NCBI GenBank assembly: GCA_963693285.1
Contig: OY848917.1
Span: 2,296,501 to 2,360,500 of the forward strand
DNA from: Xestospongia muta
Lineage: Eukaryota; Porifera; Demospongiae; Haplosclerida; Petrosiidae
Reading direction: 5' to 3'
DNA length: 64,000 nt
Part shown: piece by piece, positions 1 through 64,000 of the stretch
Layout: each line of letters opens with the position of its first letter
Position numbering within the stretch: position 1 is the first letter of the stretch
The notes under the pieces: model-generated
The model's input: only the letters and a program-made list of their open reading frames with translations
Told to the model about the DNA's origin: nothing
Databases searched by the model: none
Made by a program: the position numbers and the translations under genes

Positions 1-329
1 TATCTACTTTATCAACTTGATTGCTGGTCATTGATCAGCTAAGTAATCCTAAGAGTGATATGTATTACTAATATTTTGTATAATATATAGTTGACACTAT
101 AAATCTGTCACAAGATAAGGTTTCTACACAACTTATGTATAATTTTTTGTGACTATTCATAAATTTAGCTATCTTTTGTCTAATTAATAATTTGTATGAC
201 GACATAAAGGCGGAATATTCCGGTTTAGACCGCACGTTCTAGAATGTTAGACACGTGCCACTGCTTAGTGAATGTACGTCGTTGTCTTTGTCTTTATATC
301 TCCTGTTTTGTTAGCTGTACTACTTCAAG

Positions 330-467
330 ACTGTTATCACTGCATATTAGACTACGAACAAGCCAGTAGGTATTATGGAATCTGATAAATATTTATCGTT
401 TGTTTTTCATATAGGTTTCACGGGTACTCGGTTTTCGAAGACAAAAGACTTATCAATACGATCAGCT
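330..467 (+). other. Candidate 5' exons of a spliced transcript
   Basis: A possible first exon ends at 369 (CAGTAG before GTATTA). A second would run 415-467, between a TTTTTCATATAG acceptor and a GTAAGT donor. The intron between them would be 45 nt, matching the 46-nt introns of the two better supported genes in this window. No Met-initiated frame runs through these exons, so they look like 5' untranslated sequence or part of a non-coding RNA. The first exon's start is not visible. Splice sites were read by eye only. Confidence 0.25.
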
Positions 468-968
468 GTAAGTACTTTATAATAGTCTAATAACAATTGT
501 TAATGGTTTAGCGGGTATTAAAATCTGTTAGTCACCTTTTGCTCAATGGTATACTGGCGTATTATTACCTTGTCTCGGCTAGCTACTGTTTATTATTACA
601 TTGTGTAATGTTGGCCACTAACTGTTAATTGCATGCAAACTGTTACATGACTTTATCACCGTTACATATTGTCATTAGTAAGTAGAAGAGAAATAAGTTG
701 CTCAAGAAATTGTCAATACCTTCATTAAGTCTCCTACTAAATGGTCTGTCATCTCATTTGTAGACTTTACTGGTCAGTAGTAATCTTGATTTGGTTGGCA
801 CCTTTGATGTTCACATGAAATAGATACCAATTATTTATACTCTAGGAAACTTTATTCCAAGAGTATTAAACTGAGAACTTGTGTTGAAGGAGATATCTTC
901 TAATTTAGTGCCTCTCAATCAATGCGTGTTACCTTTGTTGTGGTTTGAGGTGATGCCTGTTAACTCAG

Positions 969-1305
969 ACATGTCTCATTGTACACTAGTGCTATTCAGC
1001 CTATTATGTCCAGATAAAGGTAGGACATGTCTCATTGTACACTAGTGCCATTCAGTCTGTTATGTCCAGATAAAGGTGGGACATGTCTCATTGTACACTA
1101 GTGCCATTCAGTCTGTTATGTCCAGATAAAGGTGGGACATGTCTCATTGTACACTAGTGCCATTCAGTCTGTTATGTCCAGATAAAGGTGAGACATGTCT
1201 AATTGTACACTAGTGCCATTCAGTCTGTTATGTCCAGATAAAGGTGGGACATGTCTAATTGTACACTAGTGCTATTCAGCCTATTATGTTGGGACAAAGG
1301 TCATG
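969..1305. repeat. 56-bp minisatellite, six copies
   Basis: Six head-to-tail copies of a 56-bp unit start with ACATGTCT at 969, 1025, 1081, 1137, 1193 and 1249. The first and last copies share variants (GCTATTCAGCCTATTATG) that differ from the inner four, and copies 5 and 6 read GTCTAATTG instead of GTCTCATTG. This suggests the inner units were homogenised or added later. If the transcript around it is real, the array lies in its long intron. Confidence 0.95.
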
Positions 1306-2134
1306 TCAATGCTAGTTAATTGCAATATATATATATATACGTGTCTTGTATTAATGAGACAGGGAGTCTTCATTGCCTTTTATTTATATCTGCATTTTTT
1401 CAATTGTTATCCTTTGCATTCTGTAAGATAAATGCATGTTTAAAGTGCATACCTGTTGTAACTTCATTTGAACTTGTGAGCTAGCTTCCTTCTTGTGAGT
1501 AGCAACTTACTGCATATGAGTAGGTCTATATATGCCATGCCCTCAACGTATAAAAACTTTAGTGAGCAGTAACGACAGTTTTGTATACTAGTTAACCTAG
1601 GCTACTTAAAGCTACATTTCCAATTTCAATTTGACAAATGGTTATGTCAAAGCTAACTAACATTTGTTGAGCCTTTTCTGATCATGGGTTTGTTTTCATA
1701 AAAAAGCGCATGCTTTATACACAAAACTTGTACAATAGTTAAAGATCTCTTGGACAAACTGTATGACCATGTTTTTAAGGCCTTGAATCAGGAAGGCATG
1801 TTGCTCAGACTTGTACTGCTGACATGTGATATGAGAACAGAGCTACTACAGACCTAATTTTCAACTGACATGTAACTATACTGTACATTCATTGATGACA
1901 ACTGATAACTCTTTATTGATGAATTTTGCGGTATTAAAATGGATAGATAATTTCGGATAATAATTAGGAAGCATTGCACTTCCAGTCGAGGTATTTGTTG
2001 AACTGATTTATATGTCAAGTATCTAATAGTAGAAAGTGTTAGCTATTTTATGCTCTATTCTTAATTGTCTAACAAATTAATACTGTTGTATTTATTTGTT
2101 TCTAGGTTATCTGTTCTTTTGATTACTAACTAAT

Positions 2135-2294
2135 ATGGCTGTATCAAAATATTATAATCTCTACAACCTGTGAGTGAATTATGTTGTAATACATGAACTT
2201 GTATGTTCAAATATTAAATGACACTGAATGTAGGTGTTGTTTGTTGTGCTGGTTTGCAATATCTACCATGTTTCCGCTGGTAGTTAACGTTTAA
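2135..2294 (+). CDS. Candidate 31-aa spliced micro-ORF (unrecognised)
   Basis: Two exons can be joined: one from 2106 (after TTTCTAG) to 2169 (before GTGAGT), and one from 2234 (after GAATGTAG). An ATG at 2135 gives 35 nt, then 61 nt to a TAA at 2292-2294, 31 residues in all. The second half is hydrophobic with two adjacent Cys (CCLLCWFAIS). The intron is 64 nt. An in-frame stop lies upstream of the ATG, and an AATAAA signal follows at 2426-2431, so this could be the last exon of the transcript beginning near 330. I recognise no family. It could equally be a chance ORF in a non-coding RNA. Confidence 0.22.
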
Positions 2295-2299
2295 ATGCG

Positions 2300-3129
2300 A
2301 TATGGTACATGTTTTAGCTGGGATTTAATTTTTGCAAAAAAGGATATATATTAACTAAATCATGACAGTTATTTTGCATAATTTAATATGGCAGACAGAC
2401 TGTGATAATTACAAATTAAGTTTTCAATAAAGACAACAAAACGTTTATTATTATCTATTATTTTTTATTTATAAAAGTTAAACAGAAATTATGATAGGGT
2501 CAAGTTGCATTGTAGTCTTTCCAGCCATACCATAATCCGTTCACAAGTATAGCAGACAAATCACAAGGAGGGTTGTAATAATCATATCGCGATTGCACTA
2601 TTGCTCTAAAATAATTTCTTGTTACATTACCAACATTATACAAGAGAACAGGAAAAGGAATTAATTCCATCAGTACATCATTAGCCAATTTTTAATTTAA
2701 AAAATGCATATACAAACGGATATGAAGCAAGTAAGGGCCTTTGTGGTTGTTTGTAGTTTGTGGTAGTGAACTGTTTTGCCTACATCTCCTCCTTTTAACC
2801 TCAAATTGTCTATAAGTACAATTATAGAAGTAGGTGCTTAATTTGACAAAAGACTGTTGTTGACATAGCCTAATTGTAGGCGGATTAGTCGTTTTAACAC
2901 AGCTGTATTAAAAGTAACATTGTCTTGTGTTAGTGAAACATGATTTTTGCTGCTGTTGGAGTCACAAGTCTAATTGTTGTGAACATCACTTTAGTCTGAC
3001 TAGGCAAAGGCATAGGTGTAGTAATGGCATCATTATTTACTTAAGTTGACACATGATTTATATGGTGTACATCATGATGAACTAATTCTCATTAGTAATC
3101 ATTTTATATAGCAAACAAAAATTGATAAT
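2300..3129. other. Intergenic, no gene seen
   Basis: AT-rich sequence with an AATAAA signal at 2426 and no convincing exon. A 62-codon minus-strand open frame at 2500-2688 shows no recognisable motif and is treated as chance. Confidence 0.6.
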
Positions 3130-5285
3130 AATTGTATGTAATGCAAAACATTAAAAAAAATCTTTCCAAAGTAATGCCTTCTTCTCTCGTTTTAATCATA
3201 ATTGTCTTCGCAATTTCATTTTTATTTATTTCATTTATCTTGTCCTTGTGTATATAAAGAATCATGCAATGATTGAACCACAGCTGAGTCATGGTGGTTT
3301 GCAAGCAAGTTTTCAAGTGCCTTAGAACAGAGAAAGAGCGTTCTGTAGTAGATGTAGTTACTGGAATGACGAAGAAGATTGTTAGCAGGTTAATCACCTC
3401 GGAGAACATTTCTTTACTCGTGGAAACTTCATTCATTACATCACATAAAGTTCTATCATTAGTCACCTGAACAATGGGAGGGGCCCCAATTACTTTACCA
3501 TTTCTTGTGTGGATAAGATAAGGCAGCATTTGAATTTTTAACCTCATTATGTTTGTATTAGCCATGAAGATCACCAGAAATTTACAGTTAGCTGCATCCA
3601 AGAGTGTCTTTTCTATTACTGCTATCAAATATATGGAAATAGCTATAAAAGCAAATAAAAGTAACTCTATAAATCTGATTGATGGCAAGCCTCACTTTTG
3701 TCAAAAGCGCTTTTTTTAATCCAGTTTATTAATTAAGAGATCAAGGTCAAATATTGTATAGTTGTCTCAGCAGCCATTGTTGCTTCTTGAACAGTGGTAT
3801 CTTTATCCTGTAATGTCAAAGAGAGCTGCTCTGTACCAGAGAAATTTAGATGGGATAACTTCAATTCAAAGATAGTTTTAAATTTATCCATCATTGCTAG
3901 CAATCCCCCAGCTTTTCTACCATAGTCATCATGAGTTTTTACATTGATCTGCTCCAAAGCAACACCAAGAACACTGTATTTACTAAGAACAGCATCAAAG
4001 GCAGCTGTTTGTACAATCCATCGTGTGGGACAGAGTGGTTTTTAAACTTGTTTTGGCTTGAATTACATACCTGAGTTTGTAGAGTTTCAAAGAGGGATGT
4101 TTGTTGGGTGAGTAATGAATCAGCTGTGAAACTTCCATTATAAAATCTAAAACATCTCTGACAGAGGAACACTGTTGGCCAACTGATTGTAAATACAAAT
4201 TTGTGCAATGTGCAAAGCAGTGTACAAATAGTGCTGTGGGAACATCTTTTTTTTATCTGAGCTTCTACCCCATTTAGCTAACTAACCACTCATGTTTGAA
4301 GTCCCATCATACGCCTGACCATGACACTGGGAAAGGGAAAATTGAATTAAGCAATCTATTATGGCTTTCACTATTGTTTCAGAGTTTGTCTTGGGAAGCT
4401 GTATCAGTTCAACAGCGTCTTCATGGATAGTAAATGTATTGTTATCTACCCATCGAATGCAAATGACCAATTGCTCTTGATTACTCACATCCTTTGCCTC
4501 GTCTACAATAAGGGAAAAACATCTTGCCTTTATGATATCAGTCAAAGCATTCTTTATGCATGCAATCCTAAACGATCAACCTGCTCATTTAAAATTGAAG
4601 GAGAAAAATACTTCCTCTATTCAATCCACCTTTTTAAGTCAAGAAAATCTGAGTTTCAAAAGTTGCAGCGAATTTCCTTCTAATTCTTGATGCCCTCTTA
4701 TTGCTAAGCCCTGTCGTAAGTAGGAATTGGAGTAATGAAATTTGCCTCAGAACCATTTCACGATGTGATTGTTGATCACTAGCCAAATTTTCTGGATCAA
4801 AGTGGAAACATTGTCCTGTTGATTCATTAGCTCTATTTTTAATACAACTTGCTTGTGTAGATGTGATAAGCTATGTTAATGGAGTTTTTCACAAGCTCTT
4901 TTTTTCAATTGTCAAAGCCATTGGTTATAAAAGTTTCCTTTCCTTTCTTTGACATTTCTAACAATATATTATTGCTACAATAACGGCAATAACAACAGAA
5001 TGCTTTCTTCTTTGTTATGCACAATGACATGGAAAGGCTTTATTCCAGGTAGAAGAAAAGTTTCGATACTTATTGCCCTGTTTTCTTCTAAGCTTTGACA
5101 ATATGTTAGGGTCAGGAGTCAAACCCCCCAAGCAACATTCTGATGTACAACATGAAAGATCATGTTGAACTTAATCATTAGTAGGGTTGTTGTTATGTAC
5201 AATTCTGAGGATTAGATGTATTGTCAGATGTCTGACCTTTATTAGAACATGCTGAATTATCAGTAGCCTGAGACATTGAAAATTA
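3130..5285 (-). pseudogene. Decayed hAT transposase (TTF/ZMYM1-like type)
   Basis: Broken minus-strand pieces keep the order of a TTF-zinc-finger hAT transposase. From the 5' side: an acidic, polar N-terminus starting at an ATG near 5267; a Cys-rich patch near 4960-5010; the catalytic-Asp region FSLIVDEAKDVSNQEQL (4282-4545); the downstream motif GQAYDGTSNMSG; a middle segment with HDDYGRKAGGLLA (3733-3957); and the C-terminal dimerisation region with TSTTERSFSVLRHLKT (3104-3688). Several frameshifts and stops separate these pieces, so no full product is possible. This is an old DNA-transposon remnant. Terminal inverted repeats were not found by eye. The family assignment rests on the motif order and is fairly secure. 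Confidence 0.85.
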
Positions 5286-5462
5286 TAGCTTCATCTGTTT
5301 CATCCTTTTTGGTGGAGGAGACATTGTCCATATAGAGTTGATGTTAACAGGTTGTACGATCAGTATAGAAGGGAGAGATGGAGGATTTTGTAAACCAAAC
5401 CTGTCCACATAATTTTAAGTAATCTATCAACTGTTGTATGTACACATTATCTTCTTATACAG

Positions 5463-6072
5463 TGCCATATTTACAACTGCAGGACTCTTGTTATTTAACA
5501 TGCAATATTTACAACTGCAGGACTCTTGTTATTTAACGTGCAATATTTACAACTGCAGGACTCTTGTAATTTAACGTGCAATATTTACAACTGCAGGACT
5601 CTTGTTATTTAACGTGCAATATTTACAACTGCAGGACTCTTGTTATTTAACGTGCAATATTTACAACTGCAGGACTCTTGTTATTTAACGTGCAATATTT
5701 ACAACTGCAGGACTCTTGTTATTTAACGTGCAATATTTACAACTGCAGGACTCTTGTTATTTAACGTGCAATATTTACAACTGCAGGACTCTTGTTATTT
5801 AACGTGCAATATTTACAACTGCAGGACTCTTGTTATTTAACGTGCAATATTTACAACTGCAGGACTCTTGTTATTTAACGTGCAATATTTACAACTGCAG
5901 GACTCTTGTTATTTAGCATGCAATATTTACAACTGGAGTACTCTTGTTATTTAACATGCAATATTTACAACTGCAGGACTCTTGTTATTTAACGTGCAAT
6001 ATTTACAACTGCAGGACTCTTGTTATTTAGTGTGCAATATTTACAATTGCAGGACTCTTGTTATTCAACTAT
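5463..6072. repeat. 38-bp minisatellite, about 16 copies
   Basis: A 38-bp unit containing ATATTTACAACTGCAGGACT repeats at exact 38-bp steps from 5467 to 6037. Most inner copies are identical. Variants gather at the ends (CATG instead of CGTG at the left; GGAGTACT, TAGTG and ATTGC towards the right). Each typical unit has a CTGCAG (PstI) site. Uniform inner and variant outer copies point to recent expansion by unequal exchange or slippage. No spacers are present. Confidence 0.97.
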
Positions 6073-7662
6073 TCTCTTTGCACAGAAGCAGATAATGACA
6101 AAACATCCTGGAGCCGGAATCTTTATGCACTAGAGAAACCAATATTATTAAATTATTTATTCAAAGTTTACTTACAATGTCCCTGTAGTTTATAACACGT
6201 GAACCGACTTCTCCATTGTAGACTTGTCTTCTCTTCTTACTTCATTGGACGTCTTGCCCTACCTCTCAATCTTAATTCATCTTTGTTCATTGTCCTCTGC
6301 CGTCTTAGATGATGGACTCTCTTCCCAATCTAGTATTAACACCAAAATTGAGCTCAATGGAATAATCTACGTACTTTGATGTCATCCAAAATTGTCCCAT
6401 TGACATTACAAATGTGGGGCTTGCTCAGGCTTGCCCTAGAATTATATATATGTTCTTTTGAACAAAAGATGAAATCCAGTTACTTTGAAGCCTACTTTTA
6501 AATGTCAATAATTAATTTATCAACAAATGATAGTTGGTGCAGAATCATTTTAGCTGCTTTTATGTCAGTTAAATGTTTGATGCGGCTATTGTATTTCAAT
6601 TAGCTATTTCTTTAATTGAACACTTAAAGCAACAACCTTTTCTTGTACCAATAACTTTTACCACCTTAAAGGAGGGGTAATATAGCCACAATTGTCTGCT
6701 ATTTTACTAAAATTTATTACTGAATAATTATTATTACATTAAATTGGTGTCTTTTATATCGGTAGAAAGACTATAATTAGTTTCTCTTCCCACTGTTGGT
6801 AATATTACATATTTTGTGTAAATAGTTGAAAAAAAAAGAAAAAATAGCAAAATGTCATTGACTAAATAAACTCCTCATTTACACATGATGTAACAAGAAC
6901 TTGATATAGTGATGGTGATTGCAAGAAGACTTGATTTTGTTGTTGTTCTTATGTTCAACCTTTAACCAGATGTCTCTGATGCGCTGTGTAACTAGATCTG
7001 TTCTGAGTCGTGGATGTAGTTGGTTGTTCTAATGCTACAGGAGCTGAGACTTCAGAAGATCTAGATCTACTTGTCATAAACAAAGCAGTTTAAAGAGTTT
7101 TTTCTGCCGTTGTCATCACTTTACTTGTTGTTTTCTTAATAAAATTGAATATTTAATAATAGTTACTACATTGTATTTAGAATAGTTTCTGTACAACTTG
7201 GACTTCATAAAAGCTTTTGGCAGTTCTTTAGATGTAGTAGCACTTCCAAATTATTTCTTTGTCTCTGTATGTATATCTTCATTCTTATCATGTGATGTGA
7301 TTCCCAATGAATTGAATTAATATTATTTAGTATACTATGTTCCTGCAATCTAAAAACAGTTTGTATTTCGGAGAAAAGAGTTACTCTTTGTTAAACTGAA
7401 TGGAAAGTATTTCATTTAGTTTGCTTCATAACATGCCTGATCAGATGTATATTTTTAGTTTTTTTCTTTTAGCTGAAGTTAAACAATATCATGTTCTTAA
7501 TTCAAGCAATGCACAACACCTGTAAGTTTCATATCTTCCTGCTTGGGTCTGTTAATTTAGCATCAATAAATCTAGGCAGTCATCTTGAACTAATTGGCTA
7601 ACCTTTATTTTAAGATAATGATCTTGACATAATAGCTATAAGCAAGATGAAGTAGATGGCAT
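6073..7662. other. Intergenic, no gene seen
   Basis: AT-rich DNA with A and T runs and no open frame longer than about 60 codons. I see no recognisable transposase motif, RNA gene or splice-bounded exon. Confidence 0.6.
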
Positions 7663-8343
7663 TTAAACCCTTCACGTGCATTATTCAATCATTGAACATT
7701 AAAGATGTGGTGTGGGAAAAAATTTCCTTGAATCAACTACTGGCTTGTCTTAACATATTAAGGCTTTTTGTGGTTTATATTTATAGTCTAAAAATAACTT
7801 GTTGGCTCTTTGTGGTCAGCCACGAGGTGCTGTGGGAAGATGCGAGTCAGTGAGACAGTTGGAGTTGGTCAATGCTTTGTACCATTCTGTTAATAGCTGT
7901 TTGAAATATATGACTGGCTCTGCTTCAGGTAAGTTACTCTTTCGTCCTAGATTTTCTTGAAACTGGGGAATACTATTAGCAGTCAATGTTGGAACATTAG
8001 TATTAGTAAGAATAGTTTGAGAAGTAGACATAGTACCTGTAGGTGAGACAATTGTAATACTACTAGTTTCTTGTTTATCAAAAAAAAAACAATTATCATC
8101 TTGTTTGTCATTATCAACTATGAAGCCATCGAAATTATCATCACTAAAGCCGTAGTTTGTCCTCCATCATTTGGAGCAATACTTCAGGGTTGTTAGAACT
8201 GAGAAATGCACCATTTTGAAAGTACTCAATGCAAACAATAGCGTTTGTTTTGTAACAACTCCTGGTGCCTAAAAGAGCCTTCTGTGTTTTGCAATGAAAC
8301 TAGGTGGGGTTCCGTATGGAGCCTTCTGCAAATAAAGGGTTAA
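7663..8343. mobile_element. Candidate piggyBac-type element bounded by TTAA
   Basis: The left edge reads TTAAACCCTTCACGTGC at 7663. The right edge, read on the other strand, is TTAACCCTTTATTTGC at 8343. TTAA targets followed by CCCTT ends are typical of piggyBac-superfamily elements, though the left end has one extra A. Inside, a minus-strand open stretch (7816 to about 8170) is rich in Asp and Asn before a Ser/Thr-rich segment, like the acidic N-terminus of piggyBac transposases, but no catalytic region is present. This may be a non-autonomous derivative. The assignment is tentative. Confidence 0.3.
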
Positions 8344-8476
8344 ATCAGAGTGTAAATGTTACTAACTTACTCTTTCATTAATAGTTTTCTCATTACTTTT
8401 CAAAAATTGACGCTATCAAGATAAAACAATAATAAATTTAAAACAGTAATAATAAAATTTTAAGCATCTTCAAAAT

Positions 8477-8663
8477 TTATGGAAGATCCTCTCTGAATGT
8501 CATGATTATGACTCTATCATCCCTCTGTTCACCACGTCCATCTGCTGTCTGTCTGTCCACCATGTCTGTGAACACATTGGTGACCCTCCCCACCTTTGTT
8601 ACTTTCTCTACCACCTTCACTTCCTCTTTTATGTTGCCATGAAATATAAAGAAGTCGGTAGTT
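8477..8663 (-). pseudogene. Unrecognised coding-like stretch or terminal exon
   Basis: About 60 codons are open on the minus strand, ending at a TAA at 8477-8479. The composition is charged and protein-like (for example KEEVKVVEKVTKVGRVTNV and GRGEQRDDRVIIMTFREDL), unlike the low-complexity open frames around it. An in-frame stop closes it upstream at 8664, so it would be a last exon or a fragment. No family is recognised, and a transposon origin is possible. Confidence 0.25.
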
Positions 8664-11600
8664 TAATTTTACTTGATTCTCTATTCCAGTTTTCTCTTTT
8701 TATAGATTAAGTTTCTTATCTTTTTTTGAGAATTACTTCAAACTCCTCTACAGTCTTTTTTTCTCTCTAAATGTGTTTTCTTCATTTCCATTTGTTGGCT
8801 TATCTCTTCTACTGTTTACATTGAAATAAACACATCACTCATTGTAAATACAGCAGTTTTTATGACTACTAATAAAATCCGCATTCAAGTGCAGTCTGGA
8901 CCAATGCATAAATTAATTCAAGTTGTTTAATAGTTAGTTTCCTTTTTTTTTTAAAGTTAAGCTAATAATACCAAAGTAAGCAAGTAAAATTATTAATATA
9001 TAATAAATAGTTTAATTATTCAAAAAAAACCGGATTTTGTGAGATACACTACACCTAATAATCTACCAAGAATTGATGCTGCATTTCCTCTTTGAATTAC
9101 TACTGATAGTCTTTGAAGTATGAAATTGTGATATTCCAGACCAAAGTAATCATGATGTTACAATTGTCACTGTGACAAAATAGTGGGCTGGGTCAAGATG
9201 GTTGTATTTTGACATTTTCTAATCCTCAGCCTGCTTTGCTGCTACTTCATCCTCAGATGAAGCAAATGTCCTGTCAAAAGTGCAAAAGTCTCTGCATCTA
9301 GTTTTACTATTGCTTGTATTCAATAGTTACGATTTACCTGTATCACATGATATCCTGCTTCTGCCTAGATAAAAGTTTGTTGCTTTTTTGCGTACAGCTT
9401 GTGAAGAGTTAGTATATTCGTTTAATACTACATCAACACTACGTACACCAAGAGATTACATGATTACCTGATGTACCTGGCCTTTTTTAAATTGATAATT
9501 TTTAAAAATATTAAAATGATGATTGCATACAAAATATAATTATTAAAATAAATGACCAGTTTTGGCTGTCATCACACATCAACATAAAATGATTTATTTG
9601 AGCAAATCTGACCAAATGAAAAGATGATCAATGTATATCTTTTAACTTGTTATTTTTATAGACTCAAATTTATTGTGATTGAAATTGTGCAAATGGTTGA
9701 GCCAAGCATAAATGAACGGGATGAGATTGATGTGGAAATAAATTTCTTCGATGACAAGACCTCGGGATGAGATTGATGTGGAAATAAATTTCTTCAATGA
9801 CAAGACCTATGCCTTTCCATCAATGCTTGTAATCAATGTAGCTGTTGAAATAATAGAGGCATATAATTGTTAAGCCTCTTTTAAAAATTTGATGTTTGAC
9901 AAGCAACCATTGGAGATTGGAACTTTGATGCTACTTTTTGCATGTTAAAATTTCTTTTCTCTTTTGTTATAGCCCCCTTTTTCTTGCTGAGTGGGTCCAA
10001 AATTACTTTCAATGTCACCACAGGGCAGAATTGACTAAAATATGATTCCAACTGTACTTGTGACACTAGTGCCTCATTATAAATCAGTTGTGCTTAGCAA
10101 AATATTTTTGATTAGCCTTTTTGTGCAAGTAAATAAATATCATGTGGCTTGCTAATTTTTCAAGCAATCTAGTAATATAGCAATGATCTTCCTTTATACA
10201 TCCAAGTTGTTGTTGATAAATTAATAATTATGATAATTGTTCAAGCACTTTACACTCGAAGACTGTTCATTGACTTCATATAGTACATTAAAAATAATCA
10301 AATAAATAGCAAAATGATCAAATAAATAGCACGTTCTGTCTACAATCAGATCATCAAAGACAGGCACACACAAGCCATATCTCTTACCATTGGTATAGTC
10401 AAGTCTTCTTCTGTGATTTTAATCTTTACACTGGGAGTGGAGTGTGGAGTATAAACTGCACATATTTGTTTCAAAACTTATAAAATGTGCAAACTCTTGT
10501 TTAAATATGTGTTGGTGTCCTCATCCAAGAAGGCAATTGCATTTCACACCTTTTGACTTTTGTCATTACTTGCTTGAGTTGCATAATGATGTACAGCTGT
10601 ATGTGTATGTACCAATACTATTACTATATTATGTCGTGTATTTTGAAGCACAAGGAAGTTAGAAATGGCCTAACACAATGTGTATGTGTTTGTTGATTGT
10701 TAGAAGACAAGACAAATCTGATGTCCTTAAGAAACAGAACAATGGCTATTCAAGATGGAAGTCAAGTTGACTTCATTTAGTATAGTTTTACATCTTCAAC
10801 CTCTGATCAATTTTCTATTTAGCATGCACAATTAATTGGGTTCCTAATTGGCACGAGAGCACTCGTACACACATACTGTAACTCTCACCCATGTGGAGTG
10901 TTAAATATTATATGGTGATAGTAACTGTTTCACATTTTTGCAATTGTGATGCCACAAGATGTTTTGTATACATGGGACAAGCATATGTTGTACATGTGCT
11001 AGAACTCAAAATACAACAAGTAGTCCAGAATTGCTCAAAAGGTATCTGTAGTTCTGTAGTTAACAAAGTTTTCATTATACCTCAGAATATTTGGATGATA
11101 CCCTTGACATATGAGACTTGTGAGTCTATGAGGTATCCAGATTATTACATCTCTTTGACATATGAGACTCTATGAGGAATCCTGGTTATTACATCACTTT
11201 GAACACTTGCAAAACAATGACATTTATTTTTCCGGATTAATTTCTTTTTGAACCAAAGAACTTGGATTCTTATTTTCATTTGTAGGAAAGCAGAATAGAT
11301 TGTTTTAGAAATAGATATAACATATACCACTGATAAGTTTGCTACCTTTGTTGTATTGGTATGATCACAGAGTTTCTTTCTCAATTCCTAGCAGCTATCA
11401 CTTTTTTGGATTTTGTAAACACAGAACACAATGAGGTCAAATGGGAGCACAAATCCCATCTTTTTTTGTTCGTTCGTTTGTAGATTACATCTGGTGTCAT
11501 TACCACAAGTGCATTCAAGACTTGTCTCATTATTATTCAATGTAGACATTAACACCTATACTGTCTCTTTGTAGCTTCTCCACCAGTAGTTAGAATCTTT

Positions 11601-12130
11601 TGTGTATTCACTATTTAGTCTATGTTTAAAGTATTTGGATTAGCAAAATAAAGAATTTGCTAGTGCCCACAACAATCTACTTTGCAACATTGTCGGATTT
11701 TTTACATGGTGTAGTATGAAGATGTTTCTACACCACAAAGTGGACCAATGATTTGATAAGAACTGTATTTTCTTGTTGACCTATCAACATTCTAAATTGT
11801 TTACTAAATTGAAGAGTCTTCAGAGAGGAGTTTGGAGATGAGTACACTAAACACACTTAAACTTTAGTGATGATTGACCATGCAGCTGTACTACTATTCA
11901 CTTTCCTTTTAATAGTTACAACAAATATAAATGTTGAGAGGTGCAGTGGTCCCTTCAGTATGGAAAGGGTTTAAACCAATATTCCTTTCTAAATATAGCT
12001 CTTGTTGGCTGGTTTGTCTCAACATGTTGTCATGTTGTATTTTTATTAAGCAATGTATGACTAGCCACTTGTGGGGTTGGTAAAAAATCATGCATTTTAT
12101 TGTCTTAAATTATTTGCTTAAAATCTTATT
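8664..12130. other. Intergenic, no gene seen
   Basis: AT-rich DNA with scattered frames of 60-94 codons that lack recognisable motifs. The one structured item is a 46-bp tandem duplication at 9717-9808. Nothing else can be supported. Confidence 0.55.
9717..9808. repeat. 46-bp direct duplication
   Basis: Two adjacent 46-bp copies (9717-9762 and 9763-9808) begin CGGGATGAGATTGATGTGG and differ at one base (TTCGATGAC against TTCAATGAC). The second continues into a plus-strand open stretch that stops near 9873. The duplicated part reads DEIDVEINFF in one frame, so it may come from a lost coding exon. Confidence 0.8.
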
Positions 12131-12345
12131 TTTAAATGTTGATTATTATCTGTTTGTCCAAGAGAGGTTAAGGCTGAAGGAACGTCATTTATGACTCCAC
12201 ACCTCAAGCTCTGTTTTTTAGCTTAATAACTAGTTGTGCACAGTCTCTGTTTAAGAGGAGGGACTAATGAGCTTTAGTAATAGATATAGCATATACTGCA
12301 CTAATTAGTTCACTTCTTCATATTGTTAAAATTTGACTTGACTTA
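12131..12345 (+). repeat. Dispersed repeat family A, copy 1
   Basis: One member of a diverged dispersed family. Recurrent landmarks are a GATGAAGGAA-like box, TTTAGCTTAATA, a GTGCAGTC-like box, and the end block ATAGATATAGCATATACTGC followed by ACTAATTAG. No coding capacity is visible. It is probably a non-autonomous transposon or part of a larger element. Confidence 0.6.
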
Positions 12346-14139
12346 CGAGAATATCTGACAATAGTTGAATGTGCCTTTGTTTTGTGAGGAGTGAGTCAAA
12401 TTTCTTCTTTTGTCTCTCTTTGCACTTATTGGTGGTGTTTTACTTCATTGCAATAATCTTTTAATGAGGTCAGATGGGAGGAGCTGAGAATGTACTGCAG
12501 TTAGCGTAGTTGGAAAAATTGGTAATGTTTTAGTTTAAATAATCAGTGGAAATCAAGTTTTATCCTAGCAGAAAGATATTTAAAACCTGTACTACGAGCA
12601 ATTTTGTATTCATCAGCAGATTAATTCTAAATACCACCTAATCTTTTAAAATATTTGAAAACAAGACATACAGAGGATTTAGTAAATATTCACTAGAACC
12701 ATTAACAGTAGTAACATATACACAATGTCTAATATTGAGTATAAGACATGAACTATAACATATGGACTTGTTAAGTACTGGGAACCAGAGGCTTCTGATA
12801 GAGATATCTTGGGAGGATATGGTAGCATGCACATTTCTGGTTGAAGGCTAAGTGTTGGCAGAGACAAGCAATCTTCTTAACTGTCTTGATGTATCGTCGA
12901 GCTGCTTTTAATGCTTTTACTTCATATAGTTTCTTTATAATGAGAAAGAGACCTGGGTGTTTAGGTAGGTTAGTGTTGCTAATAACGTTTTATCAATTCA
13001 TGGTTCAGTTATTCCATTGTTACATGATGTGAACAGTATGACTGTATAGCTTGCATAAATTAACCCTTCTGTGTACTGAGAGCAGAGATTTTGATAAGAC
13101 ATAGTTCAATTAGTCAAACTCAAATTGGACAGATTACAACTGCATTAACTTGTTATAACTTGATTCAGTGTCTTCCTTTAGTGTCTCATTGTATCTTTCT
13201 AACAATTGTGCACACATGAAGCAGAAACCCATACTATATTATTAGAAGGAAAGACATTTCCCCCTTTTTGGTCACTGAACCATTCATCATACACATAAAT
13301 ATTTTGACATATTTTTAGCAACTACAAGCCAAAAAGTTTGTTGTTGTAAATCTTTTTATTCATGTTAGTGGATTTAATAAACACTCTGCTGTAGTCCTTT
13401 TTAGGACTCTATTATCATCTGCTTTAGCACATTTTAGCACATATTTTTCTACATTTAACACTTCAAGTGACTAGTCAGCCTTTATACTGTCTTCGTTGAG
13501 CACAGTTTCTGCTCTATATCATTTTGTTTCTTCTTTTTGCTTGGTTCATTTGACCTTTGTTAAAATGCAGAGCTTATGATATTGATACTCCAATGATTAT
13601 GTTGATAAATCAGAGCTTACGATATTCAAGGAGAAGAAAGTACAAGAACTTGTTTTAGTGTATTTATAATTATATCATCTTTTATTTTGCAAAATTGTGT
13701 TTTGCTTCAATGAACTGTTGACAACTACTCTCTTATGGTATAGTCTAAACGACTTCTTTCCGTTGCTAGTCTTTGGCACTAACTGGTGTGTAATATAAAT
13801 AAGCATGATGTGATATTTCATTAATGCTGCCTCAATGTCTTTGTGATACATTTTAATTTGGATGAATGTCAAGTGTTAAATTATCTTCCGTATTATATGG
13901 TTGTATGCCCACACTTCACATAATAATCACAATTTTTAACTGAACAACATTAAGTCCTTAAGTCCTCGGAGTTTACTATATAATTGCATTTTACTGACAC
14001 TCATCTAACCTTCATTGTATGATACACAACTAAAAATTTTCAGTAGGTATAGCACACAAAATCAAGTGTGCAACCGATGTTGCAATACGCAATTTTGACA
14101 TATCTTGAATGCAATTTTGACATCATATCTTAAATGATT
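12346..14139. other. Intergenic, no gene seen
   Basis: AT-rich DNA with only short open frames. No motif, splice-bounded exon or RNA gene was recognised. Confidence 0.55.
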
Positions 14140-14345
14140 TTCATCTGCTTTAAAACTTTGTGCATTTTTAATAACTAGATATGCACAATCTAAAAACGAT
14201 GGACTACTCATAAAGAGCTTTAACAATGGATGTAGAAGATACTTCACTGATTTAATCAGTGCAGTATATTCTACTAATAAGAAAGAATTAAACAAATCAA
14301 CCAGATTAGTATAGTTCTTCCTTATTATTAAAATGTGATGGAAAG
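14140..14345 (+). repeat. Dispersed repeat family A, copy 2
   Basis: Shares AACTAGATATGCACAATCT, GGACTACTCATAAAGAGC and the trailing TTCTTCCTTATTATTAAAA with the copy near 16.1-16.4 kb. The end block is rearranged. A further partial copy with AATAGATATGGCATAAACTG lies at 14480-14580. Confidence 0.5.
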
Positions 14346-14580
14346 AACCTTCACTTGAATCTTAGTTCAGGTGTTCTTAGAGTTATCTTTAAAACTTCTC
14401 ATTTTCATTCCCACAAAAGCCACTACTAACGAATTACAAACTCTATTCTTTACCCAGAGACATGTTGTACTCAAAAAGAGGGTAAGTATGAAGGAATATA
14501 ACTTTGTTTAAGAAGGTGGAATATTCCTAGAGCTTTAGCAATAGATATGGCATAAACTGCACTGATTAGCATTGTTTTTT

Positions 14581-16111
14581 CTTTTTTTTAAACATGAAAG
14601 ATAATGTGTGTGTTGTTTAACTTGTGGAAAATATCAAAAAATAATATGCAAGCCTTCTTTTGTTGACAGAGACAGGCTTCTTCTACATTGGCCAGATTTG
14701 ACCTTTGGTATCTATGAAATATTAAAGAAAGATGTTGCACTTGCAATATACAGATACATATCAAGGAATATAAATTCATGTTGATTCATATAAGCAAATT
14801 TTGAGGGCCCTTTATTCTATGTAATTAGAGTTTGCTAAGTTGATATGTCTACTTCTCTAACTGCTGATCTTCAATAATGTTCAAGTAACATTCTATCCTT
14901 ATATGATCCAAAGTACCGAGAGTACAGATGAACTTGACTTTTTGAGCTGACATTTGTATCGAGCACAGATTAAACCATTACAGATTCCAGCAGATAAACA
15001 AATGTTGCCTGCTACTGTTGTAACTGGCCTTTGGATTGAGGCCCACCTTTCTCACCATGATTTTTGGCCAGTGGGAGAATTGTTTTATTATCTTCTGGTT
15101 TGTCCATTATTAGAAATAATAATCAGTTGTGTATTCTTCCAGTATTTTATAAGAGTAGATGACAATGTTTATTGTTAACAAATAATAGGTTCAATGTTTT
15201 TTCTATCTAATGAACATAAATAATAAGTACTTGCAACATCGTCTCTTTTGCAGCAGAAGAAGCTTTCAAATGTATCTGGCATCAGTTTCTTGTTAACTCA
15301 CTTGTTCTTTGTATGATGTACATGACAGTTACTCAGAATGAAATCTATGCTTGTTTTGTTAAGAAAAATAGTAGTAATATATCTGTTGTCACCATGCAAT
15401 TACATTAAGAATAGAAATTGCAAGGTACTATTATTTATGCATACAACAATTCTTTTAATAACTAGAGTGTGCTCTTGGTGTTGATAAAACTGTAACAAGA
15501 ATACAATCAAAACATGAACACAAGCAACATTAATAAACATTATTATTTTAAACAAACAAGTTTTGTTAATATATTAGCTTACTATTAAAGGTAAACTGAA
15601 GTCTCAATAATGTGGATGATGAAACAGTTGAAGTTGAGTTACCGCCTCCCTCGGTGGTATTTTTTATATGGAGGTTTCTTGTTCTCTATTTTACCTGAAG
15701 GAATAATTTATTGAAGTGAAAATATTTTTATTATTGAGTACCACACTAGCAAAGATTTAACCTGAGACAACATATTGCTGTAGTCTCAAAGTAAAATAAT
15801 GTTGTAGTTATCAATTATGTATATTAGCTGGAGACAATGACTAAGATGGTTCGCATCGAGTTGAATACAAAATTGCAAACAAAAATATTTTACAACACTA
15901 CCTTGACAATATTACCAGATGTACACTGTATTTGTCAACCTGCAGTATGTTTTTGATTTACAACTACTGTTAATAGAAATAGCTGGTAACCACAAATTCA
16001 CTTGTACTCACTGCTTTCTTCATTGTGTGGTGCATAATGGCAATTATGTATAACTTGTTCTATTTACTACCTTTTACATGGTCTTTTGCCAAACTATTAA
16101 TACAGCTTAAA
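14581..16111. other. Intergenic, no gene seen
   Basis: AT-rich DNA. The longest open frame (14954-15178, plus) has no recognisable motif. Confidence 0.55.
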
Positions 16112-16385
16112 TAATTTGCTTTTAAACCTCATTTTTAAATGCATTGCTGATCATAATTATTACTATGTTGATAAAGTCAGATTGCTTGTCAAATGGTGGT
16201 TATGAATGAAGGAATATGATTTATGATTCTACGTCTCAAATTCTGTTTTTAGCTTATTAGCAAGATGAGCACATTAAGAAGATGGACTATTCATAAAGAG
16301 CTTTATTAGTAATAGATATGGCATATACTGCACTAATTAGCTCAGTTCCTTCTTACTATTAAAACATGGAAATCTTGACTCTTAC
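16112..16385 (+). repeat. Dispersed repeat family A, copy 3
   Basis: One of the most complete copies. It has TTTTTAAATGCATTGCTGATC near the left end, GAATGAAGGAATATGATT in the middle, CTATTCATAAAGAGCTTTA, and the end block ATAGATATGGCATATACTGC. The piggyBac remnant starts about 350 bp further on. Confidence 0.6.
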
Positions 16386-16739
16386 GTTAAAGAGGATTAG
16401 CCTTATTGTAAAACTCATTATTTTCATTCCCATGAGCAAACTGTGCATTACTCTTGGACTATATAGTTTATCCAATGTATAATTTATTACTTGTAAACAA
16501 ACCAAAGAAGCTCAATTATAATATCTACAACAAGGCTTTGAATGCAAGATTAATTCCTTTTAGGCCACGTGATGGTCTTACAATATTAAATTTTGTCATG
16601 TCTCTGTCCTTTTGTTGGGTCATTACAAACTATACAACGTCTTCTGGTCTGTCCTTGTTCTATGTAATGTCTCACCTGGAACCTCTCCTCTTGCCTTGTA
16701 GGTCACATAAGACATCGTAGTACATCCCCTACAGGCAAC

Positions 16740-17803
16740 TGCTCACAGAGGCCAACTACCATGCTACGGTGATAATCGGCATGCGACAACGGCTTAGCCA
16801 TGGTTTCTGAATAAAGGATGTACGAATTCACAATTGCGACCTCCATCAACCAGAACATGAGCTTTCTCTACCACTTTACACTACTTTCAAAGGAGTAGGT
16901 AGTACTCTGAATATTGGTCTGTCTTATCAACTCCACCCATGCTCTGGTTGTACCTTTCAATAACCAGAGCTTTCTCCCTGATTTCCCCCCTACGGCCATT
17001 GACTCTTATCATTGTTGCCTGATGGACACTGGAGATTATAATAGTTGGCTTTCCCTTATCCCTCCAAGCCAAAACCATTTTTTTCATCCCTCCAGGTCCT
17101 TGTTTCTCCCTTGTTCATTTTGAATGACTTTGCTCTAACCACACTGGGTAGCTGGCGCCGACATTTATTCAGTGTTCCAGTATATCCAGTCCCTCTTCTC
17201 TCCAATTCATCTACCAATGGAACACTGGAATAAAGCCGGTCAGCATAGATATGATGACCCTTGTCAAGATATTTCTCGGTAAGGCCAATCACAACCTGGG
17301 CGAGCATAGGGAGATCAGGATTTACAGACAAAGAATACTTTTTTTGCATCTCACTTCCAGTATAGGGGAAAATATTTAGAATATATCCTGTTCTACTGTC
17401 AGCGAGAACAAACGCCCTTCAGGCCGTATTTGGTCGGTTTCAGTGGACAGTATTGTTTAAATGAAACCACACCCTTGGACCCAACCATACTTTCATCCAC
17501 TGAAATGTCACACCCAGGGTAGAAAACTCTCTGGAATCTGGCAAGTAGTGTTTCGAGGAGAGGTCTAACCTTGTCAAGTCTTTGTATCAAAGTTTTTGGT
17601 TCGGGAAGGTGGAGCATCCAAAAGATTTCCTCGAATCTGTTTCTTGGGAAGACATCGTGGAAGAAAGGGATGTAATCTTGTTTGCTGATATTTTGTTGGA
17701 AAAGAACCTTCCTAAATATATCAACAAGTGTCATCTTCACTTTGCTTCCTCCAGTAACAGTAAATAGTTGTGTAAGCAGCAAATTGACCCCCACATTCTG
17801 CAA
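16740..17803 (-). pseudogene. Decayed piggyBac transposase, copy 1
   Basis: Three overlapping or adjacent minus-strand frames and a 3' tail together cover the piggyBac DDE core. The first (17399-17803) has FPRNRFEEIFWMLHLPEP and ISVDESM with the first catalytic Asp. The second (17056-17349) has HHIYADRLYSS with the second Asp. The third (16887-17087) has NQSMGGVDKTDQ with the third Asp region. The tail near 16740-16880 fits the end of the family's core. Frameshifts separate the parts, so no transposase can be made. It is closely related to the copy at 25.3-26.2 kb, so both come from one family. TTAA-flanked ends were not located. Confidence 0.88.
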
Positions 17804-19311
17804 AAGAGTCTTTGTATTTTATCCATATCATTCTTTTTGTAATGCTTGATAGTAGTAGCTTGCAGTCATACTTTTTATATCCTGGAGTTCCATCTGGTAA
17901 AAGAATTGCGTTTTCTTAACTAGTTGTCCAGGAATGTCAATATCATCTCTTGCTAAGGTATTAGCTGATAACCTTCCCTTGTTGCCTGCCATGTTGTCAT
18001 GTAGCAATAGCATTTTCATGGTATTGCTTTTTTAGAACCCTGTACTTCTTTGTGCTCATGTCGTGTAAAAACGAAAAGATCTTTAGACAGACCAGTCTTC
18101 CTCCATGTAGAAAGGTTATAGTGCTAATGTTTTCGATTCTAATAAAAATGGTGGTTAACTCTTAGATCACTGAAGTTTGTCATAGCCGCTATTTGACAAA
18201 TAACAACCGAACCCAATTCCTTTATACTTTATACCTGTTACTCTTGTATTCATCAGAAGTTAGGGTTGTGCAACAAAGTTGTTGTTTGTGTCCTAGTCGA
18301 TAAGTACACCAATTTGTAGCAAACTCTTTGTGTTTTTACTTCCTCATTTACGTCAATGGTACGAGCATCAAGAGCAGCAGTGGATGGTATATACAATAGC
18401 TGTAGAATTAAAGATTTTCTTGAGTGATGAGTTGTAAGGAAATAATCACTTACATCACTCTCACTTCCACCAATGAGCACTTCACCACCAATGTAAGTTT
18501 TGATATTGTTGTACGAGCTGATAGTGTTTCTCTATTTATCCTGTCTATTATTCATTTATTATCAGGCATTCATTTTAGCTGCAGTCTGAAACAAAATCAA
18601 GAACTGTTTGCTAGTGTCTTTGAGAAACATGAGAGGCCACACTTTAATATTAGCAAAATGAAATATAGGGACTTTCTTTTGGTCATGTTGTTTTGTTCAA
18701 TATATGCTGTACTGCTTTTTCTTTATCGAAATGAATATTCATTTGTTAATAAGCAAGTGTTATAACTTTTTACTCAATGAAATATAATTTTGGGCACAAA
18801 AAAACTTCTTTCATTGAAATATTCTTTATTTTTCTATACAACTCTTGAAGTTATTTTAATTCTAGCGTACAAGATATGACAAAGTCTTTACTTAATTTCA
18901 CTCTTAACTTGTTTGTTGCTTTATAAAGGTTTTCACCATATTTACTGGAATGTTTATATCTAACAAGTTGTTAGATCCATTGTAGTATTGCTGTTGTATT
19001 TCATTAACACAGTTAACATTTATACACTTTATTATACATGTTTGTTATGTACTTTTTATGTATTTCTATGTATTTCTACAAACATTCTATAATGTATAAA
19101 CATTGTTAGTATTGCACGGTTATAGATTTTATTTTATATTTTATTATTACTCAGGTGTTGTACTGTTTTGAACATCATCTGACTACCTAGTTGTATTAAC
19201 AGAGATCAAGACAGTTCATGGCTAAGAAAAGGTACAATATATAATCAATCATTAATAGATAAATTTAGACTAGGTGTGAAGACTAGATAGTGATAGTTGA
19301 TGCACAGTTCT
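17804..19311. other. Intergenic, no gene recognised
   Basis: Contains a 113-codon plus-strand frame at 18424-18765 with hydrophobic stretches but no recognisable family, and a 63-codon minus frame at 17828-18019 that may be flanking piggyBac sequence. I treat both as unsupported. Confidence 0.5.
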
Positions 19312-19512
19312 GTCATTTTCGTCACAAAGGGTCTCTCTCTTGGTTTGGCCATCACAAAGGGGTCCCCCCTTTGGCTTGGCCGTCATTTTTGTCACAAAGG
19401 GTCCCCCTTTTGGTTTGGCCATCGTTTTCATCACAAAGGGTCCCCCATTTGGTTTGGCTGTCGTTTTTGTCACAAAGGGTCCCTCCTTTGGTTTGGCCAT
19501 TGGTTTCGTCAG
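19312..19512. repeat. 39-bp minisatellite, five copies
   Basis: Units of 39 bp start at 19312, 19351 (shortened to 31 bp), 19382, 19421 and 19460, each holding CACAAAGGGTCCC and TTGGTTTGGCC. Since 39 is a multiple of three and the unit lacks stops, several frames on both strands stay open. On the minus strand the repeat reads as a 13-residue unit like KPKGGPFVTKMTA. No start context or splice site supports translation. Confidence 0.93.
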
Positions 19513-19842
19513 CAAGAAATTGTTTCTTGAAGTTGTTCTATAGAGAACCCCAGACTTCATCATGATGACTATGTGTTCGTGTCACAACATCACTTTTATT
19601 CCTTAGAGCCAATTTCTAAATGATCTTCCTCTTATACCCAAGTATTTCTTTCATACTGTTTTTCCTTTCTTTATACTTCACTGTGTCTGTTCTCAGTTCC
19701 TCTTGATTTTCTGCTAATAATGGCCTCTTAGCCAATGTTTTCTTTTTTCAACACTCATCACTTTCTTCATTATTAGCTGATTCTATAGAAGACACAGACA
19801 ACATAATATTCATTAAAGATCTGAGTGTAATATATCATAACC

Positions 19843-20450
19843 AACTGTTGTATTAGGCTTCCATGTCCGTGATTGTGTACATCAATCATTATTTTAAAAA
19901 TATGACAGTAGGTCAATAACATCCTCCTTCAGGTTGGATGATAATGTTTCTGATATTGTTGAGTTCTCTGTATATTGCAAAATCATAAAATTAAAGTTTA
20001 TTAAGTTTGATGATGCATCCTTTTTTATTGGAGCAGGTGAGTAATCAAAGCTTTTGAAGAATTCCTTATGTGGCTAATCAATATATTTCAATTGTTCTGC
20101 TTTGCATTTTCATACGTCAATGCATTTTTCTCGTTTATAATATGATCAATTTCAGAGTGTTTGTCAAAAAGAGGTTGCGGATGTAGGAATACAATTTATG
20201 ACTTCATGCCTCAAGTTCTTTAGTAGTATTTAAAATTTCATATAAAGTATTTACAATTTCTGATTAAAAATATAAACTATTCATTAAAACTTTATTAATA
20301 GGTATAAAATATATTGCACTGATTAGTTTAATTCTCTCTGATTATTAAACAAAGAGAAATGCTTTATCTTAATGTAATGTCTTCACACTTTTATATCTAT
20401 TGGCATTAACAAAAAGCAATGTTTTTGCATCACTCATTGGTCAACTTTAG
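19843..20450 (+). repeat. Segmental duplication, left copy
   Basis: Matches 24190-25025 over some 600 bp with small indels. Shared stretches include CATCCTCCTTCAGGTTGGAT, TTGTCAAAAAGAGGTTGCGG and TTTTTGCATCACTCATTGGT. This copy lacks the pogo-like MITE present in the right copy, so it serves as an empty site (ACTTTTATATCTATTGG near 20387). A family A end block lies inside it. Confidence 0.85.
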
Positions 20451-20914
20451 CCATTTTGGCAAACTGCTTATAGTAGCAGATACCAATTTGCCTTCGTACC
20501 ATAGTTTGAACTGCCAGGGTGGATGTAATTTTGCATCTGCGTGTGTACAAGAGTTAATAAATAATCTTATCACTTAACTTGAAAGAGAAAACAATCAACT
20601 ACAATCAACTACAATTATGTTATCATAAATTGAAGTGATGTCTTAGTTCATGAGGACTAGGTTTATTTTTATAGCTTTCTCATATTTCACTCCCACAAAA
20701 GCAGCCACTACTAAATGAATTCTTTTAGCCAGAGATTATGTTTTGCCTTTGTGTTCTTGCTTGAACATTTTTAAAAAATTTTATTCTATCCAACTTGTAT
20801 CATTCTTAATACATTAATTTATACTCTGACTATTTACATGTTGTTATACAAATGATGTCTGGTCAAAGCATTTAATTTTGCAACTTTATTATCTTTGCAA
20901 TAAGAGCTTTTATT
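20451..20914. other. Intergenic, no gene seen
   Basis: AT-rich DNA with a partial match (TTTTATTCTATCCAACTTG near 20780) to the repeat module that recurs at 23-29 kb. Confidence 0.5.
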
Positions 20915-21125
20915 TTAAATGCATTGTTGATCATAAGTATTGCTATATTGATTAATTCAGACTACTACTCAAACAATGGCTATGGATGAAGGAACATTAT
21001 GACTTATGCTTCAAATTTTTTTTTAACTTAATAGCTAGATATGTGCAGTCTGTGTCTCAAAAGATGTTTAACAAACAAAATAAAATCCTTCCCATGCTTG
21101 CTTGCAATTGATATATTTATACAGT
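20915..21125 (+). repeat. Dispersed repeat family A, copy 4
   Basis: Matches 27885-28085 closely: AAATGCATTGTTGATCATAA at the left, then GGATGAAGGAA, AACTTAATAGCTAGATAT, AAGATGTTTAACAAACAAA and ATGCTTGCTTGCAATTGATA. The two are the most similar pair in the family. Confidence 0.7.
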
Positions 21126-22635
21126 ATGTCAAAGTCTTTTGCTTTCAGTTAGTGTTATTGTACAAAGAAGGATTTTTAATTTCTGTTAAGTCCTTTATGT
21201 GAAATCACATAACTACTGCAATACCTTGTGAGATGGTTTAGACCTTAAGTTGCTAAGAAAAGCTTGTCTCTCTTGAATGTTACCTAACTTAGGTACCAAA
21301 GGTACTGTTAAAAGACGCAATGAAATTAACTGATTTTGTTCACGTGGAGAGTATTTCTGTGGCACTGTTTGCTAAGTCTGTGCAAGGGTCAGTTTTGTTT
21401 TCAAATATATTCACTAATTTCTTTATGTTTGGTAGTAAGGCTGTATGCCTAGACAAGTGATTGATGATTTAGATTATGAGTTAAAGTGGAGGTAAAAATA
21501 AGTTGAAATCTCTTAGTATTGGGTGGTTCTTAAAAGAAGCATTTAATAATGAATAGACATAGGTGTAAGAAGTGTTGTATTTATTCTCTTCTACTTATTT
21601 ACATGAATGACAATTGTGACGAGTTCTGCCACAGTTATCACATTGTCTTATTTTCTTAGTAGGAAGAGGTGGAAGATGAGATGATTGTATAGCATGAGAG
21701 GTTGTTGGGAGTGGGTACTGAAGTTGTTAATGCTGGAAGATTTGATGGTATAGGACACATCAAATCTGTAGACCTGTCAGTGCAAAAAGGACGTTTTTTT
21801 GTGCAGATACAGTTGTCTTTCAGGAGATGAACCTTGTGGCTGAATTACTTAGCGGTTTGGCATATTTGAATTTCTTGGTAGCAATAGGACATTCTTGTTG
21901 ACTTTTGAATAGCAGATTTCTGATGGCTGCGTTGAACTAAAGAAGACTGAGAGTTTGTAGCCATTATTTGTCCTAAACAGAAAAGGTCATCAGACATGAC
22001 CTGACTCTCAAGGATAAGACTTTGTGCAGAAATTTTGTAGCAAGAATTAAAAACTTTAAAACAAAATTAATTACATAAAACATGGTGGTCTCAACACTAA
22101 ACATGACAATGCCATTGTAAAGTACTATAACGTTGGAGCTAATAGAAACATTTTAGGCAAAATTAAATTTAATACTGAAATTATACAATGCTCCAATAAA
22201 TGCCCTTGGAGTTGACAAGACTAGTGTTGTATAGCAGACAGAAACACTCATTTATGTTTATATAAGTACTTAGCACAAACTACACGTAAACAAATGTAGA
22301 CTGTAAACTTACAGTAAGGACACTGGTAGGAATTGCATGGTCAGTAGGACCAAACAGCAGCAGAGTAGGAGAGAAATGGCAACGAAGTAGAGAGAGAAAT
22401 GGCAGGAATTACAGGAACAGCAGGAACGAATAGCAGCAGAGCAGAGTGAGAAGTGATGCTGAACCTATAAAGCAAACAAGTGGTGACCTTGAGAAATATT
22501 AAGTGTACACATGATTTTGCAATAATTATAATCATTTAATTTGCCTGTTTTATCTTTCTTCTCAATTAATTAACGGAAGAGGAGAAGCATATTTGTCAGG
22601 TTACCATTGCAGATTATCTTCACACTTCAAGCAAC
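21126..22635. other. Intergenic with a purine-rich stretch
   Basis: AT-rich DNA. From 22345 to 22460 the plus strand is strongly purine-rich with imperfect GAGAGAAATGGCA and GCAGCAGAG repeats. A zinc-knuckle-like coding fragment lies at 21595-21700 (separate entry). Confidence 0.5.
21595..21700 (-). pseudogene. Zinc-knuckle C-terminal fragment
   Basis: On the minus strand an open stretch ends RQCDNCGRTRHNCHSCK and a stop at 21595-21597. The Cys and His spacing fits CX2CX4HX4C, a CCHC zinc knuckle. Such knuckles often sit at the C-terminus of transposon or retroelement proteins. The upstream part (to about 21950) is open only in pieces and was not recognised. Confidence 0.35.
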
Positions 22636-22638
22636 TTC

Positions 22639-22670
22639 TATTCATATTCATATTCATATTCATATTCATA
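22639..22670. repeat. ATTCAT microsatellite
   Basis: Five consecutive TTCATA hexamers starting at 22640. Simple-sequence repeat with no visible function. Confidence 0.9.
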
Positions 22671-23223
22671 GCAACTCAACACTCAACAACTACCATGCCA
22701 TCAACCACAAAATTAAAAAAAAATGTAAAGTACGAAGGAAGATGATTATAAGTATTTAGAAACAATAAATAAAAAATAATCATAATAAATTGTTGATGTG
22801 TACTACTACTGTCAGTTTTCATTTCCATGCATGCATGTAAGAATGAAGGGGTTGGTGCATGCCTGTGAACGTTACAGGTACAAGCATCAATCATTTCTTG
22901 GAAAAATTAACAATAATACAAGCAAAACTCCAAGAAATGGACTGCTTGTCAGCAACTTACATATTCTTATCCAGCCAGAATATCACTCTTTTTCTTTTGG
23001 AATGAATTTGGTAGCAAAAACTGTTGCATAAAATATGACTTTCATATTTTGTGTAGTATTCTTCCATTACATCCCCAAACTGGTAGACAATCTGATGCTA
23101 CAATCAAACATTATGCCACAATATTGTTTGTGTACATCGAGTAATTGATAATAATATATTGATTGTAAAGTTGTCTCGGTATATTTTTCATTATGAATAT
23201 TACATACAATTGTGTTGATTAAC
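22671..23223. other. Intergenic, no gene seen
   Basis: AT-rich DNA with only short open frames lacking motifs. Confidence 0.5.
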
Positions 23224-24700
23224 AACCTCATCAGCTGCTGTTCATATTTCGTTGCAATTTTATTCTGTCCAGCATGTACGATTGTTAAAATTATTGCTGC
23301 CACATTTATATGCTTTATTTATTTATTTATTTATATAACAATTGTATAATGCAATTGCGTTTACTACTGACTTTACATGTAGTTGTAGGTTTTGTTAATG
23401 TTTAACTTTTGAATTTTGTTATTATTGTCTCCATACGCAGGCAATGTTTCATTGTTCACAAAGTGTAAAAATCAATGCAGCTGGAGAAATTTTGTTCTGG
23501 AAATTCTGTTGGCTATTGGGCGATAGTGAAATCCTTTGTTTGTTATCCAGTAGTCACGGATGGGCAGTAGCCGAACAACACACATGAATGCATCTTGAAT
23601 GTTTTGCTTTAAACTTTTTTAATTCTTACGAGACCATAATTAATATTAATATCAATGCATTCTGCCTACACGTGATTGCGTTATTTATTTCCTGGAGACA
23701 TCAATTTTTGAACATGAGCATTTGCTGCCATGATATGGCTACCTTTATAAGGTAGCCAGACACATACCTCAAATAGTTGGTTTACCGTTGCAGTACTGTT
23801 GAAAACTAACCCTGCCTTTGAATTTTGCAATTTTATTCTGTCCAGCATGTACGATTCTTAAAACTTGCTGCCACATTTATATGCTCTGACAATTCACATG
23901 TCCAGTAAAAAAGCTTTTATTTTTACAACCTTATCGTGTTTACAAATAGCCCTTCTTACATAAAATTGTATTGATAAATAATTTTCATCAGCTGCTGTTC
24001 ATATTTCGTTGCAACATTATTCTGTCCAACATATATGATCCTTAAAAGTAACGTCCATGCTCTAAACAACATTACCTAAATCATGTCCAGTTAATGTGTT
24101 TATTATGCACGTTTACAAACCTGATATGTAGCTTGGATTTTTCCTTTCTCATAAATGAGTGTGTTTTTAAAGGTATAGTAATGTTTTTGCTTCCATGTCT
24201 TATGATTGTGTACATCAATCAATAGTTTAATATGACAGTAGGTCATTCACATCCTCCTTCAGGTTGGATGATACTGTTCCTAATTGTTGAGTTTTCTGTA
24301 TATTGTAATTAATAATGATCATAAAATTAAAGTTTATTAAGTTCAGTTCATGAATTAGGCTTTAATGATGCATCCTTTTTATTGGAGCAAGTAAGTAATC
24401 AAAGCTTTTGAAGAACTCCTTATATACGTTAGATGGCTAATCAATGTATTTCAATTGTTCTGCTTTGCATTTCATACGTCAATGCATTCTTCTCATTTAT
24501 AATATGTTGATCAATTTCAGAGTGTTTGTCAAAAAGAGGTTGCGGATGTAGGAATACAATTTATGACTTCATGCCTCAAGTTCTTTGTATTATTAGTATT
24601 TAAAATTTCATATAAAGTATTTACAATTTCTGATTAAAAATACAAATACAATTCATGAAAACTTTACTAATAGATATACCATATATTGCGCTATTAATCA

Positions 24701-24745
24701 GGAAGGAAAAGCTTCATCTTATTACATTAAGATGCTTTTCCTTCC
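24701..24745. repeat. Short near-perfect inverted repeat
   Basis: GGAAGGAAAAGC, a 3-nt interruption and ATCTTA are mirrored by TAAGATGCTTTTCCTTCC after a short loop. It could form a stem of about 18 bp with a small bulge. The left copy of the duplication has no such palindrome, so it arose or survived only here. Confidence 0.8.
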
Positions 24746-24770
24746 AATGTAATATCTTCACTCTTCGGTA

Positions 24771-24985
24771 CAGTGCGTCCTTGGTTATCCAAGCACCTTC
24801 ATAAGTAGTAATTTTGAACTGTGTTCATATGAATGAAATTGTTCAGATAAGTGAAATAAACACACACACACACGTGTAATTACAGGGTTACACTAATAAA
24901 TTCACTGAATAAAAAAATGATGTAATAGTTGGTTGACTTCAAACTTTAAGTTCGGATAATCAAGATTTGGATAACTGAGGATGCA
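24771..24985. mobile_element. Pogo/Tigger-like MITE, about 215 bp
   Basis: The left end CAGTGCGTCCTTGGTTATCC and the right end, read in reverse as TGCATCCTCAGTTATCC, resemble pogo/Tigger inverted termini. TA dinucleotides flank both sides. The duplicated locus at about 20387 is uninterrupted with one TA, as expected for a TA target duplication. There is no coding capacity, and a (CA)n tract lies inside. The right end lacks the outer CAG. Confidence 0.75.
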
Positions 24986-25269
24986 TATCTATTGGTATTA
25001 ACAAAACTCGTTTTTGCATCACTCATTGGTCACTTGAGATATTGCAGACCAATAGAATGGATGGACTTGGTGTTGCCCAATAAGAGTGTGGTTGATGTGA
25101 TCCTGAAAAGAAATGTCATCATTGTCATTATCTGAATCAGATGTAGCTGGTGCTGCAACATATAGTATGATCAGGTACTGGTTTATGGCTGGTGTAGTAG
25201 TTCTTAAAAAAACTGATTGCTTCCCCATTGTTGCGGATAGTGAGATTGTAAAGTGTAGCCATCAAAACC

Positions 25270-26215
25270 ATTGTTTGAATTTATCCCTCCAAGCCAACAC
25301 AATTTTTTTTCATCCCTCCAGGCCCTTGTCTCTCTTATTCAATTTGAATGTTTTTGCTCTAACCACACTAGGTAGCTGGCGCCAAATTTTATTCAGTGTC
25401 CCAGTAAATCCAGTTTCCCTCCTCTTCAATTCTTCCACCAAAGGAACACTAGAATGAAGCCAATCAGCATAGATGTGATGACCCTTGTCAAGATAATTCT
25501 CAGCAAGGGCAACAACAATCTGGGTGAGCATAGGGACTTCAGGATCGACCGATGACAAATATATGGCTCGTGTCTCACGTCCAGTATAAGGGATAATGTT
25601 TAAAACATACCCCGTTCTATTGTTGCAGAGCACAAATGCCTTCAGTCCGAACTTTGTCGGTTTCAGTGGACAGTACTGTTTGAAGGACACCCTACCCTTG
25701 AAACCAATCATACTTTCGTCCACTGAAATGTCACACCCAGGGTAGAAAACACTCTGGAAAGTGGCAAGTAGCAAATTGAGGAGAGGCTCTATTTTGTCAA
25801 ATCTATGTGTCCGATTTTCAGGTTCGGGGAGGTGGAACATCCAGTAGATTTCCTCAAATCGATTTCTAGGAAAGACGTTATGGAAAAAGGATATGTAACA
25901 TTCCCATGACATCTTCCAGTATGACTCAATATCAGGACAGTTATGGACACCATATTGATGACGACAGCCTGTGTTCCTTTCATCTCCTCCATAGTGACAG
26001 CCCTCCACTTCTCATCAATCATCTTCTCTGCAAACTTGTTCGTTCCATCAATGTGGAGATGAGTTGGATGTCTAGGTCGTCCTTGGCCCTGGCTGTTGGA
26101 TGAATGGTGTTGACGGTGGTGGTGTATCCAATGCAATATCATGTATGGGTGTCCAGTTGTTGTCGATATTGTTGTTGTCTTTGGCTTCACCTCCCTTTCC
26201 ACAACCACCACGACC
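25270..26215 (-). pseudogene. Decayed piggyBac transposase, copy 2
   Basis: A 232-codon minus frame (25310-26008) has FPRNRFEEIYWMFHLPEP, ISVDESMIGFKGRVSFKQY with the first catalytic Asp, and HHIYADWLHSS with the second. An overlapping frame (25789-26211) supplies the preceding part, with TNKFAEKMIDEKWRAVTMEE. A frameshift joins them, and the sequence is lost soon after WRDK near 25285, so the third Asp and C-terminus are missing. It is better preserved in its middle part than the copy at 16.7-17.8 kb and belongs to the same family. Confidence 0.88.
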
Positions 26216-27498
26216 TTTTTCCACGTCCTGTATTATATATTAGTCATAAGCATTAGTCATATGTATTCTTTATTCTTTACTCTTTACTTGGTATCAATTG
26301 ACATTAGAAAAATCCGTGTACCTGCATTGTTGTTCATTAGTCACTTGTGATATTTTTCAATCAGTGTTTTTTCATTAATATCTTTACATTTTGACCCCAA
26401 TAGCTATTGACATGGTCACATAAATAGTTAATTGTACTGTTTCTCTCAGTTTCTGTCACTTGAAACCGACTATCAAAGTTGTTGTAGAACTTTAATGAAC
26501 TATCCTTGAAAGCGAAAAGAATCAATATTAGCAGTATACATTTTCCTTTTCCTTTTTTGCTTTTTTGGAAAACACTGTACTCTTTTGTGATGACTGGGCT
26601 ATATTATATACTGTTGGTATCATAGTTTCCTTACTTTTTCAATTTGTGTTTTCTGTTGTGGATAAAGAGATATTCTATAATGCTACATTGTTCTTTGATT
26701 CTTGAAAAATTGAAACATTAATAAAAGAATGACTTGATATTTCTATTTCTGCTTGGAGTGTGTTAATACATTCTCTTTGATGTTATCATAAATAAGTTGT
26801 AGTCCTTTCAGATGCTTAGTTATATAAAGTGAAATAATAAAGTGAAGTAGTTTTTTAACAAGCTTTTATATTAAATTAATGAAAAAGTTGCTAAACACAA
26901 ATTCACTCATGGTTGTTTTCTTCATTGTATAGTGCTATTGGCAATTGTATAATACAATTCCATTACTACTGACTTTGTGTGTAGTAGGTTTTGTGTTAAC
27001 ATTTAATGAATGCATCTTGAATGTTTTGCTTTAAAGCATCGCTTTTTAAAATGGATTCCTAACCATAATTAGTACCTGTTGATTAATCCAGACTAGTTGG
27101 CAAATAGCAGTTACTCACATATAGGTTTAGTATGCTTGCTTGAACTTTTTCGTTAGTAAATACATTTTTCAGATGGTTTCTCAAAGAGTGGTTGAGGATG
27201 AAGGAGGAGTATGTATAGTTTGACTCAATGCCTAAAATTCCTGTTTTAGACAAATGAGCTTTGACTACCTCGAAAGAGAAAACCATCAAATACAATTGTA
27301 TTAATTAACAATTTTCTTCAGCTTCTCTTCATATTTCTTTGCAACATTATTCTGTCCAACAGGTATGATTTTAAAAACTATTTCTGCCACATTTATATGC
27401 ATCCAGTTAACAAAAACTTTCATTTTTACAACCTTATTGTGTTAACATAAATTGATAATATTGTATTGATAAATATTCTCATCAGCTGCTGTTCATAT
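26216..27498. other. Intergenic with diverged repeat copies
   Basis: AT-rich DNA. GAATGCATCTTGAATGTTTTG near 27005 matches 23585, and the following stretch to about 27290 is a diverged family A copy. No gene was recognised. Confidence 0.5.
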
Positions 27499-27816
27499 TA
27501 TGGCTGGGACGAAGGTGCATTTCCTTCCTTCGAAGGCTCGTTGCAAGAACATTCGAATACTTAGCCACTGTGTTCTCTCAAATTGCTTGTTCCTTTATGA
27601 AACAAACTTTACACTTCATTTTCTTTGATCATCTATCTTCTCAAAATGTTTCCAGACATCTGATTGAGGTGCACAGGCAGCCACGACAATAACTATGACT
27701 AAATGAAGCATGCGCTCTAGTAGTAGGCGTAACTAGTTAATTAATTGCAATAAAGGGTGTGTCATAAATGTTTGAATGCCAGAAATTGAACATTTGAACC
27801 TTTTTTTCCAGCCCTA
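27499..27816. mobile_element. Non-autonomous hAT MITE, 318 bp, with TSD
   Basis: The element starts TATGGCTGGGACGAAGG and ends with the reverse of TAGGGCTGGAAAAAAAGG, so the inverted termini share a TAGGGCTGG-type end common among hAT elements. It is flanked by an exact 8-bp duplication, GTTCATAT, at 27491-27498 and 27817-27824. The host sequence is a family B module, whose uninterrupted copies show one GTTCATAT at this point. No open frame encodes a transposase. Confidence 0.85.
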
Positions 27817-27884
27817 GTTCATATTTCGTTGCAATATTATTCTGTCCAACTTGTACAACTTATATACTCTGACTATTTATATAT

Positions 27885-28085
27885 ACATTGTTGATCATAG
27901 GTATTGCTCTGTTGATTAATTCAGACTACTTCTCAAACAATGGTTATGGATGAAGGAATGTTATGACTCTATGCTTCAAAGTTTTTTTTTTAAACTTAAT
28001 AGCTAGATATATGCAGTCTTTGTCTCAAGAGATGTTTAACAAACAAAACAAAATCCTTCCATGCTTGCTTGCAATTGATATATCT
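27885..28085 (+). repeat. Dispersed repeat family A, copy 5
   Basis: Close match to 20915-21125, including AACTTAATAGCTAGATATAT, AAGAGATGTTTAACAAAC and CATGCTTGCTTGCAATTGA. The retained similarity suggests a young pair or a duplicated block. Confidence 0.7.
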
Positions 28086-28258
28086 GCCCATAACACAACT
28101 ATTGAGACCTGAGTGTGTAACAGAGGCTGGTCGCCTCCACCTGGTATATGGCCAGTAACGCAACACACACATGAATACTAATGAGGTCATTACAAGTGCT
28201 TAGGTAAATTAATGGTTGAAATATTCATATTAAAATTTTTTCACCAAACAAAAAGATA

Positions 28259-28318
28259 AATATTAAGATCAAACGTTTCAATAGTGATACGACTATCTTC
28301 ATCAGTGTCTTAAATATT
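28259..28318 (-). ncRNA. Candidate type I hammerhead ribozyme
   Basis: The minus strand carries both hammerhead core boxes, CTGATGA (28299-28305) and GAAAC (28275-28279). Stem II is ATAGT/ACTAT around the loop CGTATC. Helix III would be the palindrome ACGT, as in minimal hammerheads thought to work as dimers. Helix I pairs AATATTTAAGACA with TGATCTTAATATT over about 12 bp with one bulge per strand. The predicted cut lies between 28272 and 28271. Hammerheads of this kind are known in the terminal repeats of Penelope-like retroelements. The adjoining 28320-28440 may be a remnant of such an element, but no reverse transcriptase is present. Confidence 0.65.
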
Positions 28319-31300
28319 GAGAATAAAAGTGCAAAATCAGTCCTATTTATACTAAGCTGAAGGACGAAGTTACGCATCTGTTGCGTGGGTGGGTTCCTGT
28401 GCGTGAGGGTTAGTCTGGAGCAGTGTTGCCAGATGTTGTGATCAAAATTATGCTAGACAGTCATTCAAAAAAATGCTAAATACCCCACCCAGTATGCTAG
28501 AATGAATATGGATACGTTTTCTTAACTACTTCATAAGCATTTACCTAAAAATTTTGATACAAGTGGCACCTTATACATAGATAGTTCTTATTATATAGAC
28601 ACTCCATTGATTTACTGTTGTCAGCTTGATTTGTTGATTATTTCTTTGTTGTTAATTAAGTGAGCAGATTATTTCTTTGTTGTTGAGTGAGCAGTACACA
28701 AGTTATTTGTTCCACTCAATATATGAAGAACACTTCAATATTGAAGTTGTCTTGTCGACACTTTCGATGAAGTTTGTCCTTAATCAATTGCCGTATTTTG
28801 GAATACATGAGAATTTATGATAAATCTTTGCAATATTCTATACAGAATGTGCGAAGTAAGCAAATTGAAGGCATTCTTGTCAGCTGCTATTCATATTTCG
28901 TTGCAATTTTATTCTGTCCAACATGTATGATTTTAAACTTTCTGCCACATTTTTACGTCCATTCAAAGCTTATTGTGTCTACAAATAGCTCTTCTTACAT
29001 AAAATTGTATTGATAAATAATTCTCATCAGCTGCTGTTCATATTTCGTTGCAACATTATTCTGTCCAATATATACAATTCTTAAAACGTTTTGTGTATGC
29101 TAATGTACAAAGCATTTTCTGTTACAAATCAAAATATTGTAAGCAGAAGCAGCACCATCAAAATCAGACCCTGTACCTTAAAACACAACAGCAAGGAATT
29201 AATAATGAAAAGACGTGTTATACTCATAACTGTATGGTATAACAGTATTATAGTTAATAACAATATCTTTCAAAGGGCTGTGAACTGGTGGTAAAATGGA
29301 AACTAAAAAAGCTTTGATTACTCCCCAAGTACATATACAGGAGAGGAAGAGGTTGATTAGTTCTGAAGAGTTTACACCAATGTCACCATTCCAAACATGT
29401 ACATACAAATTAGTTTCTCTTCACAGATGTATACTGAGCTTACAGAAGTGCAGTTTGTTATCTGTACTTTGTAATTGCACAGATGAACTTCTAATTATAG
29501 CTGCGCTAATTGGATGTAAATATTAGATCTAACTGGTATTAACTTTTTGTTTGCTGGTGTTCTTGTGATCCTGACCGCTTGTGAGGGAGCGTATTAACTT
29601 CTTGTAATAGATTTAATAATAAGACACCATAATTTAATATGTTATCTGTCTTATTTCTAAGTTGGTAATGAGTATGTGATAATTATTGCTTTGAGAGATG
29701 GGACAGCACTAGGCGATAAGAAATGTTTGTTAATATAAAGATATTAAGCTTTACAATGTGTGGTTTTATTTATATCTACATCAATAATAGCGTAATGCGT
29801 GTATAATAATGTTAGTAATGTTAATATAATGATAGTTAATTTTGATAGTGTTACACTCAGTATATTATGTTCATTATTATTTATTTTTCTTGTACAGATA
29901 ACTCTTCACAAGGTCAAATCATACTGCATCAGACTTTTTTCAGAAACTGATATCATGGAACATAACGACCAAATATGTCATTTTGAAATAAAATATACAA
30001 ACAGTAGCCCAGGTAAAATGTTTCATGCAAACTATGTGACTTTACATGTAGATATCTCAGGGATGATGACTCTATTGAAGAGGCTGAACCCCCCCCCCTC
30101 CCCAATAAGAGGGCAACAGTAATCAGTTGCTGAATTGATATAATGTCAGTACACATTGGTAAGCTATATTTGTTGATGAGATGTACATGATACTGATATG
30201 TACATGATACTGATTCATAGTGAAAATGCATGTAGAATGTAATATTCATGAGATATTCTAAATATGTATTATGTGTAGTCTACTAAAGTCACAAGACGTC
30301 TTTTCTTACATACATGAAGTGAGTAGGTTGTCTTGCCATGACACCATTAAAATTATAGGCAGAAACCACGCATTAGTCCAATTCCTTGATTTTGACTCAC
30401 CAATTGGAATGCCTGAAATCTGTGACAAGTATTATTCATAAATCATGATAGAAATTTGTCAAAACTTTTGTAGCTATCGTCAGTATAAAAACTGATTTTA
30501 TGCATTATTAGGTTATTAAACAAGATAGGGCCTACTTTACAAAGTTTTTCATCAACAACTGTCACATCTTGATCAAGATAACAAATCAGATATTATGCAC
30601 CATTTGTTAACTTGCTTCCATTCAATTATCTCTTCCCTGCAGAATTGACTAAACTTAAAGAGAGGGGTTAAAGGAAGGGGATGTATCATCAGACTTAGCA
30701 GATCAAATGAGTACATTTATTCCATTATGTTTTGATAGACATATCTATGATAATTTTCATGATTTCTGGTGAGATGTCAAGATGTTTTGTATAGCATACA
30801 AGGTATTGAGTCATTATATCAACAACAATGAAATGAAGAATTACTCTTTCCAAAGGATTTCAAGGAAAAATCACCAAAGATTTCCTTTCCAACGTTTCCC
30901 AAGAAAGTCAAATATTTGACCGAAAAGCAGCATTCCATGAAAAGTTTATTGCGGAGTTTTAAATGATCTACACTCATCAAAAGGCAACTGGCCAACTGTC
31001 TTGTCCCATCTCTGTTGAGTCATCACATGCCATATTAGACATAGCAAGCAAATAAGCTATAACGAAAGACTAGAGGGAAGAATAATTGTAGTCTTTACCC
31101 TCTACGAACATCTATAAACCTTAGTATAAGTAGTTTTTAAGTTAGTGGTGTAGTGACGTTAATATTTATAGGTTTTTACTTGTTATGACACTGACACTGA
31201 CATGTAACATCTTTATTCTTTCATATTCGAGAAAAATTTTAAAGTCCATAATATAATATGAATACACTATGAATTATGAATATTATTAAGAGTAAATTAT

Positions 31301-31438
31301 TTGGCTTCTGACTTCCTGCTAAACATAGTTTTGAGGAATTGGTTAAGTATAATAAATTCATATATGTTCCAGGTTGGGGGGCAGTTAACATTGCACGTAA
31401 ACAGCATGTGACTAGTATGAATATATGTTACATTACAG
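28319..31438. other. Intergenic, no gene recognised
   Basis: AT-rich DNA with several 60-107 codon frames (for example 29799-30122 and 29296-29526, plus) lacking recognisable motifs. It holds two family B modules (28882, 29030) and a run of C at 30090-30099. The part just before 31439 probably contains the promoter or a 5' untranslated intron of the next gene, since a splice acceptor (CATTACAG) lies at 31431-31438. Confidence 0.5.
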
Positions 31439-31468
31439 CTATCACACTAGAACAGATATTGCTCTAAA

Positions 31469-34400
31469 ATGGACTCTAAATTAGGTCAGTTTTGAATGTA
31501 AAGCATTACAGATTTATTTTAAGTTTGTAGATGACAGTTACATTATGGAAAGCGCACCTCGAGGTCGCTGCATTATCATCAACAATGTCGTTTTTCATGA
31601 CAATGTCATGATGCCAGCTCGAATTGGTAGTACTCTAGATGCTGTAAGCCTTAGTGATTTATTTGAAGAATTCCTTACGTTTACAGTCGAGCTAAAGAGA
31701 GATGTCACAAAAAAAGAACTTGATGGACTTGTGTTCGATCTACAAAGTGAAGATTACTCACAAGATAGTGCCTTTGCTTTCATTATACTCAGTTATGGAG
31801 ATGAAGATGGTTCGTTCTATTGCACAGACGGAGCAAAAATTTGTGTTACTGATATCTTTGAATCTTTTATTGCAAGCAAATGCCCATCTTTGACAAACAA
31901 GCCAAAGTTATTTTTAGTTCTAACACATGCACTTTTACGAGAGTTAGTGGATAAAAGCAAGGATATCAACGATGATGGCTGTTGTGATACTTATATGGAG
32001 GCTACAGTATCACCTGATGTTGAAGACAGCCTTTATATGCTAGGAATTACTAGCAACTATTCAGCAACAAGCTTAAGTTTGAAAAGCTCGTATATCAGCC
32101 AACTTGTTTGTGCAGTGAGAGGATATGCGTATACTAAAGATATTACAACTGTTCTCAAAAACGTAACTGACCAGATCACAAAGCAGGAAGACCACGATAA
32201 AACTAGATTAAAAGTTGTTTCAAAATTGCAAAAGAATTTATTTTTCTTCCCGGAAAGCAGCGAGCATACCAGGTAAGGTACTGATATAATAGACTGTAAT
32301 TACGATTGTCATTTCCGCATTGCAAGGGGAGCACACAACCAGCCCCTCCTTTAGAGGTGGGGCCGGATATACGCGCTAAATTTGGGGGTAAACAGATCTG
32401 CTTGTCTGTTTATTTGTAATTGCATTATAATATTGGAAAAGAAATCCTACAAAATATATAAACCTTATAGAAATGCCTTCAAGCTAAAATTCTCAATTTG
32501 CGTTTACCAGTCTTTATTAGAGTTACAGCAATTCTAATTGTCAGCATATTTATGGAAATAAATTTGAAGAGTTGGTCCACATACTTGTATCTAAGCATGA
32601 ACTGAGCAATATATCATTCAGTACATTTATTAAAACTATAGTGGATACCTTTGCAAAAGTATTAATAGTTTACTGTGTTTGAATATGCTAAATTACCTCT
32701 TTTAAACCTTACATATTAAATAATAACATTAGACTTCTGTTTTGCTATGCACAGTGACTGTTCAACACCTTAACAATAAATTTGAAGTCATTGTAGTTTA
32801 ACAAACTTATTATTAATGATAACAAAATAAAGGTTTAATGAGCTACGATTAATATAAAAAAAATAGAAGAGGATTTCCAGATTGTAAAATTTTTAGAAAA
32901 TTATTTTTTTAATAAGGATAAGTTAAGTTATTGTATATATCAACATGATTCGTTTTGGTGGAAATTGATGCTAAAATCAGTTTTATTTTACAGGTTATCA
33001 AAACACAGCAGTATTGACAAAATGGGACCTTGTTCTCAAAAGGGACTAGTATATACCCATTCAGCATCTCGTCACAGCTTACCCTTTTCTGAAGAAAAAC
33101 TGTCTAAGCTACCTTCAAAGTGTTTGAGCATGATTGAACTAGGAGAAAGTCCACATATGGCTGTCAAAAGAGAGATGTCACTAAATGTTGGATCAGCTAG
33201 TTCTCACCAGCTGCAACAGTTTAGATATAAGTTTACAAAAGGCATTTCAGAGCCTCATGGAACATCATTCAATATGATAAGTAATATAGATGAAGGAAGT
33301 AGTATTCCAGAAGAAACAAATGGAAACAGTGACTTGCCGTTAGCTACGATGAAGCAAGAAATATCCCTTGGTGACATCACCATTAGTTCACAATCTAAAA
33401 GGAATGTTATATCATCAAGTCTATCGGATCTTGATCAAGGTGTGCTGAACCTAATGTATTCTCTTAACTACTATTACAATATATGAGTGTTGTAGTTTCA
33501 AGTAAATCATTGAAATTTACCTCCTATATAAAGCTATTATATCCTCAAAACATGCTAACACAGGTATTTTGATAATTCATGAGTTTGATATGCTAGATTG
33601 CTAAGGTGTAGCTGTTTCTGCAGTAGTGCTGGCTGTTTGAGCAGTAACAATGCAGTGCCAGTCTAAGAATTAAATTCACTTCATATTATGCTATTCCTTT
33701 TCAATAAGCAATTACTTTAAGTTATGACTTATACAAATTAAGGGATTTTATTTGGATATGAGTAATACATAACTATACTTCACATTAGTAGCAGTATATA
33801 ATGAACATTTGGAGACAGTCACTGGTTATGATAGAAAGTTGATAGCTTCAATTAAAACTCAGTTGTCAAACTAAATTTTTTTTTCATATAGAACCAACTA
33901 TTCCCTATCACATGCATAGTGGCCATAGATTCCATGGCTACTGTATTATTATTAACAATAACATTTCCGATGAAATAATGCAGTTTGATGAAATCCGATC
34001 TGTGCTAAGCAAAGAAATGGGATTTCATGTGGAAGTGTATACCAAAATCACACGCAAAGGTATTCACCAGTTATTGAGTTCTCTGTCTTCTGTTGACCAT
34101 GCTGACTTGGATTGTTTAATTATCTCTATATTTAGTGAAGGAAAGAAAGAGCAATGCATATATGGAGCAGATGGCAAAAAACTACAGGTGAAGGAATTAA
34201 TAGCTCACTTCTCTCGTGACTCTTGTAAAACTCTTAGCAATAAACCAAAAATCTTTCTGTTTGAAACACAAGTTAAGGAAAGAGATCTTCTTCAGGCTTC
34301 TATTGAGGACATAGAAATGAGGGATGTGTATATTCAATCAGCCATTTTTACTGAAGAAGAAATACAGACCACTTTTTTGCATGAGTTTGTGCAGACAATA

Positions 34401-35608
34401 CATACGATTGATGATTGTTTTGTCTTTACTGACATTGTTGAGATGACAAGGAATATATTACATCAGAGCAATGACACAGTATTTTTTATGCATGTTGATA
34501 ATCTCAGAAAGCCTTTACAGTTTTCGAAATGCATCTTACAAAATTTTACGTAAGTGTTGTGTTTAAAAGTGAGGTTTGTGTTTAGCGTAATAATTTTGTT
34601 TAAAGTTAACAATATAAGCAATCTCTTTTGATAATATACATTTCGTAATTCATTAAAAATTTTAATTATTGATTATTAAGATGTATTTTCAATTAACCAT
34701 AATGTAGTATCACTTTGTAACTTTTAATCCTTTATATTCACAGCCAAGAATGTCATCAAATTGGACAAAACCTAATAATGGCACTCCAGGTGTGGCTACC
34801 CATGAGAAAAAGTACCATTGCTGTTATTGAGAAGAAACGTGACAAGATAATACAAGTTTGTCGAGATGCTAGGAGATCTAGAGTAGCTGGAGCTGTTACA
34901 TCAATAGTTGGGGGAGGACTAGCTATTGTTGGTGTTGGACTTATACCTGTTACATTTGGTGCATCACTAATTGTCTCCGGTGTAGGAGCAGCTGTAGGAG
35001 TAGCTGGTGGAGTAACTTCAGTTGGAGCAACGCTGGCCAACACAATAATATCTAAAGCCAATCTGAAAGGTGCTCAAGCGATCATTCAAGTTGACCAACA
35101 ACTTTGTGAACAAGTTAACCAGTTAGAAGAGCAGCTAGAAAAAGCTGTGAAATCTCTTCATAAACAAAATCCTAATATGAGCAAAGACGAAATAGCTGTT
35201 GCTCTTATGCAAGGTGGGCAAGTGGTTCGTTTGGGAGTGATAGCTGCTAAGGGAGGAGTTGCTGGTGTGCAAGTTGCTCGAGTTGGTGGAACAGCTGCCA
35301 TTCAAGGAGGCATCTTGGCTGCAAAAGTTACAGGTGCTGCAGTGAGAGGGGTGTCTGTAGCAGGTGGTGTAGTATCTGTTCTAATCTTGCCCCTTGATAT
35401 TTATGAGCTTGCATCAAATGCTTATAGATTGCATAAAAAGTCAGAAAGCAATGCTGTTCAGTGGTTCAATGAACAAATTGAACAACTTGGAAGTCAACAC
35501 ACAGAAGTTAAATCTCTGCTTCAAGGATTACAAAATGACAATAGATCTAAGAATACAACCTCACAAGAATCCATAGAGTTATCTCAAAACATAGGCACAA
35601 CCCTTTAA
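31469..35608 (+). CDS. Tandem pseudo-caspase / apolipoprotein-L-like protein
   Basis: Five coding exons join in phase: 31469-31484, 31531-32272, 32994-33439, 33892-34549 and 34744-35608, all with GT-AG introns (46, 721, 452 and 194 nt). They give 908 residues. The start is chosen because caspase-like similarity (SYIM before GRCIIINN) begins upstream of the ATG at 31545, and an in-frame stop precedes 31469. Residues about 8-250 form a p20/p10 caspase fold in which SHG reads SYG (Tyr94) and the QACRG Cys is His138. Residues 253-401 are a Ser-rich linker. Residues 402-620 are a second, shorter caspase fold with Ile481 and Gln528 at the catalytic places. Residues about 633-890 resemble apolipoprotein L: a Gly-rich hydrophobic hairpin (668-720), a heptad-like segment (737-762) and a second hydrophobic stretch (782-842). 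Neither caspase unit should cleave substrates. The ApoL part suggests membrane insertion. Function is inferred, not known. Confidence 0.82.
31485..31530 (+). other. 46-nt intron at the start of the caspase-like gene
   Basis: GTCAGT donor and TTTGTAG acceptor. Splicing joins a split Asp codon (G plus AT) and brings DSYIM in front of the caspase-like domain, where caspases have similar residues. The same exact length is seen in the collagen gene intron. Confidence 0.6.
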
Positions 35609-36891
35609 AGTATAATTTTGTCATTGCGTTAGTGATAGAGTAATAACATTTAAGACTCAGAGTACGTTTTTACTCCACATACTTATTTCTAAGAGGTTAT
35701 TAGTTCTAGAACATATTACAGTTTATCAATAATTATTACTTCAATTTTTTTTATTTTAAGCACTTTATGTAATAGTTTATAATGACAACACTTTAATATT
35801 GTGTAATTTTTATATACTTTTTCTTTATAGAACTGTCTGTTTTCTTAAATATATTGTATATACGTTTTGTTTCTTGTGTTATTTGATTATCCAATGATTA
35901 TAAGACCACAATAGTATATATTATCCACTTGTAACCATTATTAGCCAGAGACTTAAGAAGTATTAGTCTAAGGATGAGTAAAATGAGTCTCTCAGAGTGC
36001 TAATCACTACCTGCCTGTTGAGGATCATCAGTATCAATCTGAGACTGCTAAGGATATAAACTGGTCTGAGATTGTAGAAAATTTATACTGGTCTGAAATA
36101 GCTGATTAAGTTTAGCCTGAGATTGTTCTGCACTAGAGATTACATCAATTCTCTTCTGATAGTATAATTATATCAATAATTCTTTCCACATATTGTGCAT
36201 ATGTGTTTATAGAGTTTGTCTTCTAATGAAAGCTGATTTGTTTGTCTTTTTGATGATAGTATGACTGTTGTCAGAGTAATGATAATTATGAATTTTAATT
36301 AATTAGTACTACCTTTGATCATAGACCATTGCTGTAATATGTAATACTAGGAGACAAGCTCAATCTCTTTAAGAAGTATTATCTTACTCACCTTAGTCTA
36401 TTTCATTGACTTCTGTTTTCTCATGAATAAAATATAACTAATTCAATAGACAATTTAAAGGTAACTCAAAGCTTATTAATATGTCTCTCTAAAATCACTA
36501 CTTGTAATTATTAAATCACTCTATGAGACAGGAAAACACTTATCCATATACAGGCAATGTTACTGCCTGCCTGATGTGACTAATTATAAGTTTGCTATTT
36601 GTACTAAAATATGCTTATTCTATTAACTTTATTATTAATTACCATTGAAAATTACTGCAAGCAAACACTTGATTATACTTATAAAACCTGATGACTGGAT
36701 TACTTCTACTTGTGATTGTAGAAGTCATACTTTACTGCATATAGTTAATATGTGAGTAGGAGGGTAATAAGTTTAATGCACAGCAAAGTATGGACAGACA
36801 TGGACACTACTTGAAAATAAAAGTCACATATAGTGATAGGTAGTGGTATAATATTGTATTATTTCAAAATAGCACAAAATGTGTATAATTT
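35609..36891. other. Intergenic; start of transporter flank homology
   Basis: No gene. From about 36300 the sequence aligns with the stretch left of every array transporter (for example TTGACTTCTGTTTTCTCATG near 36409, matching TTGACCTCTGTTTTCTTATA near 45940). The duplicated block around copy 1 is therefore larger than the ORF. Confidence 0.6.
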
Positions 36892-38433
36892 TCAGAATGT
36901 TTCATACTTCTCATGCATTTGTCTTCGAAGAAAATCATTCTCATAATAATTCTCTGCAATAACATTTGGATTGAATATATCACCACGACTGCGCAATTTG
37001 TACTTCTTGCTTAGCACAAGAAAGAACAAGAAGCTTGTCAACATTACTATTGCATTCACAGTAAAGATGTAAAACTCACAACTTGGTATCCAATTTTTCT
37101 TATGATATTTGAAGACATTTATTACCATCCAACCAGTTGATTCATACAAGCCTGAAATTCCAAAATAGACTCCAATAAGAAGTCCTTTCATACTGTGTGG
37201 TGCTTGAGCAAACACAAACTCAAGACCACCTGTCAGAATTAAAAGAGATCCAAATGCTCCAATAACGTTAGGTGCTAACATAATATAAGTGCTTTGCAGG
37301 TATTCATTCTGATTGGTTACATTTAATGCCTCTTCAAATGCACATGTTTGAGTAGAATTCTCTGTCTGTAGACTGAAGTACAAATCTAAAGTGACAAATC
37401 CAACTTTGCTTATAGTAGACATTAAAATACCAAAACCAATTGTTTTTAGTATTGTTATGCGAAAGTGAAAGTATTTTTTGATAAACTGATAAAGTGGTAT
37501 GACTAAAACATTCACTGAGTAATAAAGGAAGTAAGATGAGTCAAATAAGCATTGTCCAAATGTTAGTTTTGTTGTTGCTAGTCGTTCAATAGGTTGAAAA
37601 GGAAATGACACCATTGTAATAACAGCTACTAGTGGTAACATTCGAAGCAATGTTTTTACATCTTCAACTTCCTCCTCTAAGAAGGGTCCACCATACTTGT
37701 CCTTCCCTAAGTCAATTCTAGAAGGGTAAGTTTCTTCCCAATAAGTCAAGGCAGAACGCTGTACAGGATACTTGTTTTTCTTCGCAAATATAAGAACATT
37801 GTATATTAACTTCAGAGGATTTCTTGATGGTATGTATTCAATAAAATATCTCTTTGATATCAAGCTTGAAATTATAATAATTTGTAAACACAGAAAATGA
37901 CAGCAAATGATATAAATATCATACCTGGTATTTGATTGCACCAAACAACTTGTTAATGCTGTAAGTAAAAAACTTAGACTTCCAGACCATGTAAAATACC
38001 AGATATATATACTCAATTGGTGTGAAGTTGCTGTGATGAGTTGGTCTGAACCAAGCAAAAGATTGACTATGAAGAAAGCCTTATGGGAAAGGACTGATAT
38101 AGGTAAAGCAATCTCAATAATTAGGTTGGCCCCCTGGAATTTATCTACAGCAACTGACATGACAGCAAAAAGACAGGTCATTGAAGAAGCCAGTACAAGA
38201 TTGAACATAGCTGTCTTGAAACGTCCAAATTTTATGTCAGCATAAAGACCAGCAACAGGTAGTGATAAATAGAAAGTAACAATTAAAACAAGATGAAAGA
38301 CGTGCAAGAAAAGATACTCTTCATCATCTTTTTTATTTATAGAAAAGAATATTGAAGGTCTCATTAACTGTGATAGACCTAGCCATACTAGGGACAAAAT
38401 GGCTATTTTAGGAAATGAAACTAGACTTGACAT
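36892..38433 (-). CDS. SLC15/POT-family transporter, copy 1
   Basis: A single uninterrupted frame of 513 residues from ATG 38433. A longer frame to 38466 would need a TTG start, unlikely in an animal. Family marks are PVAGLYADIKFGRFKT after the early membrane helices (POT motif GGxxAD..GR), a loop with YPVQRSALTYWEE and KYGGPFLEEEVEDV, and FAQAPHSMKGLLIG near residue 420. Ten to twelve hydrophobic segments are visible. POT proteins normally bring di- and tripeptides in with protons, but the ExxER motif of helix 1 is replaced here by SQLMR, so proton coupling may differ. This stand-alone copy is the most diverged of the five. Confidence 0.85.
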   Translation of the reverse strand: MSSLVSFPKIAILSLVWLGLSQLMRPSIFFSINKKDDEEYLFLHVFHLVLIVTFYLSLPVAGLYADIKFGRFKTAMFNLVLASSMTCLFAVMSVAVDKFQGANLIIEIALPISVLSHKAFFIVNLLLGSDQLITATSHQLSIYIWYFTWSGSLSFLLTALTSCLVQSNTRYDIYIICCHFLCLQIIIISSLISKRYFIEYIPSRNPLKLIYNVLIFAKKNKYPVQRSALTYWEETYPSRIDLGKDKYGGPFLEEEVEDVKTLLRMLPLVAVITMVSFPFQPIERLATTKLTFGQCLFDSSYFLYYSVNVLVIPLYQFIKKYFHFRITILKTIGFGILMSTISKVGFVTLDLYFSLQTENSTQTCAFEEALNVTNQNEYLQSTYIMLAPNVIGAFGSLLILTGGLEFVFAQAPHSMKGLLIGVYFGISGLYESTGWMVINVFKYHKKNWIPSCEFYIFTVNAIVMLTSFLFFLVLSKKYKLRSRGDIFNPNVIAENYYENDFLRRQMHEKYETF

Positions 38434-39295
38434 AGTAGTAGAGTAGTTAGCTGTTTCTTGACACAAATGGTTTGAACTGATGATGAATGTTGTCGGAATA
38501 GCTGATTAAGTTTGCTAACTGTATCTTTATCTTTCAATTTAGCATGGGAATTATATCTCTGATGCTTGACAGTTATCTTCTCGAAAATGAAATTTGATAT
38601 CATTATTTGGGAACAATACATAATGGCAAATCCTTAACTTTTAAATATTATAATCTGGACAAGTCACTGCTCCTTTGTGTTTTAAGATGAGCCAAATAAC
38701 CTTTGCTACAGTTAAGCAGAAAACTATATTGTGCTATAGTGTAATAAACTCATAACTTAAGACTATATCTAATACTCTAGTTGTCCATGCTTGTTGAGGT
38801 CCATTGCATGTAGCCAATGTGTTGTTTGTCATTCCTTTGTACAATTTTTGTCAGACCTCAACCTTCTCTTTCTACGTAAAATTATTGATTTATATTTAGT
38901 TGTTACTCTTAGTCAATCAATAAAGTTAGGCCATCACACTCAAATTACCACAATTAATGACTAGACATTCTTTCCATATAAGGAAAGTGTTATATAGATA
39001 TGCATATTCTTTAATTGCTTAGGATTATTTTTATTTATTGATTTCAAATTCAAATAGTTCCTGCAGTGTGCCAGGGTGTTGTATTATTGTGTGCAACGTT
39101 TACAATTAATTACATGTACATATATCCATGCATATAATACTTTAGCATAGTACTACTTGCATTCATGAGGTGTTAATGTACAACTGTTGCTTAGTAATTA
39201 TTAATTAAAGTATGATGCATATATTACATCATGTTTAGTCTGGGTATTGAGTCTTAATTCACTATTAAAATTGATTGGTTGATTTAACCAATATA
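38434..39295. other. Upstream flank of transporter copy 1
   Basis: Aligns with the sequence to the right of each array transporter (for example AATCTGGACAAGTCACTG, TTGTCCATG and TTGTACAATTTTTGTCAG), so promoter sequence was duplicated with the gene. The ancestral junction AGCATAGTACTACTTGCATTC near 39147, uninterrupted by the hAT fragment, is kept here and near 63714. Confidence 0.7.
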
Positions 39296-39428
39296 TGGTT
39301 ATACAAGTTGCACGTAAAGTAAACATAATACTGTTTTCATTTGTAACATTCAATCAGATTGACTAAACAGTCAATCTGATAGAATGTTAAGAATGAAAAT
39401 AGTATGGTGTTTACTAACTGTATAATGA
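39296..39428. repeat. Palindromic fold-back repeat, copy 1
   Basis: Long inverted repeat: arms of roughly 60 bp beginning GGTTATACAAGTTGCACG meet at ATCAGATTGACTAAACAGTC. The right arm is diverged. The same palindrome lies near 63858-63996, so it belonged to the ancestral transporter flank. It is probably a MITE. Confidence 0.75.
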
Positions 39429-39494
39429 CAAATAATTTGGTTTAAAATAGTCAAACTCATATTTCTCTAATCAGGAATATCGATAAAAAGACAT

Positions 39495-39612
39495 AATAAA
39501 GGTAGGACCTCATGGACCAGAGAAAACAGGTGGGAAAAGGCAATTGCTCTAATGTTACAACTGATGCTGAAATATTTTATGCAGGAAGAGTTGCTATGAC
39601 TAAAACATGAGT
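39495..39612 (+). pseudogene. Short-chain collagen exon relic
   Basis: One frame reads GPHGPEKTGG, like the end of a Gly-X-Y tract. After a frameshift another reads GKGNCSNVTTDAEIFYAGRV, matching GKDSCPNIETGCEILYAGRV of the intact gene at 40958. A TGA follows. This is a broken paralogue fragment. Confidence 0.8.
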
Positions 39613-40856
39613 CATACTCTTGTAATGCAGTAAGGAGTAAAAAATTTATACCCACTTGTAGATGATAACAGAGTTATAGTAATAAAGTATCTATTTCCAT
39701 AAAAAGTAGACTTTTCAGGAGTCATTGATTGTACACAAATATTTAAATATTTGAAATATCTCAAAGATATCCTTTGAAGAACGAATGGGTTAATCTACTT
39801 GATAACATATAGTACAGTACAATATCATTAATTAACAACAGATGTCTTCTTTACATTGTTAGCAGGTCAATAGTTGCTACACCTTCATGAAAAAGTCAGC
39901 CTACATAGTAACTCAGAGTTCATAAAGATTTTTGTGTTATGATTACATGTCAAACTTACTATTGTTTTCTTTTATGATTAAATAGTAACATCTCACTGTC
40001 AAAACATGTTTGAATACTACCTCCATATAGAGTATATTTTGTCTTATCTGTTTCTCACAATACCTTTGTCTCAATAAAACATAGTACTACAACATAGTAC
40101 TACAATATAGTACTACAACTAATGATGATTATCTTGCTAAAGGTCACTGATAATACATTACATGCACAATATATGAAAAATACTAACGCTCAGAGTCTCT
40201 TGGTAGTCAATTATTACTACTGTTATAACTTTTGAATGCAAAGTTTTTATTAAAATTCTCATGTTTGTTTGAGCTAGCTACCTTGTTCATTGATACCTTA
40301 TATTGAATTATCTGGTTAGCAGTAATTTATAATTATTAGGAAATTTATTTAACATGCTTGCCTACTTTTATATCCTGCACTATCAAAAATTCAAGAATTC
40401 AAGCCATTTCTTTCAACTAATTTGTCCATTGATACCTTAGATTGAATGATCTGGTTAGCAGTTTTGCCAGTGATTTCATGCCAATTTTATAATTTAAGGT
40501 TTCCCTATAAATAATACACTTTCCAAGAAAACAGTTATAATTATTCTACGTCATCAAACTAGCCCATGTTCAGAATGCTAATTAGTCATGACAACAATGT
40601 CTGTCTTCTTTCTAGAAGTGTCAATGGTATTAACCAACATTTATTACATTGAATATCATGGCATTTTGCTTATGACTTTACTTTTATCTCATTTTGTCTT
40701 ACAATAGCTCTCTCATTATATGATATTACATTATATTACAATAATGTAACTTACAATACAAAGTTTTTATAATGAAGTCATCATGAATGTTATAAATTAA
40801 ATACAGGCACATGCCCATGTCAAATAACATGACAAACTAAAGGTCAAGCTATCAAC
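39613..40856. other. Intergenic with duplicated segment
   Basis: Contains a block at 39955-40075 repeated downstream at 42230-42355, and three tandem AACATAGTACTACA-like units at 40079-40118. No gene besides the collagen relic. Confidence 0.6.
39955..40075 (+). repeat. Duplicated block left of the collagen gene
   Basis: Shares AATAGTAACATCTCACTGTC-like sequence, CAAAACATGTTTGAATACTA and CCTCCATATAGAGTATATTT with 42230-42355. It marks a duplication in which each block lies beside a collagen relic or gene. Confidence 0.85.
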
Positions 40857-40864
40857 TATAAAAG
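40857..40864 (+). promoter_or_regulatory. TATA box of the collagen-like gene
   Basis: TATAAAAG about 100 bp upstream of the ATG at 40958. Spacing fits transcription starting near 40888 with a 5' leader of about 70 nt. Confidence 0.55.
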
Positions 40865-40957
40865 AAAGCAGACAAGGTAGCTACACTGCAGATATTTGCT
40901 TCATTGAAAAGCTGTGTGGTTATTATATTTAGTTACTTATATGCAAACAGAGCCATA

Positions 40958-41846
40958 ATGAAGGTAGCTCTGATTATTTTCATTGTCCTAGTTGCTGCTC
41001 AGTATCATGAAGTAGTAGCAGATAAAGGTAGGTTAGTATAATCAATTTTCATAGTTTTGTTACTCTTTATTAGTGAAGTCAACATCAACATCAACATCAC
41101 CACCAACATCAACATTACCTGATTCGCCTTTCATACGTAACAATACTTATATTAGAGTATTACGAGGTCGAGATGGAAGAGATGGGTTACCAGGACCTCC
41201 AGGACAACCTGGTTTGGATGGCAGAAATGGAAGAGATGGAAGAATGGGTCGTAAAGGAGATAGAGGAGAACAAGGAGAAAAAGGACCTCCTGGACCACGA
41301 AATGGAGGTTTGGTATATACTCATTGGGGAAAAGACAGTTGTCCAAATATTGAAACTGGTTGCGAGATACTCTATGCAGGAAGAGTTGTTGGTGAATATT
41401 CTAATAGGGTTGGAGGAGGAGCTAACTATCTATGTCTTCCTGAAGAAGATCCCGAATATCTCAGTGCTACTTATAACGGTGACCAGGCACGTCTAGTTGG
41501 AACAGAATACGAGAAACCAATTATAGAGTCTGTATCACAAGATTACAATGTTCCATGTGCAGTATGTTTTATGCCAGAAAAAATAGCTCAAGTTATGATA
41601 CCAGCTAAAACTAGCTGTCCACGATCATGGACTGTAGAATATACTGGATATCTAATGACTGAACACTATGGTAGCCAAAACAACAAAGAGTACATTTGCG
41701 TTGATAAAGATAGTGAACCTGTTCCTGGTAGTGCTGGTAATAATAATGGTGCATTACTCTATCATGTCACTGCTACATGTACTGGAATTCCTTGTCCACC
41801 ATATGATAATAAGAAATATATCGCCTGTGTTGTGTGTACCAAGTAA
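40958..41846 (+). CDS. Secreted short-chain collagen C4-like protein
   Basis: Two exons, 40958-41027 and 41074-41846, joined across a 46-nt GT-AG intron, give 280 residues. Exon 1 is a signal peptide (MKVALIIFIVLVAAQ and following). Next come a short Ser/Thr/Pro-rich stretch and about fifteen Gly-X-Y triplets (from GRDGRDGLPGPPGQPG to KGPPGPR). The C-terminal domain of about 175 residues has many Cys and starts GGLVYTHWGKDSC. This layout matches the sponge short-chain collagen C4 family, whose C-terminal domain has been related to the collagen IV NC1 domain. The product is probably secreted into the sponge matrix, forming a short triple-helical rod with globular heads. A TATA box and an AATAAA signal frame it. 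Relics of the same gene lie at 39.5 kb and in each array unit. Confidence 0.9.
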
Positions 41847-41963
41847 ATGTACAATTTGTATTTGCTACAATGTTGCAACAAAATGTTATTGATAACTAGT
41901 ATTGTGTTTAATTTAGTAAACTTTTTATATATTCACAATTTTAATTATGCTAATTTTGATGTT

Positions 41964-41969
41964 AATAAA
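41964..41969 (+). terminator. Polyadenylation signal of the collagen-like gene
   Basis: AATAAA about 120 nt after the stop codon. The 3' end would fall near 41985. Confidence 0.55.
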
Positions 41970-42229
41970 TATAATTAACATAAACATTCATGGTTGGTAT
42001 ATGGCTTATTCTCATTCTGTTCATATCAGAACAATAATGCTGTTACTATGGTGACATAATGCACTAAACAAATAACAAGGTGTTTCTCTTTTAAGCGAAA
42101 CAATTACTGTCTTGTTCATGTAGATCAATATTTCCTATACTTCAATTAATAAAACTAGTGTATGTGATACTACCTTGATGTCTCGGTTCCCAAAGATTTT
42201 TGTCTCCAAACACTTATGATTACACCTCA

Positions 42230-42355
42230 AAATTACTATAATTTTCTTTTATGATTAAATAGTAACATGTCAATGTCAAAACATGTTTGAATACTACCTC
42301 CATATAGAGTATATTTTGCCTTATCTGTCACACAAGACCTTTTGTCTCAACAGGA
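42230..42355 (+). repeat. Duplicated block right of the collagen gene
   Basis: Partner of 39955-40075 with a few substitutions and a small indel near the right end. Confidence 0.85.
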
Positions 42356-43529
42356 ACTGCTGGTATAAATTTAACCTTGTGATTCATTTCTCATAAAATA
42401 TTATTATGAAGTACATTAATTATCAAGATAAAGGTGAGCGAGTACACAATGTATGAAAAGAACTAAAGTGTAATACCTCAGTGATGAGTTATTAAATAAC
42501 TATTGTTGATTTTTGATAGTTTTAGGTGTAGCAATAGTAAAGCTTGCTAATAAATTAATTCATTATGAAATAGTTATTTTCTAATTTATCCATGTACCAC
42601 AGAGCGTCACCAGGTGAGGCAAGTAAATCATCATAACTTTGGAGTGCAGAGTTATCTTTAAAGTTTCATATTTTTTGTTTTTAACAAATAAATCAGGATA
42701 ACCGACCATGCCTTATGAATAATTAATTAATTGCAAAACTTCCTGTCACACAACGTACTATGTATTAACCCATACCAACTATTACATATTCCAACAAGAC
42801 TGTTCTATTATATACAGTTAAACACAATTACATTAGTGGCTCACTATTTAGTATATAGTTTGTACATTTTAGAAATTCATAATAAAACAAAGATGTTGCT
42901 ACTACAGTATTAGGATTATATAGAACACCAAAGGAATGATATAGATCTTTTTTTTAGAGATGTACTTTGTACATGTACATGTGAATGCAACACAGCATAG
43001 TAAGAGGAATGGAAATTCAATTTTGCTAGCAAAGATATATCTGAATTACAAAACTAGAAGGTTTAAAGTAATTGATTATATTACTTGTTAGTCAGAAATC
43101 ACTATCTTCTATAATTATAAAAGTAAAGAGATTGGTTGTGTATCATCCATTATGTAATAAGTTTGCAAACAACATATCTTGAGGAAGCACATTAGTTAAA
43201 GACTGATCACACACCTCTTGTGCCACTCCTCAGCAAGACTAATCTTGCTAACCTTTCTCCTTGTATCCTTCTTTTTATTACAGCTTGCCAGATTTGGATA
43301 TTCCATCTTGTATTTCTTGCAAGTTACTGTATATAAATAATATATTATCACTTTGTCCTGTTGACTCAAGTAGCTCTAATGACAAAAGAGAAGGTGATAA
43401 CAAAGACGCTTATGCAAACAATGGTTTCTCACCTCTCTGCTAATTAATGAAGACAGCTTACACAAGTATTGTCTAGTTCAGCAAGATCATATGTTCTCAA
43501 ATACTGACATATTGTAAATCAGACTGGCC
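42356..43529. other. Intergenic, no gene seen
   Basis: AT-rich DNA with two 60-codon plus frames (42731-42913, 43261-43443) that have no recognisable motif. Confidence 0.55.
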
Positions 43530-44581
43530 AGGTAAACATAGGATCAGAACCAACTTAATACAGTATTTGTTAGTGAAAGGAGAGCTCACTGTTGCAGACA
43601 ATTTGTTCTTGTATCATGATTGCATAGTGATTCTTAAAGATCTACAAATGGAAACTATATAGAAGATACACCAAGATCACCAAGGTATTGTAAAATGTTG
43701 TTGTTGAATTACATTTTCTGTGTGGTGGACATGCATCTCAAAACAAATGGAATAGTTTGTAAAAGTGTGTCCTCTATGCTTGAAGACATCGTCTCTCCGA
43801 AGAGCCACTACTACAAACTCCCTTCCTGCCTATCCAAAGTAGAAGATAACAGCAGATTTGTACCAAATTAAAGGCTCAACATACCTTGTTGTAATGGACT
43901 TATTATTTCAGATATGTAGTACTACTACTTCAGCTAGTGCAATCTCATCATTAAAAACATATTTCACACCACAGTGTCCCTCTTGTGCAAGTGAGTAATA
44001 ATGGACATAATTTGATTACAAGAACATAAAGGAGTTTGCTTCTACATGCAACTTCCAGCATGTAACTAGTAGTCCGTACTACCCTCAGCTAAATGATATG
44101 GTTGAGAGAGCAGTTAAAACTGTGAAGTTAAATCCTGCTGAATACTAATAGGACATAAACTTTGTACTGATGCATCCCAGACGAGAAAGCACTTGACACC
44201 ACACTGGTCATATATCAAAGAGTTCAGGGAGATGAACAGAAGTACAGGAAAGATCAAAAGCATCAATTTGATCAACGAAGGAGAGTTCAAGAATAAATTC
44301 CACTCCCAGAGGATACTCGAGTTTGGGTTTCCACACAAGGGCAGCAAGTCCAAGGAACAATCAGACATGCTACCAATACTCCCAGAACTATGTTGTGGAT
44401 ACATTGTCTGGTCAGCTTAGAAACTGTAGTGATCTCAGAGTCAGACCAGAGAACATTGACATCCTAAAAGCAGGTGACAGTTCAGAATGTATTCTGGACA
44501 CCACAATTACTTATTCTCGTTCTGGAACTATTATCCAACCACCAGATCAATTAGCTTACTATCAATCTTGAGAGAGGGAGA
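43530..44581 (+). pseudogene. Ty3/Gypsy pol remnant: integrase
   Basis: Frameshifted plus-strand sequence follows a Gypsy integrase from end to end. The zinc-binding part is at about 43580-43795 (GELTVADN, KIHQDHQGIVKC, CPLCL). The core starts near 43852 (ADLYQIKGSTYLVVMD). VSNNGHN stands where VSDNG is expected, so the second catalytic Asp is Asn. TSSPYYPQLNDMVERAVKTV keeps the catalytic Glu. The C-terminal part ends SYVVDTLSGQLRNC and SGTIIQPPDQLAYYQS. It lacks an upstream pol, gag and 5' LTR. This is the only full-length integrase remnant here; the array units hold just the end from AGAGAGCAG (44105) on. Confidence 0.88.
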
Positions 44582-44802
44582 TTTAAACTAGAATAATTGT
44601 AAGACTTGCTTATGAGCTATATTTACTTTGTGTTCAATATTTAATTATGTGTATTCTATATTTAGTACGCCATTACTGAGCATGCTCAAGGGAACAAAAC
44701 CACGTGTAATTTTTCAGTTCAGTCCTGATTTTTGTATTAGTTGTTTTTGTATCAAATGAGAATTGTTGTAAGATAGTACAATTGTACATTTAGTACATTA
44801 CA
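44582..44802 (+). mobile_element. Gypsy 3' LTR, unit 1
   Basis: 221 bp after a purine-rich tract (GAGAGAGGGAGA). In the other units it starts TGTAAACTAG and ends GTACATTACA, so TGTAA/TTACA form the usual inverted ends; here the start has mutated to TTTAA. Confidence 0.8.
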
Positions 44803-44837
44803 AACGATAATTGTTTGATTATTATTATTATTGTTAG

Positions 44838-44935
44838 GAAACATAAAAGAATATCGAGAAAAGACCTTCAGATCAGAACATAGAGGTGGCATTTTATACT
44901 CACTGGGACAAAGATTCATGTATTGATGTGGCAAT
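44838..44935 (+). pseudogene. Collagen exon relic, unit 1
   Basis: After an acceptor-like TTGTTAG, the sequence reads GGILY, then after a frameshift HWDKDSCIDVA, matching GGLVYTHWGKDSC of the intact gene. The Trp codon is still TGG here. Confidence 0.7.
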
Positions 44936-46521
44936 GTTTTAGTTTAAAAAGTAGTGAGTGAGCCATAACATGATATTGCTTGATCAAATAATTTCTATTC
45001 TCATATTATCTTTCAAGATACATCAACTCTACCAAGTCTATATAAAACTATCACATTGTTGAACCATTTAACACTAGTTATTTTGTTAAGTGTGACATTT
45101 AATGTTCTTAATAGTAACAGATAACATATAAATATACCAATAAAGCCACTAACATAAGCAAGACAAACTGAAAAAATCAAAAAAACCTTTATTAAGATAA
45201 ATTTAACAAAGACACTTTGTAAAAAGACTACAAATACTTTGCATTATCCCAGTTTGTTAATGACCCATGTCTGTGTTACTGTTGACCTTTATTTTAATAG
45301 TTCATATAGTACAACAATCTCTAATCATTTGAATATCAATATTAAAGGATACTCAAATGATGAGTGAACTATAGGCTATATAAATATATATAAATATATA
45401 AATTGCTATATAAATTGCTGTTTATCACTGTCGCAATAAGAGTGTCATTGCTCATAATTATTCCTGTTTTGATATGCTAAATTCAGACTTGCTGGCAAGA
45501 GAAAAAATACAAAGTACTAGAAGACATAAAAGAAACTAGTTAGTCTAAAATAGCTACAAAGCCACACTTATTATTGTAGCACTCGCCTTACATTAAAATA
45601 ATTTGCCTATACTATATGCATTAAGAATAAATTCATGTATAAAAACCTAATCAATTAATCTGACATTTAATGGATAAAATGAAGCCATTGATTGTTGAGA
45701 CGTTGTTTGTTTACAACATGCAATGAAAGGCTCCCATTATTTGCCTGATGATTGATGGAGGATGTCTCTGCCCTTCTTTGTGTATCTCAGGATATACTAT
45801 ACAACAAACCATAGCTGTAATAAGTAATGCTTAAAACTATGCATCTAAAGTGTAAGTCATGTATGTTTGTGTAACCAACTAATAGCTAATTCAACTACCA
45901 ATATACTGTAAGTAATTCTTACTGATCTCAGTTTATTTTATTGACCTCTGTTTTCTTATAAATAAAATAAACCTTTATTCAATAAGCAACTCATTAAATT
46001 AACTCAAAGCATTTTAAGAATGTTCATGAAATTATTACTTGTATTTGTCACTATTCTAAAAGTAAAATCAGACGTTTTTCGTAAAAAATGACATTTACAA
46101 AATGACAAAACCTGTTTTACAGTTATCAGAGTTCACACAGAATAAGAGAGAACACTGTTATCCATCCATACATAGGCAGTGTGACTATATTGGCAGCCTG
46201 ATATGACTAATTACAAGCTACAGCTATTTGTGCAGTATTTTTCAGTGGTGATTGTTAATGAAGTTAATAGAGTGGATGATTTTAGTAGATTTTATCTGAT
46301 AAAATGCACGCAAACATTTAATTATTTTAAAAATAAACCTTTGAAATTTAATTTGATAAAATTGATGACTGTATATTAGGGGGTGGGGATTAGTTTAATG
46401 CACAACAGAGTACGGACTTCCTGCTGGAAGCAACTACTGCTTTAAAATTGAAGTCTGATATAGTAATACGTAATAATATATATTATACTATTGCAAAGTA
46501 GCATAAAAGTATGCATAATTT
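44936..46521. other. Array spacer, non-coding
   Basis: About 1.6 kb without a gene, repeated in each unit at high identity. It includes a TATAAATATATATAAATATA tract near 45383 and a G-rich run (TTAGGGGGTGGGGAT) near 46377. The right part matches the flank of copy 1 and is transporter 3' flank. Confidence 0.7.
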
Positions 46522-48063
46522 TCATGATGTGTCATATTTCTTATGTATTTTTCGTAGAAGAAAATCATTCTCATAATAATTCTCTGCAATAACATTTGGA
46601 TTGAATATATCACCACGACTGCGCAATTTGTACTTCTTGCTTAACACAAGAAAGAGCAAGAAGCTTGTCAACATTACTATTGCATTCACAGTAAAGATGT
46701 AAAACTCACAACTTGGTATCCAACTTTTCTTATGATATTTGAAGACATTTACTAGCATCCAACCAGTCGATTCATACAAACCTGAAAATCCATAATAAAC
46801 ACCAATGAGAAGTCCTTTCATACTGTGTGGTGCTTGAGCAAACACAAACTCAAGGCCACCTGCCAGAATCAATACAGTCCCAAATGCCCCAATAAAGTTA
46901 GGTATTAACATAATGTAAGTGCTCTGCAGGTATTCATTCTGATTGGTTACATTTATTGTCTCTTCAAATGCACATGTTTGAGTAGAATTCTCTGTCTGTA
47001 GACTGAAGTACAAGTCTAAAGTGACAAATCCAACTTTGCTTATAGTAGACATGAAAATACCAAAACCAATTGTTTTTAGTATTGTTATGCGAAAGCGAAA
47101 GTATTTCTTGATAAACTGATAAAGTGGTATGAATAAAACATTCACTGAGTAATAAAGGAAGTAAGATGAGTCAAATAAGCATTGTCCAAATGTTAGTTTT
47201 GTTGTTGCTAGACGTTCAATAGGTTGAAAAGGAAATGACACCATTGTAATAACAGCTACTAGGGGTAACATTCGAAGCAATGTTTTTACATCTTCAACTT
47301 CCTCCTCTGAGAAAGGTCCACCATACTTGTCCTTCCCTAAGTCAATTCTAGAAGGGTGAGTTTCTTCCCAATAAGTTAAGGCAGAACGTTGTACAGGATA
47401 CTTGTTTTTCTTTGCAAATATAAGAACATTGTATATTAATTTCAGAGGATTTCTTGATGGTATGTATTCAATAAAATATCTCTTTGATATCAAGCTTGAA
47501 ATTATAACAATTTGTAAACACAGAAAATGACAGCAAATGATATAAATATCATATCTGGTATTTGATTGCACCAAACAACTTGTTAATGCTGTAAGTAGAT
47601 AACTTAGACCTAGAGACCAGGTAAAATACCAGACATACATACTTAATTGTTGTGAAGTTGCTGTGATGAGTTGGTCTGAACCAAGCAAAAGATTGACTAT
47701 AATAAAAGCCTTATGGGAAAGGACTGATATAGGTAAAGCAATCTCAATAATTAGGTTAGCCTCCTGGAATTTATCAACAACAACTGACATGATAGCAAAA
47801 AGACAGGTCATTGAAGAAGCCAGTACAAGATTGAACATAGCTGTCTTGAAACGTCCAAATTTTATGTCAGCATAAAGACCAGCAACAGGTAGTGTTAAAT
47901 AGAAAGTAACAATTAAAACAAGTTGAAAGACGTGCAAGAAAAGATCCTCTTCATCATCTTTTTCATTTATAGAAAAGAATATTGAAGGTCTCATTAACTG
48001 TGATAGACCTAGCCATACTAGGGACAAAATGGCTGTTTTAGGAAATGAAACTAGACTTGACAT
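46522..48063 (-). CDS. SLC15/POT-family transporter, copy 2
   Basis: Intact, intronless frame of 513 residues from ATG 48063, aligned with copy 1 without gaps. It keeps GLYADIKFGRFKT, YWEETHPSRIDLGKDKYGG and FAQAPHSMKGLLIG. Helix 1 again has SQLMR in place of ExxER. It has SINEKDDEED near the N-terminus and FKTAMF, whereas copy 3 has SITEKDDEED and FKTVMF. The substrate is presumably small peptides or related solutes, from family membership only. The gene reads towards the collagen relic and Gypsy end of its unit, on the opposite strand to both. Confidence 0.85.
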   Translation of the reverse strand: MSSLVSFPKTAILSLVWLGLSQLMRPSIFFSINEKDDEEDLFLHVFQLVLIVTFYLTLPVAGLYADIKFGRFKTAMFNLVLASSMTCLFAIMSVVVDKFQEANLIIEIALPISVLSHKAFIIVNLLLGSDQLITATSQQLSMYVWYFTWSLGLSYLLTALTSCLVQSNTRYDIYIICCHFLCLQIVIISSLISKRYFIEYIPSRNPLKLIYNVLIFAKKNKYPVQRSALTYWEETHPSRIDLGKDKYGGPFSEEEVEDVKTLLRMLPLVAVITMVSFPFQPIERLATTKLTFGQCLFDSSYFLYYSVNVLFIPLYQFIKKYFRFRITILKTIGFGIFMSTISKVGFVTLDLYFSLQTENSTQTCAFEETINVTNQNEYLQSTYIMLIPNFIGAFGTVLILAGGLEFVFAQAPHSMKGLLIGVYYGFSGLYESTGWMLVNVFKYHKKSWIPSCEFYIFTVNAIVMLTSFLLFLVLSKKYKLRSRGDIFNPNVIAENYYENDFLLRKIHKKYDTS

Positions 48064-48653
48064 AGTGGTAGAGTAGTTAGCTGTTTGTTCATATAAGTGG
48101 TTCAAACTGATGATGAATGTTGTCTAAATAGCTGGTTAATTTTGCTGACTGTATGTTTACCATTCAATTTAGCAAAGGAATTATATCTTCAATGCTTGAT
48201 GTTATCATAACTTAGATTACACAATGGCAAACGTTAAACTTTTAAATATTATAATCTGGACAAGTCACTGTTTCTTTCTGTTTTAAGATGAGCCAAAGAA
48301 CATTTGCTACAGTTAAGCAAAAAACTATATAGTGTGATAAACTCAAAACTTAGACTCTATCTAGTACACTAGTTGTCCATGATTGTTGAGGTCCATTGAA
48401 CATAGCCAATGTGTTGTTTATTAATCCTTTGTACAATTTTTGTCAGCTTTTAACCTTCTCTTTCTACATAAGCTTATTGATTTATGTATAGTTGTTACTC
48501 TTAGTCAGTCAGTAAAGTTAGTTATAGCTCTCAAATTTCGCATGCCACAATCAGTGACTAGACATTCTTTCCATTTTAGGAAAAGTATTACATAAACATG
48601 CAACATTTACTTATATGTACTGTACATATATCGATGTATATAATATTTCAGCA

Positions 48654-49143
48654 CAGTGGCGTAGCCAAGCCCGGGCCAGGTAGGGCCCGGGCCCTACCAA
48701 TAGCTTTATAGGCCCTAGCAATCGATATTGTATTTAATTATATTCATGCTCATTAATGATAATATAATTAGTAATAAATTAAGTAGAACTAAGGGTGTGG
48801 CATGTCCCACCTAATCAACATGAGTCAACATGTCTAGGCAGCTGACATTTTACAATTGTAGCCAATCAGTCCAATCTTCTCGTACTCGCGAATGTTCTTC
48901 TCTGGGTTCTCCCAGTGCTAGCTCACCATCCTCTTCATCACCTTCCACGTCATGTGAGAGCCAGGTACCACCCGACCTTGCACAAGGCTCAGCTTTCTCA
49001 CCTGTTTGGCCAAGAGGCATAACTTTTCCCTCAAGAAATTTTTTGGGAAAACTTTCTTGTCTTGATACCATTGCGATGGAGACAGTCTCCTAGCAAAGCG
49101 AGCCCTCAAAGACAAGGATATGACTAGCCTTAATTATGTTATC
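48654..49143 (+). mobile_element. hAT 5' fragment, unit 1
   Basis: Begins CAGTGGCGTAGCCAAGC, a hAT-like terminus. It carries an 87-codon frame from ATG 48830 with a Ser-rich N-terminus and PVWPRGITFPSRNFLGK, like the start of TTF-type hAT transposases. It is cut off at 49143, where Gypsy sequence begins; the rest of the transposase and the 3' end are missing. The family call is moderate. Confidence 0.6.
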
Positions 49144-49619
49144 AGAGAGCAGTTAAAACTGTGAAGTTAAATCCTGTTGAATACTATAGGACATAAACTT
49201 TGTACTGATGCATCCCAGATGAGAAAGCACTTGACACCACACTGGTCATATATCAAAGAGTTCAGGGCTATGAACAGAAGTACAAGAAAGATCAAAAGCA
49301 TCAATTTGATCAACGAAGGAGAGTTCAAGAATAAATTCCACTCCCAGAGGATACTCGAGTTTGGGTTTGCACACAAGGGCAGCATGTCCAAGGAACAGTC
49401 AGACATGCTACCAATACTCCCAGAACTATGTTGTGGATACATTGTCTGGTCAGCTTAGAAACTGTAGTGATCTCAGAGTCAGACCAGAGAACATTGACAT
49501 CCTAAAAGCAGGTGACAGTTCAGAATGTACTCTGGACACCACAATTACTTATTCTCATTCTGGAACTATTATCCAACCACCAGATCAATTAGCTTACTAT
49601 CAATCTTGAGAGAGGGAGA

Positions 49620-49840
49620 TGTAAACTAGAATAATTGTAAGACTTGCTTATGATCTATATTTACTTTGTGTTCAATATTTAATTATGTGTATTCTATATT
49701 TAGTACGTCATTACTGAGCATGCTCAAGGGAACAAAACCACGTGTAATTTTTCAGTTCAGTCCTGATTTTTGTATTAGTTGTTTTTGAATCAAATGAGAA
49801 TTGTTGTAAGATAGTACAATTGTACATTTAGTACATTACA
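49620..49840 (+). mobile_element. Gypsy 3' LTR, unit 2
   Basis: 221 bp from TGTAAACTAG to GTACATTACA, preceded at 49144-49619 by the end of the integrase. Confidence 0.85.
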
Positions 49841-49876
49841 AACGATAATTGTTTAATTATTATTATTATTGTTAGG

Positions 49877-49974
49877 AAACATAAAAGAATATCGAGAAAA
49901 GACCTTCAGATCAGAACATAGAGGTGGCATTTTATACTCACTGAGACAAATATTCATGTATTGATGTGGCAATG
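49877..49974 (+). pseudogene. Collagen exon relic, unit 2
   Basis: Same relic as in unit 1, but the Trp codon is now TGA (CACTGAGAC), an extra inactivating change shared by units 2-4. Confidence 0.7.
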
Positions 49975-51560
49975 TTTTAGTTTAGAAAGTAGTGAGTGAG
50001 CCATAACATGATATTGCTTGATCAAATAATTTCTATTCTCATATTATCTTTCAAGATACATCAACTCTACCAAGTCTATAAAAAACTATCACATTGTTGA
50101 ACCATTTAACACTAGTTATTTTGTTAAGTGTGACATTTAATGTTCTTAATAGTAACAGATAACATATAAATATACCGATAAAGTCACTAACATAAGCAAG
50201 ACAAACTGAAAAAATCAAAAAAACCTTTATTAAGATAAATTTAACAAAGACACTTTGTAAAAAGACTACAAATACTTTGCATTATCCCAGTTTGTTAATG
50301 ACCCATGTCTGTGTTACTGTTGACCTTTATTTTAATAGTTCATATAGTACAACAATCTCTAATCATTTGAATATCAATATTAAAGGATACTCAAATGATG
50401 AGTGAACTATAGGCTATATAAATATATATAAATATATAAATTGCTATATAAATTGCTGTTTATCACTGTCACAATAGGGGTGTCATTACTCATAATTATT
50501 CCTGTTTTGATATGCTAAATTCAGACTTGCTGGCAAGAGAAAAAATACTAAGTGCTAGAAGGCATAAAAGAAACTAGTTAGTCTAAAATAGCTACAAAGC
50601 CACACTTATTATTGTAGCATTCGCCTTACATTAAAATAATTTGTCCATACTATATGCATTAAAAATAAATTCATGTATAAAAACCTAATCAATTAATCTG
50701 ACATTTAATGGATAAAATGAAGCCATTGATTGTTGAGACGTTGTTTGTTTACAACATGCAATGAAAAGCTCCCATTATTTGCCTGATGGTTGATGGAGGA
50801 TGTCTCTGCCCTTCTTTGTGTATCTCAGGATATACTATACAACAAACCATAGCTGTAATAAGTAATGCTTAAAACTATGCATCTAAAGTGTAATTCATGT
50901 ATGTTTGTGTAACCAACTAATAGCTAATTCAACTACCAATATACTGTAAGTAATTCTTACTGATCTCAGTTTATTTTATTGACCTCTGTTTTCTTATAAA
51001 TAAAATAAACCTTTATTCAATAAGCAACTCATTAAATTAACTCAAAGCATTTTAAGAATGTTCATGAAATTATTACTTGTATTTGTCACTATTCTAAAAG
51101 TAAAATCAGACGTTTTTCGTAAAAAATGACATTTACAAAATGACAAAACCTGTTTTACAGTTATCAGAGTTCACACAGAATAAGAGAGAACACTGTTATC
51201 CATCCATACATAGGCAGTGTGACTATATTGGCAGCCTGATATGACTAATTACAAGCTACAGCTATTTGTGCAGTATTTTTCAGTGGTGATTGTTAATGAA
51301 GTTAATAGAGTGGATGATTTTAGCAGATTTTATCTGATAAAATGCACACAAACATTTAATTATTTTAAAAATAAACCTTTGAAATTTAATTTGATAAAAT
51401 TGATGACTGTATATTAGGGGGTGGGGATTAGTTTAATGCACAACAGAGTACGGACTTCCTTGCTGGAAGCAACTACTGCTTTAAAATTGAAGTCTGATAT
51501 AGTAATACGTAATAATATATATTATACTATTGCAAAGTAGCATAAAAGTATGCATAATTT

Positions 51561-53102
51561 TCATGATGTGTCATATTTCTTATGTATTTTTCGTAGAAGA
51601 AAATCATTCTCATAATAATTCTCTGCAATAACATTTGGATTGAATATATCACCACGACTGCGCAATTTGTACTTCTTCCTTAACACAAGAAAGAGCAAGA
51701 AGCTTGTCAACATTACTATTGCATTCACAGTAAAGATGTAAAACTCACAACTTGGTATCCAACTTTTCTTATGATATTTGAAGACATTTACTAGCATCCA
51801 ACCAGTCGATTCATACAAACCTGAAAATCCATAATAAACACCAATGAGAAGTCCTTTCATACTGTGTGGTGCTTGAGCAAACACAAACTCAAGGCCACCT
51901 GCCAGAATCAATACAGTCCCAAATGCCCCAATAAAGTTAGGTATTAACATAATGTAAGTGCTCTGCAGGTATTCATTCTGATTGGTTACATTTATTGTCT
52001 CTTCAAATGCACATGTTTGAGTAGAATTCTCTGTCTGTAGACTGAAGTACAAGTCTAAAGTGACAAATCCAACTTTGCTTATAGTAGACATGAAAATACC
52101 AAAACCAATTGTTTTTAGTATTGTTATGCGAAAGCGAAAGTATTTCTTGATAAACTGATAAAGTGGTATGAATAAAACATTCACTGAGTAATAAAGGAAG
52201 TAAGATGAGTCAAATAAGCATTGTCCAAATGTTAGTTTTGTTGTTGCTAGACGTTCAATAGGTTGAAAAGGAAATGACACCATTGTAATAACAGCTACTA
52301 GGGGTAACATTCGAAGCAATGTTTTTACATCTTCAACTTCCTCCTCTGAGAAAGGTCCACCATACTTGTCCTTCCCTAAGTCAATTCTAGAAGGGTGAGT
52401 TTCTTCCCAATAAGTTAAGGCAGAACGTTGTACAGGATACTTGTTTTTCTTTGCAAATATAAGAACATTGTATATTAATTTCAGAGGATTTCTTGATGGT
52501 ATGTATTCAATAAAATATCTCTTTGATATCAAGCTTGAAATTATAACAATTTGTAAACACAGAAAATGACAGCAAATGATATAAATATCATATCTGGTAT
52601 TTGATTGCACCAAACAACTTGTTAATGCTGTAAGTAGATAACTTAGACCTAGAGACCAGGTAAAATACCAGACATACATACTTAATTGTTGTGAAGTTGC
52701 TGTGATGAGTTGGTCTGAACCAAGCAAAAGATTGACTATAATAAAAGCCTTATGGGAAAGGACTGATATAGGTAAAGCAATCTCAATAATTAGGTTAGCC
52801 TCCTGGAATTTATCTACAACAACTGACATGATAGCAAAAAGACAGGTCATTGAAGAAGCCAGTACAAGATTGAACATAACTGTCTTGAAACGTCCAAATT
52901 TTATGTCAGCATAAAGACCAGCAACAGGTAGTGTTAAATAGAAAGTAACAATTAAAACAAGTTGAAAGACGTGCAAGAAAAGATCCTCTTCATCATCTTT
53001 TTCAGTTATAGAAAAGAATATTGAAGGTCTCATTAACTGTGATAGACCTAGCCATACTAGGGACAAAATGGCTGTTTTAGGAAATGAAACTAGACTTGAC
53101 AT
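51561..53102 (-). CDS. SLC15/POT-family transporter, copy 3
   Basis: Intact 513-residue frame from ATG 53102. It differs from copy 2 at only a few residues (Asn to Thr in SITEKDD, Ala to Val in FKTVMF, Ser to Arg in VLRKKYK near the C-terminus). All POT landmarks and the SQLMR change in helix 1 are as in copy 2. The near identity and lack of stops indicate a recent duplication, continued selection, or both. Confidence 0.85.
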   Translation of the reverse strand: MSSLVSFPKTAILSLVWLGLSQLMRPSIFFSITEKDDEEDLFLHVFQLVLIVTFYLTLPVAGLYADIKFGRFKTVMFNLVLASSMTCLFAIMSVVVDKFQEANLIIEIALPISVLSHKAFIIVNLLLGSDQLITATSQQLSMYVWYFTWSLGLSYLLTALTSCLVQSNTRYDIYIICCHFLCLQIVIISSLISKRYFIEYIPSRNPLKLIYNVLIFAKKNKYPVQRSALTYWEETHPSRIDLGKDKYGGPFSEEEVEDVKTLLRMLPLVAVITMVSFPFQPIERLATTKLTFGQCLFDSSYFLYYSVNVLFIPLYQFIKKYFRFRITILKTIGFGIFMSTISKVGFVTLDLYFSLQTENSTQTCAFEETINVTNQNEYLQSTYIMLIPNFIGAFGTVLILAGGLEFVFAQAPHSMKGLLIGVYYGFSGLYESTGWMLVNVFKYHKKSWIPSCEFYIFTVNAIVMLTSFLLFLVLRKKYKLRSRGDIFNPNVIAENYYENDFLLRKIHKKYDTS

Positions 53103-53665
53103 AGTAGTAGAGTAGTTAGCTGTTTGTTCATATAAGTGGTTCAAACTGATGATGAATGTTGTCTAAATAGCTGGTTAATTTTGCTGACTGTATGTTTACC
53201 ATTCAATTTAGCAAAGGAATTATATCTTCAATGCTTGATGTTATCATAACTTAGATTACACAATGGCAAACGTTAAACTTTTAAATATTATAATCTGGAC
53301 AAGTCACTGTTTCTTTCTGTTTTAAGATGAGCCAAAGAACATTTGCTACAGTTAAGCAAAAAACTATATAGTGTGATAAACTCAAAACTTAGACTCTATC
53401 TAGTACACTAGTTGTCCATGATTGTTGAGGTCCATTGAACACAGCCAATGTGTTGTTTATTAATCCTTTGTACAATTTTTGTCAGCTTTTAACCTTCTCT
53501 TTCTACATAAGCTTATTGATTTATGTATAGTTGTTACTCTTAGTCAGTCAGTAAAGTTAGTTATAGCTCTCAAATTTCGCATGCCACAATCAGTGACTAT
53601 AAAATAAACATGCAACATTTACTTATATGTACTGTACATATATCGATGTATATAATATTTCAGCA

Positions 53666-54155
53666 CAGTGGCGTAGCCAAGCCCGGGCCAGGTAGGGCCC
53701 GGGCCCTACCAATAGCTTTATAGGCCCTAGCAATCGATATTGTATTTAATTATATTCATGCTCATTAATGATAATATAATTAGTAATAAATTAAGTAGAA
53801 CTAAGGGTGTGGCATGTCCCACCTAATCAACATGAGTCAACATGTCTAGGCAGCTGACATTTTACAATTGTAGCCAATCAGTCCAATCTTCTCGTACTCG
53901 CGAATGTTCTTCTCTGGGTTCTCCCAGTGCTAGCTCACCATCCTCTTCATCACCTTCCACGTCATGTGAGAGCCAGGTACCACCCGACCTTGCACAAGGC
54001 TCAGCTTTCTCACCTGTTTGGCCAAGAGGCATAACTTTTCCCTCAAGAAATTTTTTGGGAAAACTTTCTTGTCTTGATACCATTGCGATGGAGACAGTCT
54101 CCTAGCAAAGCGAGCCCTCAAAGACAAGGATATGACTAGCCTTAATTATTTTATC
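53666..54155 (+). mobile_element. hAT 5' fragment, unit 2
   Basis: Near-identical to 48654-49143, with the same truncated 87-codon frame (53842-54105) and the same breakpoint into Gypsy sequence. Confidence 0.6.
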
Positions 54156-54631
54156 AGAGAGCAGTTAAAACTGTGAAGTTAAATCCTGTTGAATACTATA
54201 GGACATAAACTTTGTACTGATGCATCCCAGATGAGAAAGCACTTGACACCACACTGGTCATATATCAAAGAGTTCAGGGCTATGAACAGAAGTACAAGAA
54301 AGATCAAAAGCATCAATTTGATCAACGAAGGAGAGTTCAAGAATAAATTCCACTCCCAGAGGATACTCAAGTTTGGGTTTGCACACAAGGGCAGCATGTC
54401 CAAGGAACAGTCAGACATGCTACCAATACTCCCAGAACTATGTTGTGGATACATTGTCTGGTCAGCTTAGAAACTGTAGTGATCTCAGAGTCAGACCAGA
54501 GAACATTGACATCCTAAAAGCAGGTGACAGTTCAGAATGTACTCTGGACACCACAATTACTTATTCTCATTCTGGAACTATTATCCAACCACCAGATCAA
54601 TTAGCTTACTATCAATCTTGAGAGAGGGAGA

Positions 54632-54852
54632 TGTAAACTAGAATAATTGTAAGACTTGCTTATGATCTATATTTACTTTGTGTTCAATATTTAATTATGT
54701 GTATTCTATATTTAGTACGTCATTACTGAGCATGCTCAAGGGAACAAAACCACGTGTAATTTTTCAGTTCAGTCCTGATTTTTGTATTAGTTGTTTTTGT
54801 ATCAAATGAGAATTGTTGTAAGATAGTACAATTGTACATTTAGTACATTACA
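54632..54852 (+). mobile_element. Gypsy 3' LTR, unit 3
   Basis: 221 bp, TGTAA to TTACA, preceded at 54156-54631 by the end of the integrase. Confidence 0.85.
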
Positions 54853-54888
54853 AACGATAATTGTTTAATTATTATTATTATTGTTAGG

Positions 54889-54986
54889 AAACATAAAAGA
54901 ATATCGAGAAAAGACCTTCAGATCAGAACATAGAGGTGGCATTTTATACTCACTGAGACAAATATTCATGTATTGATGTGGCAATG
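54889..54986 (+). pseudogene. Collagen exon relic, unit 3
   Basis: As in unit 2, with the TGA in place of Trp. Confidence 0.7.
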
Positions 54987-56566
54987 TTTTAGTTTAGAAA
55001 GTAGTGAGCGAGCCATAACATGATATTGCTTGATCAAATAATTTCTATTCTCATATTATCTTTCAAGATACATCAACTCTACCAAGTCTATAAAAACTAT
55101 CACATTGTTGAACCATTTAACACTAGTTATTTTGTTAAGTGTGACATTTAATGCTCTTAATAGTAACAGATAACATATAAATATACCGATAAAGCCACTA
55201 ACATTAGCAAGACAAACTGAAAAAATCAAAAAAAAAACATTTATTAAGATAAATTTAACAAAGACACTTTGTAAAAAGACTACAAATACTTTGCATTATT
55301 CCAGTTTGTTAATGACCCATGTCTGTGTTACTGTTGACCTTTATTATAATAGTTCATATAGTACAACAATCTCTAATCATTTGAATATTAATATTAAAGG
55401 ATACTCAAATGATGAGTGAACTATAGGCTATATAAATATATATAAATATATAAATTGCTATATAAATTGCTGTTTATCACTGTCACAATAGGGGTGTCAT
55501 TACTCATAATTATTCCTGTTTTGATATGCTAAATTCAGACTTGCTGGCAAGAGAAAAAAAAACAAAGTGCTAGAAGGCATAAAAGAAACTAGTTAGTCTA
55601 AAATAGCTACACTTATTATTGTAGCACTCGCCTTACATTAAAATAATTTGCCTATACTATATGCATTAAGAATAAATTCATGTATAAAAACCTAATCAAT
55701 TAATCTGACATTTAATGGATAAAATGAAGCCATTGATTGTTGAGACGTTGTTTGTTTACAACATGCAATGAAAAGCTGCCATTATTTGCCTGATGGTTGA
55801 TGGAGGATGTCTCTGCCCTTCTTTGTGTATCTCAGGATATACTATACAACAAACCATAGCTGTAATAAGTAATGCTTAAAACTATGCATCTAAAGTGTAA
55901 GTCATGTATGTTTGTGTAACCAACTAATAGCTAATTCAACTACCAATATACTGTAAGTAATTCTTACTGATCTCAGTTTATTTTATTGACCTCTGTTTTC
56001 TTATAAATAAAATAAACTTTTATTCAATAGGCAACTCATTAAATTAACTCAAAGCATTTTAAGAATGTTCATGAAATTATTACTTGTATTTGTCACTATT
56101 CTAAAAGTAAAATCAGACGTTTTTCGTAAAAAATGACATTTACAAAATGACAAAACCTGTTTTACAGTTATCAGAGTTCACACAGAATAAGAGAGAACAC
56201 TGTTATCCATCCATACATAGGCAGTGTGACTATATTGGCAGCCTGATATGACTAATTACAAGCTACAGCTATTTGTGCAGTATTTTTCAGTGGTGATTGT
56301 TAATGAAGTTAATAGAGTGGATGATTTTAGTAGATTTTATCTGATAAAATGCACACAAACATTTAATTATTTTAAAAATAAACCTTTGAAATTTAATTTG
56401 ATAAAATTGATGACTGTATATTAGGGGGTGGGGATTAGTTTAATGCACAACAGAGTACGGACTTCCTGCTGGAAGCAACTACTGCTTTAAAATTGAAGTC
56501 TGATATAGTAATACGTAATAATATATATTATACTATTGCAAAGTAGCATAAAAGTATGCATAATTT

Positions 56567-58108
56567 TCATGATGTGTCATATTTCTTATGTATTTTTCGT
56601 AGAAGAAAATCATTCTCATAATAATTCTCTGCAATAACATTTGGATTGAATATATCACCACGACTGCGCAATTTGTACTTCTTGCTTAGCACAAGAAAGA
56701 GCAAGAAGCTTGTCAACATTACTATTGCATTCACAGTAAAGATGTAAAACTCACAACTTGGTATCCAACTTTTCTTATGATATTTGAGGACATTTACTAG
56801 TATCCAACCAGTCGATTCATACAAACCTGAAAATCCATAATAAACACCAATGAGAAGTCCTTTCATACTGTGTGGTGCTTGAGCAAACACAAACTCAAGG
56901 CCACCTGCCAGAATCAATACAGTCCCAAATGCCCCAATAAAGTTAGGTATTAACATAATGTAAGTGCTCTGCAGGTATTCATTCTGATTGGTTACATTTA
57001 TTGTCTCTTCAAATGCACATGTTTGAGTAGAATTCTCTGTCTGTAGACTGAAGTACAAGTCTAAAGTGACAAATCCAACTTTGCTTATAGTAGACATTAA
57101 AATACCAAAACCAATTGTTTTTAGTATTGTTATGCGAAAGCGAAAGTATTTCTTGATAAACTGATAAAGTGGTATGAATAAAACATTCACTGAGTAATAA
57201 AGGAAGTAAGATGAGTCAAATAAGCATTGTCCAAATGTTAGTTTTGTTGTTGCTAGACGTTCAATAGGTTGAAAAGGAAATGACACCATTGTAATAACAG
57301 CTACTAGGGGTAACATTCGAAGCAATGTTTTTACATCTTCAACTTCCTCCTCTGAGAAGGGTCCACCATACTTGTCCTTCCCTAAGTCAATTCTAGAAGG
57401 GTGAGTTTCTTCCCAATAAGTTAAGGCAGAACGTTGTACAGGATACTTGTTTTTCTTTGCAAATATAAGAACATTGTATATTAATTTCAGAGGATTTCTT
57501 GATGGTATGTATTCAATAAAATATCTCTTTGATATCAAGCTTGAAATTATAATAATTTGTAAACACAGAAAATGACAGCAAATGATATAAATATCATATC
57601 TGGTATTTGATTGCACCAAACAACTTGTTAATGCTGTAAGTAGAAAACTTAGACCTAGAGACCAGGTAAAATACCAGACATACATACTTAATTGTTGTGA
57701 AGTTGCTGTGATGAGTTGGTCTGAACCAAACAAAAGATTGACTATAATAAAAGCCTTATGGGAAAGGACTGATATAGGTAAAGCAATCTCAATAATTAGG
57801 TTAGCCTCCTGGAATTTATCTACAACAACTGACATGATAGCAAAAAGACAGGTCATTGAAGAAGCCAGTACAAGATTGAACATAACTGTCTTGAAACGTC
57901 CAAATTTTATGTCAGCATAAAGACCAGCAACAGGTAGTGTTAAATAGAAAGTAACAATTAAAACAAGTTGAAAGACGTGCAAGAAAAGATGCTCTTCATC
58001 ATCTTTTTCAGTTATAGAAAAGAATATTGAAGGTCTCATTAACTGTGATAGACCTAGCCATACTAGGGACAAAATGGCTGTTTTAGGAAATGAAACTAGA
58101 CTTGACAT
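56567..58108 (-). CDS. SLC15/POT-family transporter, copy 4
   Basis: Intact 513-residue frame from ATG 58108. It shares SITEKDD and FKTVMF with copy 3, but EEHLF, LLFGS, LGLSFLL, GILMST and GWILVNVLK with copy 5. It is therefore intermediate between them, as expected if neighbours in the array were made or converted stepwise. POT motifs are intact and ExxER is again absent. Confidence 0.85.
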   Translation of the reverse strand: MSSLVSFPKTAILSLVWLGLSQLMRPSIFFSITEKDDEEHLFLHVFQLVLIVTFYLTLPVAGLYADIKFGRFKTVMFNLVLASSMTCLFAIMSVVVDKFQEANLIIEIALPISVLSHKAFIIVNLLFGSDQLITATSQQLSMYVWYFTWSLGLSFLLTALTSCLVQSNTRYDIYIICCHFLCLQIIIISSLISKRYFIEYIPSRNPLKLIYNVLIFAKKNKYPVQRSALTYWEETHPSRIDLGKDKYGGPFSEEEVEDVKTLLRMLPLVAVITMVSFPFQPIERLATTKLTFGQCLFDSSYFLYYSVNVLFIPLYQFIKKYFRFRITILKTIGFGILMSTISKVGFVTLDLYFSLQTENSTQTCAFEETINVTNQNEYLQSTYIMLIPNFIGAFGTVLILAGGLEFVFAQAPHSMKGLLIGVYYGFSGLYESTGWILVNVLKYHKKSWIPSCEFYIFTVNAIVMLTSFLLFLVLSKKYKLRSRGDIFNPNVIAENYYENDFLLRKIHKKYDTS

Positions 58109-58671
58109 AGTAGTAGAGTAGTTAGCTGTTTGTTCATATAAGTGGTTCAAACTGATGATGAATGTTGTCTAAATAGCTGGTTAATTTTGCTGACTGTATG
58201 TTTACCATTCAATTTAGCAAAGGAATTAGATCTTCAATGCTTGATGTTATCATAACTTAGATTACACAATGGCAAACGTTAAACTTTTAAATATTATAAT
58301 CTGGACAAGTCACTGTTTCTTTCTGTTTTAAGATGAGCCAAAGAACATTTGCTACAGTTAAGCAAAAAACTATATAGTGTGATAAACTCAAAACTTAGAC
58401 TCTATCTAGTACACTAGTTGTCCATGATTGTTGAGGTCCATTGAACATAGCCAATGTGTTGTTTATTAATCCTTTGTACAATTTTTGTCAGCTTTTAACC
58501 TTCTCTTTCTACATAAGCTTATTGATTTATGTATAGTTGTTACTCTTAGTCAGTCAGTAAAGTTAGTTATAGCTCTCAAATTTCGCATGCCACAATCAGT
58601 GACTATAAAATAAACATGCAACATTTACTTATATGTACTGTACATATATCGATGTATATAATATTTCAGCA

Positions 58672-59161
58672 CAGTGGCGTAGCCAAGCCCGGGCCAGGTA
58701 GGGCCCGGGCCCTACCAATAGCTTTATAGGCCCTAGCAATCGATATTGTATTTAATTATATTCATGCTCATTAATGATAATATAATTAGTAATAAATTAA
58801 GTAGAACTAAGGGTGTGGCATGTCCCACCTAATCAACATGAGTCAACATGTCTAGGCAGCTGACATTTTACAATTGTAGCCAATCAGTCCAATCTTCTCG
58901 TACTCGCGAATGTTCTTCTCTGGGTTCTCCCAGTGCTAGCTCACCATCCTCTTCATCACCTTCCACGTCATGTGAGAGCCAGGTACCACCCGACCTTGCA
59001 CAAGGCTCAGCTTTCTCACCTGTTTGGCCAAGAGGCATAACTTTTCCCTCAAGAAATTTTTTGGGAAAACTTTCTTGTCTTGATACCATTGCGATGGAGA
59101 CAGTCTCCTAGCAAAGCGAGCCCTCAAAGACAAGGATATGACTAGCCTTAATTATGTTATC
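58672..59161 (+). mobile_element. hAT 5' fragment, unit 3
   Basis: Same fragment and breakpoint as in units 1 and 2, with its 87-codon frame at 58848-59111. Confidence 0.6.
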
Positions 59162-59637
59162 AGAGAGCAGTTAAAACTGTGAAGTTAAATCCTGTTGAAT
59201 ACTATAGGACATAAACTTTGTACTGATGCATCCCAGATGAGAAAGCACTTGACACCACACTGGTCATATATCAAAGAGTTCAGGGCTATGAACAGAAGTA
59301 CAAGAAAGATCAAAAGCATCAATTTGATCAACGAAGGAGAGTTCAAGAATAAATTCCACTCCCAGAGGATACTCGAGTTTGGGTTTCCACACAAGGGCAG
59401 CATGTCCAAGGAACAGTCAGACATGCTACCAATACTCCCAGAACTATGTTGTGGATACATTGTCTGGTCAGCTTAGAAACTGTAGTGATCTCAGAGTCAG
59501 ACCAGAGAACATTGACATCCTAAAAGCAGGTGACAGTTCAGAATGTATTCTGGACACCACAATTACTTATTCTCGTTCTGGAACTATTATCCAACCACCA
59601 GATCAATTAGCTTACTATCAATCTTGAGAGAGGGAGA

Positions 59638-59858
59638 TGTAAACTAGAATAATTGTAAGACTTGCTTATGATCTATATTTACTTTGTGTTCAATATTTAA
59701 TTATGTGTATTCTATATTTAGTACGTCATTACTGAGCATGCTCAAGGGAACAAAACCACGTGTAATTTTTCAGTTCAGTCCTGATTTTTGTATTAGTTGT
59801 TTTTGTATCAAATGAGAATTGTTGTAAGATAGTACAATTGTACATTTAGTACATTACA
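59638..59858 (+). mobile_element. Gypsy 3' LTR, unit 4
   Basis: 221 bp, TGTAA to TTACA, preceded at 59162-59637 by the end of the integrase. Confidence 0.85.
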
Positions 59859-59894
59859 AACGATAATTGTTTAATTATTATTATTATTGTTAGG

Positions 59895-59992
59895 AAACAT
59901 AAAAGAATATCGAGAAAAGACCTTCAGATCAGAACATAGAGGTGGCATTTTATACTCACTGAGACAAATATTCATGTATTGATGTGGCAATG
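59895..59992 (+). pseudogene. Collagen exon relic, unit 4
   Basis: As in units 2 and 3, with the TGA in place of Trp. Confidence 0.7.
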
Positions 59993-61586
59993 TTTTAGTT
60001 TAGAAAGTAGTGAGCGAGCCATAATATGATATTGCTTGATCAAATAATTTCTATTCTCATATTATCTTTCAAGATACATCAACTCTACCAAGTCTATAAA
60101 AAACTATCACATTGTTGAACCATTTAACACTAGTTATTTTGTTAAGTGTGACATTTAATGTTCTTAATAGTAACAGATAACATATAAATATACCGATAAA
60201 GCCACTAACATAAGCAAGACAAACTGAAAAAATCAAAAAAACCTTTATTAAGATAAATTTAACAAAGACACTTTGTAAAAAGACTACAAATACTTTGCAT
60301 TATCCCAGTTTGTTAATGACCCATGTCTGTGTTACTGTTGACCTTTATTTTAATAGTTCATATAGTACAACAATCTCTAATCATTTGAATATCAATATTA
60401 AAGGATACTCAAATGATGAGTGAACTATAGGCTATATAAAAATATATAAATATATAAATTGCTATATAAATTGCTGTTTATCACTGTCGCAATAAGAGTG
60501 TCATTACTCATAATTATTCCTGTTTTGATATGCTAAATTCAGACTTGCTGGCAAGAGAAAAAATACAAAGTACTAGAAGACATAAAAGAAACTAGTTAGT
60601 CTAAAATAGCTACAAAGCCACACTTATTATTGTAGCACTCGCCTTACATTAAAATAATTTTGCCTATACTATATGCATTAAGAATAAATTCATGTATAAA
60701 AACCTAATCAATTAATCTGACATTTAATGGATAAAATGAAGCCATTGATTGTTGGGACGTTGTTTGTTTACAACATGCAATGAAAAGCTGCCATTATTTG
60801 CCTGATAGTTGATGGAGGACGTCTCTGCCCTTCTTTGTGTATCTCAGGATATACTATACAACAAACCATAGCTGTAATAAGTAATGTTTAAAACTATGCA
60901 TTTAAAGTGTAATTCATGTATGTTTGTGTAACCAACTAATAGCTAATTCAACTAACAATATACTGTAAGTAATTCTTACTGATCTCAGTTTATTTCATTG
61001 ACCTCTGATTTCTTATAAATAAAATATACCCTTATTCAATAGGCAACTCATTAAATTAATTCAAAGCATTTTAAGAATGTTCTCTGAAATCATTACTTGT
61101 ATTTGTTAAAGCACTATTCTAAAAGTAAAATCAGACGTTTTTCGTAAAATAATGACATTTACAAAATGACAAAACCTGTTTTACAGTTATCAGGGTTCAC
61201 ACAGAATAAGAGAGAACACTGTTATCTATCCATACATAGGCAGTGTGACTATATTAGCAGCCTGATATGACTAATTACAAGCTACAGCTATTTGTGCAGT
61301 ATTTTTCAGTGGTGATTGTTAATGAAGTTAATAGAGTGGATGATTTTAGTAGATTTTATCTGATAAAATGCACACAAACATTTAATTATTTTAAAAATAA
61401 ACCTTTGAAATCTAATTTGATAAAATTGATGACTGTATATTAGGGGGTGGGGATTAGTTTAATGCACAACAGAGTACGGACTTCCTTGCTGGAAGCAACT
61501 ACTGCTTTAAAATTGAAGTCTGATATAGTAATACGTAATAATATATATTATACTATTGCAAAGTAGCATAAAAGTATGCATAATTT

Positions 61587-63128
61587 TCATGATGTGTCAT
61601 ATTTCTTATGTATTTTTCGTAGAAGAAAATCATTCTCATAATAATTCTCTGCAATAACATTTGGATTGAATATATCACCACGACTGCGCAATTTGTACTT
61701 CTTGCTTAACACAAGAAAGACCAAGAAGCTTGTCAACATTACTATTGCATTCACAGTAAAGATGTAAAACTCACAACTTGGTATCCAACTTTTCTTATGA
61801 TATTTGAGGACATTTACTAGTATCCAACCAGTCGATTCATACAAACCTGAAAATCCATAATAAACACCAATGAGAAGTCCTTTCATACTGTGTGGTGCTT
61901 GAGCAAACACAAACTCAAGACCACCTGCCAGAATCAATACAGCCCCAAATGCCCCAATAAAGTTAGGTATTAACATAATATAAGTGCTCTGCAGGTATTC
62001 ATTCTGATTGGTTACATTTATTGTCTCTTCAAATGCACATGTTTGAGTAGAATTCTCTGTCTGTAGACTGAAGTACAAGTCTAAAGTGACAAATCCAACT
62101 TTGCTTATAGTAGACATTAAAATACCAAAACCAATTGTTTTTAGTATTGTTATGCGAAAGCGAAAGTATTTCTTGATAAACTGATAAAGTGGTATGAATA
62201 AAACATTCACTGAGTAATGAAGGAAGTAAGATGAGTCAAATAAGCATTGTCCAAATGTTAGTTTTGTTGTTGCTAGACGTTCAATAGGTTGAAAAGGAAA
62301 TGTCACCATTGTAATAACAGCTACTAGGGGTAACATTCGAAGCAATGTTTTTACATCTTCAACTTCCTCCTCTGAGAAAGGTCCACCATACTTGTCCTTC
62401 CCTAAGTCAATTCTAGAAGGGTGAGTTTCTTCCCAATAAGTTAAGGCAGAACGTTGTACAGGATACTTGTTTTTCTTTGCAAATATAAGAACATTGTATA
62501 TTAATTTCAGAGGATTTCTTGATGGTATGTATTCAATAAAATATCTCTTTGATATCAAGCTTGAAATTATAACAATTTGTAAACACAGAAAATGACAGCA
62601 AATGATATAAATATCATATCTGGTATTTGATTGTACCAAACAACTTGTTAATGCTGTAAGTAGAAAACTTAGACCTAGAGACCAGGTAAAATACCAGACA
62701 TATATACTTAATTGTTGTGAAGTTGCTGTGATGAGTTGGTCTGAACCAAACAAAAGATTGACTATAATAAAAGCCTTATGGGAAAGGATTGATATAGGTA
62801 AAGCAATCTCAATAATTAGGTTGGCCCCCTGGAATTTATCAACAACAACTGACATGACAGCAAAAAGACAGGTCATTGAAGAAGCCAGTACAAGATTGAA
62901 CATAGCTGTCTTGAAACGTCCAAATTTTATGTCAGCATAAAGACCAGCAACAGGTAGTGATAAATAGAAAGTAACAATTAAAACAAGTTGAAAGACGTGC
63001 AAGAAAAGATGCTCTTCATCATCTTTTTCATTTATAGAAAAGAATAGCGAAGGTCTCATTAACTGTGATAGACCTAGCCATACTAGGGACAAAATGGCTG
63101 TTTTAGGAAATGAAACTAGACTTGACAT
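61587..63128 (-). CDS. SLC15/POT-family transporter, copy 5
   Basis: Intact 513-residue frame from ATG 63128. At several sites it agrees with copy 1 rather than copies 2-4 (FYLSLPVAG, FAVMSV, KFQGANL, LSIY), and it has its own changes (RPSLFF, MVTFPF, LHYSVN, GAVLIL, SFLVFL). It therefore keeps ancestral states at the array edge. Membrane segments and POT motifs are complete. Confidence 0.85.
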   Translation of the reverse strand: MSSLVSFPKTAILSLVWLGLSQLMRPSLFFSINEKDDEEHLFLHVFQLVLIVTFYLSLPVAGLYADIKFGRFKTAMFNLVLASSMTCLFAVMSVVVDKFQGANLIIEIALPISILSHKAFIIVNLLFGSDQLITATSQQLSIYVWYFTWSLGLSFLLTALTSCLVQSNTRYDIYIICCHFLCLQIVIISSLISKRYFIEYIPSRNPLKLIYNVLIFAKKNKYPVQRSALTYWEETHPSRIDLGKDKYGGPFSEEEVEDVKTLLRMLPLVAVITMVTFPFQPIERLATTKLTFGQCLFDSSYFLHYSVNVLFIPLYQFIKKYFRFRITILKTIGFGILMSTISKVGFVTLDLYFSLQTENSTQTCAFEETINVTNQNEYLQSTYIMLIPNFIGAFGAVLILAGGLEFVFAQAPHSMKGLLIGVYYGFSGLYESTGWILVNVLKYHKKSWIPSCEFYIFTVNAIVMLTSFLVFLVLSKKYKLRSRGDIFNPNVIAENYYENDFLLRKIHKKYDTS

Positions 63129-63857
63129 AGTAGTAGAGTAGTTAGCTGTTTGTTCACACAAGTGGTTCAAACTGATGATAAATGTTGTCTAAATAGCTGG
63201 TTAATTTTGCTGACTGTATGTTTACCATTCAATTTAGCAAAGGAATTAGATCTTCAATGCTTGATGTTATCATAACTTAGATTACACAATGGCAAACGCT
63301 AAACTTTTAAATATTATAATCTGGACAAGTCACTGTTTCTTTGTGTTTTAAGATGAGCCAAAGAACATTTGCTACAGTTAAGCAAAAAACTATATAGTGT
63401 GATAAACTCAAAACTTAGACTCTATCTAGTACACTAGTTGTCCATGATTGTTGAAGTCCATTGAACATAGCCAATGTGTTGTTTATTAATCCTTTGTACA
63501 ATTTTTGTCAGCTTTTAACCTTCTCTTTCTACATAAGCTTATTGATTTATGTATAGTTGTTACTCTTAGTCAGTCAGTAAAGTTAGTTATAGCTCTTAAA
63601 TTTCGCATGCCACAATCAGTGACTAGACATTCTTTCCATTTTAGGAAAAGTATTACATGAACATGCAACATTTACTTATATGTACTGTACATATATCGAT
63701 GTATATAATATTTCAGCATAGTACTACTTGCACTCATGGAGTGTTAATTTACAAGTAACCAATAATTAAAGTATGATGCATATATTACATTATGTTTAGT
63801 CTGGGTATTGAGTCTTAATTCACTATTAAAACTGATTGGTTGATTTAACCAATATAT

Positions 63858-63996
63858 GGTTATACAAGTTGCACGTAAAGTAAACATAATACTGTTTTCA
63901 TTTGTAACATTCAATCAGATTGACTAAACAGTCAATCTGATTGTTAAGATTGAAAACAGTATTATGTTTACTTTATGTGCAACCTGTGTTATATGC
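63858..63996. repeat. Palindromic fold-back repeat, copy 2
   Basis: A better preserved version of 39296-39428. The left arm GTTGCACGTAAAGTAAACAT is mirrored by ATGTTTACTTTATGTGCAAC, around the centre ATCAGATTGACTAAACAGTC. It sits at the same distance from copy 5 as the first does from copy 1. Confidence 0.85.
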
Positions 63997-64000
63997 TACT

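What the first reader, a model, noticed from the sequence alone, without database searches (positions are those of the whole stretch)
31469..35608. Fusion of two dead caspase domains to an apolipoprotein-L-like domain
Five exons fit in phase into one 908-residue protein: caspase fold, Ser-rich linker, second caspase fold, ApoL-like membrane domain. Caspases act in cell death and ApoL proteins insert in membranes, so the fusion suggests a membrane-linked scaffold or decoy in cell death or immunity. I know of no described protein with this architecture.
Basis: partly seen in the sequence, partly recalled or inferred. Interest (0 to 1): 0.9.

Follow-up and report, generated by a model that had tools for sequence, protein, structure and literature searches.

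The report
Dead caspase pair fused to ApoL
This animal gene joins two inactive caspase (cell-death protease) domains to a membrane-inserting apolipoprotein-L domain, and related genes in the same genome carry an intact-looking caspase or a protein kinase in the first position, which suggests a home-grown family of one-piece cell-death switches.

Summary
Observation confirmed. Five exons at 31469-35608 (+) join in phase into 908 residues with two caspase folds and ApoL. It is not a lone oddity: the same genome holds three unbroken five-exon paralogs with the same order and intron phases, plus a fourth with a frame break. In all four the first caspase keeps His and Cys; the window has lost both. 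The second caspase lacks both in 10 of 10 genes aligned; the window's keeps a full caspase fold. Three further genes put a protein kinase before the same pseudocaspase-ApoL cassette, through introns of the same phase. So the unit is a pseudocaspase-ApoL cassette with exchangeable catalytic front ends, and the window gene is the member whose front end died. Most likely, active members couple caspase activation to ApoL membrane insertion and the window member is a c-FLIP-like partner or brake. Anatomy is firm; function is inferred, without transcript or experiment. Three protein searches and eight paper searches showed no caspase+ApoL protein.

The parts
31469..31484 (+). exon 1 (MDSKL..), short N-terminus, no sign of a prodomain; donor GT at 31485
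   Evidence: homologous short first exon MDHxxx in three paralogs
31531..32272 (+). exon 2: first caspase domain, catalytically dead (Tyr94 for His, Cys place lost)
   Evidence: Pfam PF00656 residues 16-240; PDB alignment to caspase-3
31794..31796 (+). Tyr94 at the catalytic His position
31926..31928 (+). His138, at or beside the catalytic Cys position (QACRG box reads LTHALL)
32994..33439 (+). exon 3: Ser-rich linker, about 148 residues (about 43-47 residues in paralogs 155k, 490k, 500k); no Pfam family over cut-off
33892..34549 (+). exon 4: second caspase domain, pseudocaspase with full caspase fold, c-FLIP-L among the good matches
34137..34139 (+). Glu484 at the catalytic His position of the second caspase
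34269..34271 (+). Gln528 at the catalytic Cys position of the second caspase
34744..35608 (+). exon 5: ApoL domain and stop codon
   Evidence: Pfam PF05461 E 6.8e-12 for the frame; 26-63% identity to 16 other ApoL frames of the genome
34880..35029 (+). 50-residue hydrophobic stretch (residues 667-716) without acidic residues, place of the APOL membrane-insertion hairpin
   Evidence: domain meaning from PMC8358165 and PMC7891394 passages
35327..35416 (+). last strong hydrophobic stretch (residues 816-845), ending in PLDIYELAS, place of the APOL pore-lining region
35396..35398 (+). Asp839, invariant in the 17 ApoL frames of the genome aligned and in two fish ApoL segments

Best explanation
SHOWN: the window gene is an intact five-exon gene for a dead-caspase / pseudocaspase / ApoL protein. 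It is one of a family in this genome built on a pseudocaspase-ApoL cassette that carries either a caspase (five genes, four with His and Cys in place, one of these four with a frame break) or a protein kinase (three genes seen) in front. INFERRED: in the active members the front caspase pairs with the c-FLIP-like pseudocaspase beside it, as caspase-8 pairs with c-FLIP-L. When upstream signals cluster and activate it, the attached ApoL domain is freed or rearranged so that its hydrophobic hairpin enters a membrane and conducts ions, which kills or empties the cell. The window member cannot cut anything. It keeps a caspase fold that could pair and the best conserved part, ApoL. It most likely works as a c-FLIP-like partner of the active paralogs: it joins their complexes, sets the threshold, and either blunts or adds ApoL to the assembly. 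My preference is for a modulator/brake over an independent killer.
For: Intact model and GT..AG borders. Three unbroken paralogs with the same five exons and phases, first caspase with LSHG and Q[SAT]CRG; that of 155k aligns on caspase-8 His and Cys. 13 of 26 ApoL matches in the genome have their own same-strand caspase match within 5 kb upstream (a 14th is a neighbour's); 0.04 expected for all 26 under uniform placement, 1 of 26 on the 3' side. Casp1 of five genes (507k as a piece) = one clade 100/99, ten casp2 = one clade 99/100. Window casp2: confident caspase fold, c-FLIP-L among the good matches. ApoL is the best kept part against the nearest paralog: 63% identity (casp2 39%, casp1 38%), NG86 dN 0.25, dS 0.99. 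Hydrophobic hairpin and Asp kept. Kinase-pseudocaspase-ApoL genes with phase-1 and phase-2 introns at the same two joints.
Against: No transcript, protein or assay. No D/ExxD site (followed by one of eight residues) was found in the three unbroken active paralogs, so release of ApoL by self-cleavage is not predicted by that simple motif. The window casp1 has diverged fast (end branch 1.16 against 0.28-0.36 for 507k and 155k; 36-38% identity to the four active ones, which are 53.5-57% alike if the near-identical 490k/500k pair is left out), which also fits loss of any role for that domain. The window casp2 model matches ordinary caspases as well as or better than c-FLIP-L. The ApoL model is poor (pLDDT 58) and gave no PDB match at E 0.001, so membrane insertion rests on Pfam, hydropathy and the conserved Asp.
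Confidence: 0.5

Rival explanations
1. The window protein is itself a killer: another caspase or kinase cuts or modifies it (the long Ser-rich linker would be the target), which lets ApoL insert in a membrane. It would be a substrate, like gasdermin or MLKL, and not a brake.
For: ApoL is the best conserved exon against the nearest paralog; the linker exon is more than three times longer than in the 155k, 490k and 500k paralogs and Ser-rich; human APOL1, 3 and 6 are cytotoxic on overexpression (section heading seen in a passage of PMC8358165).
Against: The three D/ExxD motifs of the window protein (starting at residues 143, 168, 225) lie in the first caspase fold, none in the linker or before ApoL.
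Confidence: 0.25
2. A degenerating copy: the first caspase is rotting, and the gene has no function or only a remnant one.
For: Both catalytic residues and the Arg/GSW surroundings are lost in casp1; long end branch of casp1. One paralog (507k) has a broken frame in casp1, so decay does happen in this family.
Against: All 908 codons open, all splice borders GT..AG; in the three domains compared with 507k the third codon position differs most and the second least.
Confidence: 0.12
3. Two or three separate genes misread as one (one ending at the stop 33486 after exon 3, another starting in exon 4).
For: Exon 3 stays open 47 bases beyond the proposed donor to a stop at 33486; no cDNA.
Against: Three unbroken paralogs have the same five exons in the same phases with linkers of different length; the pseudocaspase-ApoL joint has the same phase-2 intron also in the three kinase genes.
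Confidence: 0.04
4. A role outside cell death, for example in membrane traffic or mitochondrial/ER lipid and calcium control, with the caspase folds as mere interaction modules.
For: Human APOL3 and APOL1 act on PI4KB and Golgi PI(4)P (PMC7891394 abstract and passages); a sponge paper lists apol3 among genes raised in reproductive females (one passage of PMC9012834).
Against: Active paralogs carry an intact-looking caspase site and the genome has a large caspase repertoire, 106 matches.
Confidence: 0.15

Closest known systems
caspase-8 : c-FLIP-L heterodimer
   Different: Here both would sit in one chain, no DED prodomain is in the models, and an ApoL domain follows. In the window copy both folds are dead.
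human APOL1-6
   Same: ApoL Pfam domain, hydrophobic hairpin, a conserved Asp in the last hydrophobic stretch (APOL features from PMC8358165 and PMC7891394 passages). The hairpin lacks acidic residues; the review ascribes pH dependence to acidic residues in the APOL1 hairpin, absent in APOL3.
   Different: I know of no human APOL with a caspase domain (recalled).
caspase-gasdermin and RIPK3-MLKL executioner pairs
   Same: A protease or a kinase controls a membrane-disrupting protein (recalled general knowledge).
   Different: Here trigger and membrane domain would be one polypeptide, and the membrane domain is ApoL. PMC11508797 reports for Porifera only NLR and Caspase-1, not GSDM (passages); my own gasdermin search of this genome gave none but its control did not ring either.
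decoy caspases such as C. elegans CSP-3 and mosquito CASPS18
   Same: Caspase-like proteins without catalysis that tune active paralogs (recalled; only listings seen).
   Different: Those have no ApoL or other membrane domain (recalled).
fish kinase-ApoL protein P0003 (Labeo rohita, named Nek1)
   Same: A kinase fused to ApoL, a parallel to the kinase branch here.
   Different: No caspase fold among its listed Pfam domains; two ApoL-like segments by alignment.

Membership tests
active caspase (Peptidase C14) | caspase fold detectable by profile | tested here: met
   Pfam, both domains over cut-off; predicted fold of casp2
active caspase (Peptidase C14) | catalytic His and Cys present | tested here: not met
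   window casp1 Tyr94 and LTHALL; casp2 Glu484, Gln528. Met by casp1 of 4 of 5 caspase-type genes, 507k seen as a piece
ApoL (PF05461) | profile match above curated cut-off | tested here: met
   42.5 bits in the whole protein, 45.9 in the frame of exon 5; cut-off 25.9
ApoL (PF05461) | hydrophobic hairpin and conserved Asp of the last hydrophobic stretch | tested here: met
   that this Asp equals APOL1 D348 is inferred, no human sequence was aligned
ApoL (PF05461) | channel or membrane-lytic activity | not testable with these tools
   needs liposome, bilayer or cell assays
c-FLIP | dead caspase fold that pairs with an active caspase | tested here: inconclusive
   fold and missing residues shown; pairing not tested, and ordinary caspases match the model as well
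c-FLIP | tandem DED prodomain | tested here: not met
   first exon codes 5 residues; no DED in Pfam for the 908-aa model; short first exon also in three paralogs. Frames further upstream were read by eye only
gasdermin-type executioner | gasdermin pore domain | tested here: not met
   no gasdermin family among Pfam matches up to E 10 for the protein

The most novel reading that the evidence does not exclude
An early animal lineage built one-chain executioners: a caspase or a protein kinase fused through a c-FLIP-like pseudocaspase to an ApoL membrane pore, which do the work of caspase-gasdermin and RIPK-MLKL pairs, perhaps in a genome without gasdermins (none found, but that search had no working control). 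The window gene is a catalytically disarmed member kept as their in-family regulator.
Probability: 0.35. Interest if true: 0.9.

Novelty: new variant of a known kind. Interest (0 to 1): 0.75.

Why it matters
If the active members work as proposed, protease, pseudoprotease and pore sit in one polypeptide, and a kinase can take the place of the protease on the same output cassette. That would make it directly testable how lytic cell death was wired before or without gasdermin and MLKL, and would give APOL proteins an old role as death effectors under caspase control. The window gene offers the natural catalytic-dead comparison.

Tried and rejected
Relatives outside this genome: the full protein (2 proteins at E 0.001 among 7,995 scored candidates), the ApoL part of paralog 490k (1 protein at E 0.01 among 7,993) and the alignment A1 of three family members (23 proteins at E 0.001 among 5,718) gave caspases with DED, CARD, Death, GTPase or no other listed domain, one of them named CFLAR, and a fish kinase-ApoL. 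None of these 26 rows lists caspase and ApoL together. The search needs shared 5-letter words, and searches scored only the candidates sharing most words, so absence elsewhere is not shown.

ApoL structure: pLDDT 58; first Foldseek match the ClyA alpha-pore-forming toxin at E 0.33, then designed bundles and others; the profile search of solved structures gave two toxin-component chains (names as deposited: Nhe L1, MakE) at E 0.003-0.004 over about 88 positions, then ferroportins. Treated as uninformative, since low-confidence helical models and hydrophobic stretches match such chains by shape.

Gasdermin in this genome: 0 matches, but the control rang nowhere, so no claim of absence.

Upstream prodomain for the window gene: the + strand frames of 30 aa or more from 26000 to 31600 were read by eye and none looked like DED/CARD/Death; they were not scanned by profile. 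The short first exon shared with the paralogs argues that there is none.

Self-cleavage sites: D/ExxD search found none in 155k, 490k and 500k; single-Asp sites cannot be judged by eye.

Papers: (0 papers), 17, 26, 27, 64, 65, 72, 73 asked about ApoL with caspases, sponges or domains, about decoy caspases. Only the listed papers were seen (titles and abstract starts); for example 15 of 18,211 and 20 of 93. Passages read: PMC11508797, PMC8358165, PMC7891394, PMC9012834. None described a caspase-ApoL protein. The library holds only CC0/CC BY/CC BY-SA papers.

Tree: 18 of the 25 other caspase loci held (L030-L036 left out), of 106 matches in the genome; casp2 of 10 of the 13 caspase+ApoL loci (6.169 Mb, C8:5.774 Mb and C8:7.189 Mb left out; read by eye they too show no SHG/QACRG). 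The casp2 clade sits on a long branch and holds long end branches, so long-branch attraction is not excluded.

Not done: naming of the species; full-length fold of the fusion (spliced proteins do not fit the rule of the structure tool, so single exons were folded); upstream exons of the C8 copies at 5.76-5.775 Mb. The ApoL gene at C1:6.184 Mb showed no caspase match within 5 kb.

Full report
What is in the window. Five exons on the + strand (31469-31484, 31531-32272, 32994-33439, 33892-34549, 34744-35608) have GT..AG borders, join in phases 1,2,1,2 and code 908 residues. Open frames of this length are not expected by chance here: the longest frame in each of 20 simulated 64-kb sequences was 109-167 aa, against 214-295 aa for the four large frames.

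It is a family. In the same 158-Mb, 28-contig genome there are 26 ApoL and 106 caspase matches (lower bounds by the tool's own note). Fourteen of 26 ApoL matches have a same-strand caspase match within 5 kb upstream; one of these is the neighbour's, so 13 count. 0.04 would be expected for all 26 under uniform placement, and the 3' side gives 1 of 26. Four genes on contig 1 match the window layout. Those at 155, 490 and 500 kb give unbroken five-exon models of 794, 776 and 776 residues with the window's intron phases (490k and 500k use a GC donor at the second intron); their first exon is equally short. The one at 507 kb has one frame break in the first caspase and was left as it is. The first caspase of 155k, 490k and 500k has LSHG and QSCRG, QACRG or QTCRG, and the 507k piece LSHG and QACRG. 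The 155k domain aligns on caspase-8 with His and Cys in place.

Order of events. On a tree of 33 caspase domains of this genome the five first domains form a clade (100/99) and the ten second domains of ApoL genes form another (99/100). None of these ten second domains has the His or the Cys. So the pseudocaspase next to ApoL was most simply dead early, while the first caspase of the window died later; its end branch is 1.16 against 0.36 and 0.28 for 155k and 507k. Its exact place inside its clade is not resolved (52/4). The tree holds 18 other caspase domains of the genome, was rooted at the midpoint for drawing only, and the casp2 rows are long.

A second front end. At C5:283-287 kb, C5:251-253 kb and C8:5.781-5.785 Mb a protein kinase precedes the pseudocaspase. 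Pfam was run on two of the three kinase C-lobe frames and scores PF00069 at 5.8e-31 and 4.7e-33; of the third (C5:252k) only 143 residues lie in the stretch held and they were read by eye. A phase-1 intron can join kinase to pseudocaspase and a phase-2 intron pseudocaspase to ApoL, the same two phases as in the caspase genes. More than one donor fits at the first joint; a GTATAT donor is among them in all three. This looks like a cassette whose N-terminal module was exchanged. The kinase N-lobe exon of C5:283k alone gave no Pfam match, though it reads like one by eye.

ApoL part. It is the best kept part of the window gene against 507k: 63% identity, against 39% for casp2 and 38% for casp1, with NG86 dN 0.25 and dS 0.99; most other dS values are near or past saturation. 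It has a 50-residue hydrophobic stretch without acidic residues and a last strong one ending in PLDIYELAS. The Asp there is invariant in 17 of 17 ApoL frames of this genome that I aligned (33 matches, some of them pieces of one gene) and in two ApoL segments of a fish protein. In human APOL1 the first two membrane segments insert and the fourth lines the pore, with an Asp conserved in APOL1-6 (PMC8358165 passages); the hairpin is compared with colicins, diphtheria toxin and BCL2 proteins (PMC7891394 passages). Equating the Asp with APOL1 D348 is my inference. The AlphaFold model of this exon was poor (pLDDT 58) and does not decide anything.

Mechanism. Shown: anatomy, loss of catalytic residues, the paralogs, the shared cassette. 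Inferred: that active members pair caspase with pseudocaspase in one chain and thereby control ApoL insertion; that the window member modulates them. Against a plain gasdermin-type cut: no D/ExxD motif in the three unbroken active paralogs, and in the window protein only three, all in the first fold. I therefore leave open whether ApoL is cut free or moved.

Novelty. Three protein searches and eight paper searches showed no caspase-ApoL protein, within the limits told under Tried and rejected. One comparative study reports for Porifera NLR and Caspase-1 but no gasdermin (PMC11508797 passages); whether this genome is a sponge was not tested, and my gasdermin search had no working control. The parts are known families; the arrangement and its kinase variant are, as far as I could see, undescribed.

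Noticed in passing
window 36892-63188 (-): Five very similar tandem open frames of 533-537 aa at 5-10 kb spacing (36892, 46522, 51561, 56567, 61587), hydrophobic like multi-pass membrane proteins; the one copy scanned had no Pfam match at E 0.1.
   Followed up: partly
window 25310-26011 (-): Transposase frame, DDE_Tnp_1_7 E 3.5e-44.
   Followed up: no
window 3104-3691 (-): hAT-family dimerisation region, E 1.4e-05.
   Followed up: no
window 41055-41846 (+): Collagen-repeat open frame, E 2.5e-06.
   Followed up: no
G000:C5:283343-286988, C5:250940-253178, C8:5781280-5784557: Protein kinase - pseudocaspase - ApoL genes, a second branch of the same family.
   Followed up: yes
L069 and L044 (G000:C1:27038828-27046533): Two further caspase folds lie upstream of a pseudocaspase-ApoL pair; possibly three caspase folds and ApoL in one gene. 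The first of the two keeps FSH and a Cys in a changed box.
   Followed up: partly
G000:C6:0.80-0.98 Mb and C10:1.72-1.89 Mb: Large clusters of caspase-fold exons; four sampled frames (L025, L026, L028, L038) match neither of two narrow patterns for the His and Cys boxes.
   Followed up: no
G000:C1:486.2-486.7 kb and 503.6-504.5 kb: A hydrophobic frame with MCNISR near its start follows two of the ApoL copies.
   Followed up: no
protein P0003 (Labeo rohita): A fish protein named Nek1 carries kinase and ApoL domains.
   Followed up: partly
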